A stretch of 64,000 nucleotides of DNA from Candidatus Bathyarchaeota archaeon (GTDB lineage: Archaea; Thermoproteota; Bathyarchaeia; Bathyarchaeales; SOJC01), in the NCBI GenBank assembly GCA_020341775.1, contig CP070835.1:1826717-1890716 (forward strand), in the 5' to 3' direction. Positions 1 to 64,000 of this stretch are shown in pieces. The notes under the pieces were generated by a model. The model ran no database searches, was not told the DNA's origin, and saw nothing but the letters and a program-made list of their open reading frames with translations. Both the position numbers and the translations under genes were made by a program. The first letter of the stretch is position 1, and each line of letters opens with the position of its first letter.

Positions 1-81
1 GGGGGTGGGATTTGAACCCACGAACCCCTACGGGATAGCCGCCTCAGGGCTACGCCTTTGGCCATGCTTGGCAACCCCCGC
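1..81 (-). tRNA. tRNA-Leu (GAG anticodon), 3' end cut by window edge
   Basis: Read on the minus strand, the 5' acceptor half (GCGGGGG) begins at position 81. A TAGCC/GGCTA anticodon stem encloses a CTGAGGC loop, giving anticodon GAG for leucine. The T arm (GTGGG, TTCAAAT, CCCAC) is complete. The last two acceptor bases and the discriminator fall outside the window. No intron is visible. Confidence 0.93.
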
Positions 82-216
82 TTTGATTTCAGGAGGTTAT
101 TGAAGTTGCCTGACCGAATTAAATCTTATTCACGCTTAATGTTGGTGGGGCTGATTCCGGTTAATGGTTGAGTTTCGAGGAGTCTGGAGTTGATATCTTG
201 GACTCAATGCATGTGC

Positions 217-1296
217 TCATTGTGTAACTGAGTGGTACCAACTTATCAGGTATTCTGGCAGTTTCAATCCTTTTCTGCTTAGAGCCTCCATCAGTTTGAC
301 TGGTAATGGACTTAAAACGTATGCTGCACGCATATAGAAGCGTCGAGGGTGACCTGGCTTGGTCTTTTCCTCGAGAGTTATGTGAAAATCCGATTTTTTC
401 GCTAACCTTGAGGTTTCTGAACCCGTGATTGAAACGACGGTTCCGTTTAGTTTTTTAAAGGTTTCAAGCCAGCTGACAACAGGTTTTGTTTCTCCAGAAA
501 ACGACACCAGAATTTCTAGATCGCCTGCTCTTGGGTGGGGAGTGTTGACGCCTCTAGCGATGTAAACATTGTCTCCCAAGAACCCTTTGATGTGAAACAG
601 TCTCACAGCTGTCATCTTCACAATTTCGTTGGCCGTGCCTTTTCCACCAAGAAAAACGTTTGTTCGTCGTTCAATCATGTCAACAAGGTGTCCATACGCT
701 TCCGAATCCACGTTGGAGTCAATCATTGGCCCAAGGAGTTCAAGTTCGTCCTGGCAGAGTTGCAGGAGGTCTCCGGCTTGGAGGTTCCTGAAGATCGCCT
801 CAGTCATCATGGAGAGAAGTAGCAGACTGCCTAATTCGAATATGTCGCCCATGATGCCCCTTTCGCTGTATTCAAAGGAGGGCTTCGCTTTTCCTCGACC
901 TTTCAGCTCGAGTACGTGTCCATATTGGTTGGCGATGTTTGCTAAGGGGGAGTTGATGTTCGATGTTACGAGGCCCATGGAAAATCGGGAGGTCTTCTTT
1001 TCTTCGATGTATCTGGCCAAGTCTTGCACCATTGCCATAGGATCTTCCGAGAAGCCACTTCCCGAGTTGACCAGCAACAAGGTTTTTTTGTGCCGTCTTT
1101 CAAGTTCACCTGCCGCATCATACATGTTTTTTCCGGGAAACCCGGGGTCATCAGGAGTAACAACAACCTTGTTCCTCCAGCCAATTTGACTCATTGCAAT
1201 CTGACTCATCGCGGCATTCAATGAGTAGAGTGATCTGCCAGATCCACCACAGATGACACAGTCAGCTGACCTCAAATCCTCATATAAAGGAAGCAA
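217..1296 (-). CDS. Double SIS-domain sugar isomerase-like protein
   Basis: The product has two SIS (sugar isomerase) folds. The first covers about residues 1-160, with a GGSGRSL phosphate-binding turn and a LLVNSGSGFSED segment. The second covers about 200-345, with FLGGKGTAN and LVSFSGETKPV. SIS domains bind phosphosugars in aldose-ketose isomerases such as 6-phospho-3-hexuloisomerase, and also in some regulators. The substrate cannot be told from sequence. The listed start is TTG at 1296, but the frame stays open upstream to about 1417 with protein-like sequence and no ATG, GTG or TTG. A TATA-like element (minus strand TTTAAATTC, about 1405-1415) lies inside that extension, so the true start is uncertain. 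Confidence 0.8.
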   Translation of the reverse strand: MLPLYEDLRSADCVICGGSGRSLYSLNAAMSQIAMSQIGWRNKVVVTPDDPGFPGKNMYDAAGELERRHKKTLLLVNSGSGFSEDPMAMVQDLARYIEEKKTSRFSMGLVTSNINSPLANIANQYGHVLELKGRGKAKPSFEYSERGIMGDIFELGSLLLLSMMTEAIFRNLQAGDLLQLCQDELELLGPMIDSNVDSEAYGHLVDMIERRTNVFLGGKGTANEIVKMTAVRLFHIKGFLGDNVYIARGVNTPHPRAGDLEILVSFSGETKPVVSWLETFKKLNGTVVSITGSETSRLAKKSDFHITLEEKTKPGHPRRFYMRAAYVLSPLPVKLMEALSRKGLKLPEYLISWYHSVTQ

Positions 1297-1447
1297 TTTA
1301 TTGGCTTTTAAACTGAGAACGTTGCTCCTAATTTTATTAACATACCCTATGCTGCTGATCTTCGTCTTTATTTCAGTTGCACCCCACTTAAGAACTAGGG
1401 CAAAGAATTTAAATCCTTAGCATACGTGCCCAGAATGCATTGGGAGG

Positions 1448-2224
1448 TTAAGGTCGGCTGACTTCCTTGGAAGTTTTCCAAAGGTATTGGAAATAGTCCT
1501 TGGCAAACTTTACTAGACCCACATGGTTGCTCCAAACCACTAGGTTGGGCTTGTCTTCTTCGCCGAGAAAGAGCATAGCTTCTTTTCCGTCTACGATCAC
1601 TCCCCCGCCAAACATGTCTGCGCGTTCTCGTACATCTAAACCTTGGATTATGTCTAGCCCCCAGTCTTTGAGAGACCCTGCGACTAAAACCGAAACGTCA
1701 ACACCGTCCAACTTGAAGCTTGACAACAGAGGCATTGTCTTTTCAGCCAACGTCCGCGCAAACAAGGGAGCTGCGATCATCACCTGCAAGTGGGCTTTGC
1801 TCAACATTTCTCTCAGTTTCGTTAGCACGCTGGCTTCGCCACGCAGGATCCATATGTCAGGCTTCTCGCGCAATTCTCGTTTTTCGTAGAGGGGTTGAAG
1901 CTCATCCACCATGGTTTTCTTCCAGCTCTGCACTTTTTCGTCAAGGTTACGTTTGACTCCTTCAAAAGCTTCGGTAGGCGATTTTGCGAAATATCTGCTG
2001 GGTCGGCCTCGCTCTATGTCTAGCCAGCCCTTTCGCTCTAAATTATTAAGAACTTCATAGACCTTGGAAAACGGGACACTGGCGCTTTCACTCACTTTGC
2101 TTGCCGTCATAACGCCATGCTCGATGAGGCTCAGATAGACAACCGACTCATAAGCCGTCAATCCCAGTTCATGTAGGAACCTTTTTGTGTTTTCTCCGAC
2201 AGCGTGATTCAACCTATTTTTCAC
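1448..2224 (-). CDS. TrmB-family transcriptional regulator
   Basis: A 258-residue protein with an N-terminal winged helix (about residues 12-85; ELGLTAYESVVYLSLIEHG, then SKVYEVLNNLERKGWL). A linker helix and a C-terminal effector domain follow (about 120-250; ILRGEASVL, VWSNHVGLV). This is the TrmB layout, in which the C-terminal domain usually senses a sugar or related metabolite. It starts at GTG 2224 and is divergent from a tetraether-synthase-like gene 61 bases away. A shared TATA region and an inverted repeat lie between them, so control of both itself and the neighbour is likely. The ligand is unknown. Confidence 0.88.
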   Translation of the reverse strand: MKNRLNHAVGENTKRFLHELGLTAYESVVYLSLIEHGVMTASKVSESASVPFSKVYEVLNNLERKGWLDIERGRPSRYFAKSPTEAFEGVKRNLDEKVQSWKKTMVDELQPLYEKRELREKPDIWILRGEASVLTKLREMLSKAHLQVMIAAPLFARTLAEKTMPLLSSFKLDGVDVSVLVAGSLKDWGLDIIQGLDVRERADMFGGGVIVDGKEAMLFLGEEDKPNLVVWSNHVGLVKFAKDYFQYLWKTSKEVSRP

Positions 2225-2261
2225 CGTAGGAAACTTTGGAAAAAACTCAAATACGGGCCGC

Positions 2262-2295
2262 CTTAAAAGTGTTTCACAACTACTAGTGGTGAAAC
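2262..2295. promoter_or_regulatory. Divergent promoter with inverted-repeat operator
   Basis: CTTAAAAG at 2262-2269 reads as a TATA box on the plus strand and as CTTTTAAG on the minus strand, so it can serve both divergent genes. It is followed by GTTTCAC (2271-2277), an 11-base spacer and GTGAAAC (2289-2295), a perfect 7-base inverted repeat. The repeat overlaps the expected transcription start and the GTG start of the radical SAM gene. A further TTTCAC half-site sits at the regulator's own start (2219-2224). The position fits a repressor site; the binding protein is inferred to be the adjacent TrmB. Confidence 0.55.
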
Positions 2296-3881
2296 AAGAG
2301 TCGTGGTGTCAATTGGAAACTTTGAATCGACAAGAAAAAAAAGATGTGCAAACTGGGAAATCCCGTTTCGTTAAACGTACCTGCAGTTTGTGCCCTGAAT
2401 GCCTTGATAAGCTGGACGCTGTCTTAAGAGAGAAAGAAGGCAAAGTTGTAATCGCTAAAACCTGTCCAAAGCATGGAGGGTTCGAAGACGTTTATTGGTC
2501 CGACTATGAAATGTTCAAGAAGTTTGAGAGATATGGGCGGCTTGGGAAAGGGGTATCAAACCCAAAAACAGAGACGGTGGAAGGTTGCCCTCTTGATTGC
2601 GGTCTCTGCCCCAATCACAAATCGCACACAGTCCTCGCGATAATCGACGTTACAAACGCCTGCAATCTTCAATGTTCGATATGTTTTGCCTATGCTGGTA
2701 AGATAGGCTACTTGTACGAGCCCGACTTGGAGACAATTGAGAACATCATGGACAGTTTGAGGAGTAGCCTACCAGTTCCACCCCCTGCTTTACAGCTGTC
2801 GGGAGGAGAGCCAACCGTGCGGCAAGACTTGATTGAGATTGTAAAGATTGCGAAGAAGAAAGGTTTTCGACATGTTGAAATTAACACCAATGGAGTAAGG
2901 CTGGCCGAGGAGCAAGACGGCGTGGACCATATTCGAGAGCTTCAAAATGCCGGTGTAGACACTTTTTACCTTTCATTCGATGGTGTCACCGCCAAGTCGT
3001 TCATTGGAAGAGCGCCGAGTCATCTCGGAGCAGAAGCAAAGAGGAAGTATGCTCAGTGGCTCTTGGAAATGAAGCTGAGATTCATTGAAAACTGCAGAAA
3101 GGCGGGACACAGGAGCGTTGTTCTTGTTCCCGTTATAGTTAAAGGAATGAATGATCAACAACTGGGGGAAATTATCAATTTCGCAGTGCAGAACGTAGAT
3201 GTTGTACGATGTGTTAACTTCCAGCCTGTTTCTTTTGCAGGGCGAACAGAGGAATGGGAAGTAAGGCAAGGCAGAATCACTATTCCAGAGGCCCTTCAAA
3301 ACATTGAGCTGCAGACTGGCGGAGTGATCGAGGCGAACGACTTTTACCCCATTCCGTGTACTTATCCGATTTCAGAATTTCTGAACGCTTACAAATTGAA
3401 ACGCCACGTGGAATTCACGTGTCATCCTCACTGCGGCGCTGCTACGTATCTCTTTGTGGAGGATGGCGGTGTGATCCCAATCACCAAACTGGGCGACGTG
3501 GATAAGTTCTTCACTGATTTGACTTTAGCTGCGGGCGAGTTGAGGGGAGGACAACGTTCGAAAGCACGATTGCGAATCGGAACGTCAGCTTTACGGAATA
3601 TTAAACCAAAAATCTTGAAGGAAGTCCTACCTGCTATTACAAGTGGAAATTACGAGTCACTGAAGCCGTTCCATTACAAGACGTTGATGATTGGCTTAAT
3701 GCACTTCATGGATGCTTACAACTTCGACTTAGAAAGAGTGGAACGCTGCACCATTCACTATGGATTTCCAGGAGGCAAGATCGTGCCCTTCTGCACCATG
3801 AACACTTTGCATCGCCAACGGCTTGAGAAAACATTTGCAGTTCCCCTTCCCAAAAAAAGACGAAGCGAACAGCGAGACTAG
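2286..3881 (+). CDS. tes: Tetraether lipid synthase-like radical SAM protein (Tes/MJ0619 family)
   Basis: A 531-residue radical SAM enzyme. An N-terminal rubredoxin-like segment (CSLCPEC near 33-39, CPKHG near 60) is followed by a CPLDCGLCPNH cluster motif (101-111) and the radical SAM CX3CX2C motif (C126, C130, C133; CNLQCSICFA). Next come a SAM-binding LSGGEPT and a conserved C-terminal segment ending in PFCTMNT. These features define the Tes/MJ0619 family, which couples two archaeol lipids tail to tail to give tetraethers. Members of the wider family can have other lipid substrates, so the exact reaction is inferred. GTG start; the TATA box at 2262-2269 predicts a nearly leaderless mRNA. 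Confidence 0.85.
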   Translation: MVKQESWCQLETLNRQEKKDVQTGKSRFVKRTCSLCPECLDKLDAVLREKEGKVVIAKTCPKHGGFEDVYWSDYEMFKKFERYGRLGKGVSNPKTETVEGCPLDCGLCPNHKSHTVLAIIDVTNACNLQCSICFAYAGKIGYLYEPDLETIENIMDSLRSSLPVPPPALQLSGGEPTVRQDLIEIVKIAKKKGFRHVEINTNGVRLAEEQDGVDHIRELQNAGVDTFYLSFDGVTAKSFIGRAPSHLGAEAKRKYAQWLLEMKLRFIENCRKAGHRSVVLVPVIVKGMNDQQLGEIINFAVQNVDVVRCVNFQPVSFAGRTEEWEVRQGRITIPEALQNIELQTGGVIEANDFYPIPCTYPISEFLNAYKLKRHVEFTCHPHCGAATYLFVEDGGVIPITKLGDVDKFFTDLTLAAGELRGGQRSKARLRIGTSALRNIKPKILKEVLPAITSGNYESLKPFHYKTLMIGLMHFMDAYNFDLERVERCTIHYGFPGGKIVPFCTMNTLHRQRLEKTFAVPLPKKRRSEQRD

Positions 3882-3940
3882 TTCAGGTTGGGAAAACATT
3901 TAACACCTAGACTTCTCATCTAGACAGTCGGTGAGGCAGG

Positions 3941-4255
3941 ATGGGCGGAAAAAAGAAGCGTTCTATGAAGCAGATTGTGAAGACGCAGGAAAAGAAAACT
4001 GACAAGAAACAGAAACGCGGCGCTTCGCTGTCAGGAGAGAAAAAGTCGATTCCGAGAATCACAAAACCCAATCTGGGAGCAAAAATCGAAGGCGAACTGA
4101 AGCGAATGAAAGTCCTAACACCCTACTCAGTGGCTTCTCGTTTCGACTTGCGCTTAAGCGTTGCAAGAGATTTTCTGAAAGACTTGGAACGCAAAGGTAT
4201 GGTAACATTTGTCTCTAAGAGTCGCAACCTCAGAATCTACAAACTTGCAGACTAG
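3941..4255 (+). CDS. rps25e: Ribosomal protein S25e
   Basis: A 104-residue basic protein with a lysine-rich N-terminus and a C-terminal winged helix carrying the family signature (LTPYSVASRFDLRLSVARDF, then LERKGMV). S25e binds the head of the small ribosomal subunit. It occurs in TACK and Asgard archaea and eukaryotes but generally not in Euryarchaeota, so it helps place the organism. GGTGAGGCAGG sits directly before the ATG. Confidence 0.95.
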   Translation: MGGKKKRSMKQIVKTQEKKTDKKQKRGASLSGEKKSIPRITKPNLGAKIEGELKRMKVLTPYSVASRFDLRLSVARDFLKDLERKGMVTFVSKSRNLRIYKLAD

Positions 4256-4294
4256 TCCGCCATGTGAAAATGAGCAGCGAAGAAGAAAATACAA

Positions 4295-4780
4295 ATGACC
4301 CCTGATTTTCCTAAGCGAGTCTATACATTTGAGGAAGTGGAAAAAGCTAGAAAACTTGTAGAATCGGGCTATAAGCATAGGCTTACAATAAAGGGTAGAC
4401 CAGGTTTCAAGAAAAGAGTGAAGGAAGCCTTACAGCATGTTAAGACTGCGGGGTACTACATCTTTTTGCGATCGTACATAAAACGGATTGTTGAAATCGA
4501 AGGGTTCAGTCAGCTTCGAGAGGCTGACATTGCAATTTGGGCGAATATGCAACTGTTGGAGAACCCTATCGAAGCTGCGGGGTTTTTTGTGCAGAAAGCC
4601 TTCCAAATGAAGCAGTTCTTGGAAGGTAAATCATATTACGGCGGAGCAGCTGAAGCGAGAAGTATCGAAAGACGGATCCAGTTTCTGAAAGCTTTGAAAG
4701 AGCGATCCGCAGATTCCAGCGTTGAGAAAGCGTGTGAAGCCCTTCTTAAACGATGGGCTGAAAGCACTTTTGTTTTCTAG
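4295..4780 (+). CDS. Conserved-looking helical protein of unknown function
   Basis: A 161-residue soluble, mostly alpha-helical and basic protein. No catalytic or metal-binding motif, signal peptide or membrane segment is visible. It lies 39 bases downstream of S25e on the same strand and may be co-transcribed with it. Its end is 4 bases from the convergent cyclophilin-like gene. An ATG at 4270 in another frame stops after a few codons, so ATG 4295 is the likely start. I do not recognise a family. Confidence 0.65.
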   Translation: MTPDFPKRVYTFEEVEKARKLVESGYKHRLTIKGRPGFKKRVKEALQHVKTAGYYIFLRSYIKRIVEIEGFSQLREADIAIWANMQLLENPIEAAGFFVQKAFQMKQFLEGKSYYGGAAEARSIERRIQFLKALKERSADSSVEKACEALLKRWAESTFVF

Positions 4781-4784
4781 GCTT

Positions 4785-5162
4785 TCATCGCCTTTGAATC
4801 TTTATTCTGTTGCCACTTTTAGTTTTGGCAAATACTTCCAGGTTCTCAGTCATTTTCCCAATGATGTTAACGGGACTGTAAGGCTGTGTAGTGCCGTAGA
4901 AGATGCAGAGAGCTTCGCCCATGGGCCAGTAGGCAATCGTGCCTTTCTCAACACTGGGTTTCGCCTTTTCATCACCCATCTTTATCGGTATTTTAAAGTA
5001 GACTTCTTCTTTCCAGAGAGCTGCTCGGCCTTCGATGGGGAGTATTTTGGTTATGGCGTCCACGGTTCTAGGAGAGAGGTGGCGAATTAACTCGCCTTCA
5101 GCTTCCCAAGCGCTTTCGATCAAGAACTTTACTGGCACGCGCGTCGTGTTTTCTTCGCTCAT
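4785..5162 (-). CDS. Cyclophilin-like fold protein (TM1367/DUF369 type)
   Basis: A 125-residue protein with the signature of the small cyclophilin-like family (PF04126 type): an IAYWPMGEALCIFYG core near residues 77-91, followed by SPVNIIGKM. The fold resembles peptidyl-prolyl isomerases, but this family's activity is not established. It starts 3 bases after the stop of the upstream cPGS-like gene, so the two are almost certainly translated from one message. Confidence 0.82.
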   Translation of the reverse strand: MSEENTTRVPVKFLIESAWEAEGELIRHLSPRTVDAITKILPIEGRAALWKEEVYFKIPIKMGDEKAKPSVEKGTIAYWPMGEALCIFYGTTQPYSPVNIIGKMTENLEVFAKTKSGNRIKIQRR

Positions 5163-5165
5163 TCT

Positions 5166-6488
5166 TCATCGCCTTTTGAAACGTTGCTTCAAGACGTCTT
5201 CGAGGGTGGGGCGACTCACTTCTTTGAGCTCGTATTTCACTCTTACCGCAGGTTTATTGATGTTTAAGATGCGTGTCAAGTCTATAGGCGTGCCAATTAA
5301 CACGACATCGCAGGGTGTGTTGTTGATAGTTTCCTCCAGCTCCCGGATTTGCTCTCCGCCATATCCAACTGCAGGTAATAGTCTTCCGAGATGCGGATAC
5401 TTGTGAAAGGTTTCAACTATTGACCCGACAGCGTAAGGTCTTGGATCGACGATTTTGCCAGCTCCTAAACTTTCAGCTGCAAGGACTCCGGCACCATAAG
5501 CCATATTTCCGTGAGTCAAGGTCGGACCGTCCTCTACAACGAGGACGCGCTTCCCTCTGATTGAATCAGGCTCGTCCACGGTAATGGGAGAAGAAGCTTC
5601 GATGACCACAGCGTCTGGATTGACTGCGTTGATGTTTCTGCGGACGACTCCTAAATTTTCTTGTTTTGCCGTGTCAACCTTGTTGATGACAACTATGTCT
5701 GCCATCCTCAAGTTTGCCTCACCAGGGTAATATGCGAGCTCGTGACCAGCTCGATGAGGATCCGCAACCACTATGTGAAGGTCAGGATAATAGAAGGGAA
5801 GGTCGTTGTTTCCTCCATCCCAGACAATGATGTCAGCTTCTTTTTCTGCTTCTCTCAGAATCTTCGCATAATCTACTCCTGCAAACACTAAAACACCGTT
5901 AGATATATGAGGTTCATATTCTTCGCGCTCTTCAATTGTGCATTGATGTCGGTCCAAGTCTTCGTAAGATCCGAAGCGTTGCCATATCTGATCTGTCAAA
6001 ACTCCATAAGGCATTGGATGTCTAATGATTGCCACTTTGAATCCCATCTTCTTCAGCAGGATCGTTACTCGTCTCGAAGTTTGGCTTTTTCCAGACCCAG
6101 TTCTCACTGCGCAAACAGAAATCACTGGAACCGCTGCTTTCAACATTGTTGTAGAAGGCCCCATAAGTCGAAAGTCTGCGCCACGGGACAGCACCAGTGA
6201 GGCTCGATGCATAACATATTCGTAGGACACATCGCTGTAAGAAAAAACAACCTCATCGACTGATTTCTCGTTGATGAGCTTCGCCAAGTCCTCTTCGGAA
6301 TAAATAGGGATTCCCTCCGGGTATTGTGGTCCGGCGAGTTCCGGAGGATATTTCCGCTTCTCGATTCCAGGTATCTGAGTAGCAGTGAAGGCAACTACTT
6401 CATATGATCTATTGTCTCTGAAGTGAACATTGAAGTTGTGAAAGTCTCGCCCAGCTGCCCCCATAATGATAACTCTGGTCTTCTTCAT
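5166..6488 (-). CDS. Cyclic 2,3-diphosphoglycerate synthetase-like P-loop protein
   Basis: The N-terminus has a Rossmann-like nucleotide site (VIIMGAAGRDFHNFN). A P-loop follows near residues 137-145 (RTGSGKS), then a GTPase-type specificity motif (VINKVD). This matches the cPGS family, which makes cyclic 2,3-diphosphoglycerate in thermophilic methanogens. Non-methanogens carry homologues of untested activity, so the substrate is uncertain. ATG 6488 is preferred over TTG 6509: a minus-strand TATA box near 6553 predicts a transcript starting about 35 bases upstream of it. The gene is in an operon with the cyclophilin-like gene. Confidence 0.8.
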   Translation of the reverse strand: MKKTRVIIMGAAGRDFHNFNVHFRDNRSYEVVAFTATQIPGIEKRKYPPELAGPQYPEGIPIYSEEDLAKLINEKSVDEVVFSYSDVSYEYVMHRASLVLSRGADFRLMGPSTTMLKAAVPVISVCAVRTGSGKSQTSRRVTILLKKMGFKVAIIRHPMPYGVLTDQIWQRFGSYEDLDRHQCTIEEREEYEPHISNGVLVFAGVDYAKILREAEKEADIIVWDGGNNDLPFYYPDLHIVVADPHRAGHELAYYPGEANLRMADIVVINKVDTAKQENLGVVRRNINAVNPDAVVIEASSPITVDEPDSIRGKRVLVVEDGPTLTHGNMAYGAGVLAAESLGAGKIVDPRPYAVGSIVETFHKYPHLGRLLPAVGYGGEQIRELEETINNTPCDVVLIGTPIDLTRILNINKPAVRVKYELKEVSRPTLEDVLKQRFKRR

Positions 6489-6585
6489 GAAAAATCCCAA
6501 TTTCAGCAAGGTCTAGCTAAAGAGGTGAATTAGTATCCTTTTTTTATTCCATATAAACCTTCTTAGACTATGACTTGCGCGCGCG

Positions 6586-6963
6586 CTATCTCAAATGCTC
6601 TATTCCTACAAACAAGGCAGCAATGGCTGCAATGGCGCTGAAAGTGTCCATGATTAGAGCTCTATCAGTAAAGCCTAACAGAGTGTATGCTATGCCACCT
6701 GCTCCTGTTCCGATGGCAAAGATTTCAGCAAACGCCTTACTTAAGGCAATGTGGGACAAGAGCCTTTGGGCCACCTTTCTAATGTGATAAAGATGAAAAG
6801 AGTGAGTTTCATCCCCTATCACGAGCTTCGCAGCCTGCTTTTTTTCGACTGCTTTTCCACAGTGGGCGCATTTAACCAATGACAATTCCCGAGTGACTAT
6901 CTCTGTGTGCTTATTAACTCCTTGACTCTTCACAATGCTGAGTACAGCTACACTGGTATTCAT
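6586..6963 (-). CDS. Small membrane protein with cytosolic zinc-binding motif
   Basis: About 125 residues. The N-terminal part has CAHCGK and a nearby HSFHLYH stretch that could complete a zinc site. The C-terminal half has two hydrophobic segments (AFAEIFAIGTGAGGIAYTLL and TFSAIAAIAALFVGI), suggesting a membrane hairpin. ATG 6963 is preferred over the ATG at 6996, which lies within the TATA-like AATATTTGT of the same strand. Function is unknown. Confidence 0.6.
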   Translation of the reverse strand: MNTSVAVLSIVKSQGVNKHTEIVTRELSLVKCAHCGKAVEKKQAAKLVIGDETHSFHLYHIRKVAQRLLSHIALSKAFAEIFAIGTGAGGIAYTLLGFTDRALIMDTFSAIAAIAALFVGIEHLR

Positions 6964-7038
6964 TTCTGCGCGCGCAAAGCACAAATATTGTGGCAATCAT
7001 AGCAGTGAGTGTGGGTGGATAGGAGGTGAGTGTCAAAG

Positions 7039-7977
7039 ATGGGTGAAGCAGAAGGCTCAGCGGTTTTGTCAGGTGAGGAGCAGCAATATTCAGGTTCTCC
7101 TACCCCGTTTGCGTTTTTCTTGGGAGTGTTTATAGTGTTTCTAGTTTTAACGATCCTTGTTTTTCCCAATGTTTTGGCGGCTCTGTTTGCAATTATCGGT
7201 TTCATTTCCTTGGCGTTTCTTCCGGGGTGTGTAGCGATTAACAAGGAGTGGGAGGAGGCGATTGTGTTGCGACTGGGAAAGTTTCAACGTTTGGTCGGTC
7301 CCGGCTTCTTTTTCAAGTGGCCATTAGCGGAGACCTTTTTGAAGCAGGACAAACGCATTATCACGTTGGACGTTTCACGGCAGGATGTGATGACTAAGGA
7401 CAACATCAGCGTGAGCGTGGATGCAGTGGTGTTCATGAAAGTGGTAAACACCAAGGACAGTTTGGTTAACATTCAGAACGTGTGGAACAGCGTAATGAAG
7501 TATGCGCAGACGACCTTGCGAGATGTGGTGGGGGATGTTGAGCTGGACGAGGTGTTGGCGAGGCGCGACGAGATTGCCAATAGGATAGCAAAAATTGTTG
7601 ACATGGAAACGCAAGACTGGGGAGTAGACATTACTTCAGTAAACTTGCAGAATGTGGAGTTGCCTGAAGACATGAAGAGGGTGATTGCGCGACAAGCAGA
7701 GGCTGAAAGAGAGAAACGAGCCGTGATCATCAAGAGTGAAGGCGAGTTGACAGCCGCTGAGAACTTGGAGAAAGCGGTGCTGCAGATGAGTAATAGAGCG
7801 CTCTATCTTCGTACGCTGTCGAGCTTGGAGGACATCAGCTACGATCAAAGTAACACGATCGTGTTTGCGATCCCGATGGATATGGTAAGCGGCGAGATTG
7901 TGGGCTTGTCAGCATTTGCAGGCGCCAGCAAGGCAGCAGACGAAGTGCGAAGGCTACCCAAAGAGAAAGAACAGTGA
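7039..7977 (+). CDS. SPFH-domain membrane protein (stomatin/slipin-like)
   Basis: An N-terminal hydrophobic hairpin (about residues 20-62) is followed by an SPFH domain (VAINKEWEEAIVLRLGKF, then VGPGFFFKWP, and the VNLQNVELPEDMKRVIARQAEAE region) and a short helical tail. Archaeal stomatins form membrane scaffolds and are often cleaved by a partner NfeD-type protease; no nfeD is visible here. A strong ribosome binding site, AGGAGGTGA at 7021-7029, sits 9 bases before ATG 7039. This decides against the GTG at 7030. Confidence 0.88.
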   Translation: MGEAEGSAVLSGEEQQYSGSPTPFAFFLGVFIVFLVLTILVFPNVLAALFAIIGFISLAFLPGCVAINKEWEEAIVLRLGKFQRLVGPGFFFKWPLAETFLKQDKRIITLDVSRQDVMTKDNISVSVDAVVFMKVVNTKDSLVNIQNVWNSVMKYAQTTLRDVVGDVELDEVLARRDEIANRIAKIVDMETQDWGVDITSVNLQNVELPEDMKRVIARQAEAEREKRAVIIKSEGELTAAENLEKAVLQMSNRALYLRTLSSLEDISYDQSNTIVFAIPMDMVSGEIVGLSAFAGASKAADEVRRLPKEKEQ

Positions 7978-8203
7978 GTTTGAGCCTCAACAGTTACATT
8001 TGAAGTTAGCGCCATGCTCGTGTTGAATCTCAAGCCTATAGGCAGGCGACCTAGAAACACGCTGCATGCCTTCCCTCGCCTTATTTGGTAGTGCCCCAAT
8101 CATCTTGGTGACCCATAGACGCTTGGACGTCTCCCTCCTGTTCGAAGGTATAACCATTTAAACCGCAGATTGGATACCTTTCTAATCGAAGCGTGGCGCT
8201 AGG

Positions 8204-8656
8204 GTGGGTGAGAACAGCGAGAAGCCGCGCACTGGTTCATCCAGTGGCGTTGAGGAGCTGAGCAAAAAGCTAGACTTAATCATAAAACGCTTGGATACGC
8301 TGGAAAGTTTGATTGTCGAAAAACCCGAATACGAGGGTTTAGCGGCTTCACTGCGGCTCACAAAGGTGGGCTTAGGCTTGTATGAAGAGCCGTTGAAGGT
8401 TGCCGCGAGGTTGAAAACCGCAGAGAGCATCATCAAGAAACCTGAGGTTGCGAGAGACGAGATAAGTCGATGTATAATACAGGCTCTCGCTGTGAAGGGC
8501 CCTTTGAACATTTCAGCTACGACGCGGCAGGTTCAAGCTATGCGGGGCACTGCCTCACGGCGCATCGTCAGAGAACGTCTTAAGCAGCTGGAAAGGGAAG
8601 GTGTCATTCGTCAAATAGATGGAGTCGGAAGTAAATATGAACTGGCTGAAAAGTGA
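8204..8656 (+). CDS. Coiled-coil plus winged-helix DNA-binding-like protein
   Basis: A 150-residue protein. Residues about 15-45 form a short coiled coil ([20 protein letters not shown]). Residues about 85-148 form a helix-turn-helix or winged helix ([20 protein letters not shown], then [12 protein letters not shown], with a wing near SKYEL). It is probably a dimeric regulator; the target is unknown. GTG start. A TATA-like CATTTAAACC at about 8153-8162 precedes it by roughly 45 bases. Confidence 0.7.
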
Positions 8657-8678
8657 CCACACGGTTGGCCACTTTTTT
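8653..8678 (+). terminator. Hairpin plus T-run terminator
   Basis: GTGACCA (8653-8659) pairs with TGGCCAC (8666-8672), with one mismatch, and is followed by six T's (8673-8678). The left arm includes the stop codon of the winged-helix gene. Confidence 0.5.
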
Positions 8679-8732
8679 CCACGATGCTAAACTAGAGTGT
8701 CCACCCCTTGGTATATTGTGAGGTGAGTGAAC

Positions 8733-8945
8733 GTGAAAGCGAGTCTAGATGCAAAGGAGTTTGCGAGAAAGCAGAGCGCGTTTAGAAACCTGAAGGTAGC
8801 TGCACGAGATACAGTCCCGCCTACCAGCAGCGATCGCTTGACTGCATATTACAACGATCTCGGAGCCAAGAAGGCGAAGCTGGAAGCGGAACGCAAAAAA
8901 GCTGAAACAGCAACAATATTAAGCCATCACGCCCTATTCCGATAG
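8733..8945 (+). CDS. Small charged protein, first gene of a small-protein operon
   Basis: About 70 residues, highly charged, with a helical C-terminal half (LGAKKAKLEAERKKAE). No known domain is recognised. The Shine-Dalgarno sequence GAGGTGA at 8720-8726 is 6 bases before GTG 8733, which is preferred over GTG 8727. It is followed at 15 bases by another small helical gene on the same strand, so an operon is likely. Confidence 0.5.
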   Translation: MKASLDAKEFARKQSAFRNLKVAARDTVPPTSSDRLTAYYNDLGAKKAKLEAERKKAETATILSHHALFR

Positions 8946-8960
8946 GACGGGAAAGAAGAA

Positions 8961-9347
8961 ATGTTAGAACGGAAGGCGAAAAATCGAGAAAAAAGTTCTA
9001 AAGAAGAAGCAGAGGAGGTTAAGGAAATCCTCAGTGCAGTCTCCACTGAGATTCCAGCGCTTATCAAAAATATTATTGCCAGTGTCTTCAGCGAAGAGGC
9101 CGGACGAAACATGGGAAAGGCTGCAGCCGCCTTTTACAAGGAACTGAAAGATAGCGGGTTGCCCAACGACCTCGCTCTAAAAATGACTGAGGACTACATG
9201 AAAACCTTTACGGGGTTTGGCGACATTTTGAAGAGGATTGGCAAGGTAGGCTCCTTGTCTCCAGCGATTCAGGTGAAGATTGAAGACAAAATTGCGGAGA
9301 AAATGAAAGAGAAAGGCTTGGCAGAATCGGACAAGGAAGAGAGGTAG
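8961..9347 (+). CDS. Small helical protein of unknown function
   Basis: A 128-residue, all-helical, acidic/basic protein with a central conserved-looking segment (MTEDYMKTFTGFGDILKRIG, about 78-97). There is no signal peptide or membrane span. It sits between two other small genes on the same strand (15 bases after the first, 31 before the third). The group may act together, perhaps at the membrane, because the third member has a hydrophobic segment. No family is recognised. Confidence 0.6.
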   Translation: MLERKAKNREKSSKEEAEEVKEILSAVSTEIPALIKNIIASVFSEEAGRNMGKAAAAFYKELKDSGLPNDLALKMTEDYMKTFTGFGDILKRIGKVGSLSPAIQVKIEDKIAEKMKEKGLAESDKEER

Positions 9348-9378
9348 GTTTTGCACCTTTATTGATTGGGGGTTCAAT

Positions 9379-9606
9379 TTGCGGATAGGAACAGCCCTCA
9401 GCTTTCTCCCACGTATCTTCTGGCTATGCTCTCATCTATTTTGGATATTAATCACTTTGGACTGGAAAGTGAGAAAAACAAGAAACGCCTTTGAGAGAGA
9501 GCTTATCCGTCAAGGACTCTCGCGTGAGGATGCTAAACGACTCAGTAGGCAGATTAAGGATGCCAAAGATAACGTGATGAATCTGCTTTTAAGACCCCGC
9601 ATGTGA
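9379..9606 (+). CDS. Small single-span membrane protein
   Basis: A 75-residue protein with an N-terminal hydrophobic segment (about 5-28; RIFWLCSHLFWILITL) and a charged helical tail containing a REDAKRLSRQIKDA motif. It is likely anchored with the tail in the cytoplasm. It starts at TTG 9379 after a GGGGGTT stretch. Last gene of the small-protein operon; its role is unknown. Confidence 0.5.
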   Translation: MRIGTALSFLPRIFWLCSHLFWILITLDWKVRKTRNAFERELIRQGLSREDAKRLSRQIKDAKDNVMNLLLRPRM

Positions 9607-9622
9607 CGTGCGAGGTTGTATA

Positions 9623-10627
9623 TCAGCTTTTCCAGTTTTTCAGATCAACATATATCTGAGAACAGCATTGAGACGAGAAGGAGATGTCGTAGCCGAGAGA
9701 CTCCGCAAGTTTTACTGCTTCGTCCGTTGGGAAAGCGATGGCATTTACTCCTGCCCGCACAGCTAAGGCATCCGTTTGTTTCCGATGGGTTCCTTTTGGC
9801 CTCATGCAGCCTAGTACTACTGGTGTGGATGGAGCCATGAGTTTGGCAGCTGCAAGCACTTTGCCTATTTCGTCGGATGTAGGAGGCGGAATTTTTTCCA
9901 TAGGAGTGCCGCGTATTGGCATGAAGGCAATCACTATTATAGCTGACGGAGGGTAGTTGGAAATCATTTTTAGTGCGTGGAATTCACCTTTTAATTTGCC
10001 ATAATGAAGGCCGACGAGCACGTGTGGTATAGTGGGAATTTTGGCTTCATACAGCGTTCGTAACGATTTTTCGTAGTCCGCTACGGTGAGGTTGAGATTG
10101 TAGATTTCCTTGATTGTTTCGTCTGAGCCAATCACATCGATCAAAGCAGCGTCGATTCCGCTGTTCTTCAACTGCTCTGCTACGTCCTTTCGGATGATGC
10201 CTGTATGTACAACGAGAGTTAATCCCGTTTTGTGTTTGATCTCAGTGAGGGCATCCACGAATCTGTCGAGGGGCACTGAGCCATCTGGCATACACCCTCC
10301 GCTGATCAAGCATCCTACTGCTCCTTTGTCCATGAGGTTTCTGCAGAGGTTCACAAGTTTTTTCGGTGTCAAAGCAGAATACATGGTGTTTAGGACGATC
10401 CCGCTGCAGTGCTTGCATTTTAATGAACACGTGGCGCCTGTTATGGAGATTGAGGGGAACGCTGTTGGCGAGGAGCAGTAATGGGCTGTCTTGTAGTAAA
10501 GGAAGCTGGGCGCATAGAAGCGGATTTTTCTGCCAAAATGCTTCAAGTTTGCCATCCGCGCTCTTTCTATGGCCACTTGAAGCCCTTTCTTGTCAGCTCT
10601 CAACAACTCTTCACAGTTCACAAGCAT
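9623..10627 (-). CDS. Radical SAM protein, biotin-synthase-like (COG1856 type)
   Basis: About 334 residues. The radical SAM motif CX3CX2C is present (CSLKCKHC, about residues 67-74), followed by a glycine-rich CLISGGCMPDG and a TIM-barrel. The cysteine-rich tail (SSQCCSQIY) may bind a second cluster. It resembles archaeal uncharacterised biotin-synthase homologues (COG1856). Related archaeal radical SAM enzymes act in pairs as lipoyl synthases (LipS1/LipS2), but no partner is in this window, so that role is only a possibility. ATG 10627 is preferred to the TTG at 10630. Confidence 0.78.
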   Translation of the reverse strand: MLVNCEELLRADKKGLQVAIERARMANLKHFGRKIRFYAPSFLYYKTAHYCSSPTAFPSISITGATCSLKCKHCSGIVLNTMYSALTPKKLVNLCRNLMDKGAVGCLISGGCMPDGSVPLDRFVDALTEIKHKTGLTLVVHTGIIRKDVAEQLKNSGIDAALIDVIGSDETIKEIYNLNLTVADYEKSLRTLYEAKIPTIPHVLVGLHYGKLKGEFHALKMISNYPPSAIIVIAFMPIRGTPMEKIPPPTSDEIGKVLAAAKLMAPSTPVVLGCMRPKGTHRKQTDALAVRAGVNAIAFPTDEAVKLAESLGYDISFSSQCCSQIYVDLKNWKS

Positions 10628-10774
10628 CAAATCCCATGGCAGTAAGTAAACTCGGTATTCTCTGATTTATAGGATTCGAGTCTCAAGGGATAGAAGCCCA
10701 TTTTACCTGGAACTCTGATGTTGATTGGAGGTTTCTATCAAGTTTTTTAAAGGGCCACTACAAATAGTGCTTTC

Positions 10775-11272
10775 ATGAAGCAACAAAAGCTTTTCAGGCT
10801 TCTTCGAGAGATGCTGAGGAATTCTAAGAGAAGCGATAGGGAAATCGCCAAGACTTTGAATGTTTCACAGCCCACCGTCACGAGAACACGTGCCTACTTG
10901 GAAAAAGAGTACATAAAAACCTACACGGTTATTCCAGATTTTGTGAAACTTGGCTATCAAATTTTGGCCTTCACCTTTGTTAAAATGAAGACGTACCCAT
11001 CGATGACTGACGCTGCAAACATAGTTCAACGGGCGGCTGAGTGGACAAGCAGGCATCCAAACGTGGTTTTTGCTGCTGACGGTGAGGGATTTGGCAAGGA
11101 CATTATCATGATGTCGTTTCACAAGAACTACGCGCTCTACAGCGATTTCATGCGAACATTCGCAATGGATTGGGGAGAACATTTAGGTGAATTTGGCTCG
11201 TTCCTTGTGAGCATTGGTTCAGGGTTCAAGATGAAACCTTTTGATCTCAAATATTTGGCAGACGACTTGTAG
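10775..11272 (+). CDS. Lrp/AsnC-type transcriptional regulator
   Basis: A 165-residue protein. The N-terminal helix-turn-helix (REIAKTLNVSQPTVTRTRAY, about 22-41) is followed by a beta-alpha domain of RAM type (ILAFTFVKMKTYP and later). The C-terminal half departs from typical amino-acid-binding Lrp proteins. A TATA-like TTTTTTAAAGG at about 10743-10753 lies some 25 bases before the ATG, so the mRNA is probably leaderless. It is transcribed divergently from the radical SAM gene. Confidence 0.78.
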   Translation: MKQQKLFRLLREMLRNSKRSDREIAKTLNVSQPTVTRTRAYLEKEYIKTYTVIPDFVKLGYQILAFTFVKMKTYPSMTDAANIVQRAAEWTSRHPNVVFAADGEGFGKDIIMMSFHKNYALYSDFMRTFAMDWGEHLGEFGSFLVSIGSGFKMKPFDLKYLADDL

Positions 11273-11400
11273 GACTCCGTGAAGAAACCTAGGAAACGCA
11301 AGGCATGCACGGGTTTGTAACGGCGTATTTAGTCAACTGAGGTCGTCTTTACGGGATTTCTCGCGTTCAGCTAGTTTAGTTCCAGACGCGTATCGGGTTT

Positions 11401-11961
11401 CTAGGCGCGACAGTCTTCGCAGAGAAATTCGCCTTCTGCCTCTTTCAGTCGGCTCGACCATTGTCCGCACCGATCGCAGTAGCCAGCCATGGGGGATCCT
11501 TCCGATATTTCCTCTAGATGTTCGTTTTCGATTCGGGTTTTTTCTTGTATTGTTTCTATGAGTTCAGGTGTCACAGCTAAAACATCTTTGCTTGAGATGA
11601 TGCCTACTATGTCACCTTTGTAGATTACGCCTAGTCTTCGCACATCGAGTCTACTCATCTGCCTAGCTGCGTTGGTGAGTGTTTCGTCAGGGTTTATTGT
11701 GATTAGCGGTGCGGTCATGACCTCCTTTGCCTTTAATTTGCTTGGCAGCTTATTCTTCGCTAGGACTCGTGTTACTAGGTCTCTCTCAGTTATTATTCCT
11801 AAAGGGCGCCCAGTTTTGTCGGTGACTATTATGCAGCCCAATTTTTGCATTTCCATGAACTGCGCGACCTTATCTATGGCCTCTTCTTCGCCAACTGTGA
11901 TGACTGGACTTGACATGACGTCTTTGACAAGCATTCGCGTCCTCAAACCGATTTCAGCCAT
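11401..11961 (-). CDS. CBS-domain pair protein with C-terminal zinc-ribbon-like tail
   Basis: Two CBS repeats (about residues 8-65 and 75-130; VKDVMSSPVITV, GIITERDLV, AKEVMTAPLITI, GIISSKDVL) would bind adenine nucleotides. A short helical linker and a four-cysteine tail (CDRCG near 161-165, CEDC near 181-184) follow, the latter probably a small zinc ribbon. Such proteins act as energy or nucleotide sensors; the partner is unknown. Confidence 0.85.
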   Translation of the reverse strand: MAEIGLRTRMLVKDVMSSPVITVGEEEAIDKVAQFMEMQKLGCIIVTDKTGRPLGIITERDLVTRVLAKNKLPSKLKAKEVMTAPLITINPDETLTNAARQMSRLDVRRLGVIYKGDIVGIISSKDVLAVTPELIETIQEKTRIENEHLEEISEGSPMAGYCDRCGQWSSRLKEAEGEFLCEDCRA

Positions 11962-12131
11962 GACGATTCCTCGTTCATACGTGAATAACGGGAAGGTTTA
12001 TTAAAATGCTTTGGGTCGCCGAAAGAGTTTGGCCGGAACAGAGTGTTGCAGAGTAAGTAGTGCTCCGACCTGGAACAACGTTCTGTCCAAGCGCCATTGC
12101 CAAGCCTAGCTTTTTAGTTGCTTTGGGTGGC

Positions 12132-12168
12132 GTCAGGGCGTTCTCAACGCTTGGGCTGCTCTGACACA
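12132..12168 (+). ncRNA. Possible H/ACA-like hairpin (weak)
   Basis: GTCAG (12132-12136) can pair with CTGAC (12161-12165), enclosing an inner GCGTT-CTC-AACGC hairpin (12138-12150) and an unpaired stretch. An ACA lies directly after the lower stem. This resembles half of an H/ACA guide fold, but the stems are short. The whole 253-base gap between the CBS and VIT genes is unusually GC-rich for an intergenic region and otherwise holds only the VIT promoter. Confidence 0.15.
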
Positions 12169-12214
12169 TCGCACGCATAGACACAACACATATATCTTTC
12201 GTTTGCATGCATGC

Positions 12215-12772
12215 ATGGAAAAAGTGTGTACAATGAAGGAAAACGCGGAGCGTCCCGAAAATTATCGTTTGGAGGGGGTTGCCTTTGGTCTGGCAGATGG
12301 TTTAATTATGTGCTTAGGTTTGATCATAGGAGTCGCTGAAGCTACTTCGCAAACCAATTTGGTGGTAATCACTGGAATAATCGGCGGTTTCGCTAACGCG
12401 TTTGGGAATTCTATTGGGTTCTTCATGTCCCAATCGGCGGAGAGGGCGTTGCAGATTCACGAAACTAAAGAACACGGGTCGCTGACTAGGATCCACTCCA
12501 AAAAGGAGGTGTTGATAAACAGCTTTTTTGCTTTCACTTCGACGATAGCCGCCACGCTAGTGTTGCTGTCGCCGTTCACATCTTTTTCCATGGACAACGC
12601 AGTCATCATAACTTTCATCCTTGGGATTGCGATGGCATTTATCTTGGGAAGTTATATCGGCAAGACCAGTCATGAAAGTCCTTACAAAACGGGAGTCAAG
12701 TACGCTCTTCTTGCAGTGCTCGGAGCCGTGATCTCGCATTACATTGCCGATGTTATTCAACTAATACAGTGA
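12215..12772 (+). CDS. VIT1/CCC1-family transporter
   Basis: About 185 residues with the VIT family start (LEGVAFGLADGLIMCLGLIIGVAEAT) and four to five membrane segments. Vacuolar-iron-transporter proteins move Fe2+ or Mn2+; short archaeal forms are untested. TATA sequence ACATATAT at about 12187-12195 lies roughly 25 bases before ATG 12215, so a leaderless start there is preferred to TTG 12203. The start overlaps a TGCATGCATGCA palindrome (12204-12215). Confidence 0.82.
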   Translation: MEKVCTMKENAERPENYRLEGVAFGLADGLIMCLGLIIGVAEATSQTNLVVITGIIGGFANAFGNSIGFFMSQSAERALQIHETKEHGSLTRIHSKKEVLINSFFAFTSTIAATLVLLSPFTSFSMDNAVIITFILGIAMAFILGSYIGKTSHESPYKTGVKYALLAVLGAVISHYIADVIQLIQ

Positions 12773-12792
12773 CCATGGGGATATTGCAGAAT

Positions 12793-14823
12793 TCACCTGG
12801 TTTTAATGTTACTTATGTTCCCATTTCCAAAAGGGATGAAGCTCTGGATCTCTTGGGTCGAGATCGTGTTGATGGCCTCCCGAAGGCTCGGGGGGGCCTT
12901 TTCTGCTAATGTGTGCCTTATTTGGTGCGCTAATCTGCTGCTTGAATGATCGCCAGGAACGATCTCCACAAAAATGTCGGTTTTATCCTTGACGGCATTT
13001 ATTGGTCCTCCAGTTAAAGCAGGAGGGGTTGTTCGAAAGTCGATGCCTATGGCGACGCGTAGCGGCACTTTCCGCACGTAGTTCTTCTTGCCGCGAATCA
13101 TGAATGCTCCTTTTTTTAAGTGTTCACCAGAAGGAGGGCTTTTACTCACTTGTTCGGGGTGGACCCAATAAACGTCGATGGCGCTGAATTTGGCTTTCCA
13201 AGCTCGTGAGTGGGTGGCTGCCAGCTGAGCTGCTTCGCGTATTGATTCTTGAGAAGGCGTTCGCCCTTCTGTTTTTAACAGAACAAACGGAGCTCCCGCG
13301 ATGTCGGCGTGAAAGACCAAGTCGTGAGATGCGGTATGTTTTTTGATTAGCACTTCGTTTGTGACGGCGTCTTTGCCTCCGACAGTTAAGAAATCCTCTG
13401 AGGTGTGGAACCACCAGAATTTCTCAAACCAAGCTCGCTTCCGTTGCTTCTTAATAGGCTGGGCAGCTTCCCCGGTTAACCGTTTTTTGTGCTGCTTCAA
13501 CTCCTCAATACGATTCAGGGTTTCTTGTATCGCCTTTTCCGTGCCCGTAGTTTTCCGTCGGGCTTTTTTAGCTTGTTCATAGTAGGTTGCGGCGTTTTCT
13601 TGAATCGACTTTCGAAGATTGAGCGAGAACACTGAGTCTTCGATGGAGAGGTGGAGGGCTACGTTTCGTGTGTCGAAAGATTCAAAAAACGTGGAAGGCA
13701 CTTTTCGGTTTTTCTTCTCTGCTTCTAGGCGTGAGACGATTTCGCGCCACGTCCTTCCCTTCTTTTTCTCTTTCATGATTCTTTGGCGAAGAGTCTGCAG
13801 AATTGTAAAATGGACGTAAATCTGATCTCCAATCTTTCTCTTTCGCTCGGCTTGCCGCTTCATTTCTATCAGTGACTTCTGCTGTTCACGCAGGATTCTC
13901 CGCTGCTTGTCGATCTTCTGTTTAACTTCTTGAGCAGCATCTTCAATTCGGCTTTCAACCACCGTCTTTGCATAGTATTCATCTAATGCTTCATTGAAGC
14001 TTTCAAATTGTTTACACTCATAGTTTTCATATTGTCTTAAATGAAACGGCACTCGGTCAACCGCTTCTTCATCTGTGTCCACTATTATGCAGGGTTCAAG
14101 CTTTCCGGGTTCGAGATAGCTGAGGATGTCTGTTAATGCTCGAAAAATCTTGTCAAAATCGTGGCGCTTCAGTGAGCTGCATTTTTGGTGTTTGCTAATG
14201 TTGGCACGCAGAAGTATTTCTTCCGCGTACATACCGCTGATACTTAGATACCTTGTCAGCGCTTTAACTACTTCTAAATTATTAAATCTGGCCAGGTGGG
14301 GCAGATCGGAACGTGTGAGGGTTCGAGGGTCTTTTCCGCTGGGAGGTGCTTGTTTGAAGGGTTCTCCTCGCAGTATGTTTCGGTCGCGCATTCTCTTGAA
14401 TGTCAGAGCTTGCCGCGTTGTGCCTTGGGGGTCAACAAGTATTATGTTGCCGTCTCCGAAAAACTCTGAGATCAGCCGGAATTCTCCTTCTCTCGTTTTC
14501 ACCGTGATAGCTACGATGCGGTCGAATTCTCGTTGGCAGATTTCAGTAATTACTCCGTTTCTTAGGTGTTTGCGAAGAGCCATGCAGAAGGTTGGCGGTT
14601 GTGGCGGCTTCTTCAACAGATAGGAGGTTATATGAATGCGTCTACCTGGTTCGATTAGCAGGTTCAAACTTGGTCGACTGCGTTGCCGAAGTTTCAAAAG
14701 TAGAATTCTCTCTTTAAGTTGGTAAATGTTTTGAATGTGAGCATCTTTGAGTTGCTCTCGAAGCTCGAAGACAATTGCAGCTAAGTCGAAGCTTGTGAGC
14801 GTTTTTTGCACGATTTTTCCCAT
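12793..14823 (-). CDS. rqcH: RqcH/NEMF/FbpA-family ribosome quality control protein
   Basis: A 676-residue protein in the NFACT layout: NFACT-N (about 5-200; MALRKHLRNGVI, FGDGNIIL), a helical middle with coiled coils (about 285-440) and NFACT-R (about 470-590; FWWFHTSEDFLTVGGKDA, ASHDLVFHADIAGAPFV). Rqc2/NEMF/RqcH binds stalled large subunits carrying peptidyl-tRNA, and bacterial and archaeal members can add alanine tails. Start ATG 14823. The stop is 21 bases from the convergent VIT gene end. Confidence 0.92.
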   Translation of the reverse strand: MGKIVQKTLTSFDLAAIVFELREQLKDAHIQNIYQLKERILLLKLRQRSRPSLNLLIEPGRRIHITSYLLKKPPQPPTFCMALRKHLRNGVITEICQREFDRIVAITVKTREGEFRLISEFFGDGNIILVDPQGTTRQALTFKRMRDRNILRGEPFKQAPPSGKDPRTLTRSDLPHLARFNNLEVVKALTRYLSISGMYAEEILLRANISKHQKCSSLKRHDFDKIFRALTDILSYLEPGKLEPCIIVDTDEEAVDRVPFHLRQYENYECKQFESFNEALDEYYAKTVVESRIEDAAQEVKQKIDKQRRILREQQKSLIEMKRQAERKRKIGDQIYVHFTILQTLRQRIMKEKKKGRTWREIVSRLEAEKKNRKVPSTFFESFDTRNVALHLSIEDSVFSLNLRKSIQENAATYYEQAKKARRKTTGTEKAIQETLNRIEELKQHKKRLTGEAAQPIKKQRKRAWFEKFWWFHTSEDFLTVGGKDAVTNEVLIKKHTASHDLVFHADIAGAPFVLLKTEGRTPSQESIREAAQLAATHSRAWKAKFSAIDVYWVHPEQVSKSPPSGEHLKKGAFMIRGKKNYVRKVPLRVAIGIDFRTTPPALTGGPINAVKDKTDIFVEIVPGDHSSSRLAHQIRHTLAEKAPPSLREAINTISTQEIQSFIPFGNGNISNIKTR

Positions 14824-14964
14824 TGAACAACATATTGCTGGAGAGCTTTAAGGATTTACAGACATGCCCACGCCAGATTCTCTTGAAATTGTTCCGAGAA
14901 TTGGGTGGTGTTAAAACTTTAAATTTGGAGCGGCTGAATGTATTAGAAAGACAGGTTCAGTGGG

Positions 14965-15531
14965 TTGAATTTCGTGAAGCCGTTGAGCGTTATCTACTGG
15001 ATTCGCGCTACTCTAGGACTGATTATCGGAGTTGCATGTGCGCTCTACGTGTATTCTATGGTAACCGTTGAATTAACAAGCATATATACGCTGTTAACAG
15101 GTGTTTCGTTTGCGCTGCTGTTTTACATGGCCACATATTACCTCATTAAGAGCAAATATTTTGGACGAGTAGAGAAGCAGTCAAAACTTGTTACGCAGGG
15201 AATTGGCATCTACTTTTTTGCCTGGATCGTTTCGTGGACTCTTATTGTCACTTTGTTTATGCCTTCGGTGACGGTGTACATCAATAATAGTGACGGAACA
15301 CCTGTCGAAGGGTTGGAGATGTGGGTCGTTGCAGAGACTGGCGGTGGACAGATAATTCGCAACATGAGTACTTTGACGGGGACGCTTAGGATGCCTTTGT
15401 TACCTCCCGGCACCTACATCCTCCGGTTGGGAGATAGATATGGATACATTTCCGATCAGAACGAGACATTGTCTTTAGGTTGGCTGCAGTCTGAAGGCGT
15501 AACTTTTAGTGTTCCATTGACGGGAGAATAG
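14965..15531 (+). CDS. Membrane protein with C-terminal extracytoplasmic beta domain
   Basis: A 188-residue protein with three hydrophobic segments (about 10-30, 38-58 and 75-98). The final 85 residues resemble a carboxypeptidase-regulatory-like beta sandwich (TVYINNSDGTPVEGLEMWVV, then LPPGTYILRLG). That domain should face outside. TTG start; a plus-strand TATA-like CTTTAAATTTG (about 14917-14927) lies some 40 bases upstream. Its 3' end overlaps the convergent neighbour by 26 bases. Function unknown. Confidence 0.62.
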   Translation: MNFVKPLSVIYWIRATLGLIIGVACALYVYSMVTVELTSIYTLLTGVSFALLFYMATYYLIKSKYFGRVEKQSKLVTQGIGIYFFAWIVSWTLIVTLFMPSVTVYINNSDGTPVEGLEMWVVAETGGGQIIRNMSTLTGTLRMPLLPPGTYILRLGDRYGYISDQNETLSLGWLQSEGVTFSVPLTGE

Positions 15532-15931
15532 GCGCTTCAGCGTAGTGGGCTATACTGGTTTGTCCCTCGCCACTTGTCTGGGGCTTCATGTGCTCCTTCA
15601 AGGTTTTAATGAGTAGTCGTATGTAGTCGTGCCAAGCGGAGAAGTATCCTTTGTCAAAGTCTTCGTGGAATCGGTTTTGGGTTTGGGCGAGGAATTCTTT
15701 CTTATGTTTCTGCAGTGCAGATCTGTCTCGGACGTCGAGGGCTTGGAAAAATGTGTATTGGTTGTCGTTGTGTTTCTGAGCGAGAAGCATTCCTTGCAGT
15801 GCTTTGTAGTATCCATGATTCCATTCGGTTCGCGGGGTTTTTTGTTTTATGCGTTCAAGTTGCCGTCGGGCCTGCGTGAATTGGCGTTGGTTAATGAGTT
15901 GAAAGAACCGGGTGATTTGGATTTGAGGCAT
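15506..15931 (-). CDS. Small helical-repeat-like protein downstream of radA
   Basis: About 141 residues, mostly helical, with a repeat-like first part (FFQLINQRQFTQARRQLERI, then GYYKALQGMLLAQ) suggesting a TPR-like pair, and an aromatic, charged second part. It follows radA directly. ATG 15931 avoids overlap; TTG 15940, with GGAGAGG eight bases upstream, is an alternative. Longer readings would run inside radA and look out of frame. It is probably co-transcribed with radA; a link to recombination is not shown. Confidence 0.65.
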   Translation of the reverse strand: MPQIQITRFFQLINQRQFTQARRQLERIKQKTPRTEWNHGYYKALQGMLLAQKHNDNQYTFFQALDVRDRSALQKHKKEFLAQTQNRFHEDFDKGYFSAWHDYIRLLIKTLKEHMKPQTSGEGQTSIAHYAEAPILPSMEH

Positions 15932-15944
15932 TGTTGCCAATGGC

Positions 15945-16970
15945 TTACCCTCTCCTTTTGCTATCGCCTTCTTCGGCTTCTTCGATGCCATTAGTCGTGA
16001 TTTTGAAGATGCCTTCGCCGTCTGGAAGGTAAGGGCTGCTGACAAGTCGAGCGATGCGGATAGGTCCACGGCTGGCTTTGCGAAGGTAGATGCGGGTGTG
16101 GCTAGTGTGGGCTACGACGTGTCCACCGATTGGGTGTACTGAGTCGCCGAAAAACACATCAGGTTTTGCCATGACTTGGTTGGTGACTACGGCCGTGGCG
16201 TTAAAGGCGCGGGCGAGACGAATGAGTTTGTGCATGTGTTTGTTGAGTTTCTGCTGGCGAAGGGCCAATGTTTCCCTGCCCACGTATTCGCTACGAAAGT
16301 GGCTCGTGAGGGAGTCAATGATGATGAGGCGGATGTTATTTTCTTTGATTACTTTGTCAGCGTTTTCGAGAAGAAATATCTGGTGGTCACTGGTGTAGGC
16401 GTCGGCGACGATAACGTTGCGCGCCGCTTCTCTTGGATCCAGTTGTTGGTGCTGGGCCATTTGCACTAGACGTTCTGTGCGGAAGGTGTTCTCCGTGTCA
16501 ACGTAGAGGGCTGCAGCGCCTAAACCCCCTCGTTCGGTTGGAAGTTGAACGTTGATGCAGAGTTGGTGGCAGATTTGGCTTTTGCCACTACCATATTCGC
16601 CGTAGAACTCAGTAATTGTTTGGGTTTCGAGGCCTCCTCCGAGGAGGTCGTTAAGAACCTGGCTTCCGGTTGAAAGGCGGTTGATAGTTTCACGCTGTTT
16701 CAGGAGCTCGTCTGCTCTTACAAAGGCTAGGTCTAGGCTACCGCGGGCGAGGCGGATGACATCTAACGCCTTTTTTTCGCTGATACCAGCAGGTTCAAGT
16801 TCACGAGCGGTTGCGGTGGCGAGAGATTCGATTGTGTGGAAGCCCATTTCTTGGAGTTTTTTACTGGTGGCAGGGCCCACACCTGGCAAGTCTTCCAAAA
16901 CTTCGTATTTTGGTCTACTGGGGGCTGCGGGTTCGATTGATGGTTCAGATTCGTCTTGAGTTATTGTCAT
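15945..16970 (-). CDS. radA: RadA recombinase
   Basis: A 341-residue RecA-family strand-exchange protein. The N-terminal helix-hairpin-helix domain (LEDLPGVGPATSKKLQEMGF) is followed by the FVRADELLKQR polymerisation linker, Walker A GEYGSGKS, Walker B LIIIDSLTS and a DNA-binding loop region (VVTNQVMAKPD). ATG 16970 gives the usual family N-terminus; the longer frame from 17093 lacks support. A TATA element (minus strand TTTAAATATA, near 17030) lies upstream. Confidence 0.97.
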   Translation of the reverse strand: MTITQDESEPSIEPAAPSRPKYEVLEDLPGVGPATSKKLQEMGFHTIESLATATARELEPAGISEKKALDVIRLARGSLDLAFVRADELLKQRETINRLSTGSQVLNDLLGGGLETQTITEFYGEYGSGKSQICHQLCINVQLPTERGGLGAAALYVDTENTFRTERLVQMAQHQQLDPREAARNVIVADAYTSDHQIFLLENADKVIKENNIRLIIIDSLTSHFRSEYVGRETLALRQQKLNKHMHKLIRLARAFNATAVVTNQVMAKPDVFFGDSVHPIGGHVVAHTSHTRIYLRKASRGPIRIARLVSSPYLPDGEGIFKITTNGIEEAEEGDSKRRG

Positions 16971-17117
16971 TTTTAGATTACGGTCCTCTAGGTGTGCACG
17001 CAGGACAAACAGACAATTAATGTTTAGTATATTTAAAGTGCACGAGCAAAAATGCAGAGGTTTCTGGGAGACCCAGCTGAAACTGTTTAGCAACGGTTTG
17101 GCGGTTCAGCGCATGAG

Positions 17118-17618
17118 CTAATCTACTTTTCGAAGTTTTCGTTTAGGGGCTCCACATATTGGGCAGTTTTCGGGTAATTTGCCATCTGAAACGTAACCAC
17201 AGATCGTGCAAACATAATATTCCGTCTTTCTTAGGGCGATTAAGTGGTCTAAGGCCTTCTTGTACAGTCTGGCGTGGCCTTCCTCTACGTCTCTTGCTTG
17301 TGAAAACACTAGGGCAGCTTCTTCCTCTTCATCTTCTTCTGCCTCTTTTAACATTCTGTCATACTCCACTCCAGCGACGCTTAATTCTCTTTGGAACGTC
17401 AACTCCAAATTGCTCTGCGAATCTTTAATGCTTCCTTCTAGCTGTTTGAAGTGTCTTCGCGCATGAACTTTCTCAGCTGCTGCCACGGCTCTGAATAAAT
17501 GAGCGATCTGTGGCAATTCTTCTTCTTCCGCCTTCTCTGCAAATAATTCAAGCCTCTCTGCTGCCTTGGACTCAGCTACATACGCCAAATGGACGTTGCC
17601 AGCAGTTCTATCTCTCAC
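17118..17618 (-). CDS. rbr: Rubrerythrin
   Basis: About 166 residues. A four-helix diiron domain (AESKAAERLELFAEKAEEE, HARRHFKQLE, ARDVEEGHARLYKKAL) is followed by a C-terminal rubredoxin-type iron site (CTICGY and CPICGAPKRKL). Rubrerythrins reduce hydrogen peroxide in anaerobes. GTG 17618 is chosen because AAGGTG lies six bases upstream and a minus-strand TATA (ATTTATGAG, near 17692) fits. TTG 17684 would add an untypical hydrophobic leader. Confidence 0.88.
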   Translation of the reverse strand: MRDRTAGNVHLAYVAESKAAERLELFAEKAEEEELPQIAHLFRAVAAAEKVHARRHFKQLEGSIKDSQSNLELTFQRELSVAGVEYDRMLKEAEEDEEEEAALVFSQARDVEEGHARLYKKALDHLIALRKTEYYVCTICGYVSDGKLPENCPICGAPKRKLRKVD

Positions 17619-17721
17619 ATTAAACACCTTCGCCCTAACCGTTTGAAGAAGAAGTAAAAATAGCTTTGCTGAAATGTAAACCAAAACTCATAAATCACGT
17701 AAGCTAATCAAAATAAGCCGT

Positions 17722-17857
17722 CGGGCGGTAGCTCAGCTTGGTAGAGCTTCCGGCTGTAGACGTCCACATGTATGTGGGCATCGCCCAGCCCACCAAGCAC
17801 ACACCTAACAAGGCAGAAACCGGAGCGTCGCAGGTTCAAATCCCGCCCGCCCGACCA
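17722..17857 (+). tRNA. tRNA-Tyr (GTA) with 59-base intron
   Basis: Acceptor CGGGCGG (17722-17728) pairs with CCGCCCG, followed by A and an encoded CCA ending at 17857. The C1-G72 pair is typical of archaeal tRNA-Tyr. Anticodon stem TCCGG/CCGGA and anticodon GTA (17756-17758) are clear. A probable intron of 59 bases spans 17760-17818, inserted after position 37, the canonical archaeal site cut by the splicing endonuclease. The T stem has one A-C mismatch. Confidence 0.93.
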
Positions 17858-17929
17858 CGTTTCTCCTTCAAGCGACAATTCACAACAAAAAGAGTGGCTT
17901 TGGTCTCGACGTTGAAAGGGCTTGTCCCC

Positions 17930-19186
17930 TTACAGTTTGATGTTGACAGGCCTCTTCAACACTTTTAACACCAAGCTTTCGATCTCAATCCTCCGCGCCT
18001 CAAGGCGCTTCAGGTGCTGCTCTCGCTCTGCTTTCAGCCGCTCCAGCCTAACTTCAACTGCTTTCCTTCGTCTTCGCAGGTCGCCCCGCTTTCCTTCTAA
18101 CCGGCTAACCTTTTTCCGAGCTTCCTGCAGATCTACGGACGATCCTAGCTGGCGGTTCAATGCGAAAGCATGGGCACAACTTGAATACAGTTCATCCAAC
18201 GCGTTCCTGTATAAAACCGCTTTAATCATCTCCTGAGCCTTTCTTAAGCGGCTGCTTTTTAGTCTCAGTTGCCCCTCATTCATTGCCCGATCCATCTTCA
18301 TCAGCAGTCCTTTAAACACAGGGTAGCCAGGTTTCTCAGTAGCGAGCCCTAAAAACGGGTCGTCTAAATATTCGCTAAGCTTCGCAGCCTCGTCAGCGCT
18401 GAGCGAAATGTTAGTTCCTCGCTTTAGATTCGCAAACTTCAAGAACGGTTTCTCAAGATGCCTCAAATCGTGGCTCAATCTCGTTCTTAATCTTTCAATC
18501 TCCATCTTCACTCCAGAAAGATTAGCAAGCTTTGCATCGCTCTTAGCCGTTGCTAGGCTTGTTCGCACCGCTTCGAGATTCTTTTGTAGCGATTCCCTCT
18601 GCTCCTTGAGGGTGGCTTCACGCTGTTCAAACCAGTTCGACTCATCTAATTGCCTTAGTAGCTCATCGGTCTCTAAGAGCAACTTCTCGAGGGCTCCTGC
18701 TTCCGAATAATCGCCAGACAGGAAGTTCTTCAGCTCTGAAATGGAGCCGCCCAACCGACTAAACGCAAAATCAACCCTCCTTCTTGCGATGATGAACAAA
18801 GGTGAAATCCTAGAAAACCAAATGTTTCTCTCCTGCGTGACAGATGAGAACATTTTCTCTAGCTCTTCATGGAATTTCTTCAGTTCACTGTAAGACAGTT
18901 CACCAGGAAAGTCGATCTTGTCAATCTGCTTTAAAAAGTGTCTTGAAAGTTTTTCGGTAGCCTTTGCCTTGCGAACAGCCCTTCCTCGCTCAGTTTCTTT
19001 AATTCCTTCTTCAGCGAGTTTTTCGCACGTTTCACGGGCGTCAGCAAGTCTGGCCTTGACTTTGTCAACCCGTTCTTTTCCTTGCTTGTTAAGCGGTTGC
19101 AGCATGTCAGCAGTTTTCTTGATGAGCCACGGCTTAAACTCTTTGATTTCTTTGCTAAGACCCGTGGAAATCCTTTCCACTTCCAT
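17930..19186 (-). CDS. Large coiled-coil protein of unknown function
   Basis: A 418-residue cytosolic protein, almost entirely helical, with coiled-coil stretches at about 35-75, 175-255 and 350-405. The middle (about 90-165 and 260-320) is less coiled and includes LGLATEKPGYPVFKGLL. No nucleotide-binding motif is present. It is flanked by tRNA-Tyr and, divergently, an ATP-grasp gene, so context gives no clue. It may be a structural or chromosome-associated protein. Confidence 0.7.
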   Translation of the reverse strand: MEVERISTGLSKEIKEFKPWLIKKTADMLQPLNKQGKERVDKVKARLADARETCEKLAEEGIKETERGRAVRKAKATEKLSRHFLKQIDKIDFPGELSYSELKKFHEELEKMFSSVTQERNIWFSRISPLFIIARRRVDFAFSRLGGSISELKNFLSGDYSEAGALEKLLLETDELLRQLDESNWFEQREATLKEQRESLQKNLEAVRTSLATAKSDAKLANLSGVKMEIERLRTRLSHDLRHLEKPFLKFANLKRGTNISLSADEAAKLSEYLDDPFLGLATEKPGYPVFKGLLMKMDRAMNEGQLRLKSSRLRKAQEMIKAVLYRNALDELYSSCAHAFALNRQLGSSVDLQEARKKVSRLEGKRGDLRRRRKAVEVRLERLKAEREQHLKRLEARRIEIESLVLKVLKRPVNIKL

Positions 19187-19349
19187 ACCTGCCAGATTTT
19201 AACACTAAAGAACTAGATAAAGCAACTATTTAGAATATTGCTCAAGCATGCCTGCAATGCTCTCGTCATCTGCTGTGAGGAAGCCCCCTTCACTAACGTT
19301 AAAAAGCTAAATATGTCACGGACTTCAAGAAGTGGACGGAGATCTGCAG

Positions 19350-20045
19350 ATGGGTAGTGTTTCACATATCTTCGACGCTGTTCGCAGAGATGGCAGAAAG
19401 AACTTGTTAGAGCCTGAAGCCAAGGAAATATGCCGAGCATACGAAATACCAGTCACAGACTTTAAAGTAGCCAAAGAAGAGGCTGAGGCCATCAAAGCTG
19501 CTGGAGATATCGGTTACCCTGTTGTGCTTAAGATTGTATCACCAGACGTGATCCACAAATCAGACATAGGCGCCGTCGTGCTGAACTTGAAGACAGCCCA
19601 CGAAGTGGGAGAAGCCTACCGAAGAATTCTGTCAAACGTTGTGAAAGTTCAGCCGAACGCTCGAATGTTAGGCGTTCTTGTGCAAGAGATGGCTCCGGCT
19701 TCAACAGAAGTAATTGTTGGGGCTATTAAGGACCAGCAATTCGGCCCGTCAATAATGTTTGGATTGGGTGGTATTCTAGTTGAAGTCTTAGAAGACGTAG
19801 CCTTTCGCGTAGCTCCCGTAACGATGCTGGAAGCTGAGGCAATGATCACTGAAATAAAGGCGTATCCAGTCTTGACAGGGTACCGGAATCAACCAAAACT
19901 AGATACTGCTGCAATCGCCGAGGTCATAGTCAAAACTTCTAAACTCGTTACGGACCACCAAGACATTAAGGAGTTAGACTTGAACCCCGTAATGGTCTAC
20001 GAAGACGGAGTAAAAACTGTCGATGCAAGAATCATCCTTGAGTAA
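19350..20045 (+). CDS. ADP-forming acyl-CoA synthetase, ATP-grasp (beta) subunit
   Basis: About 231 residues matching the ATP-grasp_5 subunit: EAKEICRAYEIPVTDFKVA, GYPVVLKIVSPDVIHKSDIG with its phosphate-binding lysine, VQEMAPASTEVIVGAIKD, FGLGGILVE and ELDLNPVMV. With a CoA-binding alpha subunit it would make ATP, ADP and acyl-CoA interconvert with an organic acid. No alpha subunit lies nearby. ATG 19350 is preferred because GGAGAT lies six bases upstream. Confidence 0.92.
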   Translation: MGSVSHIFDAVRRDGRKNLLEPEAKEICRAYEIPVTDFKVAKEEAEAIKAAGDIGYPVVLKIVSPDVIHKSDIGAVVLNLKTAHEVGEAYRRILSNVVKVQPNARMLGVLVQEMAPASTEVIVGAIKDQQFGPSIMFGLGGILVEVLEDVAFRVAPVTMLEAEAMITEIKAYPVLTGYRNQPKLDTAAIAEVIVKTSKLVTDHQDIKELDLNPVMVYEDGVKTVDARIILE

Positions 20046-20218
20046 CATGGCACAAAGCACAGAGCCATTGATTTGATTTTTTTTGGTTTGCCAGCGATGC
20101 TGACAGACCCTCCTAATTTTCAACACACACAAAGAGAATCTCTCAGCTTTTAAATCGCAGTTTAGATGTACTAGATTAAGAACTACCGGAACGGCTAAGG
20201 TTGAAAGGAGCGAAAAGC

Positions 20219-21079
20219 TTGTCTGGCAAAATGCTAGAGGAAACCAAGAAACTCAAAGAAGAGCTGAAAACGCTTCGCCAGCGGTGGACTTCCGAGGAAG
20301 CAACAGCCACGCGTTGGGCAGACAGGAGGAACGCTCTTAACAAACAAATCAAAGACCTCCGTTCAGAAGCAGCAAGCTTGAGAGAACGAAGAGACTCAAT
20401 AAACGAAAAGGTAAAAGCATTGAAGCAGGAGCGAAACCAAACAAGATCGGTGATGCAACAGAACACTGAAAGAATCAAACAACTAAAGGAAAAGCTATTT
20501 CTATTGCACAGAAAAAAACCAAACAAACCTCCTCGCACCATAAAACAAGAAAAAGACGAAATTGAATGGAAGATCCAGACTACATCTCTGACGCTTCAAG
20601 AGGAAAAGCCGCTTGTGACGAAGGCGAACCAACTAAAAATTCAATTAGACATTCACCGGCAAATAATCGCAACAAAAACACAAATCGCAGAATTGCAGGC
20701 GAGGATGCCGCCCATGAACGAAAAAGCAGAGCAATTCCATACAAGGCTTTCTGAACTAGCCCTGCAGAGTCAAGAACTCCACGCAAAAATGAATGAGACA
20801 CGCGACAAGGCAAACAGCCTACAGATAGAGGCAGACAAGCATCATAACAAATTTGTCGACTACAAAGAAAAGTCTAATCAAACTCGCAAGGAAATCGGTG
20901 CAATTCAAAGAACAATGAAGAATATTCAGAGAAAGTTATACAAAGTTGAAGAGCAGGAAAAACTCCTGCAGCTCAAGAAAACACGGAGCAAAATGAAGGC
21001 AGAAGCCATAGAAAAGCTAAGGCGAGGCCAAAAATTATCGCTCGAAGAGTTCAAACTTCTCGGAGAAGACGAGAATTAA
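20219..21079 (+). CDS. Coiled-coil protein (COG1340-like)
   Basis: About 286 residues, one long coiled coil except for a short break near KKPNKPPRTIKQEKDEIEW. The C-terminus EKLRRGQKLSLEEFKLL matches the tail of archaeal COG1340 proteins, often misnamed as phosphoserine phosphatases. TTG 20219 is chosen since GGAG (20207-20210) is eight bases upstream. The role is unknown, perhaps structural. Confidence 0.75.
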   Translation: MSGKMLEETKKLKEELKTLRQRWTSEEATATRWADRRNALNKQIKDLRSEAASLRERRDSINEKVKALKQERNQTRSVMQQNTERIKQLKEKLFLLHRKKPNKPPRTIKQEKDEIEWKIQTTSLTLQEEKPLVTKANQLKIQLDIHRQIIATKTQIAELQARMPPMNEKAEQFHTRLSELALQSQELHAKMNETRDKANSLQIEADKHHNKFVDYKEKSNQTRKEIGAIQRTMKNIQRKLYKVEEQEKLLQLKKTRSKMKAEAIEKLRRGQKLSLEEFKLLGEDEN

Positions 21080-21163
21080 CCTTTGCGTTGCACACTTCTG
21101 GCAAAAGCATGGAGGTGATGTGCGCGAACCGAGATTCGCCCATAAAAGTTAATTAATGCTTAT

Positions 21164-21859
21164 ATGGAGAAGAGGATGATTCACTTGCTGGTTTTAGACG
21201 CTAGATTAATGGACACATTGGAGGCAAAGTATGGAGCTCTCTGGGCAACAATTTGGCCAGAAGAATTCTCCTTTAAAGACCAATTCAAAAAGTTAATTAT
21301 TACTGTTCTATCTCAGAACACGAGCAACATTAACACTATCCGCGCCTACAAAGGTTTGGCAGCCATGTTTGAAGTCACCCCACAAGTACTTGCGTCAGCA
21401 GATGTTGACCAACTGAAGGAAGCTATTCGAAGCGGAGGGCTATACAATGTCAAAGCCAAACGTTTGAAGGATGTTTCTAAGGCGATATTGGAAAAGTTCA
21501 AAGGCGACGTTGCGTCGGTGCTGACCTTGCCGAAGGAAGAGGCGAAGGCAAAGCTTATGGAGTTGCCGGGAATCGGCGACAAAACCGCAGATGTTCTCCT
21601 AACCAGCCGATATTCGTACCAAAAAGTGTTGCCCATCGACACCCACTTCCGCAGGGTAGCAAAAAGGCTTGGAATCACAGCGCCCAACGCAAACTATGAT
21701 GAAATACAGAACGCATATATGACGTTTCTTCCGGAACCTTATCGAGAACGAGCCTCAGGTCTGCTTTGGTTGCTCGCTAAAAACACGTGCAAAGCTCAGA
21801 ATCCAAGATGTTCCGATTGTCCCCTCCAGAGAACATGCGAATATGGAATGAAACGTTGA
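21164..21859 (+). CDS. nth: Endonuclease III-type DNA glycosylase
   Basis: A 231-residue HhH-GPD protein: LIITVLSQNTSNINTIRAY, the helix-hairpin-helix LMELPGIGDKTADVLL with catalytic lysine (GIGDKTA), catalytic Asp in LPIDTHFRRVAKRLG, and a C-terminal CX6CX2CX5C iron-sulfur loop (CKAQNPRCSDCPLQRTC). It removes oxidised pyrimidines and cuts abasic sites. The start could be ATG 21164, ATG 21176 or TTG 21185; the first few residues are uncertain. Confidence 0.94.
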   Translation: MEKRMIHLLVLDARLMDTLEAKYGALWATIWPEEFSFKDQFKKLIITVLSQNTSNINTIRAYKGLAAMFEVTPQVLASADVDQLKEAIRSGGLYNVKAKRLKDVSKAILEKFKGDVASVLTLPKEEAKAKLMELPGIGDKTADVLLTSRYSYQKVLPIDTHFRRVAKRLGITAPNANYDEIQNAYMTFLPEPYRERASGLLWLLAKNTCKAQNPRCSDCPLQRTCEYGMKR

Positions 21860-21910
21860 TGGAATGAGTGCTCGGAGTCACTATGCACATGTATTAGTGA
21901 AATAGGAAGG

Positions 21911-21968
21911 CTTAAATATATCGATGTTGATATCGATATAGGTATCGTATATGATATCGATATCGATT
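21911..21968 (+). promoter_or_regulatory. PadR promoter with clustered ATATCGATAT-type palindromes
   Basis: A TATA box (CTTAAATATA, 21911-21920) is followed by at least four overlapping palindromic TATCGATA/TATCGTAT-like elements up to 21966. These include GATATCGATATC-type repeats at about 21929-21940 and 21953-21966. They cover the expected transcription start and end just before the Shine-Dalgarno sequence of the PadR gene. Autoregulation by that protein is inferred. Confidence 0.6.
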
Positions 21969-21985
21969 ATTTGGGAGGTGAAAAT

Positions 21986-22543
21986 TTGAACTGCTCACAC
22001 AAACACCATTTTGGTCCTTGGATGAGACATATGGCTTCTGCGCCAAAAGGTTTCTTGAAATACTCTGTGTTGAAACTGCTTGGTGAAAAACCCCGGTCAG
22101 GATCAGAAATCATGAACGAAATCGAAGGCAAGACTGATGGTCACTGGAAGCCAAGTCCTGGGTCTATATATCCCCTCTTAGCGTGGCTTCAAGACAAAGG
22201 ATACGCCAAGGAAGCGCCAGACCAAGAGCCTGGTATGAAACGTTATACCTTAACTGATGAAGGCCAAGCGTTTCTAGAAGATCATGTTAAGAGAAGGAAG
22301 GAGATTCGAGAGAGGTTTGGCGCATTCAGACCTCCTTTCCACATGTTTCCATGGTTCAACTCCTACCCCGAAAAGGCAAAGGAACTGCTTGAAGCAGGAA
22401 AGAGTTTCATGAAGGCTAGCTGGAGTCTTTTCGACAATTTGCGCGAAAAATACACGGAAGAAGCAGCCACACAGGCCAAAGAAGTCTTCAAGCAAGCCAC
22501 TGAAAAGTTGAATGAGATTGCAAAGACTTTGAAAACAAGCTAA
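21986..22543 (+). CDS. PadR-family transcriptional regulator
   Basis: About 185 residues. The N-terminal winged helix is typical of PadR (GFLKYSVLKLLGEKPRSGSE, PSPGSIYPLLAWLQDKGYAK, GMKRYTLTDEGQAFL). The long helical C-terminus (about 115-185) would serve dimerisation. GGAGGTGA at 21974-21981 precedes TTG 21986; TTG 21971 would overlap that site. The histidine/cysteine-rich start (NCSHKHHFGPW) might bind metal. The gene stands alone and is followed by a terminator. Confidence 0.88.
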   Translation: MNCSHKHHFGPWMRHMASAPKGFLKYSVLKLLGEKPRSGSEIMNEIEGKTDGHWKPSPGSIYPLLAWLQDKGYAKEAPDQEPGMKRYTLTDEGQAFLEDHVKRRKEIRERFGAFRPPFHMFPWFNSYPEKAKELLEAGKSFMKASWSLFDNLREKYTEEAATQAKEVFKQATEKLNEIAKTLKTS

Positions 22544-22569
22544 TTAGGGCGGACACACGCCACTGGGAA

Positions 22570-22602
22570 GTGTGGAGGCATCTTCCACACACCCATTTTT
22601 TT
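22570..22602 (+). terminator. Hairpin plus T-run terminator after padR
   Basis: GTGTGGA (22570-22576) pairs perfectly with TCCACAC (22584-22590) around a seven-base loop. ACCCA and a run of seven T's (22596-22602) follow. Confidence 0.6.
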
Positions 22603-22615
22603 GATGTGTCACTGA

Positions 22616-22813
22616 TTATTGCTTCTTGAATCTTTTGCGATGTCGAATTCTCTCTTTCTCTTCTTCACTATATTTTTCTGTCTTCTTTCTCCGCTTGGAA
22701 AGCTGTTTGACGCTTCTTTCAAACTTCTCTCTCTTCTTCCTATCTTCTTCTCGTTTCCGCCTTCGTCTTTTCAGCCAATCATACAAATACGCAAACCCTA
22801 ACGGCAAACCCAT
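22616..22813 (-). CDS. Small highly basic protein with N-terminal hydrophobic segment
   Basis: A 65-residue protein with a short hydrophobic start (LPLGFAYLYDWL) and then an extremely charged Arg/Lys/Glu helix. The frame is closed by a TAG ten codons upstream, so ATG 22813 is the likely start. Low-complexity composition makes coding status uncertain. The plus strand carries no better alternative. Confidence 0.4.
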   Translation of the reverse strand: MGLPLGFAYLYDWLKRRRRKREEDRKKREKFERSVKQLSKRRKKTEKYSEEEKERIRHRKRFKKQ

Positions 22814-22854
22814 TGACCCAAGTAATCCTATTGAACACTAAAACAATTAAATTA

Positions 22855-22986
22855 GTGCATTTCTGCCAAAGTTGGTTATTTCAAACGCGCGTATTTCATC
22901 ACCAGAAGCGCGTGCTGATACCTAAATTCGAGTGCGTCACCGAGAAGAAGGGAATCATGCTGTTCAGAAAGCCGAAGGTGTCGTAG
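22855..22986 (+). CDS. Possible short ORF or gene remnant
   Basis: GTG 22855 (or GTG 22912) opens a 43- or 24-residue frame ending at TAG 22984-22986. Its last 24 residues (LIPKFECVTEKKGIMLF and on) look protein-like. There is no ribosome binding site and no known match. It lies in the 283-base gap before the DUF373 gene, which otherwise shows only two direct CGTAGGTTA repeats (from about 22982 and 23001). Confidence 0.2.
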   Translation: MHFCQSWLFQTRVFHHQKRVLIPKFECVTEKKGIMLFRKPKVS

Positions 22987-23096
22987 GTTACATCCTAAAC
23001 GACGTAGGTTAAACACTTATACTATGCTGATTTTCTTACTAGTACGACATAAAGTTAAAGTTGTAACAGACCCCACAAATAAAGTGGAAGCTTTCG

Positions 23097-24272
23097 ATGG
23101 CTCAAAAAAGAAAAGAAGAAAGGTTGCTGATTCTCTGCGTTGACAGAGATGGCGATATCAACGTCAAAACCGAAAACGTGACGCCAATTTTTGGTCGAAA
23201 GAAAAATCTCGACGCTGCAGTCTCTTTAGCGTTGAAGGATCCTGAGGAGTCAGACGCGAATGCTATGTTTGAAGCTGTACGCGTTTTTGATCAGGTTAAT
23301 AAACAGGAGCAGCCTAATGAAATTTGCGAGATTGCTACAATTTCTGGCTCACAACTGCTTGGTGTAGAAGCGGATAGAAAGTTGGTCAGAGAATTGAATG
23401 AAGTTCTGGAGGCTTTTCCAGCCAATAACGTTATCTTGGTGACTGATGGCTACTCGGATGAAGCAGTGTTGCCCTTGGTTGAGTCAAGGGTGCCTGTTAC
23501 TTCTGTTCGGAGGATTGTCATCAAACATAGTGAGTCCATCGAGGAGACTGCGGTTCTTTTCGGCAAATACCTGAGAAAGTTAGTAGATAATCCTCGCTAT
23601 TCAAGGATTGCCCTTGGAGTCCCTGGGCTCCTCTTGATAATCTACGCAATCATGTACATTGGAGGGTGGGGGGAAAGCGCATGGATATATTTCCTAATAG
23701 TCTTAGGAGGTGTCCTTCTCGTTAGGGGTTTCGGCGTCGACAAAGCATTGTTACGTTTGCTTCGATGGATCAGAGAGTATGAACCTCCTCCTCTTCCCGT
23801 TCAAATCGCAGGGTTTGCTTTTGCTGCAGGAACGATCGCTGCAGGTGTGGGAATATTTCTCGGCATAAACGGTTCAGCTGCTTTGATTAACGCGCCCCCT
23901 GCAAATCTTGAAGCATGGCTAAGTCTGCTGCCGAGCCTCATAGGCGCGTTTATTGAGAAAGGAATATATCTGATAGTCATTGGCGTTTGCGTAACCCTGT
24001 CAGGGAGAGCAATTCACTGGTACTTCAAGCGAGATCTTCGACTGCTTCGAACATCAGTCATCACGGTAGTCGTTGCTTGGTCTACGCAGATTTTTCTTCA
24101 GGTTTCCAGCATCCTCAAGAATCCTGAGGTCGGAGAAGCCGAACTTGTCTTTGCAATAATCATTGGCGTTCTCTTGGCAATAGCCACGTCTCTCATCTCC
24201 CTTGTAATTAACTTGAGATATGGCAGTTTTTTCAAGAGGAAAAAGAAGGTTGAAGAATTTCAGCAGAATTAA
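23097..24272 (+). CDS. DUF373 membrane protein
   Basis: A 391-residue archaeal DUF373 (PF04123) protein. The soluble N-terminal domain (about 1-165; LILCVDRDGDINVKT, VILVTDGYSDE) resembles a phosphatase or nucleotide-binding alpha/beta fold. About six membrane segments follow (from about 175 to 375). The family is archaea-specific and its function is not established. It ends 23 bases inside the following purine phosphorylase gene, so translation is probably coupled. Confidence 0.88.
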   Translation: MAQKRKEERLLILCVDRDGDINVKTENVTPIFGRKKNLDAAVSLALKDPEESDANAMFEAVRVFDQVNKQEQPNEICEIATISGSQLLGVEADRKLVRELNEVLEAFPANNVILVTDGYSDEAVLPLVESRVPVTSVRRIVIKHSESIEETAVLFGKYLRKLVDNPRYSRIALGVPGLLLIIYAIMYIGGWGESAWIYFLIVLGGVLLVRGFGVDKALLRLLRWIREYEPPPLPVQIAGFAFAAGTIAAGVGIFLGINGSAALINAPPANLEAWLSLLPSLIGAFIEKGIYLIVIGVCVTLSGRAIHWYFKRDLRLLRTSVITVVVAWSTQIFLQVSSILKNPEVGEAELVFAIIIGVLLAIATSLISLVINLRYGSFFKRKKKVEEFQQN

Positions 24273-25038
24273 TGTTGCCATTGTCGGGGGTAGTGGCTTA
24301 GAAGATTTTTTAAAAGCGACCGAGCAGATTCGAGTTGGAACTCCGTTCGGACTTCCCTCACCGATTACCATAGGAATGGTTAGGAAAAAACCAGTGGCTT
24401 TTCTTCCGCGTCATGGCTTGCGTCACAATGTTCCGCCGCACCGCGTAAATTATCGTGCCAACCTTTATGGGCTGCATTTGCTTGGAGTAGAGCGAATCTT
24501 CGCCACAAACGCTGTAGGAGCCATCGCTCAGAACCTGAAGCCGGGAACCCTGGTGGTTCCCCACGATTTTGTGGATTTCACGAAGAGTAGGCAAGGAACT
24601 TTTTACGACGATGCGCCTGTGACCCACGTTGACATGTCTCAGCCTTATTGCCCTGAGATGCGGAGCGCTTTGATAAAGGCAGCAAAGACTGTTGGAGAAA
24701 GCGTGTGCGACGAAGCTGTGTTGGCGTGCACGGAGGGACCACGGTACGAGACGCCCGCAGAAGTCAAGCTACTCCGCCATTTTGGATGCAACATCGTGGG
24801 GATGACGGGTCTACCCGAAGTTGTTCTTGCTAGAGAACTGGAGATTTGTTATGCTTCGCTGTCCTATGTTTCCAACTTGGCTGTGGGGCTGCAAGACCAT
24901 CAAACAGTCGATGACATAGCTCGAACTGCAGAAAAATGCAAGCCTATTGTTGAGCAAGTCTTAAAAGAGGCAATCGATTCTTTATCGACGACACGGAATT
25001 GCGTGTGTGTAGATGCTTTAAAAGACTCGCAGCTTTGA
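24250..25038 (+). CDS. Purine nucleoside / methylthioadenosine phosphorylase
   Basis: About 262 residues of the PNP/MTAP family: VAIVGGSGLED start, FLPRHGLRHNVPPHRVNYRA phosphate and ribose site, TEGPRYETPAEV and IVGMTGLPEVVLARE base-binding loop. It cleaves MTA or inosine-type nucleosides with phosphate; the loop alone does not settle which. TTG 24250 is preferred, as the glycine-rich strand normally begins about 10 residues in. It lies between DUF373 and uppS in one operon. Confidence 0.88.
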   Translation: MKNFSRINVAIVGGSGLEDFLKATEQIRVGTPFGLPSPITIGMVRKKPVAFLPRHGLRHNVPPHRVNYRANLYGLHLLGVERIFATNAVGAIAQNLKPGTLVVPHDFVDFTKSRQGTFYDDAPVTHVDMSQPYCPEMRSALIKAAKTVGESVCDEAVLACTEGPRYETPAEVKLLRHFGCNIVGMTGLPEVVLARELEICYASLSYVSNLAVGLQDHQTVDDIARTAEKCKPIVEQVLKEAIDSLSTTRNCVCVDALKDSQL

Positions 25039-25051
25039 GGTTTCAAACGTC

Positions 25052-25834
25052 ATGTTGAAAGGCATGCTTTCAGCGATTGGCATATACAAAGTCTATGAAG
25101 GATGGTTGTGGCATCAGGTCAAAAATGGTATCATGCCTAAACACATCGCAATAATTCTGGATGGTAACCGACGTTGGGCCTCTGAGCGACTACTTGAGTC
25201 GTGGATGGGCCATCAGCAGGGGGCGGAACGGGTTAGTCAGTTGCTTGATTGGTGTCTAGACATGGGGGTACGATGCGTTACCTTGTACTCCTTTTCTACG
25301 GAAAATTTCGCCAGAGCACCACAAGAGGTTGAGGAGATTTTTCACATCGCTGAGGAAAAGCTGCATGAGATCTTGACGGATGAACGCATTCACAGTAACA
25401 GGATTAGAGTCAAAGTTATTGGGAGAGTCGGCCTTTTGCCCAAAAAATTGCAGGAACTGATTAGAGAAGTGGAGGCAGCTACAGAAATGTATGACAGCCA
25501 GTTCTTGACTGTGGCCCTAGCTTACGGTGGGCGGGCTGAAATAGTTGATGCTACTAAGAAAATTGCTGAGAGAGTAAAGAATAATGAATTGCCCGTGGAG
25601 AAGATAGATGAAGATGTTTTCGAAAAGTTTCTATACACATCTCACATGCCGAATCCTGACCCTGATCTGATTATTCGAACTAGTGGAGAGGAACGGCTGA
25701 GCGGATTCTTATTGTGGCAGAGCGCTTATAGTGAGTTATGTTTTCTTGACGTTTTTTGGCCAGATTTTCGGCGGATTGATCTTCTGCGAGCTGTGAGAAC
25801 ATTTCAGCGACGCAAGCGGAAATTTGGCAAGTAG
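25052..25834 (+). CDS. uppS: Cis-prenyl diphosphate synthase (UppS family)
   Basis: A 260-residue cis-prenyltransferase: HIAIILDGNRRWA catalytic Asp region, GHQQGAERV, TLYSFSTENFAR, ALAYGGRAEIVDA and DLIIRTSGEERLSGFLLWQSAYSE in pieces along the chain. It extends isoprenoid diphosphates with isopentenyl diphosphate to make the dolichol-type lipid carrier for N-glycosylation. This is relevant to the ribophorin-like gene 5 kb away. It starts 13 bases after the phosphorylase gene. Confidence 0.95.
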   Translation: MLKGMLSAIGIYKVYEGWLWHQVKNGIMPKHIAIILDGNRRWASERLLESWMGHQQGAERVSQLLDWCLDMGVRCVTLYSFSTENFARAPQEVEEIFHIAEEKLHEILTDERIHSNRIRVKVIGRVGLLPKKLQELIREVEAATEMYDSQFLTVALAYGGRAEIVDATKKIAERVKNNELPVEKIDEDVFEKFLYTSHMPNPDPDLIIRTSGEERLSGFLLWQSAYSELCFLDVFWPDFRRIDLLRAVRTFQRRKRKFGK

Positions 25835-25841
25835 ATTAGCT

Positions 25842-27203
25842 TCAAGCTCTGCTTTTCGCTTCTTGTCGCGTTTTTTCGATCATCTGGCTCACTTGCTCAA
25901 AGGCTGTGCCGAGGTATTGATGGGGATCAAGGGCACACTCGATTTCTTGCAGCGTCAAGTATTTCCGAATTTGCTTGTTTTTCGACAACACGTCTTTGAA
26001 CTGGCTGTTTTGCCGCTCACTCTTGCTGGCAAGCTTTCTGAGAAGCTCATGTGCTTCTTGCCGATTCATTCCATTTCGTACAAGTGTGGTCATAACGGAC
26101 TCCGCCATCATCCGTCCTCGTGTAATATCCACGTTCTTCCGCATTCTGTCTGTATCAACCTGCAGATTCGCTAGGACTTTGACCATACGAGCCAGAATGT
26201 CATCCACTATGATGCAGGCTTCAGGAATCAGGAAACGTTCAGCAGAGGACTGGGTCATGTCTCGCTCATGCCATGTTTTCACGTTTTCAAGTGAAGGTGG
26301 GACCAAACTTCTCACAATTTTTGCCAATCCACACACTGTCTCGCATGTTTCAGGGTCGCGCTTCTGCGGCATAGTTGAGCTGCCAACTCTCTTTTTGCGG
26401 TCAAACGCTTCAAACACTTCTGCGATTTCTGGTCGTTGTAACTGTCTAATCTCTGTTGCAATGGTTTCCAGTGACGAGGCAATTAGCGCAAGAACACAAA
26501 TGAACTCCGCAAGGCGGTCACGCTGAACGATTTGTGTAGAAATGTCCGCGTAGCTCAAGCCGAGCTTCTTCATCACAAGTTCTTGAATTTTCTTAGCATT
26601 CTGCCCTAAACCTGCTTGGGTTCCCACGGCACCAGTGATTTTCCCAACGAGCAAACGTTTACTGCACTCCTTCAACCGCTGGATGTTTCGCGCGTTCTGC
26701 CGCATCCACACGGCAAATTTAAATCCCAAGGTTGTAGGCAATGCATGCTGGCCATGTGTTCTACCCACCATTATCGTCGTCTTGTGTTTGTCAGCTTTCT
26801 CGATCAGAACGAGTTCCAAATCGCCTAATTTCTGGTCAATAAGCTTTACTGCATCTTTGAGAGCAAGTGCAGTCGCGGTGTCAACTATGTCATAGCTGGT
26901 GGCGCCTAAGTGAACATACGCACCGCTTGAGCCACTTTGGTCAGCCAGAGCTCTGACAATTGCAGCTACATCGTGCACAATCTCCGCTTCAATAGCTTTG
27001 ACGTGATGAAGCTTCACATGCTGTGTCGAAGCTTTTCGCATGATGATTTCAGCGTCTTTTTGGGGGATATCCCCAACTTGTGCATGTGCCCAAGCAAGTG
27101 CACCTTCAACGTCGAGCATTCGCTGGAGCTTACTCTCTTCTTCGAAGATGCTCTTCATCTCTTCAGTTCCATAACGGCCTGTCTCAATAGGAAGAATCGG
27201 CAT
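25842..27203 (-). CDS. purB: Adenylosuccinate lyase
   Basis: A 453-residue fumarase/aspartase-superfamily enzyme. The family signature loop GSSTMPQKRDPETCE is present, as is the catalytic histidine region (VGRTHGQHALPTT). It performs two eliminations of fumarate in purine synthesis (SAICAR and adenylosuccinate). GAGGTG lies just before ATG 27203. It is convergent with uppS, leaving a seven-base gap. Confidence 0.96.
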   Translation of the reverse strand: MPILPIETGRYGTEEMKSIFEEESKLQRMLDVEGALAWAHAQVGDIPQKDAEIIMRKASTQHVKLHHVKAIEAEIVHDVAAIVRALADQSGSSGAYVHLGATSYDIVDTATALALKDAVKLIDQKLGDLELVLIEKADKHKTTIMVGRTHGQHALPTTLGFKFAVWMRQNARNIQRLKECSKRLLVGKITGAVGTQAGLGQNAKKIQELVMKKLGLSYADISTQIVQRDRLAEFICVLALIASSLETIATEIRQLQRPEIAEVFEAFDRKKRVGSSTMPQKRDPETCETVCGLAKIVRSLVPPSLENVKTWHERDMTQSSAERFLIPEACIIVDDILARMVKVLANLQVDTDRMRKNVDITRGRMMAESVMTTLVRNGMNRQEAHELLRKLASKSERQNSQFKDVLSKNKQIRKYLTLQEIECALDPHQYLGTAFEQVSQMIEKTRQEAKSRA

Positions 27204-27292
27204 TCACCCACCTCAACACGTGCTATTACAGTACTGCTTAGAGGATTAGGCTTTTTACCGTTTTCCCAATACTCTTACGGGAGGGACGCTTA

Positions 27293-28735
27293 ATGGGTGC
27301 CTTGATGGCGGTCGTCCACAAAAAATCGGCTGATGCGTCAGAACTCATTGTTATGATGCTTGAAGCATTAAGCCATCGAGGATCTGACTCTTTTGGCGTG
27401 GCTTCGCCCTATCGGGCGACAATACGAGAAACTGTCAAGGAATTGCAGAAGGAATGTGCTGGTTCTGACATTTTAATAGGACAAAATTTCGCAAAAATTT
27501 TGGTCAGAGACACACCTCAGCCTGTCTGCAGGGCGGATTTCAGCCTAGTTTTTGAAGGACGAGTCTTTCCTCCTCCCGACGACAATGAAGGGATCCTAGC
27601 CGCTGAAATGCTGATGAACTTCGAAAACAGGGAAGACTTTTTGATTCAACAATTGAGTGGTGATTACGCGTTTGCTGTCGCCAGAAGCGGTGAAATAGTA
27701 GTTGGGCGAGATCCCGTGGGCGCCTGCCCCCTTTACTTTGGCGAAAATGGAGACGTGTGTGCAGTAGCTTCAGAGCGTAAAGGTCTCTGGAGCATAGGCA
27801 TAACCAGGATCAATCACGTTCCGCCTGGAAGCTTGGTGCACCTCACAGAGAGGGGCGTCCGATTTGAAGTCGCTGGCACTCCAGTTCAGCCACCAAGGAT
27901 AAAAGTGGACATGGAAGGAGCAGCTCAGTTGCTGACAGATGCGTTGCTGCAATCCATCAAAAATCGAATTTCGGATGTGGACGACGTTGCAGTGGCTTTT
28001 TCGGGAGGTGTTGACAGCAGTCTTGTAGCCTTTATAGCAAGTCTAAGTGATGCGAATGTTCATCTTGTTTATGTTACGGTAGAAGGCCAAAAGGAAACCG
28101 CATTCGCGGAGCAAGCTGCGAAGGCGTTAGATCTCCCTATCCATGTCATACCATATGCGAGAAAAGATGTAGCGGAAACACTGCCAAAAGTACTATGGCT
28201 GATTGAAGAGCCAAACCCGTTGAATGCCAGCATTGGAATACCCATGTTTTGGGTTGCTGAGCATACCGCTAAGCTTGGTCTTCATGTTTTATTAACTGGA
28301 TTCGGGGGAGACGAGCTTTTTGGGGGATACCACCGATATCTCGAAGATTTTTTGCAGCATGGTTTGGCTGGCGTAGAGAAGAAACTTTATCGCGATGTGC
28401 TCTCTTTCAGTGAAATGAACCTCCCGCGAGACAACAAGGTCTGCGCTTTCCACAAGGTCGAACCAAGAATGCCCTTCATCGACGGAGACGTGATTCAACT
28501 GGCTTTGAGCGTTCCAGCCGAGCTAAAAATCACCGCATCAAACGACTGGCTGCGAAAGAGAGTTTTAAGATATGCTGCGAAAAGGCTTGGGATTCCAAAA
28601 TTCATATCAGAAAAGCCTAAAAAGGCCATCCAATATGCTACCGGCGTGAGCCAAGCTATGAAGAGTCTCGCCAAAAAGGAGGGCTTAACCTTACGGAGGT
28701 ACGTGGAAAAATCGTTCAGGGAAACAAGCAAATAG
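27293..28735 (+). CDS. Asparagine synthetase-like protein without the glutaminase cysteine
   Basis: A 480-residue AsnB-type protein. The N-terminal Ntn-like domain (about 1-185) keeps the HRGSDSFGV and LSGDYAFAVA segments but begins MGALMAV where active enzymes begin MCGI. It also has FEGRVF in place of the substrate-binding NGEIYN. The synthetase domain is intact (PPi loop AFSGGVDSSLVAF, about 235-247; GFGGDELFGGYHRY). A ribosome binding site (GGGAGG, eight bases upstream) fixes the start, so the missing cysteine is real. The likely nitrogen donor is ammonia, or the substrate is another acid. Confidence 0.85.
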   Translation: MGALMAVVHKKSADASELIVMMLEALSHRGSDSFGVASPYRATIRETVKELQKECAGSDILIGQNFAKILVRDTPQPVCRADFSLVFEGRVFPPPDDNEGILAAEMLMNFENREDFLIQQLSGDYAFAVARSGEIVVGRDPVGACPLYFGENGDVCAVASERKGLWSIGITRINHVPPGSLVHLTERGVRFEVAGTPVQPPRIKVDMEGAAQLLTDALLQSIKNRISDVDDVAVAFSGGVDSSLVAFIASLSDANVHLVYVTVEGQKETAFAEQAAKALDLPIHVIPYARKDVAETLPKVLWLIEEPNPLNASIGIPMFWVAEHTAKLGLHVLLTGFGGDELFGGYHRYLEDFLQHGLAGVEKKLYRDVLSFSEMNLPRDNKVCAFHKVEPRMPFIDGDVIQLALSVPAELKITASNDWLRKRVLRYAAKRLGIPKFISEKPKKAIQYATGVSQAMKSLAKKEGLTLRRYVEKSFRETSK

Positions 28736-28748
28736 GCGTGTTGGAAAC

Positions 28749-29819
28749 ATGGAAGAAATGGCGATCGTCTTCTCCCCGAAATACTACGAGCATAACACTG
28801 GCCGAGATCATCCTGAATCTTCGAGACGACTCAAAACTGTAATGAGAGAATTGAAGAGACTGAATCTGTTTTCAGCGACGACTGGATGTCAGTTGGTTGA
28901 ACCCGAATTGGCAAGCATTGAAAATCTTGAACTTGTGCATGACCCTGAATATGTTGGGCTCGTTAAACGCATTTGTGAGTTGGGCGGTGGGTTGCTCGAT
29001 CTGGGCGATACAGTGGTCTCTCCGAAGAGTTTTGAGGTAGCACGGTATGCTGTTGGAGGAGCAAGGAAGGCTGTAGACTCCGTTTTAGATGGTAATTATC
29101 AGAAGGCCTTCGCGTTAGTTCGGCCCCCCGGGCATCACGCAGGGCCTTATTATGGCGCGGGATTTTGTGTGTTCAACAACGTTGCGGTTGCGGCAGCCTA
29201 TCTGATCGAGCAGCACAGTTTTGAAAGGGTGCTAATTCTCGATGTAGACGCGCATCATGGAAATGGAACGCAAGAAATCTTTTATGACTCTGAAAAGGCG
29301 CTTTACATGAGTTTACATGAAGACCCTAGAGAATTTCCGGGAACTGGATTTGTGGATGAAGTCGGAGAGGGAGCAGGGTTAGGATACAACGTCAATGTTC
29401 CTCTTCCCTTTGGGACGGGTGATGAAGAATACATGAAAGCGTTTGACGAGGTTGTGGTTCCGGTGGCCCGCCAATATGAGCCCCAATTCGTTTTGGTCTC
29501 TGTTGGTTATGACTCCCACTATGGGGATCCTGTTGGGAAACTACAACTCTCAGCTGCTGCATATGAATCAATTTTCAAGAAGACACTGGATTTGGCATCA
29601 ACTGTCTGTCAGGGCAGATTGGTCGCTGTGTTGGAGGGGGGCTACAATCTTGGACAGTTAGGAAAACTTGCTGCATTGACCATTTCTAGAATGGCGGATT
29701 TCTCATATTCGATGAAAGATGGAACTCCACCAGCAAACTCAAACGTTGCGAGAAGAGCAAGAAGAGTGATAGAAAAAGTGGAGAAGGCGCATTCAGCTTT
29801 TTGGAAGTTAAGGGCTTAA
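28749..29819 (+). CDS. Histone deacetylase-family amidohydrolase
   Basis: A 356-residue arginase-fold deacetylase with RPPGHHA, the zinc-binding DVDAHHGNGTQ, a second Asp in GYDSHYGDP and the Tyr of EGGYN. Relatives include AcuC, HdaH and acetylpolyamine hydrolases, so the substrate may be an acetyl-lysine or acetylpolyamine. It follows the asparagine-synthetase-like gene by 13 bases and is probably in the same operon. Confidence 0.92.
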   Translation: MEEMAIVFSPKYYEHNTGRDHPESSRRLKTVMRELKRLNLFSATTGCQLVEPELASIENLELVHDPEYVGLVKRICELGGGLLDLGDTVVSPKSFEVARYAVGGARKAVDSVLDGNYQKAFALVRPPGHHAGPYYGAGFCVFNNVAVAAAYLIEQHSFERVLILDVDAHHGNGTQEIFYDSEKALYMSLHEDPREFPGTGFVDEVGEGAGLGYNVNVPLPFGTGDEEYMKAFDEVVVPVARQYEPQFVLVSVGYDSHYGDPVGKLQLSAAAYESIFKKTLDLASTVCQGRLVAVLEGGYNLGQLGKLAALTISRMADFSYSMKDGTPPANSNVARRARRVIEKVEKAHSAFWKLRA

Positions 29820-29826
29820 AGTCACT

Positions 29827-30009
29827 TTATTCGATGACTTCGATCGCGCTACTGGGGCATTGAACTTCGCAAGCTCTACAAACCAAGCATTCTTCTGGCT
29901 TGACGGGCATTGACTTGTCGTCTTTCATTTCGAACACTTCTACTGGACAAGTGTCAACACATGTAGCGCATCCATCACATTTCTCTAAATCTACTTTGAC
30001 TTCAACCAT
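29827..30009 (-). CDS. 2[4Fe-4S] ferredoxin
   Basis: A 60-residue ferredoxin with two CX2CX2CX3CP motifs (CDGCATCVDTCP and CLVCRACEVQCP). It is a low-potential electron carrier for enzymes such as the 2-oxoacid:ferredoxin oxidoreductase in this window. It lies downstream of the ribophorin-like gene on the same strand (75-base gap). Confidence 0.95.
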   Translation of the reverse strand: MVEVKVDLEKCDGCATCVDTCPVEVFEMKDDKSMPVKPEECLVCRACEVQCPSSAIEVIE

Positions 30010-30084
30010 GTTGCTTACCTCAAAGGAATTCGAATGAAAAGACGCTTTATGAATAAAAATGTTTTGGAATATCCGTGCACATTA

Positions 30085-31809
30085 CTATTCTCTGAGTCTT
30101 AAGAGAAGACCGTCAATTGTCGTTTTTGCCCGTTCCTTTCGGCGCAAGTCTTCTTCGAGAAGTCGCCGATAGGCTTGAGCGGAAATTTCACCTCGTTTAA
30201 ATCGAACCTCAATTCGCCTCATATCCGCCTCGATATTGTCGATTTCTGTTTCCGTGACCTCAAACTGTCTCATAATGTCCGCGTATTTTGCTCCACCACT
30301 CATAATTTTCTGCTGCAACTCAGCCAGTCTCTTCGAAAAGGTGGAAGCCCGGTTTTCTAACGTTGTCTTTCTAATCTTATATCGTCGCCTTGAAATCTTT
30401 CCTTTGCGGGCTTTTCGTTGCATCTGTTCAAGCTCAGCATAGACTTTTTTTCTCTCTTCGTAAACTTCAACAAAGTTTGTCAACGTCTTGCGTGGAACTA
30501 AATCCACTGAAACAGGCATCGGCGCTTCAGGTCTTTGCCAAGCAAAAGCTATGATCGAACCAACAACCACGAGTGCCGTTACCCAAATCGTTGGGCGAAA
30601 GGATGTCCAGAAAATCGTGTAATTGTAGGTGAAGTTCGCCTGTTCATTTTGCAGCCAAGTGAAATTAGTTAAGGAAAGAGAAAGCGAGTCTTGAAAAACG
30701 TCTCGTTGCAGGTTAAATGTCTGGTCCGGAAATGATTGAATCGCTGCCCCTTCGGGAAAAACGATTTTCACAGCTAAGAGCTGTGGCATTAATTGCAGGT
30801 TTTCTGAAAAGCCCAACGTCAAAACGTAGCTTTGGGACCCCTGCTGAGTGAGGTGATTTTCACTTGGAATGCTGTAGATTAGCCTAAAACTTTTTGATTG
30901 ATTTGCCACTAGGACGAGAGGAACTTCAGGCACATTCGAAGCGTTCGTCAGGATTTCTTTGCCTTGTTCATCGAAAGCAAAGACGTCGCTGACATCGTCA
31001 GAGAGCTTTAATTTTATTTTGCTTATTGTGAATGCAGTCTTGCTTTCTAAGACAAAAAGCTCAGATAAGGAGATTCGTCCATTGTTATCCACCTTAATTT
31101 CTCGGTCCTGTTTTTTCACTGAGAAACAGGCGAATTCGTTACTATCTCCAAAACTGAAACTCACCTTTGCGAACTCGCGGGAAAGTTGGGGAAGGTTGGT
31201 TTTTGTGATGTTCAAAATGTACCTTTCGGCCTTTTGAATAGCGGTGAAAGGCAAATCGCTTTCAGTGTAATTGGTGTTCTCTGGCAAAATGACAGTAGTG
31301 TTGCACGTTGACACCTCATGGAGGAGGCTTGGATAGGCTGGAAAGTCAACAGTGAATAGCTGGGTGTTTAGAGACTGAAGTAGGTCTGCCAAGACGAAAA
31401 TTACAGTGAAAGTATGAGACTCGCCATTATGAAGCAAGTCGCTTATTTCGGGAGGAAATGTGATGGTGACCCCGTAGTATCCTGCCACGCCTAAGCCAGT
31501 ATCAAGGTCCACCTGCAAATGCTCGTTGAAGTTCTCGCTACTAAAGGCCATAGAATAACGCAGATTTGCACTGTATTTACGTGGAAACCCAATTGAGAAA
31601 CGCTCTATCGTAGCGTTTTCTACCGTTGGTGATATTTTCACTGTGTCATTGATGAGGACCAAACCCCCATAAACTGGGGTGACCACGTGGTCGATTTTTT
31701 CAACTTGAATCGGCAAAGGCGAAGCGGCCATTGTTTGGCGGGGAACAAGTAGTAGAAGTGAGACAAATGACAAGGCTAGCAATAGCAGCAATAATGTTGC
31801 CTTTTTCAA
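30085..31809 (-). CDS. Ribophorin I-like membrane protein
   Basis: A 574-residue protein with a signal peptide (about 1-28), a large external beta-rich region (about 30-405) rich in N-X-S/T sites, one membrane span (about 405-428) and a cytoplasmic coiled-coil tail (about 440-574). This is the layout of eukaryotic ribophorin I (OST1), a subunit of the oligosaccharyltransferase. Several segments correspond in order: REIKVDNNGRISLSE, DVFAFDEQG, VKIVFPEGA before the span, and a tail ending in a charged coil. The homology is my reading by eye and needs profile confirmation. TTG start, with GAGG eight bases upstream. Confidence 0.6.
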   Translation of the reverse strand: MKKATLLLLLLALSFVSLLLLVPRQTMAASPLPIQVEKIDHVVTPVYGGLVLINDTVKISPTVENATIERFSIGFPRKYSANLRYSMAFSSENFNEHLQVDLDTGLGVAGYYGVTITFPPEISDLLHNGESHTFTVIFVLADLLQSLNTQLFTVDFPAYPSLLHEVSTCNTTVILPENTNYTESDLPFTAIQKAERYILNITKTNLPQLSREFAKVSFSFGDSNEFACFSVKKQDREIKVDNNGRISLSELFVLESKTAFTISKIKLKLSDDVSDVFAFDEQGKEILTNASNVPEVPLVLVANQSKSFRLIYSIPSENHLTQQGSQSYVLTLGFSENLQLMPQLLAVKIVFPEGAAIQSFPDQTFNLQRDVFQDSLSLSLTNFTWLQNEQANFTYNYTIFWTSFRPTIWVTALVVVGSIIAFAWQRPEAPMPVSVDLVPRKTLTNFVEVYEERKKVYAELEQMQRKARKGKISRRRYKIRKTTLENRASTFSKRLAELQQKIMSGGAKYADIMRQFEVTETEIDNIEADMRRIEVRFKRGEISAQAYRRLLEEDLRRKERAKTTIDGLLLRLRE

Positions 31810-31978
31810 ATCCGGCGCCTCATGAACAGTCTCCGTATCTAACTCACATTATCCTTATTTACTTTCTCATTGGATTTACAGAACCTGGTAATCCTCTCAC
31901 TATTAAGTGTATATCAGCTTCATATTTGTCTGGAGACTGGATTACAAGCGGGCGCATTCGATGTGGTATTAGAGAGTG

Positions 31979-32332
31979 TTATTTCTTGCCGAGTCGTTGA
32001 AAATAGTAGCCTTCTTCTTTTTTCGGTCCGAAGCTGCGGACGCCTTTTTTTCTGAGCTGCTGTCGCAGCTTTTGGGCATAATTTGAAGTTATCTCGCTGC
32101 GGTTTTCCATGTAAGCGATTATTTCTTCTGCTTGCTTTTCGTTGTCGCATCGACGAAGAAAATCAATTATGTCTGGGCTGTAGTTGGAAAGGTTTTTTTG
32201 GGCTTTCGCTGCTTTTTCTGCGTCTTCTACGTTGGAGCGTATGGAGTCTATTTCCAGTTTTTGTTCGCTGGTGTTCATCTCGTTTGCGAGATTTGGGAAT
32301 ATTTTCTTGAATCGCTCCTTGTTAATTTCCAA
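31979..32332 (-). CDS. DUF2095 protein
   Basis: A 117-residue protein with the conserved core of archaeal DUF2095 (YSPDIIDFLRRCDNEKQAEE, about 51-70) and the C-terminal KKGVRSFGPKKEEGYY. No function is known for the family. It is divergent from the PrcB-domain gene, with 133 bases between the starts. Confidence 0.85.
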   Translation of the reverse strand: MEINKERFKKIFPNLANEMNTSEQKLEIDSIRSNVEDAEKAAKAQKNLSNYSPDIIDFLRRCDNEKQAEEIIAYMENRSEITSNYAQKLRQQLRKKGVRSFGPKKEEGYYFQRLGKK

Positions 32333-32465
32333 GGCACGACACCTGCTGATTTCGACGCTCCTATTTTCTTCTTTGCGAGAACGGGTATTTAACCGCTATG
32401 TACCGTGTTTTTCAGCTAGTTGTATCGCCGAAAGAGTTAACATAGTGGCTATCTTAGGGATATAT

Positions 32466-33107
32466 ATGAGCCCACGAACGCTGTTTCCTAAGATCTCCTT
32501 TGTCGTGCTGCTGCTTTTCACCGCTATACTAGCTTATAACGTGAACGGGGAAAGCGTGCACTTGGAGTTTGATGTCTTGGCTTCGGGGGACATCAGTGGC
32601 TACACTGAAGAAGCCTATCTCATCGCAAGGAACGAGGAAGAATTGGAGGAGATTTGGAAAAATCATTCAGCCCCACTCCTTTCTCCAGAACAGTGGATTG
32701 AACTCTGGGAAAACCGTACAGGCGTTGTCGCATCCACAGCTGAACCACCAGATATTAATTTCTCTCAAGCGATGGTTGTGTGCGCGTTCATGGGCGAACG
32801 ACGAACAGCCGGGTACAACATCACTATAGAAGACATCTTGGTTGAGGACACAGTGATTCACGTGGAGATAATTAAGAATAGGCCTGCAGAGGGCTGGGCT
32901 GTAGCTCAAGTGTTGACCTACCCGCATGTCTTCGCATCCATGGAGAGAAGCGAGATGGATGTTGTTTTTGAAGTAACGGAGGAAGATGGATCGGAAGTCG
33001 ACTATATTTTGCCTGATATCCCCCAAGGAATCTCCATGCTTGCGGTGTTTACCACACTTTCAGTAATGGTTATTGTTTATGCTCGAAAGCAGAGTCTCAG
33101 ACACTAG
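32466..33107 (+). CDS. Membrane-anchored PrcB-domain protein
   Basis: About 213 residues: an N-terminal hydrophobic signal or anchor (about 8-25), an external domain with the PrcB-type core (AMVVCAFMGERRTAGYNITI, then VAQVLTYPHVFAS) and a C-terminal membrane span (about 190-207). PrcB-like domains occur in secreted proteins, sometimes near proteases; a secreted subtilase gene lies convergently downstream. ATG 32466 gives the signal segment; the frame open upstream overlaps DUF2095 and is not used. Confidence 0.7.
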   Translation: MSPRTLFPKISFVVLLLFTAILAYNVNGESVHLEFDVLASGDISGYTEEAYLIARNEEELEEIWKNHSAPLLSPEQWIELWENRTGVVASTAEPPDINFSQAMVVCAFMGERRTAGYNITIEDILVEDTVIHVEIIKNRPAEGWAVAQVLTYPHVFASMERSEMDVVFEVTEEDGSEVDYILPDIPQGISMLAVFTTLSVMVIVYARKQSLRH

Positions 33108-33198
33108 TCAAAACATTGAAAGTCCCGACACGTGAGCCTTGAATTGTGTTAATTTGCATATAAAAAAGGGGGAGTAAGGTCTAATTTTCCGCGTTTCG

Positions 33199-35574
33199 TT
33201 AGCTGGTTGTGAACGTTATCGTTAGTTCGTAGGGCTCTCCAAATCCAAAGAGTGTGGGCGCTTTCTCGTATATCGAGTAGCCTTCAATGTACAGATAGAG
33301 TATCGTCGGATCATTCAAGATCGCTCGTTCTGGTGAATTCCAAGTGGCGCCATCTACATTGTAGCCTTCGTCCCAATAGATTATCAAGTCTAGGTCAGAT
33401 GTGGGGTAAGCTCGCCAGTCGCGCATCCAGCTCAATGTAAGTTCTGCTGTGATGGTATTTTCGGGAACCTCAATCTGAATCCATCCGGTCCATTCATATT
33501 CTCTGATGAAGCCATGCATCTTCACATCTGGTTTTTCTGTGTGGCCACCCATCGGTCGGCTTATTTTGATATGGCAGGAGATGCTATCGTAGCTTGTCCA
33601 GTCGTTTTCGATGACAATTTTGACATATCCGGGTTCGATTGGAGCCAAGCGAGTATAGGGATCGATGTAGATGCCAGTTACGTCGCCTGTGACAATTGTT
33701 TCGTAGTCGTCGATGTAGAATGTGGCGTCGTCCCAGACGTTGGCAGTTTCGATGAAGTACCAGTAGCCTGTTCGCTTAGCGCTTTGTATGTATACTTCAA
33801 AGCTGTTGAAGCCAACGGGGTCGATGCCAAGATCTAGGTTGGTCATCTCTAACTCAATGAATTCCGTGTGTTCGTTGACTAGGAAGATGAATTCCTGCTT
33901 GTGGCCTGGCTGCAAGTCAATGATGTCTGCCTCATAATCACGATTACCGATCTCCATGTTGCCGATCCACTCGGCGAAACCAGCGGTTGGTGCCAGTGGT
34001 TTCGCTAGATCGCCAATGGACGGATCGGTCACCAGGGATACGAGGGCATCGTACGCATTCAGGAAGCCTGCGCCCTGATCGTATTTGTTGAAGCCGGGTA
34101 GCCATTCAGCGCCAGCGACGAGGGCTTGTTTGTAGTCTTCAGGTGTCGCTCCAGGGATGAAGGTTTCGGCGTACGTGTTGAGCAGCGCGACTGCTCCTGA
34201 AACAGCCGGACATGCCATTGATGTGCCAGAAGCCCATCCTAGACCTTGCGGGTCGACGGCATCCGGCATTGCTGACAGAACCATCATGCCTGTGGCGGAC
34301 AGTGTTGGTTTCAAACGGCCGTCAGATGTGGGTCCGCGGCTGCTGTAGGCGTAGATCAGAGGTGTTTCGCTTGTGAAGAGGACGTCACCTGCCCATGACA
34401 ATCCGTAATAGTAATCCCAGTAGACTCGTGTTTGGACTGGAGTTGCTGCTGCACCGACTGTAATGGCTGTGTTTGCAGAACCGGGGCTGCCACCAGTCAT
34501 TGACGCTGGACCTTCGTTTCCAGCCGAGGTTACTAGCGTGATTCCGTGGGACGTGATTACATCCACGAGCTGGTCTTCCAAGTCTCTGCCATCGTACATT
34601 GTTGGGCCGCCAAGACTCATGCTTATGACGTCAACATCGTAATCTCCAGATAGATGCATCTCCAATGCATGTTCCATTCCGCCGATAACATAGGATTCTG
34701 GAACGCCTGCTCCTGTGTGCGGAAACACTTTTATTCCATAGAGATCTGCAGCTGGAGCCATACCTAATAGCCAGATAATTTTAGTCCCAGGTATGGGGAG
34801 ATAAGGAGGTAGCGTCATTCCAGAATGGTATTCAATGCTCTGAACGAGGAGGCTTGTTTCATCCACAATGATTCCACCAGTGCTAGCAACAATGCCGGCA
34901 ACGTGTGTTCCGTGCCAGTGGTTGTTGGGGCTACTCCACCCTTCGTAAGGTGTGCCAACATCTGGGCTAAGATCTATGCCCCCTAGAATGCTGGAGCCGC
35001 CAAACATGAAGTGGCCTGCCCACAACCCTGTGTCGATGATAACCACTAAGGAGTCTTGACCAAGGTCGTTCGTCTCGTACCAAACGGGCTCAGCTCCCAT
35101 TCTGATCGGGTTCCAGTAATTGTTGGGTTCAACGCCAGTTATCATATCTGTAGTGAGGTAGGTTGTTTCAAACTCTGCTAGGTATTCTGATGCTGTGGTT
35201 GTTTCCATGTCCAGTCCAGGTGCGCGTGGGTCCATCGTTGGGAACCTTAAATCGTCTTTGTAGATTGTTGCTATGTTGTCATCTGCCATCAATGCTGTGA
35301 TTTTGTCGCCTGGAATAGACGCGGCAATTCCATTAACATATTTGAACTTCGATTTCACCTGTCCTCCCAGCTGGAGGATGTTCGCTTCAACACCTGCATA
35401 ATGATTTGATTTTGTCTTCACCAAAACATCTACGTCTTGGCTGGTGTATAGACTTTCAGCTAGTGCGCTTGAGATTTTGGCAACAGGCGCAAATGTCGGA
35501 ACAGAGGCGAAGATCGTAAACAGCGAAAATGTTAGGATCAAAGTCAACAGTGTAGATTTGAGTTCTTTTCTCAT
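33199..35574 (-). CDS. Secreted subtilisin-like serine protease
   Basis: A 791-residue S8 protease: signal peptide (about 1-30), propeptide of inhibitor-I9 type (about 48-108), and a catalytic domain with Asp (VVIIDTG, about 181), His (HGTHVAGI, about 221) and Ser (ASGTSMACPAVSGA). A beta-rich C-terminal region of about 280 residues may bind surface or substrate. It probably degrades extracellular protein. ATG 35574 is supported by GGAGAAGG upstream. Confidence 0.94.
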   Translation of the reverse strand: MRKELKSTLLTLILTFSLFTIFASVPTFAPVAKISSALAESLYTSQDVDVLVKTKSNHYAGVEANILQLGGQVKSKFKYVNGIAASIPGDKITALMADDNIATIYKDDLRFPTMDPRAPGLDMETTTASEYLAEFETTYLTTDMITGVEPNNYWNPIRMGAEPVWYETNDLGQDSLVVIIDTGLWAGHFMFGGSSILGGIDLSPDVGTPYEGWSSPNNHWHGTHVAGIVASTGGIIVDETSLLVQSIEYHSGMTLPPYLPIPGTKIIWLLGMAPAADLYGIKVFPHTGAGVPESYVIGGMEHALEMHLSGDYDVDVISMSLGGPTMYDGRDLEDQLVDVITSHGITLVTSAGNEGPASMTGGSPGSANTAITVGAAATPVQTRVYWDYYYGLSWAGDVLFTSETPLIYAYSSRGPTSDGRLKPTLSATGMMVLSAMPDAVDPQGLGWASGTSMACPAVSGAVALLNTYAETFIPGATPEDYKQALVAGAEWLPGFNKYDQGAGFLNAYDALVSLVTDPSIGDLAKPLAPTAGFAEWIGNMEIGNRDYEADIIDLQPGHKQEFIFLVNEHTEFIELEMTNLDLGIDPVGFNSFEVYIQSAKRTGYWYFIETANVWDDATFYIDDYETIVTGDVTGIYIDPYTRLAPIEPGYVKIVIENDWTSYDSISCHIKISRPMGGHTEKPDVKMHGFIREYEWTGWIQIEVPENTITAELTLSWMRDWRAYPTSDLDLIIYWDEGYNVDGATWNSPERAILNDPTILYLYIEGYSIYEKAPTLFGFGEPYELTITFTTS

Positions 35575-35749
35575 TTTCCCTTCTCCTAAATTTATTTTGC
35601 ATATCAACAATATCAGATTGACCTTTTAGGTCTTGTGGAACAATGCTCTATTCATGCAATACGATTTCACATAAGTCAAATAAGCAGATCTTTAGCATAT
35701 TAGAGGTTGTAGACGCATTTGCGTCTTCGCAGTCAGCAACTGTTCAAGA

Positions 35750-36022
35750 ATGTGGTGGCATGAATTGGATGTAAAAGTCTTCACGTTGCCTACGTGTAGA
35801 AATTGTCCAGCAGCCAAGAAGATTTCTCAAGAAGTAGCGCAGAAATATGGTCTTACGTTTAGAGAAATTGACATCAGCACGCCTGACGGTCAGCTTGATG
35901 GTCTCATGTACCAAATTTTGAGTACTCCAAGCATTGCCTTAGGCGAAGATGTTGTGAGCCGCGGAAAGCTGTTGTCGCGGGAAGAGTTGGAAGCTGAAGT
36001 TAGGAAAAGATTGGATAGATGA
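35750..36022 (+). CDS. Glutaredoxin/thioredoxin-like protein
   Basis: A 90-residue thioredoxin fold with active site CRNC (FTLPTCRNCPAAKK) and a cis-proline in STPSIALG. Its stop overlaps the ATG of the NrdG-like gene by four bases (ATGA). Translational coupling suggests it reduces that enzyme or its target, as a redoxin does for ribonucleotide reductase. Confidence 0.88.
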   Translation: MWWHELDVKVFTLPTCRNCPAAKKISQEVAQKYGLTFREIDISTPDGQLDGLMYQILSTPSIALGEDVVSRGKLLSREELEAEVRKRLDR

Positions 36023-36732
36023 AGCTGCCTGACATTAAAGGTTTCATTGACCTCAGTCTAGTGGATTGGGATGGAAAAGTTTCAGCCGTGATTTTCTTGC
36101 CTTACTGCAATTTTCGCTGTCCATTTTGCTATAACACAGCTCTTGTTACCGGGGCAGAAGAGATGCCGACGGTGCCTTCCGAAGAAGTTGTGCGTTACTT
36201 GTCGAAGAATAGGAAGTGGCTGGACGGCGTAGCGATCACTGGAGGTGAACCCACCATCCACGGCGAACTGCCAGCTTTGTGCAAACGAATCAAGGAGCTA
36301 GGTATGGGTGTCAAGTTGGATACGAATGGCACCAATTCTGTGATGGTAAAAGAGTTGATGGCGGACAAGCTTGTAGACTACATCGCCCTGGATGTTAAGG
36401 CTCCTCTAACCGTGGAGACATATTCACGCGTCGCGGGTGTCAACATGGCTGCTTTGATGATGGAGGTGGAGAATACTGCGGCACTCTTGATGAAGAGTTC
36501 TTTGGATTACGAGTTCCGCACCACACTTGTTCCTACCATTCACAGTAAGACTGACCTTGAGCGAATTTGCAGTGAAATCGGGGGGTGCCGAAGATACGTG
36601 CTTCAAAACCTAAAAGAAAATGTGGCAACCTTGGATCCGAAATTCGGGAAGGCTACGCCTTTTTCTCGTGAAGAAATGGAAGAGTTTTTGGCGTCAGCTA
36701 GAAAGGTTGTCCCCAACACGTATTTGAGATGA
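36019..36732 (+). CDS. NrdG-like glycyl-radical activating enzyme
   Basis: A 237-residue radical SAM protein with CNFRCPFC (about 31-38), GVAITGGEPT and LDTNGT. It matches archaeal anaerobic ribonucleotide reductase activase or pyruvate-formate-lyase activase-like proteins. These generate a glycyl radical on a partner; no nrdD or other glycyl-radical enzyme is in the window. It is coupled to the redoxin gene. Confidence 0.86.
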   Translation: MKLPDIKGFIDLSLVDWDGKVSAVIFLPYCNFRCPFCYNTALVTGAEEMPTVPSEEVVRYLSKNRKWLDGVAITGGEPTIHGELPALCKRIKELGMGVKLDTNGTNSVMVKELMADKLVDYIALDVKAPLTVETYSRVAGVNMAALMMEVENTAALLMKSSLDYEFRTTLVPTIHSKTDLERICSEIGGCRRYVLQNLKENVATLDPKFGKATPFSREEMEEFLASARKVVPNTYLR

Positions 36733-36733
36733 T

Positions 36734-38521
36734 CTAATCGAACGCAAGTTTGCTTAACACCGATTCTGGCAGGAACTCTTCTCGAGACCTCACTGAGGCC
36801 TCTTCTACGTAGAGTTGCATAGCGTATTTCAAGGCTTCTTCGCTGAGGGGAATGTAGTCGAGGTTCGATTGAAAGTAGCCGAGGAGGGATGCTGCACCGG
36901 CAAACCGGATGGCGCGATCTTCCAATCTCGCTGAGAAGCGGACAACGTCTTGTGGGATTTCCTCTAGGATGGCTTTTCTGGCTTCCATGAGGATCTTCTG
37001 TGTCTGCGGGGTTAGCATGACAGGCTTGACGGGAAAACGGTTTTGCACGAAGGGGTGGCCTGTTTCGGCTGCATAGACTAATAACAGGTGATCTCTTATT
37101 TGCTGCGCTCCTTCTTCGATGTCAACTTCTCCAAAGGCCAGTCGCATCTGGCTTTCTGCGATTTCCACAAAACGTTCTTTGGTGAGTCGGTGTAGACGGC
37201 AGAGCATGCGGTCCTCAATTGCGCTGAAATTTGGGTCTTGGATGGTGACTTCGTAGCCTTTGTTGAAGGCTGCAACGTTATAGTTTACACTGAAGAAGCT
37301 GTCGAATCGGTAGGGACCGACGACTTCCCGATGCGTTTCGTATTTGATCTCCCCTCTTTCCATAGCGAGCTTCAATGGTTCTACCATGCCTTTGTATTTG
37401 AACCAGTCGTTAAACTCGGGGATGATGAAATTGAAAACTTTCCCCGTGTAGGCTTGACCTATGCGAATAAATCGCGCGGGAGTCATGCCGCCTGCGTAGC
37501 GGTTGCGGCCTGGGATTCCGTGAGGTTGTATTTTAGATTCAGGTTTGCCTAATATAAGGTCTCTGACCGAGAAGCTTTTGCCTGTTCCCGGTTCGCCGAA
37601 GAGTGAGAGGTTCCAGCCAGTGCGCAGTCCAGCGGAGCCTTGGGCGTGGACTATCTCAACGTCAGCCAGGCCATATTGTTGCGTGATGCTGAGTAGGCTG
37701 TCAAAATATAGGACTGGGCCGAAAAGGTTCTTCAAGTATTTTGCGAGGTGGGAGATAGAAAAGGCTCTGCCGAATATCGCGGTTTCGTGTGCGCGGTGTT
37801 TGAGGAGGTCTCTTAAATGGTTGTTCAGCGCCTCGTCCATTTTCTCGATGAGTTGTCGTTCCTGGCGTACTGGATCGGCTTTGGCCACTGTGGTGGAGAG
37901 CGTGCCGTCCCTCTTAAAGTCGTTTGTGGTGTTCTCTAATTCGAGTTGGATGATGGGAGATGTTTCTTCTAGTATTGCCCATTCTTGTAGTTCTTTGCTT
38001 CTGTAAGAAGTTACGATGACTTTCCGTTTTTCTAGGTCGGACAAAATGGGCGAAGGATCAGCATTTTCGGGGAGAGCCTGCATGATTGTCTTTTGGTTGC
38101 AGCCTTTTCCAAGTTCGGTCAGGCATTTCAGGATTGCAGCGCAGTTCTTTCCGTACTTCTTTTTGGTTTGGGCTATCGCAGCTTGGATTTTTTTCCAGGA
38201 TCCTTCAAATTGGAGTTTGCCATTTTCAAACGTGTAATACTGTCCCCTGAAAACCTCCCATTCGCGGGGTTGAAACGTCTCGAAAATCTCTGCGAGCTGC
38301 GGATCACTTGTGCTGGACGCGATTTCAAGAGCTGCTTTGTCATCGTTTATGTCCCATCTGCTGCGAAACTCGTGAAAATATGGAAGGTTTAGTTTTTTTC
38401 CAATTTCGAAAAGTTTGGTCTTTGGAAAGAGACGTTTTATCAGCATTTTGCGTTCAATGGTTCTGCTGTTCGGCATCTTTTCCAACTCTTCGAGGGGATC
38501 GGTCTTCAGCCTTTTATTCAC
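36734..38521 (-). CDS. AAA+ ATPase with winged-helix N-terminal region (MCM/MoxR-like clade)
   Basis: A 595-residue protein. Residues about 115-190 look like a winged helix. The AAA+ core has Walker A GEPGTGKS (309-316), a Walker B-like NFIIPEF (364-370) in which the usual Asp before Glu is Pro, sensor-1 asparagine near 413 and a probable arginine finger at R438. The segment after Walker B (MVEPLKLAMERGEI) resembles the helix-2 insert of MCM and MoxR ATPases. The companion coiled-coil gene ends eight bases upstream, so they likely form a complex. Function unknown. Confidence 0.72.
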   Translation of the reverse strand: MNKRLKTDPLEELEKMPNSRTIERKMLIKRLFPKTKLFEIGKKLNLPYFHEFRSRWDINDDKAALEIASSTSDPQLAEIFETFQPREWEVFRGQYYTFENGKLQFEGSWKKIQAAIAQTKKKYGKNCAAILKCLTELGKGCNQKTIMQALPENADPSPILSDLEKRKVIVTSYRSKELQEWAILEETSPIIQLELENTTNDFKRDGTLSTTVAKADPVRQERQLIEKMDEALNNHLRDLLKHRAHETAIFGRAFSISHLAKYLKNLFGPVLYFDSLLSITQQYGLADVEIVHAQGSAGLRTGWNLSLFGEPGTGKSFSVRDLILGKPESKIQPHGIPGRNRYAGGMTPARFIRIGQAYTGKVFNFIIPEFNDWFKYKGMVEPLKLAMERGEIKYETHREVVGPYRFDSFFSVNYNVAAFNKGYEVTIQDPNFSAIEDRMLCRLHRLTKERFVEIAESQMRLAFGEVDIEEGAQQIRDHLLLVYAAETGHPFVQNRFPVKPVMLTPQTQKILMEARKAILEEIPQDVVRFSARLEDRAIRFAGAASLLGYFQSNLDYIPLSEEALKYAMQLYVEEASVRSREEFLPESVLSKLAFD

Positions 38522-38529
38522 GAGGTAAC

Positions 38530-40173
38530 TCAGGCTGTGAGGTATGTGTTGGCAATGGTTTCCTTGTCTTCTGGTTTGATCCAGCCTTCCACGTCAAGCT
38601 CGTCCATTCCTTTTCGCACTTTTTCCTTAAAGTCTGCGGAGTTGAGCAGGTTACTGGACGCGTCGATCTGGTTTATGGCTTTCTGAACCTCTCTGTCACT
38701 TTCGAGTTTTCCTTCAAAGTCAGTGAAGATTTTTTCTATGGCTTTGGAGCGAGATTTCAAGAGAGCGCTCATTTTTGAGCCGGGTCTTAAAACACTTCCG
38801 ATTTTTCGGATTTTCACGGCAAGTCCTTCGTGACCTCGAGCGACAGCAGGTGGTCGAACAAGATGTCGCCTTTCCTTCTCTGTTTCATATCGGATCAGGT
38901 AGAAGGGCACGTGGACTAAGGTGGGGGCGTTGGTTTTCCACGGTATAGCCGCCTCTTTGAGCATGGACGAACGCTCGTGTTTTCGGTCAATGAGACGTTC
39001 GATTTTGTCTGTGATGCCTAATGTCTCTTGTTCTAGTTCATCGCGTTGTTTCCTTTTCTTTTCGACTTCTAAAGTGCGCGAGTTTTCTAAATCGACGATT
39101 TTCTGGTCTTCTTTGTCGAGGCGCTTCTTACATGTGTCACGCAAATCTTTAGTGGTCTTCTCTGTTTCTTTGATGTTTCGATTGATGAAATCTGAGAGTG
39201 CTTTAATTTTCCCTTTGACTGAGGTCATTTGATTCTGAACGTCGCGCAGTTTGACGGCCCAACGCGTCTCTCCAATTTCATCACCTTTCTGTTTGCGCAG
39301 TGCTTTCCTCTTTTGGAATTCACTCTTGTTTTGCTCGAGCTTTAGTAATTCTTGTTCCCATTTTTTCTTTTCTCTGCGTCGCGCTTCGATCTCCTCTTTG
39401 TGGCCAGCAGTGATTTTACCTATTTTTTCGTCACGTTCCTTTTCTAATTCCTCTTTTTTCTTTTTGACTCTGGCTGTCTCTCTAGAAATCTCGTCTGTGT
39501 ACCTCTCCTGTATATGTTTCTCTTCTGCGCGAAGCTTGTCGGCATGTTTGCTTGTTTCTTCTGTCATGGTGCTGATTGTGAATTGCAGACCTTTCACTTC
39601 TGACTCGAGCGTATTGTAATGATCCTGGATCTCTTCACGGATTCTGACGGTTTTTTCTTGGCTGATTTTTGGCGTTATGGATGAAGCAGCTTCGGAACTC
39701 GTGAGGTTTGTGGTGGTTTTCTCTTCTTTGAGGAATACTAACATATCGGACAGTAACTGTTTGTCAGTGGCGAGCCCTTCTATTGGAATTTCTGTTTGGG
39801 AAGTGAATTCGGAGAAAGTTTCGATGTGGCTTCTTAGGGCGTTGTGGTACAATTCTTGGACGGTGGTGCTTCGTTTTAGGTGTTCAATAAAGGCTTCAAT
39901 GTCAGGCGGTTTGAAATATAAGATGTTGTCGGAAATTATTCCCATCCCGTCTATCAATAGACTGCTATTCTCCCAAGGAATCAACCAAAGAGGATAGAAG
40001 ACTTTGGATAGGAAAGTGAGTGCTTCCTCTCCGCCACCGAGAAGCCCGGGCTTCTTTTTCCGGTCTGCTTCGGCGACGCACAGGAGGGCGGCAATTTCCA
40101 TACTCTCTGAGAACCGGTTTTTTCTGCTGCTGTCTTCTGTGGCGTAGGGTAGGACTAGGTTAGAGGCAGACAC
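38530..40173 (-). CDS. Large coiled-coil protein, partner of the AAA+ ATPase
   Basis: A 547-residue protein. A globular N-terminal domain (about 1-150, with FLSKVFYPLWLIPWENSSLL) is followed by a long charged coiled coil (about 170-400). The conserved-looking C-terminal domain (about 405-545) includes VHVPFYLIRYE and VLRPGSKMSALL. It has no nucleotide-binding motif. First gene of a two-gene operon with the AAA+ ATPase. It could be an adaptor or filamentous scaffold; no family is recognised. Confidence 0.68.
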   Translation of the reverse strand: MSASNLVLPYATEDSSRKNRFSESMEIAALLCVAEADRKKKPGLLGGGEEALTFLSKVFYPLWLIPWENSSLLIDGMGIISDNILYFKPPDIEAFIEHLKRSTTVQELYHNALRSHIETFSEFTSQTEIPIEGLATDKQLLSDMLVFLKEEKTTTNLTSSEAASSITPKISQEKTVRIREEIQDHYNTLESEVKGLQFTISTMTEETSKHADKLRAEEKHIQERYTDEISRETARVKKKKEELEKERDEKIGKITAGHKEEIEARRREKKKWEQELLKLEQNKSEFQKRKALRKQKGDEIGETRWAVKLRDVQNQMTSVKGKIKALSDFINRNIKETEKTTKDLRDTCKKRLDKEDQKIVDLENSRTLEVEKKRKQRDELEQETLGITDKIERLIDRKHERSSMLKEAAIPWKTNAPTLVHVPFYLIRYETEKERRHLVRPPAVARGHEGLAVKIRKIGSVLRPGSKMSALLKSRSKAIEKIFTDFEGKLESDREVQKAINQIDASSNLLNSADFKEKVRKGMDELDVEGWIKPEDKETIANTYLTA

Positions 40174-40215
40174 GATCCCCCTCCGAAGTATATCGTGGAA
40201 AGTTTCGCTTATAAC

Positions 40216-40992
40216 TTATACCAATGATCGGGTCTTCGAGAATAGGAATGCCATTGCGTCTTTAACTTTCTTTTTGTCTAGTTTTTCATATGCTTCGGTG
40301 CTGCCGATGTCGTACCAAAAAGCGTCGGACACGACCCCGTAAACAGGTTTGTCTTTCTTTATCAAGTGGGGGATAATGTCCCCCATCAAATCTAGGGTTC
40401 GTCTTTCCTTAGCCAGCTCCTGCGCATAGTTGAAAGCGGCGCCTTCAAAAACTAAGATGCCGATGCTCACAGGCTTCTCTAATTTGGGTTTTTCGATGAA
40501 GCCTCGAATTCTGCCCTCTTCGTCCATATCGGCTAAACCGACTCTCACTTCAAATCCGGAGGCCAAGGCAACGGTTGCCATTGCGCCTTTTCTTTTATGG
40601 GTGGCAATCAGGTCTTTCAGTTTCATGTTGGTGAGGATGTCCCCGTAGTAGACGAGCAGGGTGTCAGTTTCGTCGAATACTCCTTTTTTGTAGGCATTTA
40701 GCACGGATCCACCTGTACCTTTAATCGATTTGCTGTCGGGGATATACCGTATTTTGACGTCAAACTTTGCTCCATCGCTAAAATAGTTTTCAATTTGCTC
40801 GGTTTTGTAGTTTACAAGAAAGGCTATGTCCTTTAAGTCGTGAAATCTGAGAAGTCTCACAACATATTCCAATAGGGGCTTCTGAGAGTAGCCGATTGGA
40901 ATCATCGTTTTCTGAAGGTAATATGTGATTGGTCTGAGCCTGGTGCCTTTGCCGCCACACTGCACTAGAGCTTTGGCTTCGCATTTGACCAT
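40216..40992 (-). CDS. Sugar-phosphate nucleotidyltransferase
   Basis: A 258-residue NTP transferase: ALVQCGGKGTRLRPITYYLQ nucleotide-binding start, LLVYYGDILT metal site, RGFIEKP and FWYDIGSTEAYEKL. It couples a sugar phosphate to an NTP to give a nucleotide sugar, likely for surface glycans. The sugar (mannose or glucose type) cannot be told. There is no acyltransferase or hexapeptide tail. Confidence 0.9.
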   Translation of the reverse strand: MVKCEAKALVQCGGKGTRLRPITYYLQKTMIPIGYSQKPLLEYVVRLLRFHDLKDIAFLVNYKTEQIENYFSDGAKFDVKIRYIPDSKSIKGTGGSVLNAYKKGVFDETDTLLVYYGDILTNMKLKDLIATHKRKGAMATVALASGFEVRVGLADMDEEGRIRGFIEKPKLEKPVSIGILVFEGAAFNYAQELAKERRTLDLMGDIIPHLIKKDKPVYGVVSDAFWYDIGSTEAYEKLDKKKVKDAMAFLFSKTRSLV

Positions 40993-41056
40993 TCACATCA
41001 TTCCTTTGCGACGCGACCCTAAAGAAAAAGGCGTCTAGTCGGCACGTCTATTATTC

Positions 41057-41344
41057 TTATTCTTTTTCTTTCTCTTTTTCTTCTTCTGTCTTCTCTTCGA
41101 TGTCAAGTTCTTCAATCGGTTTAGGCGGTGGAGTAGTTGCCATAGTCCATCCTATCCAAGCACCTATGCCTAGAATGAGTATGAATGCGAGGTACACGGG
41201 GATGGCGATGAGCCAAAATGCCAAGGTCCAGCCCGATTCGCCGAGAGGTGCTCCTAACCAGAAAAGCCCCAAAGTGTAGCCAATGCCTATGATTAGACAA
41301 ATGAGAAAGATTAGCCCGCCAATTCCTTGATCCTTACTAACCAT
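41057..41344 (-). CDS. Small two-span membrane protein with acidic tail
   Basis: A 95-residue protein with two hydrophobic segments (about 8-30 and 40-66) and a proline-rich, Glu/Lys-rich C-terminus. It is probably an integral membrane protein with the tail in the cytoplasm. No family is recognised. It lies alone between the nucleotidyltransferase and ahcY. Confidence 0.6.
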   Translation of the reverse strand: MVSKDQGIGGLIFLICLIIGIGYTLGLFWLGAPLGESGWTLAFWLIAIPVYLAFILILGIGAWIGWTMATTPPPKPIEELDIEEKTEEEKEKEKE

Positions 41345-41402
41345 GTAATCACCACTTTGTAGCCTTTTTTATATCGTCGTTGTTATAAGCTTTACCATTG
41401 AT

Positions 41403-42659
41403 TTAGATGGTTCCGGCTTCCCAGCTGGCCAGATAATTCATTTGTTCTTCAGTCAACCTGTCGATTTCTACGTTCATAGCTTCCAGCTTGAGGCGGGCAA
41501 CCAGATCGTCGATTTCCTTTGGAACGCTGTAGACTCTCGGTTCAAGTTTGGATGTTTGAACTAAGTGCTCTACGCAAAGCGCCTGATTTGCAAAGGACAT
41601 GTCCATGACCTCTGATGGATGTCCTTCGGCTGCCGCTAAGTTGATTAGTCTCCCATCCGCAAGCAAATGCAGCTTTCTTCCATCTTGCAGTCGATGCTCC
41701 TCCAAGTTGGGTCGAATCGTCCTTTTCGAAACGGTCATGTTTTCTAGCTCAGACATGTTTATTTCCACGTTGAAGTGCCCGCTGTTAGCCAGTATTGCAC
41801 CATCTTTCATCTTTTTCATGTGTTCTTTGCGAATCACGTTTTCATTGCCTGTAACGGTAACAAATATGTCGCCCGCCGCTGCCGCTTTGGCCATGGGAAT
41901 CACCTGAAAGCCATCCATGACAGCCTCAAGGGCTCTGGTTGGATCTATCTCTGTTATGGCAACGTTGGCACCCATACCTCTTGCTCTCAACGCCAGTCCT
42001 CGGCCACACCATCCATATCCTGCTACAATGAAGCTCTTTCCTGCAAGAAGAATGTTTGTGGATCTTAAAATGCCGTCGAGTGTACTTTGCCCCGTTCCAT
42101 AGCGGTTGTCAAAGAGATATTTGGTGTAGGCGTCATTTACCGCTATTATTGGATATTTTAATGCTCCATTTTGAGCCATTGCTCGGAGTCTTACTACACC
42201 GGTTGTAGTTTCTTCGGTTCCGCCTTTAATGTGGGTTAGGGCTTTGGTCCTTCTGGAGTGAATGGTGCCAACAAGGTCCGCGCCGTCGTCGATGGTGATA
42301 AGGGGGTGGTGATCTATGACTTTTTCAACGCACCAGTAATATTCTTGGGTTGTTTGTCCTCTCCACGCATAAATGCTTATGCCCCTTTCTGACAAGGCTG
42401 CGGCAACCCCATCTTGAGTGGACAGCGGATTAGACCCGCAGAGAGCCACGTCGGCGCCTCCTGCCGTTAGCGTGTCCATCAGTACGGCAGTTTCTTTTGT
42501 GACATGGAGGGACGCACCCAACTGCAGGCCTTCGAAGGGTTTCTCCCTTTCGAATCGTTGTTTGATCCGACTCAACACAGGCATGTGGGTTGACGCCCAT
42601 TCTATCTGAAGAAGCCCTTGAGGTGAGAGATCTGGATCCCTAACTTTGAAGTCTGACAT
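41403..42659 (-). CDS. ahcY: S-adenosylhomocysteine hydrolase
   Basis: A 418-residue archaeal AhcY: LGASLHVTKETAVLMDTL substrate region, GTGQSTLDGILRSTN, the NAD-binding VAGYGWCGRGLALRARGMGA in the middle, and the NSGHFNVEI motif. It splits S-adenosylhomocysteine to adenosine and homocysteine, relieving methyltransferase inhibition. An MTA/SAH deaminase gene sits just upstream on the same strand (63-base gap), giving a second route for the same substrate. Confidence 0.96.
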   Translation of the reverse strand: MSDFKVRDPDLSPQGLLQIEWASTHMPVLSRIKQRFEREKPFEGLQLGASLHVTKETAVLMDTLTAGGADVALCGSNPLSTQDGVAAALSERGISIYAWRGQTTQEYYWCVEKVIDHHPLITIDDGADLVGTIHSRRTKALTHIKGGTEETTTGVVRLRAMAQNGALKYPIIAVNDAYTKYLFDNRYGTGQSTLDGILRSTNILLAGKSFIVAGYGWCGRGLALRARGMGANVAITEIDPTRALEAVMDGFQVIPMAKAAAAGDIFVTVTGNENVIRKEHMKKMKDGAILANSGHFNVEINMSELENMTVSKRTIRPNLEEHRLQDGRKLHLLADGRLINLAAAEGHPSEVMDMSFANQALCVEHLVQTSKLEPRVYSVPKEIDDLVARLKLEAMNVEIDRLTEEQMNYLASWEAGTI

Positions 42660-42722
42660 AGTGTTCTCCTTGCTTCTTTTTTTGTGTGGAGGAACATATT
42701 GAAAATAGGTGTCTTAAGGCTT

Positions 42723-44063
42723 TTACTTTGCTCTTTCTAAGAGGTTTCGTTTAGTCTTCTCAACTTGTGCCATTGTCCTGTCGACGTTCACAGTTTTAAT
42801 TTCCCTGTTTTCCATTACAACTTTGCCGTTTATGATAACTGTGTCTACGTCAGAGCTTTTGGCAGCGTAGACAATGTGGCTTTGTTCATTGTAGACTGGC
42901 CTCAGGTGAGGTTTTCGAAAGTCGACAATCGCCAAATCCGCTTTTTTGCCAGCTTCTATGGACCCAATTTCTTTGTCCCAGCTCAGTGTTTTAGCACCAT
43001 CAATAGTCGCCATGCGTAAGACTTGTTCGGCAGACAACTCTGTTGGGTCGCCGCTTATTCCTTTGTGGAGCAATGCGGTGACTTTCATAACTTCAAACAT
43101 GTCTGAGCTGTTATTTGAACAAGAGCTGTCTGTCCCGAGCCCGACGGTGACGCCCTCCTTTAGGAGCTGAGGCACAGGGCTTACGCCGGAGGCGAGTTTC
43201 AGATTTGATATGGGGCTATGGGCGACCTTGAGTTTTTTTTCTTTCAGAATCTGTATGTCGCGCTTTGTAAGATGGACGCAGTGTGCGGCTACAATGTTGG
43301 AGCGGAGAACGTTTAAAGTATCGAGATAGGCTACGACTCCACCTTTTGCTGAAATCTTGAAAGCTTGCTCAATCTTTTCCTGTTCGTCTAACGTTTCTGC
43401 TACGTGTGTGTGCCAAATAACCGGCATTTCAGGTGAGGCGTATTTCGCGGATAGTTCGTGGGTGTACGCTCTGAGCTCCTTCATATAATCCGGGTCCACA
43501 GTGTAGGGCGCATGGGGGTCCACGCTAGCTCGAATCAGTCCATTTTTTTGACCGTGCCACCTTCGAGTCAAAGCTTGCAGCGCTTTTCGGTCGTGTTTTT
43601 TTCGCCAAGAAAAACAGACATGGCCAACAACACCGCGGAGTCCCGCTTTTGCGAAGGCTTGTGCTTCGTTATATTGGCTGGTGAAGTGGTACATGGTGTT
43701 AACCGTTGTTGTGCCGCCCATTATTGACTCGATGGCAGTGAGCAATGCGCCCGCGTAGATGTCTGAGCCTGTCATGTGTTTTTCGATGGGCCATATCCGT
43801 TTTTCCAGCCACGTCTTAAGGTCTAAGTCGTCAGCGTAGCCTCTCAGAAGGCTCATCGCTGCGTGATGGTGGGTGTTAATTAGCCCTGGTAGGACTACTT
43901 TGTTTCTCGCGTTGATTTTTTCACTTCTTCGATATCGGGGTCTCAGGGTGCTGATTTTTCCCACTTCCACTATTTTGTCATCTTCGATTGCTATTGCACT
44001 GTTTCGCATGACGCCTTTCTTGGTGGCAGTAATTATTGTTCCACATTCTATCAGTAGATTCAA
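42723..44063 (-). CDS. mtaD: MTA/SAH deaminase (amidohydrolase)
   Basis: A 446-residue amidohydrolase: PGLINTHHHAAMSLLRGYAD metal-binding start, WHTHVAET, VAAHCVHL and LGTDSSCSNNS. It matches the 5-methylthioadenosine/S-adenosylhomocysteine deaminase family, which deaminates MTA, SAH or 5'-deoxyadenosine. Radical SAM enzymes, of which several are encoded here, release 5'-deoxyadenosine. It is in an apparent operon with ahcY. Confidence 0.92.
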   Translation of the reverse strand: MNLLIECGTIITATKKGVMRNSAIAIEDDKIVEVGKISTLRPRYRRSEKINARNKVVLPGLINTHHHAAMSLLRGYADDLDLKTWLEKRIWPIEKHMTGSDIYAGALLTAIESIMGGTTTVNTMYHFTSQYNEAQAFAKAGLRGVVGHVCFSWRKKHDRKALQALTRRWHGQKNGLIRASVDPHAPYTVDPDYMKELRAYTHELSAKYASPEMPVIWHTHVAETLDEQEKIEQAFKISAKGGVVAYLDTLNVLRSNIVAAHCVHLTKRDIQILKEKKLKVAHSPISNLKLASGVSPVPQLLKEGVTVGLGTDSSCSNNSSDMFEVMKVTALLHKGISGDPTELSAEQVLRMATIDGAKTLSWDKEIGSIEAGKKADLAIVDFRKPHLRPVYNEQSHIVYAAKSSDVDTVIINGKVVMENREIKTVNVDRTMAQVEKTKRNLLERAK

Positions 44064-44230
44064 GGTTCCTCGCCTTGTTGTTCTAATATTTTTCTTAGGA
44101 AGTACTATTAAATTGGTTGGCCTTCAGAGAGTTGTGGCGTGTCTGCTAGTTTACATCGAATTCTAGTGAAAAAGGCGTGCTCGACGCCGCTTAATCTTCA
44201 CGTCAAGGTTGTTGAGGGTTCCGACTGGCG

Positions 44231-45466
44231 TTGTCGACTTTTGGTGAGCGTGTAAGCAGGCATGCTCCGGAAGGCTATATTAATTTATACGTGAAGTGGA
44301 TTCAAAGAACTGATTGGGAATTGGCAAAAATGAAGGAGGTGCAAAAGGACAGAGTCGCTGTCTTGCAGAGGAGTCTGGAGGCGTATCTCTCTTCTGTGTT
44401 CGGTGAGGAGGTTGAAGTTGTCTATGTTGGCGAATTGGGTGAAGAGAAGAAACGGCAAGACTGGAAAAAAGCCAAAGCAGATGACTTGAAAGGCTTTGGT
44501 TACGGCGTTCCTTATCTCATTGTTTGCAGTGTAGGTGGACGCACGAAGAAAATAGTCTTGGAAACGATGCGTACTGTGGGAGGCTTTGGTCATGACCATT
44601 TCAGCGATCGTGCTGGAGTTTTACTTTGGCAACATTCTGCTTTTAACAAGCTGCCCAACCACGTAGGCTCCTTGGATGTTGGCGCCTTCACGAGAAAGCA
44701 CGGTCTCGAATCTCTGGGCAACTGCACTGAATTTTTCGTCTTGACAGAGTTTGTGGAAGGTAGCCTTTACCACGAAGACTTGGATAAGCTAAAGATGGTC
44801 CACAAGCTCGAGTTCATTGACTTAGAACGCTGTAGAGCGCTCTCAGACTATTTGGCTAAGATTCACAGCCTTAAGAACAAACAGGCAGGGCTTTACGTTC
44901 GAAGAGTGCGGGATCTTGTGGGTCACGGTGAATGCATAATGGGGTTGATGGATAGCTATCCTGCAAATGTGGATTTTATTGGAGAGGAAGAGCTGGTGAA
45001 CATTGAGAAGATGTGTGTGGAATGGAGGTGGAAGCTTAAACAGTTTACTCACAGACTGGCTCAGGTGCATGGAGACTTTCACCCCTGGAATGTGCTTTTC
45101 CACAGAAACGCGGATTTCACCGTTCTTGACCGTAGTCGCGGGGAATGGGGAGAGCCAGCTGACGATGTCAGCGCAATGACAATAAATTACTTATTCTACA
45201 GCTTGCAGACCCATGGCTGTCTTGCAAGAGAGTTTGAGAGGATTTTCAACCTTTTTTGGGAGAACTATCTAGATAAAACGGGTGACGAAGAGGTGTTAGA
45301 GGTCATTCCGCCTTTTTTCGCCTGGCGTTGTTTGGTCGTTGCTTCGCCCATCTGGTATCCAAACTTGTCCGTGCGTGTGAGAACAAAGCTCTTCAACTTT
45401 ATTCGAAATGTGCTTAGAGCTGAAAGATTTGAGTTAAAGGACGTCAACTCCTATTTTAAACTTTGA
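44231..45466 (+). CDS. Aminoglycoside phosphotransferase-fold kinase
   Basis: A 411-residue protein of the APH/choline-kinase fold. The catalytic loop is VHGDFHPWNVLF (about 283-294) and the metal-binding region is VLDRSRGEWGEPADDVSA, with Asp-Arg where Asp-Phe is usual. It probably phosphorylates a small metabolite; resistance is not implied. TTG 44231 lacks a clear ribosome binding site, and a later ATG at 44330 is possible. Confidence 0.78.
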   Translation: MSTFGERVSRHAPEGYINLYVKWIQRTDWELAKMKEVQKDRVAVLQRSLEAYLSSVFGEEVEVVYVGELGEEKKRQDWKKAKADDLKGFGYGVPYLIVCSVGGRTKKIVLETMRTVGGFGHDHFSDRAGVLLWQHSAFNKLPNHVGSLDVGAFTRKHGLESLGNCTEFFVLTEFVEGSLYHEDLDKLKMVHKLEFIDLERCRALSDYLAKIHSLKNKQAGLYVRRVRDLVGHGECIMGLMDSYPANVDFIGEEELVNIEKMCVEWRWKLKQFTHRLAQVHGDFHPWNVLFHRNADFTVLDRSRGEWGEPADDVSAMTINYLFYSLQTHGCLAREFERIFNLFWENYLDKTGDEEVLEVIPPFFAWRCLVVASPIWYPNLSVRVRTKLFNFIRNVLRAERFELKDVNSYFKL

Positions 45467-45588
45467 GGCCCATGCACGCATGCATTCATGCGCTGATTCT
45501 AAGCGGGCATCTTTTGCCTCACTTAAAACTTATCAACAGAGGCGACGTCATTGTCTTCTGGACATGTTTCGGCAGAGGGCAGTTCACC

Positions 45589-46155
45589 GTGAAGAGAGGA
45601 TGGTGTGTTTGGATTACCGGGTTGCCAGGAAGCGGCAAATCAACTGTAGCCGGCTTAGTCCAAGAAAAACTGAAATCTTCGAGCGTCAACGCTCAAACAA
45701 TCTCCATAGACATGATACGCCGCTATGCCACGCCAAGGCCAACCTATTCCAGAGAGGAACGAGCAACCGTTTATGGTGCGTTGATTTTTACAGCGGTGAT
45801 GCTAACCGAAAATTCTGTGAATGTGATTATAGATGCTACTGGCAACCGTCGACGATTTCGAGAGCAGGCAAGACGTTCAATTCCACAATTCATGGAAGCC
45901 TATCTTAAATGCTCTCTGGAAGTCTGTATGCAACGAGAAAACAAACGCGCGGACACTCATCTGGCGCCCGCCGATATCTATGAAAAAGCCCAGAAGGGCA
46001 AAGCCCCAACAGTGCCCGGCGTCGGCGTCCCTTATGAAGAGCCTCTCAACCCAGAAATCGAAATCGACTCTTCAAAGCTTTCAGCAGAAGAAAACGCCCA
46101 AAAAATTTGGGCAGCAGTCCTGCAACGCTTTGTCTTAGAACCAAAGCAACTGTAA
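45589..46155 (+). CDS. cysC: APS kinase-like protein
   Basis: About 188 residues: Walker A ITGLPGSGKSTVAG near the start, SIDMIRRY, VIIDATGNRRRFRE and a C-terminal CSLEVCMQRENKR plus VPYEEPLNPEIEID. These match adenylyl-sulfate kinase, which makes PAPS from APS. No ATP sulfurylase is nearby, so another substrate is possible. GTG 45589 is chosen as GAGGG lies nine bases upstream; the reading from 45463 runs through intergenic sequence. Confidence 0.8.
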   Translation: MKRGWCVWITGLPGSGKSTVAGLVQEKLKSSSVNAQTISIDMIRRYATPRPTYSREERATVYGALIFTAVMLTENSVNVIIDATGNRRRFREQARRSIPQFMEAYLKCSLEVCMQRENKRADTHLAPADIYEKAQKGKAPTVPGVGVPYEEPLNPEIEIDSSKLSAEENAQKIWAAVLQRFVLEPKQL

Positions 46156-46238
46156 TATCAGAAACATGTATGTGCTTCCAAGCAGCCTTTTATACGCAAT
46201 ATTCTCTAAAGAGTACGTTGACGTTTGGATGTGGATGT

Positions 46239-46685
46239 GTGGAAAAACCTGGATTCATCGTTAAGTTTTTCGACAAAGCCTATGAAGGAAAGAGACTTGA
46301 AGAACTTGTTGACGCGCCAGTTGCCGCAATCAGTGGCGTCAGTGGGTCTGACGCAGAGGACTTAAAGAAGGCGTTCGGAATAAGAACTGTAGGGGATTTA
46401 GCAACGAATAAATATGTAACGCTTGCTCAAGGGATCAATTGCTTTTCAGCTTGCTCCGGACAAATACTAGATAAAGACTTCGAGGCAAAGGAATATAAAG
46501 ATCTGGCAAAGAAGCCGGTCTCAGCGATTTCCGGTGTTTCTGAGCAGGATGGTGCACTCCTCAAGAAAGCTTTTGGGATAGACAATATTGGAGAATTAGC
46601 CGAGAATAGGTATGTAGCCATCGCTCAGGCGACTGTGACATTAGCTTCATTAGTTAAGTTTTTAAGAACTATTGGTGCTATCTAG
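46239..46685 (+). CDS. Tandem helix-hairpin-helix-like repeat protein
   Basis: About 148 residues built of two similar units of about 60 residues: APVAAISGVSGSDAEDLKKA..GIRTVGDLA and KPVSAISGVSEQDGALLKKA..GIDNIGELA. Each ends in a NKYVTLAQ/NRYVAIAQ helix. The pattern resembles helix-hairpin-helix modules that bind DNA or proteins. GTG 46239 starts it. It lies just upstream of the convergent tRNA-Ala. Confidence 0.72.
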   Translation: MEKPGFIVKFFDKAYEGKRLEELVDAPVAAISGVSGSDAEDLKKAFGIRTVGDLATNKYVTLAQGINCFSACSGQILDKDFEAKEYKDLAKKPVSAISGVSEQDGALLKKAFGIDNIGELAENRYVAIAQATVTLASLVKFLRTIGAI

Positions 46686-46739
46686 ACCTAAAAATCTTAG
46701 GTCAAGCTCAGCACGCGCTTCACGATACACGCCGGGACG

Positions 46740-46814
46740 TGGACCGGGCGGGATTTGAACCCGCGGCCTCCTGAGTGCAAGTCAGGCATTCATTCCAGAC
46801 TGAACTACCGGCCC
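46740..46814 (-). tRNA. tRNA-Ala (TGC)
   Basis: On the minus strand the acceptor GGGCCGG (5' end at 46814) pairs with CCGGTCC (46741-46747), giving the G3:U70 pair that identifies tRNA-Ala. The discriminator A is at 46740. Anticodon stem CCTGA/TCAGG holds loop CTTGCAC, anticodon TGC. There is no intron, and the CCA is not encoded. A TATA-like CTTTAATTAG lies about 30 bases upstream. Confidence 0.96.
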
Positions 46815-46900
46815 TCCGAATTTGTTGTTTGAAGTTCTAATTAAAGAATTTTGTTACCGCTTGTTTGCTTTGGTCAGTTCTGCTGGTTCGTATGAGTTAG

Positions 46901-46935
46901 GTCTCTTCGTGGGTCGTTAGCACGTCTCTTCGTGC
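46901..46935. repeat. Short direct repeats with hairpin
   Basis: GTCTCTTCGTG occurs twice (46901-46911 and 46924-46934). The second copy lies in a GCACG-TCTCTT-CGTGC hairpin (46920-46935). It is in the 200-base gap between tRNA-Ala and trm5, which holds no gene I can support. Confidence 0.3.
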
Positions 46936-47014
46936 TTTGTTTACATTGCCTGCAAGATGTCTTGATTTTAGAGGTTCTCTTGCATCTAACGCTGATTTTC
47001 GGGGGCATCCCAGT

Positions 47015-47866
47015 CTACTTTGTCACATGGATGTCGACAGCTATTTGATACCAATTAGGCCCTGTCTGCCTTACAACGCGGTTGTGAGCGAGTTCGAATT
47101 TAATCTTTCTCCGCTGCAACGTGTGTGAAACCTTTGCTTTTACTTTGTCAATTGGGTCTTCATGTTTTCTTGCGTGTTCGAAGTCGTAGTAGTGTATCCA
47201 TCCGCTTTGCTGGTTAATTGCAGACAGTGCAGATTCAATGTATTCGTATGCTTTTTCAGGCAGCGGCATGAGAACGCGGTCAGCGATGTTTTGCAGCTTT
47301 TGGTGAATAATCGATGATGCTTCGCCCTCCATAGGGATTACCCTGTTGATCATTTTATTAAGCAGGATGTTTTCTCGCAGATGTTCCACAGCGACTGGAT
47401 TTAGGTCAATTGAATAAATCTTTGCAGCCGTTGAGTGTCTGGCAATGATTATTGAGTAAGCGCCTACACCAGCAAACATGTTCACAATAACCTCTTTGTT
47501 TCGAACTGCATTGGCTATTCGCATCCTTTCATAAGCGAGCCGCGGAGAAAAATAGCATTCTTTGATGTCGACTTTGAAGAGACAGCCGTGTTCCTTGTAG
47601 AGAGTGGTAGTCTGTTTCTCGCCAGCAATCCACTCGAGGTCACGTAGTCGGAAAACACCCGAAACAGGGCTGGCTTGCCGCCAAACGGATTTTACGTGTT
47701 TATGTTGCTGCATCAACGCCTCAGCAATGATGTTGTTATGGGATGAGAGTGTTTCTGGAATGCGGATGACAGCGATGTCTCCGATTATGTCGTAGGACTT
47801 GCAAAGTGAAGCAAGCTCTATGGGCAAAAGTTTTCCTTCGAGAAGAGCCTTCAAGTCACCTTTCAA
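47015..47866 (-). CDS. trm5: Trm5/Tyw2-family tRNA methyltransferase
   Basis: A 283-residue SAM-dependent enzyme: IKECYFSPRLAYERMRIA, motif I NMFAGVGAYSIIIARH, SIDLNPVAVEHLRENI, and VLMPLPEKAYEY in the place of the usual NLP motif. Trm5 makes m1G37, the first step to wyosine; a related Tyw2-type activity is possible given the short N-terminus. TYW1, the next pathway enzyme, lies 5 kb away. It starts three bases after a small upstream ORF. Confidence 0.86.
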   Translation of the reverse strand: MKGDLKALLEGKLLPIELASLCKSYDIIGDIAVIRIPETLSSHNNIIAEALMQQHKHVKSVWRQASPVSGVFRLRDLEWIAGEKQTTTLYKEHGCLFKVDIKECYFSPRLAYERMRIANAVRNKEVIVNMFAGVGAYSIIIARHSTAAKIYSIDLNPVAVEHLRENILLNKMINRVIPMEGEASSIIHQKLQNIADRVLMPLPEKAYEYIESALSAINQQSGWIHYYDFEHARKHEDPIDKVKAKVSHTLQRRKIKFELAHNRVVRQTGPNWYQIAVDIHVTK

Positions 47867-47869
47867 ATC

Positions 47870-47992
47870 TTACACCATAAACCAATATGACACTTGCTTT
47901 GGTGATTTAAGTGGTTTTTCAATAAGTGCCGCACACACATATGGACGCTTGGGGATTTTTCTTCCCTGTGCTCTCAAAAAAATGGGCGCCAT
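47870..47992 (-). CDS. Small basic 40-residue ORF upstream of trm5
   Basis: ATG 47992 opens a 40-codon frame ending at TAA (47870-47872), three bases before the trm5 start. The product is basic and proline-rich (LRAQGRKIPKRPYVCAALIE in the first two thirds, then PLKSPKQVSYWF). GAGGGAAGG lies upstream of the ATG, and a minus-strand TATA (GTTTAAACC-like, 48038-48043) fits. I do not recognise it; a small ribosomal or RNA-binding protein is possible. Confidence 0.45.
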   Translation of the reverse strand: MAPIFLRAQGRKIPKRPYVCAALIEKPLKSPKQVSYWFMV

Positions 47993-48037
47993 TCTCGAAG
48001 AGCCTTCCCTCGAAGATGTTTTGTTAAGGACAATAGG

Positions 48038-48043
48038 TTTAAA
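48038..48043. promoter_or_regulatory. Palindromic TATA element shared by divergent genes
   Basis: TTTAAA in the context GGTTTAAATGAC stands 46 bases from the minus-strand ATG 47992 and 32-44 bases from the rpo12 starts on the plus strand. It can act as a TATA box in both directions. Confidence 0.4.
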
Positions 48044-48086
48044 TGACACTTCAACTAACCCACGTTAAAGAAGAGTGCGGAACACC

Positions 48087-48254
48087 TTGTCTGAAGCTTC
48101 TGAAGGGTTGTCGTATGAGTGTGTTAGATGCAGCGCAAAAGTGGCAACAGAAGAATTGAAACTTCGCGGCGGGGGAATCAAGTGCACCTTCTGCGGATAC
48201 CGCATTTTAAGGAAAGTCCGGCCCCCCGTAATAAAGCGAGTCTCAGCAGAATGA
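48087..48254 (+). CDS. rpo12: RNA polymerase subunit Rpo12 (RpoP)
   Basis: A 55-residue zinc-ribbon protein: YECVRCSAKV, then the short LRGGGIKCTFCGYRIL, giving the CX2C...CX2C site of archaeal Rpo12/eukaryotic RPB12. It ends in a basic tail with RPPVIKRV. TTG 48087 is used; GTG 48075 in the same frame would add four residues. Confidence 0.92.
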   Translation: MSEASEGLSYECVRCSAKVATEELKLRGGGIKCTFCGYRILRKVRPPVIKRVSAE

Positions 48255-48265
48255 AGTGGTTGACG

Positions 48266-49198
48266 TTATAGGAGAGCCTGCAAGGTTCTCGTTGCTAAAT
48301 TTACTTTGTCCTGCAGTGATTTCATAATTGTGTCGGTAGCGATTGGTTCGATCCCTAATTTTGCGATGTTTTCTTTCATCTTCTCATCAATGTTGTCTAA
48401 AATGAATGTGTCCAAAAAGTCACGGTAAAGCGACGCAACCGAAAAGGCTGATACGTCAAGGCCTAAGCCCCGCATTAGCTTGTCTGCGGGCCCCTTAATC
48501 GTAGAACCGCCAACAATAGGACTAATGGCAACCACTTTTGCTGAAGTTTCCGTCAAAGCGCTTCTCACTTCCTTCACTGCCAAGATTGGTCCGATGCTTA
48601 CTATCGGGTTGCTGGGGCACACTATTATTCCATCAGCGTCTTGAATCGATTTAATGACGCCAGGGGCAGGACGTGCCAATTCAGCGCCTTCAAAAGTTAC
48701 ATCTAGAACTCTGTCTCGCGCTCCTCGTTTCACAAGGTATTCTTCGAAGTGCATTTTCCCCGTGTTTGTTAGTATCTGAGGCACGATCTTTTGATTAGTG
48801 ACTGGGAGGAGGTTTACTTTGAGTCCTAATGCCCTGCAAAGTCTCTGGATGACTCCGCTTAGAGGAACTCCTTCTTTTATAAGACATGTTCTATAGACAT
48901 GGGTTGCAAGGTCTTTGTCGCCTAGCTTGAACCACGTCTCTAAGCCATATTGCTTTAACATGCTCACGAAGTTGAAGGTGTCTCCCTGTATTCCCCACCC
49001 TTTCTCTTCGTCGACGATGCTTGCTAGGGTGTACATTATGATGTCGGGGTCTGGAGAGATGTGGAGGCCATGCAGTTCAATGTCATCGCCGACGTTGACG
49101 ATTACTGTCAAGTTTTCCTGTGGCATCACATTGATAAGGCCTTGGAGAAGCTTGGCTGCGCCCACTCCTCCCGCAAGACAGGTTACGTTCTCAATCAA
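48266..49198 (-). CDS. cofD: CofD, 2-phospho-L-lactate transferase
   Basis: A 310-residue protein: CLAGGVGAAKLLQGL start, VNVGDDIELHGLHISPDPD, KGWGIQGDTFNF, and VCPSNPIVSIGPIL. CofD joins the lactyl phosphate to Fo in coenzyme F420 synthesis. Its presence implies F420-dependent redox reactions. TTG 49198 has GGAG eight bases upstream. It is convergent with rpo12. Confidence 0.95.
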   Translation of the reverse strand: MIENVTCLAGGVGAAKLLQGLINVMPQENLTVIVNVGDDIELHGLHISPDPDIIMYTLASIVDEEKGWGIQGDTFNFVSMLKQYGLETWFKLGDKDLATHVYRTCLIKEGVPLSGVIQRLCRALGLKVNLLPVTNQKIVPQILTNTGKMHFEEYLVKRGARDRVLDVTFEGAELARPAPGVIKSIQDADGIIVCPSNPIVSIGPILAVKEVRSALTETSAKVVAISPIVGGSTIKGPADKLMRGLGLDVSAFSVASLYRDFLDTFILDNIDEKMKENIAKLGIEPIATDTIMKSLQDKVNLATRTLQALL

Positions 49199-49281
49199 AG
49201 CCTCTACTCCGTCGCATGTCTCAGCTAGTTTTGGGTTTGACTGTCTAAAGTTTAAGGTTTAAGGTTTATTGACTTGAGCGC

Positions 49282-49569
49282 TTAGAAGATTTCTTTTTCG
49301 CCAACTTTTCGCAGGACTTTTCCCCGGAGCCTTACGGGAGGGCCAACGATCTCGTCCATTCGCTTTTCAGTTGTCTTGCGTTTAATGGTTTCTCCACAGG
49401 TACCTTGTGGCAAGAGCCGTCGTTTTACACACGTCGCGAAGTTGCAGTTTGCTACGTTGCATCTCTCATCAGTCCATCGACACCAGACGTCTTTTCCTCT
49501 TGGAGTTGCAGCAAGTTTCCCGCATTTGAATAGGCTGCATCTTGGTGAGCAATATTTCACTTCACCCAT
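49282..49569 (-). CDS. Small cysteine-rich protein
   Basis: About 95 residues with eight cysteines in the first 60 (CSPRCSLFKC, then CRW, CNVANCNFATC and GTCG). These are arranged as if to bind zinc or an iron-sulfur cluster. The basic C-terminus ends near KVGEKEIF. No family is recognised. ATG 49569 (MGEVKYC) is favoured. It lies between cofD and the surface protein, on the same strand. Confidence 0.6.
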   Translation of the reverse strand: MGEVKYCSPRCSLFKCGKLAATPRGKDVWCRWTDERCNVANCNFATCVKRRLLPQGTCGETIKRKTTEKRMDEIVGPPVRLRGKVLRKVGEKEIF

Positions 49570-49669
49570 TATAGACACTACCTTCGTATTATCTCATACA
49601 AAACTTCAGAAGTTTGCGCATCTTGACAAGAGAGCTTTGGCGTTTGAGCGTAATAAACTTTTCCAATCA

Positions 49670-51763
49670 CTAATCTATTTTCTGTTTGGGTCTCAGCCTG
49701 CGGTAAATCAAAGGTATGGAGATGGCCAGTGTTAATAGTAACAAAAAGACTGCTGTGATGAAGGCGGGTGTTTCTGTGATGAAGCCAGCAACGGACACGA
49801 CTTCGCCTACTTTTAAAGTGACGACTTCGGGGTCCTGTAGATAGAGCCCAGTTGTCCTGTAGGGTTTTTCCGCCACAGAAACGAAGATTTTGTAGTTCCC
49901 GCCTATAAGATTGACAAATTGGGCGACTCCGTTTCCGCTGGTTGGGCTGGAGACAATCCATTTTCCTTCGCGTTCGATTGTGACGTTTGCGTTGGGAATT
50001 CCTTGCCCAAAATAGTCCAAAACATTCACGCTGAGCATCAAATTGTAGAGCCTGCAATGGACGATAAAGGTTGTCGGATGGGTCAAGTTATTGACCAGTG
50101 TGTTCGTTTCATTCAACTCGGAGCCATCTTTGTATACTTTAACTAGGTACCTTCCGAAAGTCAGGTTGATGGGAAACTCCCCTTTTTGGTTAGTGGTACC
50201 CTCGCCCATTAAGCCGTCGAGCCCAATGCTCCAATCGTAAATGCGGATTTGCGCGTTGGGCAGAGGGGAGCGAGTTCTGTTGAGGGCTCTAACTACGAGC
50301 ACGAGTGTTGGACACGTAATGTTGATCTCGCTTGAGGATGTCAAGTTCAATGTTGTAGCGTCGAACAGGCTTCCGTAGCGGCTCGATTTCACTGTGTAGT
50401 TGATGTTAGTAAAGAGGTTTCGAAGGGTCGTCCGGCCAGTTAGGTTAGTTTGGGTGAAGGCGGTTCTTGAAATATTTGCGTTTGCTCTTGTGGTGTGTGT
50501 GAAGTTTGCGCTTATATCTACGAATGGAAGCAGATTATGGGTTTCGTCTTCGACTGTTATTTCAAGGTGGGCGAGAGAGCATACGACCTCTAAGGCGAGG
50601 GTTTCGGTGAGGTTTTTGGAGAGGCTAATTTCTGTTGTGGAGCCTACTTGGGTGTCGTTTAAATAAGTGGCAAAGGTGTAGTTTGTCGCTTCAATGTAGA
50701 AAGATGTGACTCCACTCTGCCTAGTGGTGTTTGAGAACACATTGGAAGAAAAGGTGTTATTTGCTTCCACTACGATTCCTTCGATTGGCTCATCGTCTAG
50801 ATTGACTGTCTTGACGTCGCAAGCAAAAGATTTGGAAACGATCGTAAAGCTTTGGTTTTCCGGAACCGGCTTTGGCGTTCCTGAGGACATTTCCACTTCT
50901 GCTTTGTAGAGTCCTAAGCTGGCGTTTGCTGGAATGGCCCAGTTTGCGGTGATTTTCCCTTGGGGGCCTGTTGCATTATCAAAATTTGATTCGAAGACAG
51001 GGTCGTCCTGGTGAGTTATTCTAATTCTTAGTATGTCCGTTGGCGTATAATTGAGGGCTTGGACGTTTACTGTCTGAAATCGATGGTACTCCTTGGAGTT
51101 GGTAAGTCCTATCGTGAAGGCTCCTTCTGCAAGATTTGTACTATGTCTGGTAAGCAGCATGTCGTATGTGCCTGCAAAGAATGTGTGCGGGTTTTGGTCG
51201 AATAAAGCTAAATAGTTGTATGCTTGGGTGAAGTTTCCCTGATCTCCTACTGACATTTCTCGGTTGATTAGTGAGTGGGTTGTGTTCGCAGGATCCGTGA
51301 TGGTGATGTTAACGGTTGAAACGCCGGGGTTTCCGCCTGTAACTGCAGCGAGAACTGTGATGTTCGCGCCTTCCTGCGCAAATGGAGTTGTAGATTCAAT
51401 TTTATATTCGGTTTGAACTGTAAAGTTTGCTGTGCTATTTTCTTCCCTGGTTACGTCGTGCAGTGTCACCACGTGGCTGCCAGATGTGGCGTTTGGAACG
51501 ATGAAGATGTCGAAGACGTTGATTGGATCTGCGTGTCCGCTTTTCACCAGCGTGTCATCAAAGAAGATCTTGTAGGATCCATTTACTTCGGTGATTTGTC
51601 CAGTTAAGGACACCTCAGCTCCAACCGGTCCGTCGATTGGAGAAAGTGTGCTTATTGTGACGTCAGCTAAGACTTTAGGTGTGGGTAAGACTGTAAAAAG
51701 AGCTAGAATTAGCAATATGACTGTGAATATGGTAAGGTTTTTAGCGTGTTGGTTCAGGTGCAA
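49670..51763 (-). CDS. Large secreted/surface protein with repeated beta-sandwich domains
   Basis: A 697-residue protein: signal peptide (about 1-33), several Ig-like or carboxypeptidase-regulatory-like beta domains (for example near 310-400, 430-470, 500-560 and 575-640) and a C-terminal membrane span (about 667-688) with a short basic tail. It is very rich in N-X-S/T sites, consistent with archaeal N-glycosylation. Likely a surface-anchored structural or adhesion protein; no enzymatic motif. Confidence 0.75.
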   Translation of the reverse strand: MHLNQHAKNLTIFTVILLILALFTVLPTPKVLADVTISTLSPIDGPVGAEVSLTGQITEVNGSYKIFFDDTLVKSGHADPINVFDIFIVPNATSGSHVVTLHDVTREENSTANFTVQTEYKIESTTPFAQEGANITVLAAVTGGNPGVSTVNITITDPANTTHSLINREMSVGDQGNFTQAYNYLALFDQNPHTFFAGTYDMLLTRHSTNLAEGAFTIGLTNSKEYHRFQTVNVQALNYTPTDILRIRITHQDDPVFESNFDNATGPQGKITANWAIPANASLGLYKAEVEMSSGTPKPVPENQSFTIVSKSFACDVKTVNLDDEPIEGIVVEANNTFSSNVFSNTTRQSGVTSFYIEATNYTFATYLNDTQVGSTTEISLSKNLTETLALEVVCSLAHLEITVEDETHNLLPFVDISANFTHTTRANANISRTAFTQTNLTGRTTLRNLFTNINYTVKSSRYGSLFDATTLNLTSSSEINITCPTLVLVVRALNRTRSPLPNAQIRIYDWSIGLDGLMGEGTTNQKGEFPINLTFGRYLVKVYKDGSELNETNTLVNNLTHPTTFIVHCRLYNLMLSVNVLDYFGQGIPNANVTIEREGKWIVSSPTSGNGVAQFVNLIGGNYKIFVSVAEKPYRTTGLYLQDPEVVTLKVGEVVSVAGFITETPAFITAVFLLLLTLAISIPLIYRRLRPKQKID

Positions 51764-51881
51764 TTTTTTCCCTCTTCACTTTTACTAGGGAGGTTGACAT
51801 TTCATAGTAAAGGCGTATTTTAAGCTTTATCTGTTGTCGCTGTTTAATTGCATTATCATTCTCATTTTTACTGCATCCAGG

Positions 51882-51897
51882 CCTGCATGCATGCAGG
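51882..51897. promoter_or_regulatory. Perfect 16-base palindrome upstream of TYW1
   Basis: CCTGCATGCATGCAGG is a perfect palindrome 98 bases before the TYW1 start. Its TGCATGCATGCA core also occurs exactly at 12204-12215, over the VIT gene start. A TATA-like TTATTTATGA follows at about 51936-51945. The role is unknown. Confidence 0.35.
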
Positions 51898-51994
51898 AAA
51901 AAAAATACTGCTTTTCGCCATGATTGGCTTCATGCTTATTTATGACTGGGGGTTAAGTGTTTCAGGCGCTGCGTACGCCCATGGGAGATTCACC

Positions 51995-52951
51995 TTGCAA
52001 CCGCTAATTTCGAAGGAAGTTTCTCAACTGCTGAAGGCTCAAAAGTATCATATGGTAGGTCAACACTCGGCGATCAAACGTTGCCGCTGGTTATACAACA
52101 CGTTGATTCACGATCAACCCTGTTACAAGCAGAGGTTCTATGGAATAAAGACGCATCAATGTATACAGATGACTCCGACAGTTTTCAGCTGCACCATGCG
52201 GTGTCTATTCTGCTGGCGGGTTCAAAGCGGGGACAAGGGGTTGAAATGGGACGAAACAGCTCTGCCAATGTGCGACGAGCCCGAAGTTATCGTAGAAAAC
52301 TGCATTAAGGCCCAGAAGAGGCTTTTGAGTGGTTACAAAGCCAATCCCAAAGCAGACGCGGAGAAGTATCGAGAGGCCCTGCAGCCGAAGCATGCAGCAA
52401 TAAGCTTAGCTGGAGAACCCACACTCTATCCACGACTTGGAAACTTGATCGGATCTTTCCATAGAAGGGGCTTCACAACGTTTTTAGTGTCAAACGGCAC
52501 CCAACCAGAAGCCCTGTCAAGACTTGGTGAAGAACCTACCCAATTGTATATTTCAGTTTGCGCCCCCGACGAAAAGACTTTCTTGAAAACTTGTCGCCCG
52601 CAAATTCCAGATGCGTGGGAGAGACTCAACGAAACTCTTGCTCTTCTTCCAAGCTTTGAATGTCCTACCGTGCTACGGCTTACGCTAGGGCGTCATCTTA
52701 ACATTAAACGTCCCGAACGGTATGCTCAGCTGGTAAGAAAAGCCGAGCCCACTTACGTTGAGCCAAAAGCCTATATGCACGTTGGATTTTCACGGTTGAG
52801 ACTTCGATACTCAAACATGCCGTTGCATGAAGAAATCCAAGATTTCGCCGCCACGCTGGCTGAGCTTACCAGCTACAGGGTGCTAGATGAATCAAAAGAA
52901 AGCCGAGTTGTGTTGTTGAGTCGACTGAAGAAGCCGTTTAGGCGGGATTAG
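51995..52951 (+). CDS. taw1: TYW1/Taw1, 4-demethylwyosine synthase
   Basis: A 318-residue radical SAM enzyme: KYHMVGQHSAIKRCRW, FYGIKTHQCIQMTP, radical SAM CTMRCLFCWR, SLAGEPTLYP, FLVSNGTQPE and KAYMHVGFSRLRL. It condenses m1G37 with pyruvate carbons to make the tricyclic wyosine base in tRNA-Phe, using two iron-sulfur clusters. TTG 51995 is chosen as GGGAG lies seven bases upstream; the longer frame from 51848 begins with an untypical hydrophobic stretch. Confidence 0.94.
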   Translation: MQPLISKEVSQLLKAQKYHMVGQHSAIKRCRWLYNTLIHDQPCYKQRFYGIKTHQCIQMTPTVFSCTMRCLFCWRVQSGDKGLKWDETALPMCDEPEVIVENCIKAQKRLLSGYKANPKADAEKYREALQPKHAAISLAGEPTLYPRLGNLIGSFHRRGFTTFLVSNGTQPEALSRLGEEPTQLYISVCAPDEKTFLKTCRPQIPDAWERLNETLALLPSFECPTVLRLTLGRHLNIKRPERYAQLVRKAEPTYVEPKAYMHVGFSRLRLRYSNMPLHEEIQDFAATLAELTSYRVLDESKESRVVLLSRLKKPFRRD

Positions 52952-53051
52952 TGCTCATGCTGGGATTAGCGCCAAACAGCTTCCTTACAATGCGTAAAGC
53001 CTTTTAAGACAACTGGACAAGTTGTTCAACGCTGTTTTGGAGTTTAGGCTC

Positions 53052-53684
53052 ATGTCGTTGAAACGGATTCTGAGGAAAATCGAAGAGGAATTGAAGGAAA
53101 GAAAGGCCATAAAAGATGAGCTTTATGATGCGATGCGTAAGGCAACGCGTTTTTCAAAGCAAGCGATTTTTCTGGTTCACAAGGGAGAGTTTGAAGAAGC
53201 CAAAAAGATGCTTGGAGAGGCCGAGAGACTGCTTGTTGAACGTGATCAAGTTTCCTTGACTCACCAGAAGCTCGCTCATGCGGGCATCGTCGACGTTGCT
53301 TTCCAAGAATACGCTGAAGCATATGTCTTTCTCCAGTTGGTGCAGAATGGCAGATTTGTTACTCCGGAGAAAATCAAAGTTCCATCGACCTCCTACCTAC
53401 TTGGATTGGCGGATGTTGTGGGTGAGCTTAGGCGCAAAGTCTTGGATTCTCTTAGAGAAGGAGATGGAGAGGGCGCTCAGAAAAACTTTGAGATCATGGA
53501 TTTCATTTACAGTGAACTAATAGGGATTGATGAAGCTCTGCATTCTGTTTCTGAACTTAGACGGAAGACTGACATTGCGCGACGAATCGTAGAATTGACC
53601 CGTGGAGATATTACAATCGAAGCACGTAGAAACTCTTTGGAGCGTTCAATTAGGAGCCTCGAAGATGCTTTAAAGGAGAAGTAA
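53052..53684 (+). CDS. Archaeal translin-family protein
   Basis: About 210 residues, all helical, with the translin pattern (IEEELKERKAIKDELYDAMR, QEYAEAYVFLQLV, YLLGLADVVGELRRKVLD). Translin binds single-stranded nucleic acid, and with TRAX forms an endoribonuclease. Archaeal forms can cut RNA on their own. GGAG ten bases upstream supports ATG 53052. Confidence 0.9.
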   Translation: MSLKRILRKIEEELKERKAIKDELYDAMRKATRFSKQAIFLVHKGEFEEAKKMLGEAERLLVERDQVSLTHQKLAHAGIVDVAFQEYAEAYVFLQLVQNGRFVTPEKIKVPSTSYLLGLADVVGELRRKVLDSLREGDGEGAQKNFEIMDFIYSELIGIDEALHSVSELRRKTDIARRIVELTRGDITIEARRNSLERSIRSLEDALKEK

Positions 53685-53731
53685 GGCAGCTGATTCATCT
53701 TCTCCAAAGCTGAACATGAAGAGATTTCAAT

Positions 53732-54412
53732 ATGGTTTTTGTCCAAAGGGCTCACGCCACACAGCTTGCCATGTCCAAACTTGTGATTCGTCGAGACACG
53801 CTTCCAGAGAAACTCCGCCTTGTGGCTGGAGTAGATGTGGCTTATTCGGAGAAGTCGTCAATAGCCGCCGCGACAGTTCTCAATTACGATTCGCTCTCTC
53901 TCGCAGAGACAAGAACAGCTCAGACTGTGACGAAGCTTCCCTACATCCCTACTCTGCTTTCCTTTAGAGAAATGCCCCCAGCTATAGCGGCTGTAAAAAA
54001 GTTGCGTTTACAACCAGACGTTTTCATCGTCGATGGGCAGGGGCTGATGCATCCTTACAGGCTTGGGTTTGCCAGTCACTTGGGCCTCGTCATGAACCGC
54101 CCCACAGTTGGTGTTGCGAAAAATCCGCTCACTGGTGATGTTGGCAGTTTCAACAAGTCGGGTTGGGCCCCAGTCATAGACAGACAAGAGGTAATTGGAG
54201 CAGCCCTCTTGACTCGAAAGGGTGCAAGGCCTGTTTATGTAAGCATTGGGCACATGGTTTCCTTGAAAAGAGCTATAGAAGTTGTTAAACACTGCAGCCC
54301 GAAATATCGAATTCCAGAACCGATACGTTTAGCACATGACGAGGCGACAAAGGAAAAACGGAAAATCAAAAAAGGGCGGTCACTGAAAAGAAACGCTGGT
54401 GCCAAGTCATGA
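53732..54412 (+). CDS. nfi: Endonuclease V
   Basis: A 226-residue protein: LVAGVDVAYSEK metal-binding Asp, LPYIPTLLSFRE, and VDGQGLMHPYRLGFASHLGL. It cuts DNA or RNA one base 3' of inosine, repairing deaminated adenine. Its last codons overlap the next gene by four bases (ATGA), so both are translated together. Confidence 0.95.
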   Translation: MVFVQRAHATQLAMSKLVIRRDTLPEKLRLVAGVDVAYSEKSSIAAATVLNYDSLSLAETRTAQTVTKLPYIPTLLSFREMPPAIAAVKKLRLQPDVFIVDGQGLMHPYRLGFASHLGLVMNRPTVGVAKNPLTGDVGSFNKSGWAPVIDRQEVIGAALLTRKGARPVYVSIGHMVSLKRAIEVVKHCSPKYRIPEPIRLAHDEATKEKRKIKKGRSLKRNAGAKS

Positions 54413-55104
54413 ATATTCGCATAAAAAATTTTGTTGACCTGATAAAAGACAGAGGCCTTCGCAAGAAAGTGGTTGACATCATTGAAAATCCCCAAATTAG
54501 AATTGGCAGCACGACTTATTCGGGATTGCCGCTTGAATCCTCCCCGGCTGGTCTGTCCCGTCATCACAGTTATCCAGGAGGCTTCATTGAGCACGTGATC
54601 GCTACTTCTAGAATCGCCTTGGCGTTATGCGACGTTGTAGAAGATGTTTATAGCGGCAAAGTAGATCGTGATCAAGTGTTGGCGGGGACAATTCTGCATG
54701 ACATATTCAAACCACTCACCTACGCCGAAATTGATGGGGGGTACATGCCCACAAAATTGGGAGAACGTTTGGACCATTTAACTTTGGTTGCCTCTGAATT
54801 GATTCGGCGAAGCTTTGCACTGGACATAGTTCACATAGTCTGCGCTCATCATGGAGGCCAAGCTGGCCCCACGTGGCCTAGAACAGTTGAAGCTTTGATC
54901 TGCCACTTGGCAGATTCAACGGACTCGCAGCTGAGTGGTGAAGTCCTGCGGGCTGCAAGGTATCTCTCTCGGAAGGTTTCAGGCGAAGAGCCTGCCCTGC
55001 TGACGTCGAAGGAAGCCTTCGAAATCGTACATTCGAAAACGGTCGAAGGATGGGAGGGAGTTGACAAGACAGTGCAGAATATTAAGCGAGAAAAGCCGTA
55101 TTGA
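54409..55104 (+). CDS. HD-domain phosphohydrolase
   Basis: A 231-residue HD-superfamily protein: RHHSYPGGFIEHVIA metal site, LAGTILHDIFKPLTY HD pair, and VHIVCAHHGGQ. It resembles archaeal HD enzymes including MptB, the cyclic-phosphate phosphodiesterase of methanopterin synthesis; that role is possible but not shown. Overlaps the endonuclease V gene by ATGA and is convergent with the phosphodiesterase gene. Confidence 0.8.
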   Translation: MNIRIKNFVDLIKDRGLRKKVVDIIENPQIRIGSTTYSGLPLESSPAGLSRHHSYPGGFIEHVIATSRIALALCDVVEDVYSGKVDRDQVLAGTILHDIFKPLTYAEIDGGYMPTKLGERLDHLTLVASELIRRSFALDIVHIVCAHHGGQAGPTWPRTVEALICHLADSTDSQLSGEVLRAARYLSRKVSGEEPALLTSKEAFEIVHSKTVEGWEGVDKTVQNIKREKPY

Positions 55105-55602
55105 CTAGAGCTGAACAATCTCGGTCTCTCGTGTGACTGTGTCCCACAAAGCCATGGTTGATTTTTGGGTTAGATAGCCACAAACTTCTCCAGGATTGAT
55201 TATTCTTGTTCCACTTTCTTTGCGGATTTCTGCTTCGTGGGAATGCCCGTGAATCACCACGTCGTAGCTTCCAGTGTTGATGAGCGATCGCAGCAGTTCT
55301 TCTTGTTCACCATGCAACAGTGCGATCGTGAGTCCTTCAACTTCGACTTCGGCGAAGTGGCCTCGGATCTCTGCGTTTTCTATTTCGGAAAATCTCTTCG
55401 TCAAGAGTGCGTGGTCGCCATCGTTGTTTCCAAAGACGCCAATAAGTGTTGCCTTCAATTGTTTGAATCGCATCACTGTGAAGGGTGCGACGTAGTCACC
55501 AGCATGGAGCACGAGCTCCACTCTTTCTTGGTTAAGTCTCTCTATTGCCTTATAGACTGCTGGTAGATTGTCATGGGTATCGGAGATTATCCCGATTTTC
55601 AA
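55105..55602 (-). CDS. Metallophosphoesterase (MJ0936/YfcE family)
   Basis: About 165 residues with all calcineurin-type motifs: GIISDTHDN, LHAGDYV, GVFGNNDGD, LLHGE and HGHSHEAE. Such enzymes hydrolyse phosphodiesters with two metals; the natural substrate is unknown. TTG 55602 has GAGGTGA seven bases upstream, and the frame from 55656 adds an untypical lead. Confidence 0.92.
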   Translation of the reverse strand: MKIGIISDTHDNLPAVYKAIERLNQERVELVLHAGDYVAPFTVMRFKQLKATLIGVFGNNDGDHALLTKRFSEIENAEIRGHFAEVEVEGLTIALLHGEQEELLRSLINTGSYDVVIHGHSHEAEIRKESGTRIINPGEVCGYLTQKSTMALWDTVTRETEIVQL

Positions 55603-55721
55603 TTCTTTCTCACCTCGTGATGGATGGCCTGTGCTTCGAAAAGCCTTTTTCGTCACGCCTTTATTAATTTTGACGCAGGCACAGCGCTCGCAGCTTGCTC
55701 CGCCGACAGATGAGAGCTATA

Positions 55722-56264
55722 CTAACCTTTTAGCTGTCTTCCATATTCATATCCTCTTTTAAACGCAGCAAGGTTCAGTTTTTCGGTTCCTCGTGGAACA
55801 TTCTGCGCAACTGCTTTTTTCATAGCTTCAGGAGTCACTATTTTTGTGATCGCTGTGAGTGCACCGAGCATGACGACGTTTGCGATTATTGTTTTGCCAA
55901 GTTTTTGTGCGATTTTCGTTGCGGGGATGTTGTAAGTTTTCAAGTGGAGAGAGCTCTCCACTTCTGTGACCATGCTTGGGTCGAGAAGGATTGTTGCGCC
56001 TTTTTTCGCTGTGCTCACGTATTTATTGTAGGCTTCCTGGGACATTATCATCACGATGTCAGGCTCGTCTACTTTGGGGTAGTCTATCTCTTCATCTGCA
56101 ATGACAACTTCGGATTTACAGCTGCCGCCTCTCGATTCAGGTCCGTAAGACTGAGTTTGCACCGCGTTTTTGTCGCCCCAAATACAAGCCGCTGTGGCAA
56201 GCATCAACCCTGATCGGATTATGCCTTGTCCTCCAAAGCCTGCGAATCTTATTTCGGTTCTCAC
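55722..56264 (-). CDS. korC: 2-Oxoacid:ferredoxin oxidoreductase gamma subunit (KorC)
   Basis: A 180-residue subunit: RFAGFGGQGIIRSGLMLA and SYGPESRGGSCKSEVVI, typical of the gamma domain of 2-oxoacid:ferredoxin oxidoreductases. Overlaps the beta subunit gene by four bases. With alpha, beta and delta it forms the full enzyme, which converts a 2-oxoacid, probably 2-oxoglutarate, to acyl-CoA, CO2 and reduced ferredoxin. Confidence 0.94.
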   Translation of the reverse strand: MRTEIRFAGFGGQGIIRSGLMLATAACIWGDKNAVQTQSYGPESRGGSCKSEVVIADEEIDYPKVDEPDIVMIMSQEAYNKYVSTAKKGATILLDPSMVTEVESSLHLKTYNIPATKIAQKLGKTIIANVVMLGALTAITKIVTPEAMKKAVAQNVPRGTEKLNLAAFKRGYEYGRQLKG

Positions 56265-57118
56265 TTTGTGTTTTCTCCCTCTAAATCCTCTTTTACTTGA
56301 GCAGTCATTTCTCTGAGCAGTCGACCGTAGCTCGGCTTCTCGATGTCAACAAACTCGCCGATTATGATCCGGTTTTTTGTGATTACCGCTTTTGCTGGAT
56401 CGTATGCTTTGTGCACTTCCGACACTAACTTAAACCATTTCATCACTTCAACTGCTGTTCCAAGTTTGTTGTAGCGGTCATAAATTTCTGGGCATGGTGA
56501 AATGACTTCGATGAGAGAGAAGCCTTCTTTTTGCAGCGCCTTTTTGATTGAGGCTTTTAGCCTTCGCACTTGGAGGGTTGTCCAACGCGCGGCGTATACG
56601 GCTCCGGACGCAGCAGCGAGGTGAACCAAGTTGAAGGGGTGTTCTATGTTTCCATAGGGAGTGGTTGTGGTCCAAGCTTCCAAAGGCGTAGTTGGGCCGT
56701 ATTGACCTCCTGTCATCCCATAGTTAAAATTATTGGCGCAGATGACCTTAATGTCCACGTTTCTGCGTGCGGCATGGATGAAGTGGTTTCCGCCGATGGC
56801 AAAGAGGTCTCCATCACCACTGATTACCACCACTTTGAGCTGTGGATTAGCAAGCTTCACGCCTGTTGCAAAGGGTATCGCCCTGCCATGAGTTGTGTGG
56901 AATGAATCAACGTTTACGTAGCCTGCAGCTCGACCGATGCATCCAATGCCGGAAATGACAACAATGTTGTCCAAGTCCAGCTGCAGCTCGTCGAGAGCTT
57001 CGAGGAAGCTATTCAGGAGAATGCCATTGCCACACCCCTCACACCAGATGTGGGGCATTCTCTCCTGTCTTAGATACTTTGCCAAGGGATGCTGCAACAT
57101 CAAATCCTTGTTGTTCAT
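56261..57118 (-). CDS. korB: 2-Oxoacid:ferredoxin oxidoreductase beta subunit (KorB)
   Basis: A 285-residue thiamine-diphosphate subunit: WCEGCGNGILLNSF, VVISGDGDLFAIGGNH and NNFNYGMTGGQYGPTTP. Binds the cofactor and carries out decarboxylation. It starts one base after the alpha gene ends. Confidence 0.95.
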   Translation of the reverse strand: MNNKDLMLQHPLAKYLRQERMPHIWCEGCGNGILLNSFLEALDELQLDLDNIVVISGIGCIGRAAGYVNVDSFHTTHGRAIPFATGVKLANPQLKVVVISGDGDLFAIGGNHFIHAARRNVDIKVICANNFNYGMTGGQYGPTTPLEAWTTTTPYGNIEHPFNLVHLAAASGAVYAARWTTLQVRRLKASIKKALQKEGFSLIEVISPCPEIYDRYNKLGTAVEVMKWFKLVSEVHKAYDPAKAVITKNRIIIGEFVDIEKPSYGRLLREMTAQVKEDLEGENTK

Positions 57119-57119
57119 T

Positions 57120-58271
57120 TCACATCCTCCTCATGGCCTCTACAATTTCTGAGGGGCGATGAGGCTCTTCGCCGAGTTTTGAAAGAAGTGAGACAGGGGT
57201 CGTTTTCGCTGCCCTTTCAACCTCTCGAACTAGTTGTCCACAATTCATTTCAGGCACTATGATGGCTTTGGCTTGCTCTGCAATTTGGGCAACCAGTTTC
57301 TCTGGAAAGGGCCAAATTGTGATAAGTCGAAGTAGCCCCGCCTTTATCCCTTGCGTTCTGGCTTTTCGCACTGCACTCAAAGCTGCACGAGAGGCGATTC
57401 CGTAGGCTACCACTACGACATCAGCGTCTTCGAGCGTTACTTCTTTAACTTGGATTATCGTATCAGTATTCGTGCGGATTTTTCCGCACAATCTCTTGAC
57501 AAGCTTAGTTTGCTCGGGGATGCTCACCGTTTTTGGTGCACCTTTTTCATCATGGGTTAAGCCGGTCGCATGAAAACGATAGCCTTCGCCGAAACAGGCC
57601 ATGGGCGGGACAAGGTCGTCGTCCGGTTGGAAGGGGTGATATTCCCGCGGTGGCACAACTGGCTTTTTTCGATTTATAATTGTGATCTCGTTTGACGGTG
57701 GAATTTCGACTCGCTCCCACATGTGGCCGATGATCTCGTCGGCTAATAGCATCACAGGAACACGAAAAGTTTCAGCAAGGTTGAAGCATTCTATCGTTAA
57801 ATCAAACATTTCTTGGACAGAAGAAGGTGCTAACGCAATTATTTCGTAGTCTCCGTGAGACCCCCACTTCGCTTGCATTACATCCTGCTGTCCCGGCATG
57901 GTGGGCTGCCCAGTGCTGGGTCCACCGCGCATAATGTCTACAATTACGAGAGGCGCTTCAGTCATGACTGCGAGCCCAATGTTTTCCTGCATCAGGCTGA
58001 AACCGGGACCCGACGTCGCCGTCATCGCCTTCTTGCCTGCGTATGATGCTCCAATGACCGCAGCAATTGACGCGATTTCGTCTTCCATCTGAATATAGAT
58101 TCCGCCTATCTGAGGCAGTCTTCTTGCCATTCGTTCAGCGATTTCAGTAGCAGGAGTGATGGGGTAGCCTCCAAAAAATCGACATCCAGCCGCCAAGGCT
58201 CCTTCGGCGCATGCCAAGTCACCGCTAAGAAAATGCGTGCCAGTTAGCACAGCCTTATTGTTTTTCGCCAC
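57120..58271 (-). CDS. korA: 2-Oxoacid:ferredoxin oxidoreductase alpha subunit (KorA)
   Basis: About 383 residues: GTHFLSGDLACAEGALAAGC, FFGGYPITPATEIAE, MTATSGPGFSLMQENIGLA and MRGGPSTGQPT, then a C-terminal transketolase-type domain. The sequence is of the KorA type. GTG 58271, preceded by GGAAGG, overlaps the delta gene by 17 bases; the frame open further upstream runs within it and is not used. Confidence 0.94.
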   Translation of the reverse strand: MAKNNKAVLTGTHFLSGDLACAEGALAAGCRFFGGYPITPATEIAERMARRLPQIGGIYIQMEDEIASIAAVIGASYAGKKAMTATSGPGFSLMQENIGLAVMTEAPLVIVDIMRGGPSTGQPTMPGQQDVMQAKWGSHGDYEIIALAPSSVQEMFDLTIECFNLAETFRVPVMLLADEIIGHMWERVEIPPSNEITIINRKKPVVPPREYHPFQPDDDLVPPMACFGEGYRFHATGLTHDEKGAPKTVSIPEQTKLVKRLCGKIRTNTDTIIQVKEVTLEDADVVVVAYGIASRAALSAVRKARTQGIKAGLLRLITIWPFPEKLVAQIAEQAKAIIVPEMNCGQLVREVERAAKTTPVSLLSKLGEEPHRPSEIVEAMRRM

Positions 58272-58554
58272 TTTCAGAACCTTCCCTTCTTTCTTTTTCG
58301 ATGGTGAAAACTGCAAATTCGGGACAGATGGCGGTGCAAAAGCTGCAGAGAGCACAGTTGTCTTCGTCCACTACTTTGGGTGGGTATGCGCCCCTCTTGT
58401 TAAGCTTGTTTGACTTCTCCAACACCTTCTTGGGGCAAAATTCGATGCAAAAATCGCAGCCTTTGCACAAATCAGTTATGACGTGAATTTCGGCTTTCGG
58501 AAGTCCTATTTTTTCGGCGTCTAAAGGTTTTCTCCACAATTTCTGAGGTGTCAT
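58255..58554 (-). CDS. korD: 2-Oxoacid:ferredoxin oxidoreductase delta (ferredoxin) subunit
   Basis: About 99 residues with two cluster motifs (CKGCDFCIEFCP and CALCSFCTAICP). Carries electrons from KorB to external ferredoxin or, here, to the co-encoded Hdr proteins. ATG 58554 has AAGGTGG close upstream, ten bases after the HdrA stop. Confidence 0.92.
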   Translation of the reverse strand: MTPQKLWRKPLDAEKIGLPKAEIHVITDLCKGCDFCIEFCPKKVLEKSNKLNKRGAYPPKVVDEDNCALCSFCTAICPEFAVFTIEKERREGSESGEKQ

Positions 58555-58564
58555 CACGTCCACC

Positions 58565-60982
58565 TTATCTTCCTTCAAAAGCTTTCGTCGCCTTCTCAAC
58601 GCCCTCAGGTTTTAGCTTGGCTAAAACTGATTGCATTTCCCGAATCTTCGTGGCGATTCGCTCACCTTCAGCTGCAGAAGCCCATAAGAGTTGAAGCCTA
58701 TCCGTGTCAACGTCAAGTCTAGCCATTTTCTTCCACAATCGTTCGACTCTTCTCTGAGTTTGATAGTTAGCATCGATGTAGTGGCAGTCACCAGGGTGAC
58801 ATCCAGCGACCAGCACGGCGCCAGCGCCTCTAGCGAAGGCGTGTTCTATGAAGGTGGATGAGACTCGTCCGGAACACATTGTGCGGATTATGCGGACATT
58901 TGGCGGGTATTGAATTCGGCTAACACCTGCAAAGTCTGCTCCAGCATAGGCACACCAATTGCAGCAAAAGGCGATTATCTTTGTGTCAGCGTCTTCTTCA
59001 GTTAAAGCGTCAATCTGAGAACGAATCTGATTATCGGTGAAGTGGCGCATGTGCAGTGCCTCGAATTGGCATTCTGCCCCGCACGTGCCACACCCCGCAC
59101 ACGCAGCATCGATGACTTGAACCGATTTGGCTTCTTTGTCGACAACTATAGCGTTGTAGGGGCAAACTTGGGCACACATTCCACAGATTCTGCAATTTTC
59201 CAGAATTGGCTTTGGAGTGATGGCTTCAACGGTTACCTTTCCTTGCGCCATCAGAATGCCAGCGCGAGCTGCTGCTGCGCTGGCTTGAGTGACACTGTCT
59301 TTTATGTCCTTTGGAGATTCGGCGCACCCTGCTAAAAACACTCCGCCGGTAGGTGCGTCGACAGGTTTAAGTTTGGGGTGGGCCTCCATGAAGAATCCAT
59401 CAGAAGTTCTGGACAGCGTGAAGAGTCGCTGGATGGCGTCGCTGTCTTTGCAGGGTTCAATGCCGACTGAGAGGATGACTAGGTCTAAGTTGATCTTGTA
59501 AATCTCTTTCTGCAGCGTGTTTTCGCCGATTACCCATAAGTTGTGGGTTTTCGGGTCCTCAACGACTTCTGCGGGCAATCCACGAATGAACATAACGCCT
59601 GCTTCTTTGGCCCGCCGGTAAAGGTCTTCGAAGCCCTTTCCAAAGGCTCTCATGTCTAAGTAGAACACGTAGATCTTCACATCTGGCCAATGTTCCTTGA
59701 TAAGGAGGCTGTCTTTTACTGTATTCATGCAACATACGTTGCTGCAGTAAGGATTTCCCTTTTTGGATCGCGAGCCGACGCATTGGATGAAAGCAACTGT
59801 CTTGGGAATTTTCATGTCGCTTGGTCGAACTAGATTTCCGCTGGAAGGTCCGCCTGCGTTTATCAGTCTCTCAAATTCTAATGATGTGATAACATTTGGG
59901 TAGCGCGTGTATCCATAGTTCGTAAATCGTGTGGGGTCGCTAACCTCCGCGCCTGTTGCCACAACGATCGTGCCTACCTGCAATTCGATGGTTTCCGGTT
60001 TCATGTCGAAGTCTATTGCTTGTCTTTCACAGGCTTCTATGCATTTGTCGCATGTCATTATGCCCTCCTCGTTGAGGCATAAATCTCGGTCGATTATGTA
60101 AGTGGAGGGCACTGCTTGTGCAAATGGAGTGAAAATGGCTTTTCTAGTTGCCAAGCCCACGTCAAACTCGTTAGGAGCAGCAATTGGGCAGGCTTCTGAA
60201 CAGTCGTTGCAGGCGCTGCACTCATCCGTTATGTATCTTGGCTTCTTTAGCACTTTGACGGTGAAGTTGCCAATATATCCTTTGACTTCTTGAACTTCAC
60301 TGTTGGTATATAATTCGATGTTAGGGTGATGGCCCACGTCCGACATTTTTGGTGCAAGAATGCAGATGGAGCAATCCATTGTTGGAAAGGTTTTATCAAT
60401 CTGCGCCATTCGTCCGCCGATGCTTGGCTGTTTCTCTACTACAAACACTTTGTAGCCAGTGTCAGCTAAGTCTAAAGCTGCTTGGATTCCTGCCACTCCG
60501 CCGCCAATCACCAATGCTTTTCGGTTGATGGGGACTACGGTTTCGATTTCTGACTCAAGCAGTGTTGCTTTGGCTACTGCTGCTCGCACAAGGTCTTTGG
60601 CTTTTTCTGTTGCGGCTTCTTTGTCGTGATGATGTACCCAGCTGCAATGCTCTCGAATGTTGGCCATCTCAAAGAGATACTTGTTGAGTCCAGCTTCTTC
60701 ACATGTTTTTCTGAACGTAAGTTCGTGAAGGCGGGGTGAACATGAAGCTACAACAATGCGATTGAGGTCGCTGTTTTTAATATCGTTTTTAATGAGTTCT
60801 TGGCCTTGGTCAGAACACGTGTAACGGTGATCTTTTGCGACGACCACGTGGGGAAGGGTAGCAGCGAATTCGGCTACTTCTTCACAGTTCACCGTTCCTG
60901 CGATATTCAAGCCGCAGTGGCAAACATATACTCCTATTCTGGCTTCTTCAGTGATTTCTGGGTCAGCTGGCAAGATGGGCAT
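58565..60982 (-). CDS. hdrA: HdrA-MvhD fusion protein
   Basis: An 805-residue iron-sulfur flavoprotein. The HdrA part has an N-terminal cysteine cluster region (YVCHCGLNIAGTVNCEEV), FAD motif VIGGGVAGIQAALDLADTG, SICILAPKM, ferredoxin motifs CSACNDCSEACP and CRICGMCAQVCP / CAGCGTCGAEC, and GGVFLAGCAESPKDI. The last about 140 residues match MvhD (FCCNWCAYAGADF, TMCSGRV, AGCHPGDCHY). HdrA is the bifurcating flavin subunit in methanogen heterodisulfide reductase. No hdrB or hydrogenase genes follow; kor genes do. Confidence 0.93.
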   Translation of the reverse strand: MPILPADPEITEEARIGVYVCHCGLNIAGTVNCEEVAEFAATLPHVVVAKDHRYTCSDQGQELIKNDIKNSDLNRIVVASCSPRLHELTFRKTCEEAGLNKYLFEMANIREHCSWVHHHDKEAATEKAKDLVRAAVAKATLLESEIETVVPINRKALVIGGGVAGIQAALDLADTGYKVFVVEKQPSIGGRMAQIDKTFPTMDCSICILAPKMSDVGHHPNIELYTNSEVQEVKGYIGNFTVKVLKKPRYITDECSACNDCSEACPIAAPNEFDVGLATRKAIFTPFAQAVPSTYIIDRDLCLNEEGIMTCDKCIEACERQAIDFDMKPETIELQVGTIVVATGAEVSDPTRFTNYGYTRYPNVITSLEFERLINAGGPSSGNLVRPSDMKIPKTVAFIQCVGSRSKKGNPYCSNVCCMNTVKDSLLIKEHWPDVKIYVFYLDMRAFGKGFEDLYRRAKEAGVMFIRGLPAEVVEDPKTHNLWVIGENTLQKEIYKINLDLVILSVGIEPCKDSDAIQRLFTLSRTSDGFFMEAHPKLKPVDAPTGGVFLAGCAESPKDIKDSVTQASAAAARAGILMAQGKVTVEAITPKPILENCRICGMCAQVCPYNAIVVDKEAKSVQVIDAACAGCGTCGAECQFEALHMRHFTDNQIRSQIDALTEEDADTKIIAFCCNWCAYAGADFAGVSRIQYPPNVRIIRTMCSGRVSSTFIEHAFARGAGAVLVAGCHPGDCHYIDANYQTQRRVERLWKKMARLDVDTDRLQLLWASAAEGERIATKIREMQSVLAKLKPEGVEKATKAFEGR

Positions 60983-62387
60983 CCTCCCGTTCTCCGGTCT
61001 CGTTCAAATATTTCTCCATGAAGCCTGCAGCGCGTTTGCCTGCAAGAATTGCTTCTATCACGGAGGCTGGCCCAGTTACTGCGTCTCCGCCTGCAAAGAC
61101 TCTTGTCATGCTGGTTTCCATAGTAACGGGGTTGACCAAAATTCTGTTGCTTCTGTCACGCTCTACTTCATTGGGTAAGAAACTGGTTTCTGTCCTTTCC
61201 CCGATGGCAACTATTACTGTGCCGAGTTGCAGGGAGAATTCTGAGCCTTCAATAGGCACGGGTCTTTTTCTGCCCGTTTCGTCTAATTCTCCGAGCTCTA
61301 CTCGGAAGCATTCCAGCCCGGCAACTTTGCCGTCTTTCTTCAAGATCTTTTTGGGGGCGACCTGAAACTCGATTCTTACGCCCTCTTTCTCGGCTTCCCC
61401 AATCTCCCAAGGGTTAGCGGTCATTTCGTTGAGAGACCTTCTATAGAGGATGACAACCTCCTTGGCTTTGTGACGGAGAGCAGTTCTAGCAGCGTCGATG
61501 GCAACATTCCCGCCGCCTATAACGCCAACTCTCTCTGTGATATCTACTTTGGCGCTCTCTTTTGCTGTCCATAAGAAGTTTAGCGCGTCGATGACACCAT
61601 CAAGGTCTTCACCTTCAATCCCTAGCTTCAGACTTGTGTGAGCGCCAACAGCGACGAACACTACTTTGTATCCACATCGCCAAAGTTCATCAAACTTGAT
61701 GTCCTTTCCCACCTCTGTGCTCGTTCTTATCTCCACACCAAGGTCTTTCAAGAGCTGAATCTCGTTATCTAACTCCTTTCGAGGCAGCCGGTATGCGGGC
61801 ATACTCTTTCTCAGCATACCTCCAATTTTCGGAAGCGCCTCGAACAATGTAACTGGGTACCCTCTTTCTGCTAGTTGGCATGCTGCTGTGAGGCCCGCGG
61901 GTCCTGAGCCGATAATTGCAGCTCTTCCTTGGCGATTTGTCGGTTTTTTTCCTTTTTTTGGTCGACCCGCTAGTTTTTCCTTCATGGCTACGATTTTGTC
62001 ATTAGGGATACCTGTCCTCTCAGGATGGAAACACGTATACCAACACAGAATTGGAAAAGGAATGTGCTTTTCGATTATCGAAACAGCCTTTTCGAAGCTG
62101 GCGTCGAATCCCCGTTTTGCGACTTCCTGTTTTGCCGTATGAAGGATTTCTGGTAGTTTGAGTCCTTGGGGACACCGTTTGTAGCATTTATAGCACCAAG
62201 CACATAGCCACAGACCTTCGGATTTCAATGCTCTATCTGGGTCCTCGAGAATTTGTTGCAGGACGCTACGCGGGTTGTATTGCGGTGATAGCAATTCTGC
62301 CATGGGGCAACTCGCAGTGCAGACGCCGCACTCAAAACAATATTTCGTTTTTTCACGGATTTCTTGTGGGATGAGGGGAGATTCCAT
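60963..62387 (-). CDS. HdrC-like ferredoxin fused to GltD-like flavoprotein
   Basis: About 474 residues. The N-terminus (about 1-110) has two HdrC-like cluster motifs (CFECGVCTASCP and CAWCYKCYKRCP). A GltD-type domain follows with two dinucleotide sites (AAIIGSGPAGLTAACQLAERG and VGVIGGGNVAIDAARTAL) and a C-terminal FAD motif (VFAGGDAVTGPASVIEAI). It should exchange electrons between NAD(P)H and iron-sulfur partners. ATG 62387 is chosen; a minus-strand TATA near 62460 fits. Its end overlaps hdrA by 20 bases. First gene of a six-gene operon. Confidence 0.9.
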   Translation of the reverse strand: MESPLIPQEIREKTKYCFECGVCTASCPMAELLSPQYNPRSVLQQILEDPDRALKSEGLWLCAWCYKCYKRCPQGLKLPEILHTAKQEVAKRGFDASFEKAVSIIEKHIPFPILCWYTCFHPERTGIPNDKIVAMKEKLAGRPKKGKKPTNRQGRAAIIGSGPAGLTAACQLAERGYPVTLFEALPKIGGMLRKSMPAYRLPRKELDNEIQLLKDLGVEIRTSTEVGKDIKFDELWRCGYKVVFVAVGAHTSLKLGIEGEDLDGVIDALNFLWTAKESAKVDITERVGVIGGGNVAIDAARTALRHKAKEVVILYRRSLNEMTANPWEIGEAEKEGVRIEFQVAPKKILKKDGKVAGLECFRVELGELDETGRKRPVPIEGSEFSLQLGTVIVAIGERTETSFLPNEVERDRSNRILVNPVTMETSMTRVFAGGDAVTGPASVIEAILAGKRAAGFMEKYLNETGEREDAHLAS

Positions 62388-62455
62388 CCTGGCTTCACGC
62401 CCTAGCACTATTGTGAGTGGTTTCTTTGTTCTTCTGGAATAGAGGCGATCTCTCC

Positions 62456-62480
62456 GATATAAAACTTTACAAACGTAAAG
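62456..62480 (-). promoter_or_regulatory. Promoter and palindromic operator of the Hdr-Kor operon
   Basis: On the minus strand GTTTTATATC (62456-62465) is a good TATA box some 70 bases before ATG 62387. Immediately upstream lies CTTTACAAACGTAAAG (62465-62480), a perfect 6-base inverted repeat around four bases, at the position of the B-recognition element. A regulator bound here would control the operon. Confidence 0.5.
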
Positions 62481-62695
62481 ATCTGACGCGGAATTGGAGC
62501 GTTTGAGCAGCGTCATTCATTATTAGGGTGGAACATTTCCATGGGGTGAGTGGCTCTGCCAGAGTTGCCGCTGGTGTTCTTGCCTTTCATGCAAAACTTC
62601 GCCTTCTCACGACCCTGTGAACCCTGCGTCACACGGCTCTCGCGACGAAACATCTATATTTGGACGTAAAACAACAGAAAACGAAAGGTGAGAAG

Positions 62696-63730
62696 TTGAA
62701 GACGATAAGAACGGTTCTATTCGGGGTCGGAGCTATGGGCAGCCTTATAGCCAGATTTCTCTTTCAAAAGGAGGGAGTCGAAATTGTGGGAGCCATCGAC
62801 GCAGCGCAGGACAAAGTAGGCAGGACCTTAGACGAAGTCTTAGGCCTAAAGCAACGTGTTGAAGTAGCTGTCTCAAACGACGCTGACGCCACACTCTCAA
62901 AGACAAAACCTAACATAGTTGTGCATGCAACCTCATCTCACCTAGAAGACGTGTATCCGCAGCTTGCGAGCATCGTGAAACACGGCGCTAATGTTGTTTC
63001 AACATGTGAAGAGCTCTCCTATCCCTGCTCTTCAGCGCCTCAACTGGCCAAAAAACTTGACGCTTTAGCCAAGAAACACCATGCCACAATCTTAGGCACT
63101 GGCATTAACCCCGGCTTTCTGATGGATACACTCGTCATTACCCTCACCTCAGTCTGTCAAACGATTGACAGGATACAGGCTACTCGCGTTATAGATGCCG
63201 CTACTCGCAGGTTGCCATTCCAGAAGAAGATAGGCGCTGGTCTTAGTGAAAGAGAGTTTCGCGAGGCTATTGAGAAGAAGTCAATTACTGGGCACGTCGG
63301 CCTTGAACAGTCGATTTCAATGATTGCGTCGGCTTTAGCGTGGAAGCTGGATAGAATAGAGGTAAACGTGGTTGAAGCCGTTATCGCAAAAAAGGCTGTT
63401 AGAAGCGAGGCTATCAAAGTCGAGGTTGGGGAATCAGCTGGTCTACGGCAAGTAGCGAAGGGATTTAGAGGCAACAAGAACGTCATCATCCTCGATTTTC
63501 AGGCTTACATCGGCGCGGAGGAAGAATTTGATTCCATAACAATTGCAGGCGTTCCATGCATAAATCAGAAAATCACTCCATGTGTGCATGGAGATGTAGG
63601 CACCGTAGCGATGATAGCGAATTCAATTCCAAAAGTGATCAACGCAGCTCCCGGCCTAGTCTCTATGAAAGATTTGCCTGTGCCCTCCGCAGCCACAGAA
63701 GACATGGTAAAATACATTGGAGAATTCTAG
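62696..63730 (+). CDS. 2,4-Diaminopentanoate dehydrogenase-like NAD(P)-dependent enzyme
   Basis: About 344 residues with an N-terminal NAD(P) motif ([15 protein letters not shown]), [14 protein letters not shown], and [13 protein letters not shown]. Similar to dihydrodipicolinate-reductase-like enzymes, best known as 2,4-diaminopentanoate dehydrogenase of ornithine breakdown. The true substrate is uncertain. TTG 62696 is chosen as AAAGGTGA lies just upstream. It is followed by a pxpA-like gene one base later. Confidence 0.78.
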
Positions 63731-63731
63731 A

Positions 63732-64000
63732 ATGTCGTCAATGAGGCTGAAAATCGACATCAACTCCGACGTAGGCGAAAGCTTTGGTAACTTCAAGGTG
63801 GGACATGACGCAGAAATCATGCCGTACTTATCCTCCGCGAACGTTGCTTGCGGTTTTCATGCAGGCGACCCAGTCATTATGGAGAGAACCTTGAAACTGG
63901 CAAAAAGGCATAAAGTTAAAGTAGGAGCCCACCCAGGACTTCCAGACTTGGTGGGATTTGGCCGTCGCAGCATGAGTCTCTCACGGGAAGAAGTGCAGAA
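63732..64000 (+). CDS. pxpA: LamB/YcsF family 5-oxoprolinase subunit A-like, partial
   Basis: Starts at ATG 63732 and runs off the window (89 codons seen). It shows the family start: [27 protein letters not shown] and [16 protein letters not shown]. PxpA with PxpB and PxpC opens 5-oxoproline to glutamate; those partners would lie beyond the window if present. It starts two bases after the dehydrogenase stop, so one operon. Confidence 0.9.

Follow-up and report, generated by a model that had tools for sequence, protein, structure and literature searches.

A conserved Bathyarchaeia homologue of ribophorin I (OST1), a probable accessory subunit of the AglB oligosaccharyltransferase

Gene layout and neighbourhood

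The window analyzed here, a 64,000-nucleotide stretch of contig CP070835.1 from a Candidatus Bathyarchaeota archaeon, carries at positions 30085-31809 one open reading frame (ORF) of 574 amino acids (aa) on the minus strand; the plus strand is riddled with stops throughout this interval. The ORF begins with a TTG codon that aligns with the MKKAT/MRK starts of its relatives and has a GAGG sequence 8-9 bases on its 5' side. The gene, the regions of its product and its two closest conserved neighbours are as follows.

30085..31809, minus strand: OST1/ribophorin I homologue, 574 aa (ORF, profile matches to human and yeast OST1, top eight Foldseek matches in the PDB all OST1)
31723..31809, minus strand: signal peptide region, residues 1-29 (hydropathy and model)
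30616..31722, minus strand: beta-rich external part of two domains, like that of OST1, residues 30-398 (DSSP of the AlphaFold2 model, alignment with human and yeast OST1)
30538..30615, minus strand: single transmembrane helix, residues 399-424 (model helix 399-424, hydropathy peak at windows 404-408)
30091..30492, minus strand: strongly basic bundle of four cytoplasmic helices, residues 440-573, putatively ribosome-binding (model, match to 8WHN)
31979..32332, minus strand: DUF2095 protein, conserved upstream neighbour (PF09868, E 4.5e-31; 34/43 Bathyarchaeia loci)
29827..30009, minus strand: small ferredoxin-like gene, conserved downstream neighbour (two CxxCxxCxxxC motifs; 38/43 loci)

An initial annotation, made from the sequence of the window, had described a ribophorin I-like protein with a signal peptide, a glycan-rich external beta domain, one membrane span and a cytoplasmic coiled coil. 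Hydropathy and the AlphaFold2 model agree on the signal peptide and the single span: the N-terminus is hydrophobic over residues 1-28 (19-residue windows 1-10 score at most 2.86) and is modelled as a helix at 2-21 followed by a low-confidence segment at 23-30, and one further hydrophobic span lies at about residues 404-424. The external portion is beta-rich in the model (34-396), with the boundary between its two domains near residues 222-228, and contains 10 N-glycosylation sequons compared to 4.2 expected from shuffles (p 0.004); three of them (N54, N170 and N382) are retained in 20-22 of 27 relatives. The C-terminal part is indeed helical, but the model shows a compact four-helix bundle instead of an extended coiled coil, with helices of about 30 residues each (440-468, 474-503, 507-538 and 544-573). 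Among the 27 relatives this bundle has a median net charge of +13 in 135 residues, free of indels, and in the alignment it varies less than any other part of the protein, the external domains being conserved too.

The surroundings of the gene are highly constant. Across Bathyarchaeia the order is DUF2095, OST1, ferredoxin, (histone-deacetylase-like), asparagine-synthase-like and PurB-like (25842-32332 in the window; loci L035-L074), the asparagine-synthase-like gene lying near OST1 in 35 of 43 loci, the histone-deacetylase-like gene in 29 and the lyase-like gene, PurB-like by reading, in 26. Two neighbourhood arguments of the initial annotation fared less well. The cis-prenyltransferase placed about 5 kb away is present (25052-25834; PF01255, E 1.6e-79), but just 6 of the 43 related loci have it close to OST1, and we rejected this local linkage as functional support. 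Likewise, the neighbouring surface proteins are not generally rich in glycosylation sites, since the 803-aa subtilase nearby has zero sequons and enrichment is confined to a PrcB-like protein (5 versus 1.7 expected), so this line of support was also dropped.

Sequence homology to OST1

Searched alone, the protein has Ribophorin_I (PF04597) as its best Pfam match, with 22.7 bits (E 6e-05) just missing the curated cut-off of 25. The comparison with this profile that the initial annotation had proposed came out positive in an equivalent form, with 19 of 27 Bathyarchaeia members matching at E 0.1 or below (strongest 3e-12). In other families of the phylum, full-length members reach E 3e-14, and several members outside Bathyarchaeia exceed the Pfam cut-off.

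Profiles built from two alignments establish the homology. The first (A1, 27 Bathyarchaeia members), run against PDB sequences, matched human OST1 (6s7o_E) at 5.2e-14 over positions 199-528, colinearly from the second luminal domain through the span and into the bundle, and the cytosolic domain of OST1 from the Asgard archaeon Prometheoarchaeum syntrophicum MK-D1 (8whn) at 1.6e-11. With the second, more diverse alignment (A2, 26 sequences), the E-values were 3e-34 for human OST1, 7e-20 for the MK-D1 cytosolic domain and 7.6e-16 for yeast Ost1 (profile positions 16-416), in keeping with the OST1 identity first proposed. The yeast match comprises the external part and the span only, and homology in this region is therefore independent of the helical C-terminus. 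All three segments that had been singled out as following ribophorin I, GRISLSE, DVFAFDEQG and VKIVFPEGA, pair in the profile alignment with human OST1 (WGNIAVEEN, DVYYRDEIG and VKIILPEGA, respectively).

Predicted fold and comparison with known OST1 proteins

The AlphaFold2 model (27 sequences; mean pLDDT 87.5, pTM 0.63) has the OST1 fold. Its eight best PDB matches by Foldseek are all human or yeast OST1 chains (E 2.4e-28 to 2.1e-19), matched over about 430-600 columns and across the luminal domains and membrane span, and the ninth, an unrelated protein at 7e-8, is weaker by 11 orders of magnitude. The bundle matches the MK-D1 structure 8WHN (TMt 0.82, 2.2 Å rmsd, 23% identity), so that the predicted-fold comparison bears out the OST1 assignment both outside the membrane and in the cytosol. 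Against full-length human chains the overall TM is about 0.5 with a high rmsd, which probably reflects domain placement, while chains lacking the bundle superpose at 5-6 Å over about 446 columns. The C-terminal part gives weak matches to the coiled-coil families GvpG, CdvA and tropomyosin, as might an ordinary surface protein whose coiled coil and unrelated beta domain resembled OST1 by chance. The colinear profile matches of the external part to human and yeast OST1 and the eight leading fold matches refute this explanation, to which we assign a negligible probability.

Human OST1 (RPN1; subunit of OST-A and OST-B, PDB 8B6L, 6S7O and 6S7T) shows the identical order of two external beta domains, one span and a cytosolic four-helix bundle, at only about 15% identity to the Bathyarchaeia protein. 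The human protein resides in the endoplasmic reticulum (ER), whereas its Bathyarchaeia counterpart would sit in the archaeal cell membrane with partners that we infer. Yeast Ost1 (PDB 6EZN, 7OCI, 8AGB and 6C26) has the external domains and span in common with the Bathyarchaeia protein, but its 476-residue chain stops soon after the span, where the Bathyarchaeia protein carries the bundle. The MK-D1 bundle superposes on the Bathyarchaeia one (8WHN; PMC11417166); that structure covers the cytosolic domain only, and MK-D1, an Asgard host, also has TRAP subunits. One family of the phylum (f22) encodes a short OST1 of 415-429 aa, in which a proline-rich basic tail directly follows the span and the four-helix bundle is missing, as in yeast Ost1. 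The genes are:

L133:2813-4060, short OST1
L134:2893-4182, short OST1
L135:3052-4302, short OST1
L136:3603-4874, short OST1

Distribution of OST1

The named relatives belong nearly all to Candidatus Bathyarchaeota/Bathyarchaeia. To survey the phylum, we searched 397 sampled genomes (93 Bathyarchaeia and 304 others) with the A2 profile at E 1e-15 or better, and matches at 1e-3 to 1e-14 were left uncounted because the coiled region draws chance matches. OST1 is conserved across Bathyarchaeia (84/93 genomes) and occurs in 77 of the 304 other genomes, belonging to many other families, and absences in these counts may be failures of sensitivity. Genomes lacking a clear OST1 include members of two Bathyarchaeia genera, g25 in part and g27 in all three sampled, which suggests loss or strong divergence; AglB and the OSTC-like protein described below are kept in G031, G043, G046, G223, G263, G283, G290 and G339, where no clear OST1 was found.

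OST1 has mostly been described in the literature as an Asgard and eukaryotic protein, a record that would fit its transfer from Asgard archaea into this lineage in place of ancestral descent. Its near-universal presence in Bathyarchaeia with conserved synteny, its occurrence in many of the phylum's other families and the mere 23% identity to the MK-D1 domain make such a transfer quite improbable.

The host assembly (G000) holds three further OST1 pieces beside the window copy:

G000:C1:206409-208103, further OST1 piece (L031)
G000:C1:317980-319152, further OST1 piece (L032)
G000:C1:645499-645798, further OST1 piece (L033)

We rejected the idea that the four copies are paralogues, as the other three lie on short pieces flanked by 100-N runs. 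They are 93-99% identical to each other where they overlap and 63-91% identical to genes of another Bathyarchaeia family (at loci such as L071, L052 and L069), far more than the 38% identity of the first to the window copy; they are probably foreign contigs in the bin.

AglB and an OSTC-like protein

The catalytic oligosaccharyltransferase (OST) AglB is encoded in the host at G000:C1:1915077-1916195, about 57 kb from OST1 and thus not adjacent to it. Among the 161 genomes with a clear OST1, 158 have an AglB match; for the other three (G018, G042 and G304), in which no match was found, incompleteness or a missed gene is perhaps the cause. AglB is also present in many genomes without OST1, and OST1 therefore behaves as an accessory.

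When Bathyarchaeia were searched for the OST3/OST6 family, most yielded a stand-alone protein of some 145 residues whose match is confined to the family's membrane half and which lacks the thioredoxin domain. A four-sequence profile of it matched human OSTC (DC2) at 6e-11 and MagT1 at only 0.84, and a 13-sequence profile gave 3.7e-12 and 3.4e-05, respectively. The copies referred to here, which lie outside the window, are:

G000:C1:1898045-1898467, minus strand: OSTC/DC2-like membrane protein, host copy
L132:6037-6471: OSTC/DC2-like protein, another copy (relatives in alignments A3 and A4)

The model of the host copy (pLDDT 77) has OST-complex chains of the OSTC, Ost3/Ost6 and MagT1 kind as its top nine PDB matches, OSTC first, with modest E-values of 1.2e-3 and weaker. 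In 80 genomes the OSTC-like gene and AglB were found on one contig, and in 67 of these the two are no more than 10 kb apart. Outside Bathyarchaeia, 49 genomes have both OST1 and the OSTC-like protein, 28 and 16 have a single one of the two, and 211 have neither (odds ratio 23, p 6e-23, a statistic that ignores relatedness). For Ost5 (PF05251), none of 21 relatives gave a match over the cut-off, and control genomes matched equally often.

These data bear on whether the homologue still serves AglB or has become a membrane anchor for ribosomes or for another translocon factor. The gene is unlinked to AglB and travels instead with DUF2095, the ferredoxin and the asparagine-synthase-like gene, and its most constant part is the basic bundle, all of which an anchor would explain. 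An anchor would not, however, be expected to be almost confined to genomes with AglB, to track an OSTC-like subunit encoded beside AglB or to conserve its external domains as well, and we regard this alternative as unlikely, if less so than a transfer from Asgard archaea. We conclude that the gene probably encodes an archaeal OST1 acting as an accessory subunit of the AglB-catalyzed OST.

Discussion

By analogy with the eukaryotic and MK-D1 OST1 proteins, association with AglB, ribosome binding and co-translational action can be proposed for the Bathyarchaeia protein. OST1 would bind AglB through its span, the one helix that crosses the membrane, and through its external domains, which would lie outside the membrane, close beside the active site of AglB, and probably keep hold of the acceptor polypeptide or pass it on. 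Inside the cell, the basic four-helix bundle would probably dock on the ribosome and hold AglB at the SecY translocon, allowing N-glycosylation of nascent proteins while they emerge. The bundles of human and MK-D1 OST1 pull down ribosomes, the MK-D1 bundle having been assayed with human ribosomes (PMC11417166), and the charge of the Bathyarchaeia bundle is compatible with ribosome binding.

In human OST-A, DC2 links the OST to the Sec61 translocon, and the ribosome is contacted by the bundle of OST1. The occurrence of OST1 together with an OSTC-like protein suggests a multi-subunit, ribosome-coupled archaeal OST of the OST-A type, a complex that we infer from its parts. We see roughly even chances that such an enzyme is built from AglB, a bundle-bearing OST1 and a stand-alone OSTC/DC2-like subunit encoded beside AglB, both in Bathyarchaeia and in several further lineages outside Asgard.

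According to reviews, the OST of prokaryotes consists of one polypeptide (PMC7226087), and in 2016 none of the non-catalytic subunits was found to have a homologue in prokaryotes (Lombard 2016; PMC4973528). Later work reported OST1 in Asgard archaea, and a 2024 study in JBC assigned OST1 and OST3/6 to TACK and Asgard archaea as well as to eukaryotes (PMC11417166). The view of the initial annotation that archaeal relatives are noted mainly in Asgard genomes thus holds less well as a claim of novelty: TACK occurrence had already been stated, and the Bathyarchaeia OST1 adds to a known family. Our literature search, which included few subscription journals, found nothing on OST1 in work on Bathyarchaeia N-glycosylation and no paper on class-wide OST1, bundle retention or an AglB-linked OSTC-like protein; these three features go beyond the one-line statement of 2024.

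The pairing of a bundle-bearing OST1 with an OSTC-like protein makes the coupling of N-glycosylation to translation directly testable outside Asgard archaea, and it is relevant to the question of which components of the ER translocon of eukaryotes already existed in archaea. If the proposed complex is real, the textbook single-subunit prokaryotic OST would misdescribe Bathyarchaeia and several other non-Asgard lineages, and translation-coupled N-glycosylation would predate the Asgard-eukaryote line.
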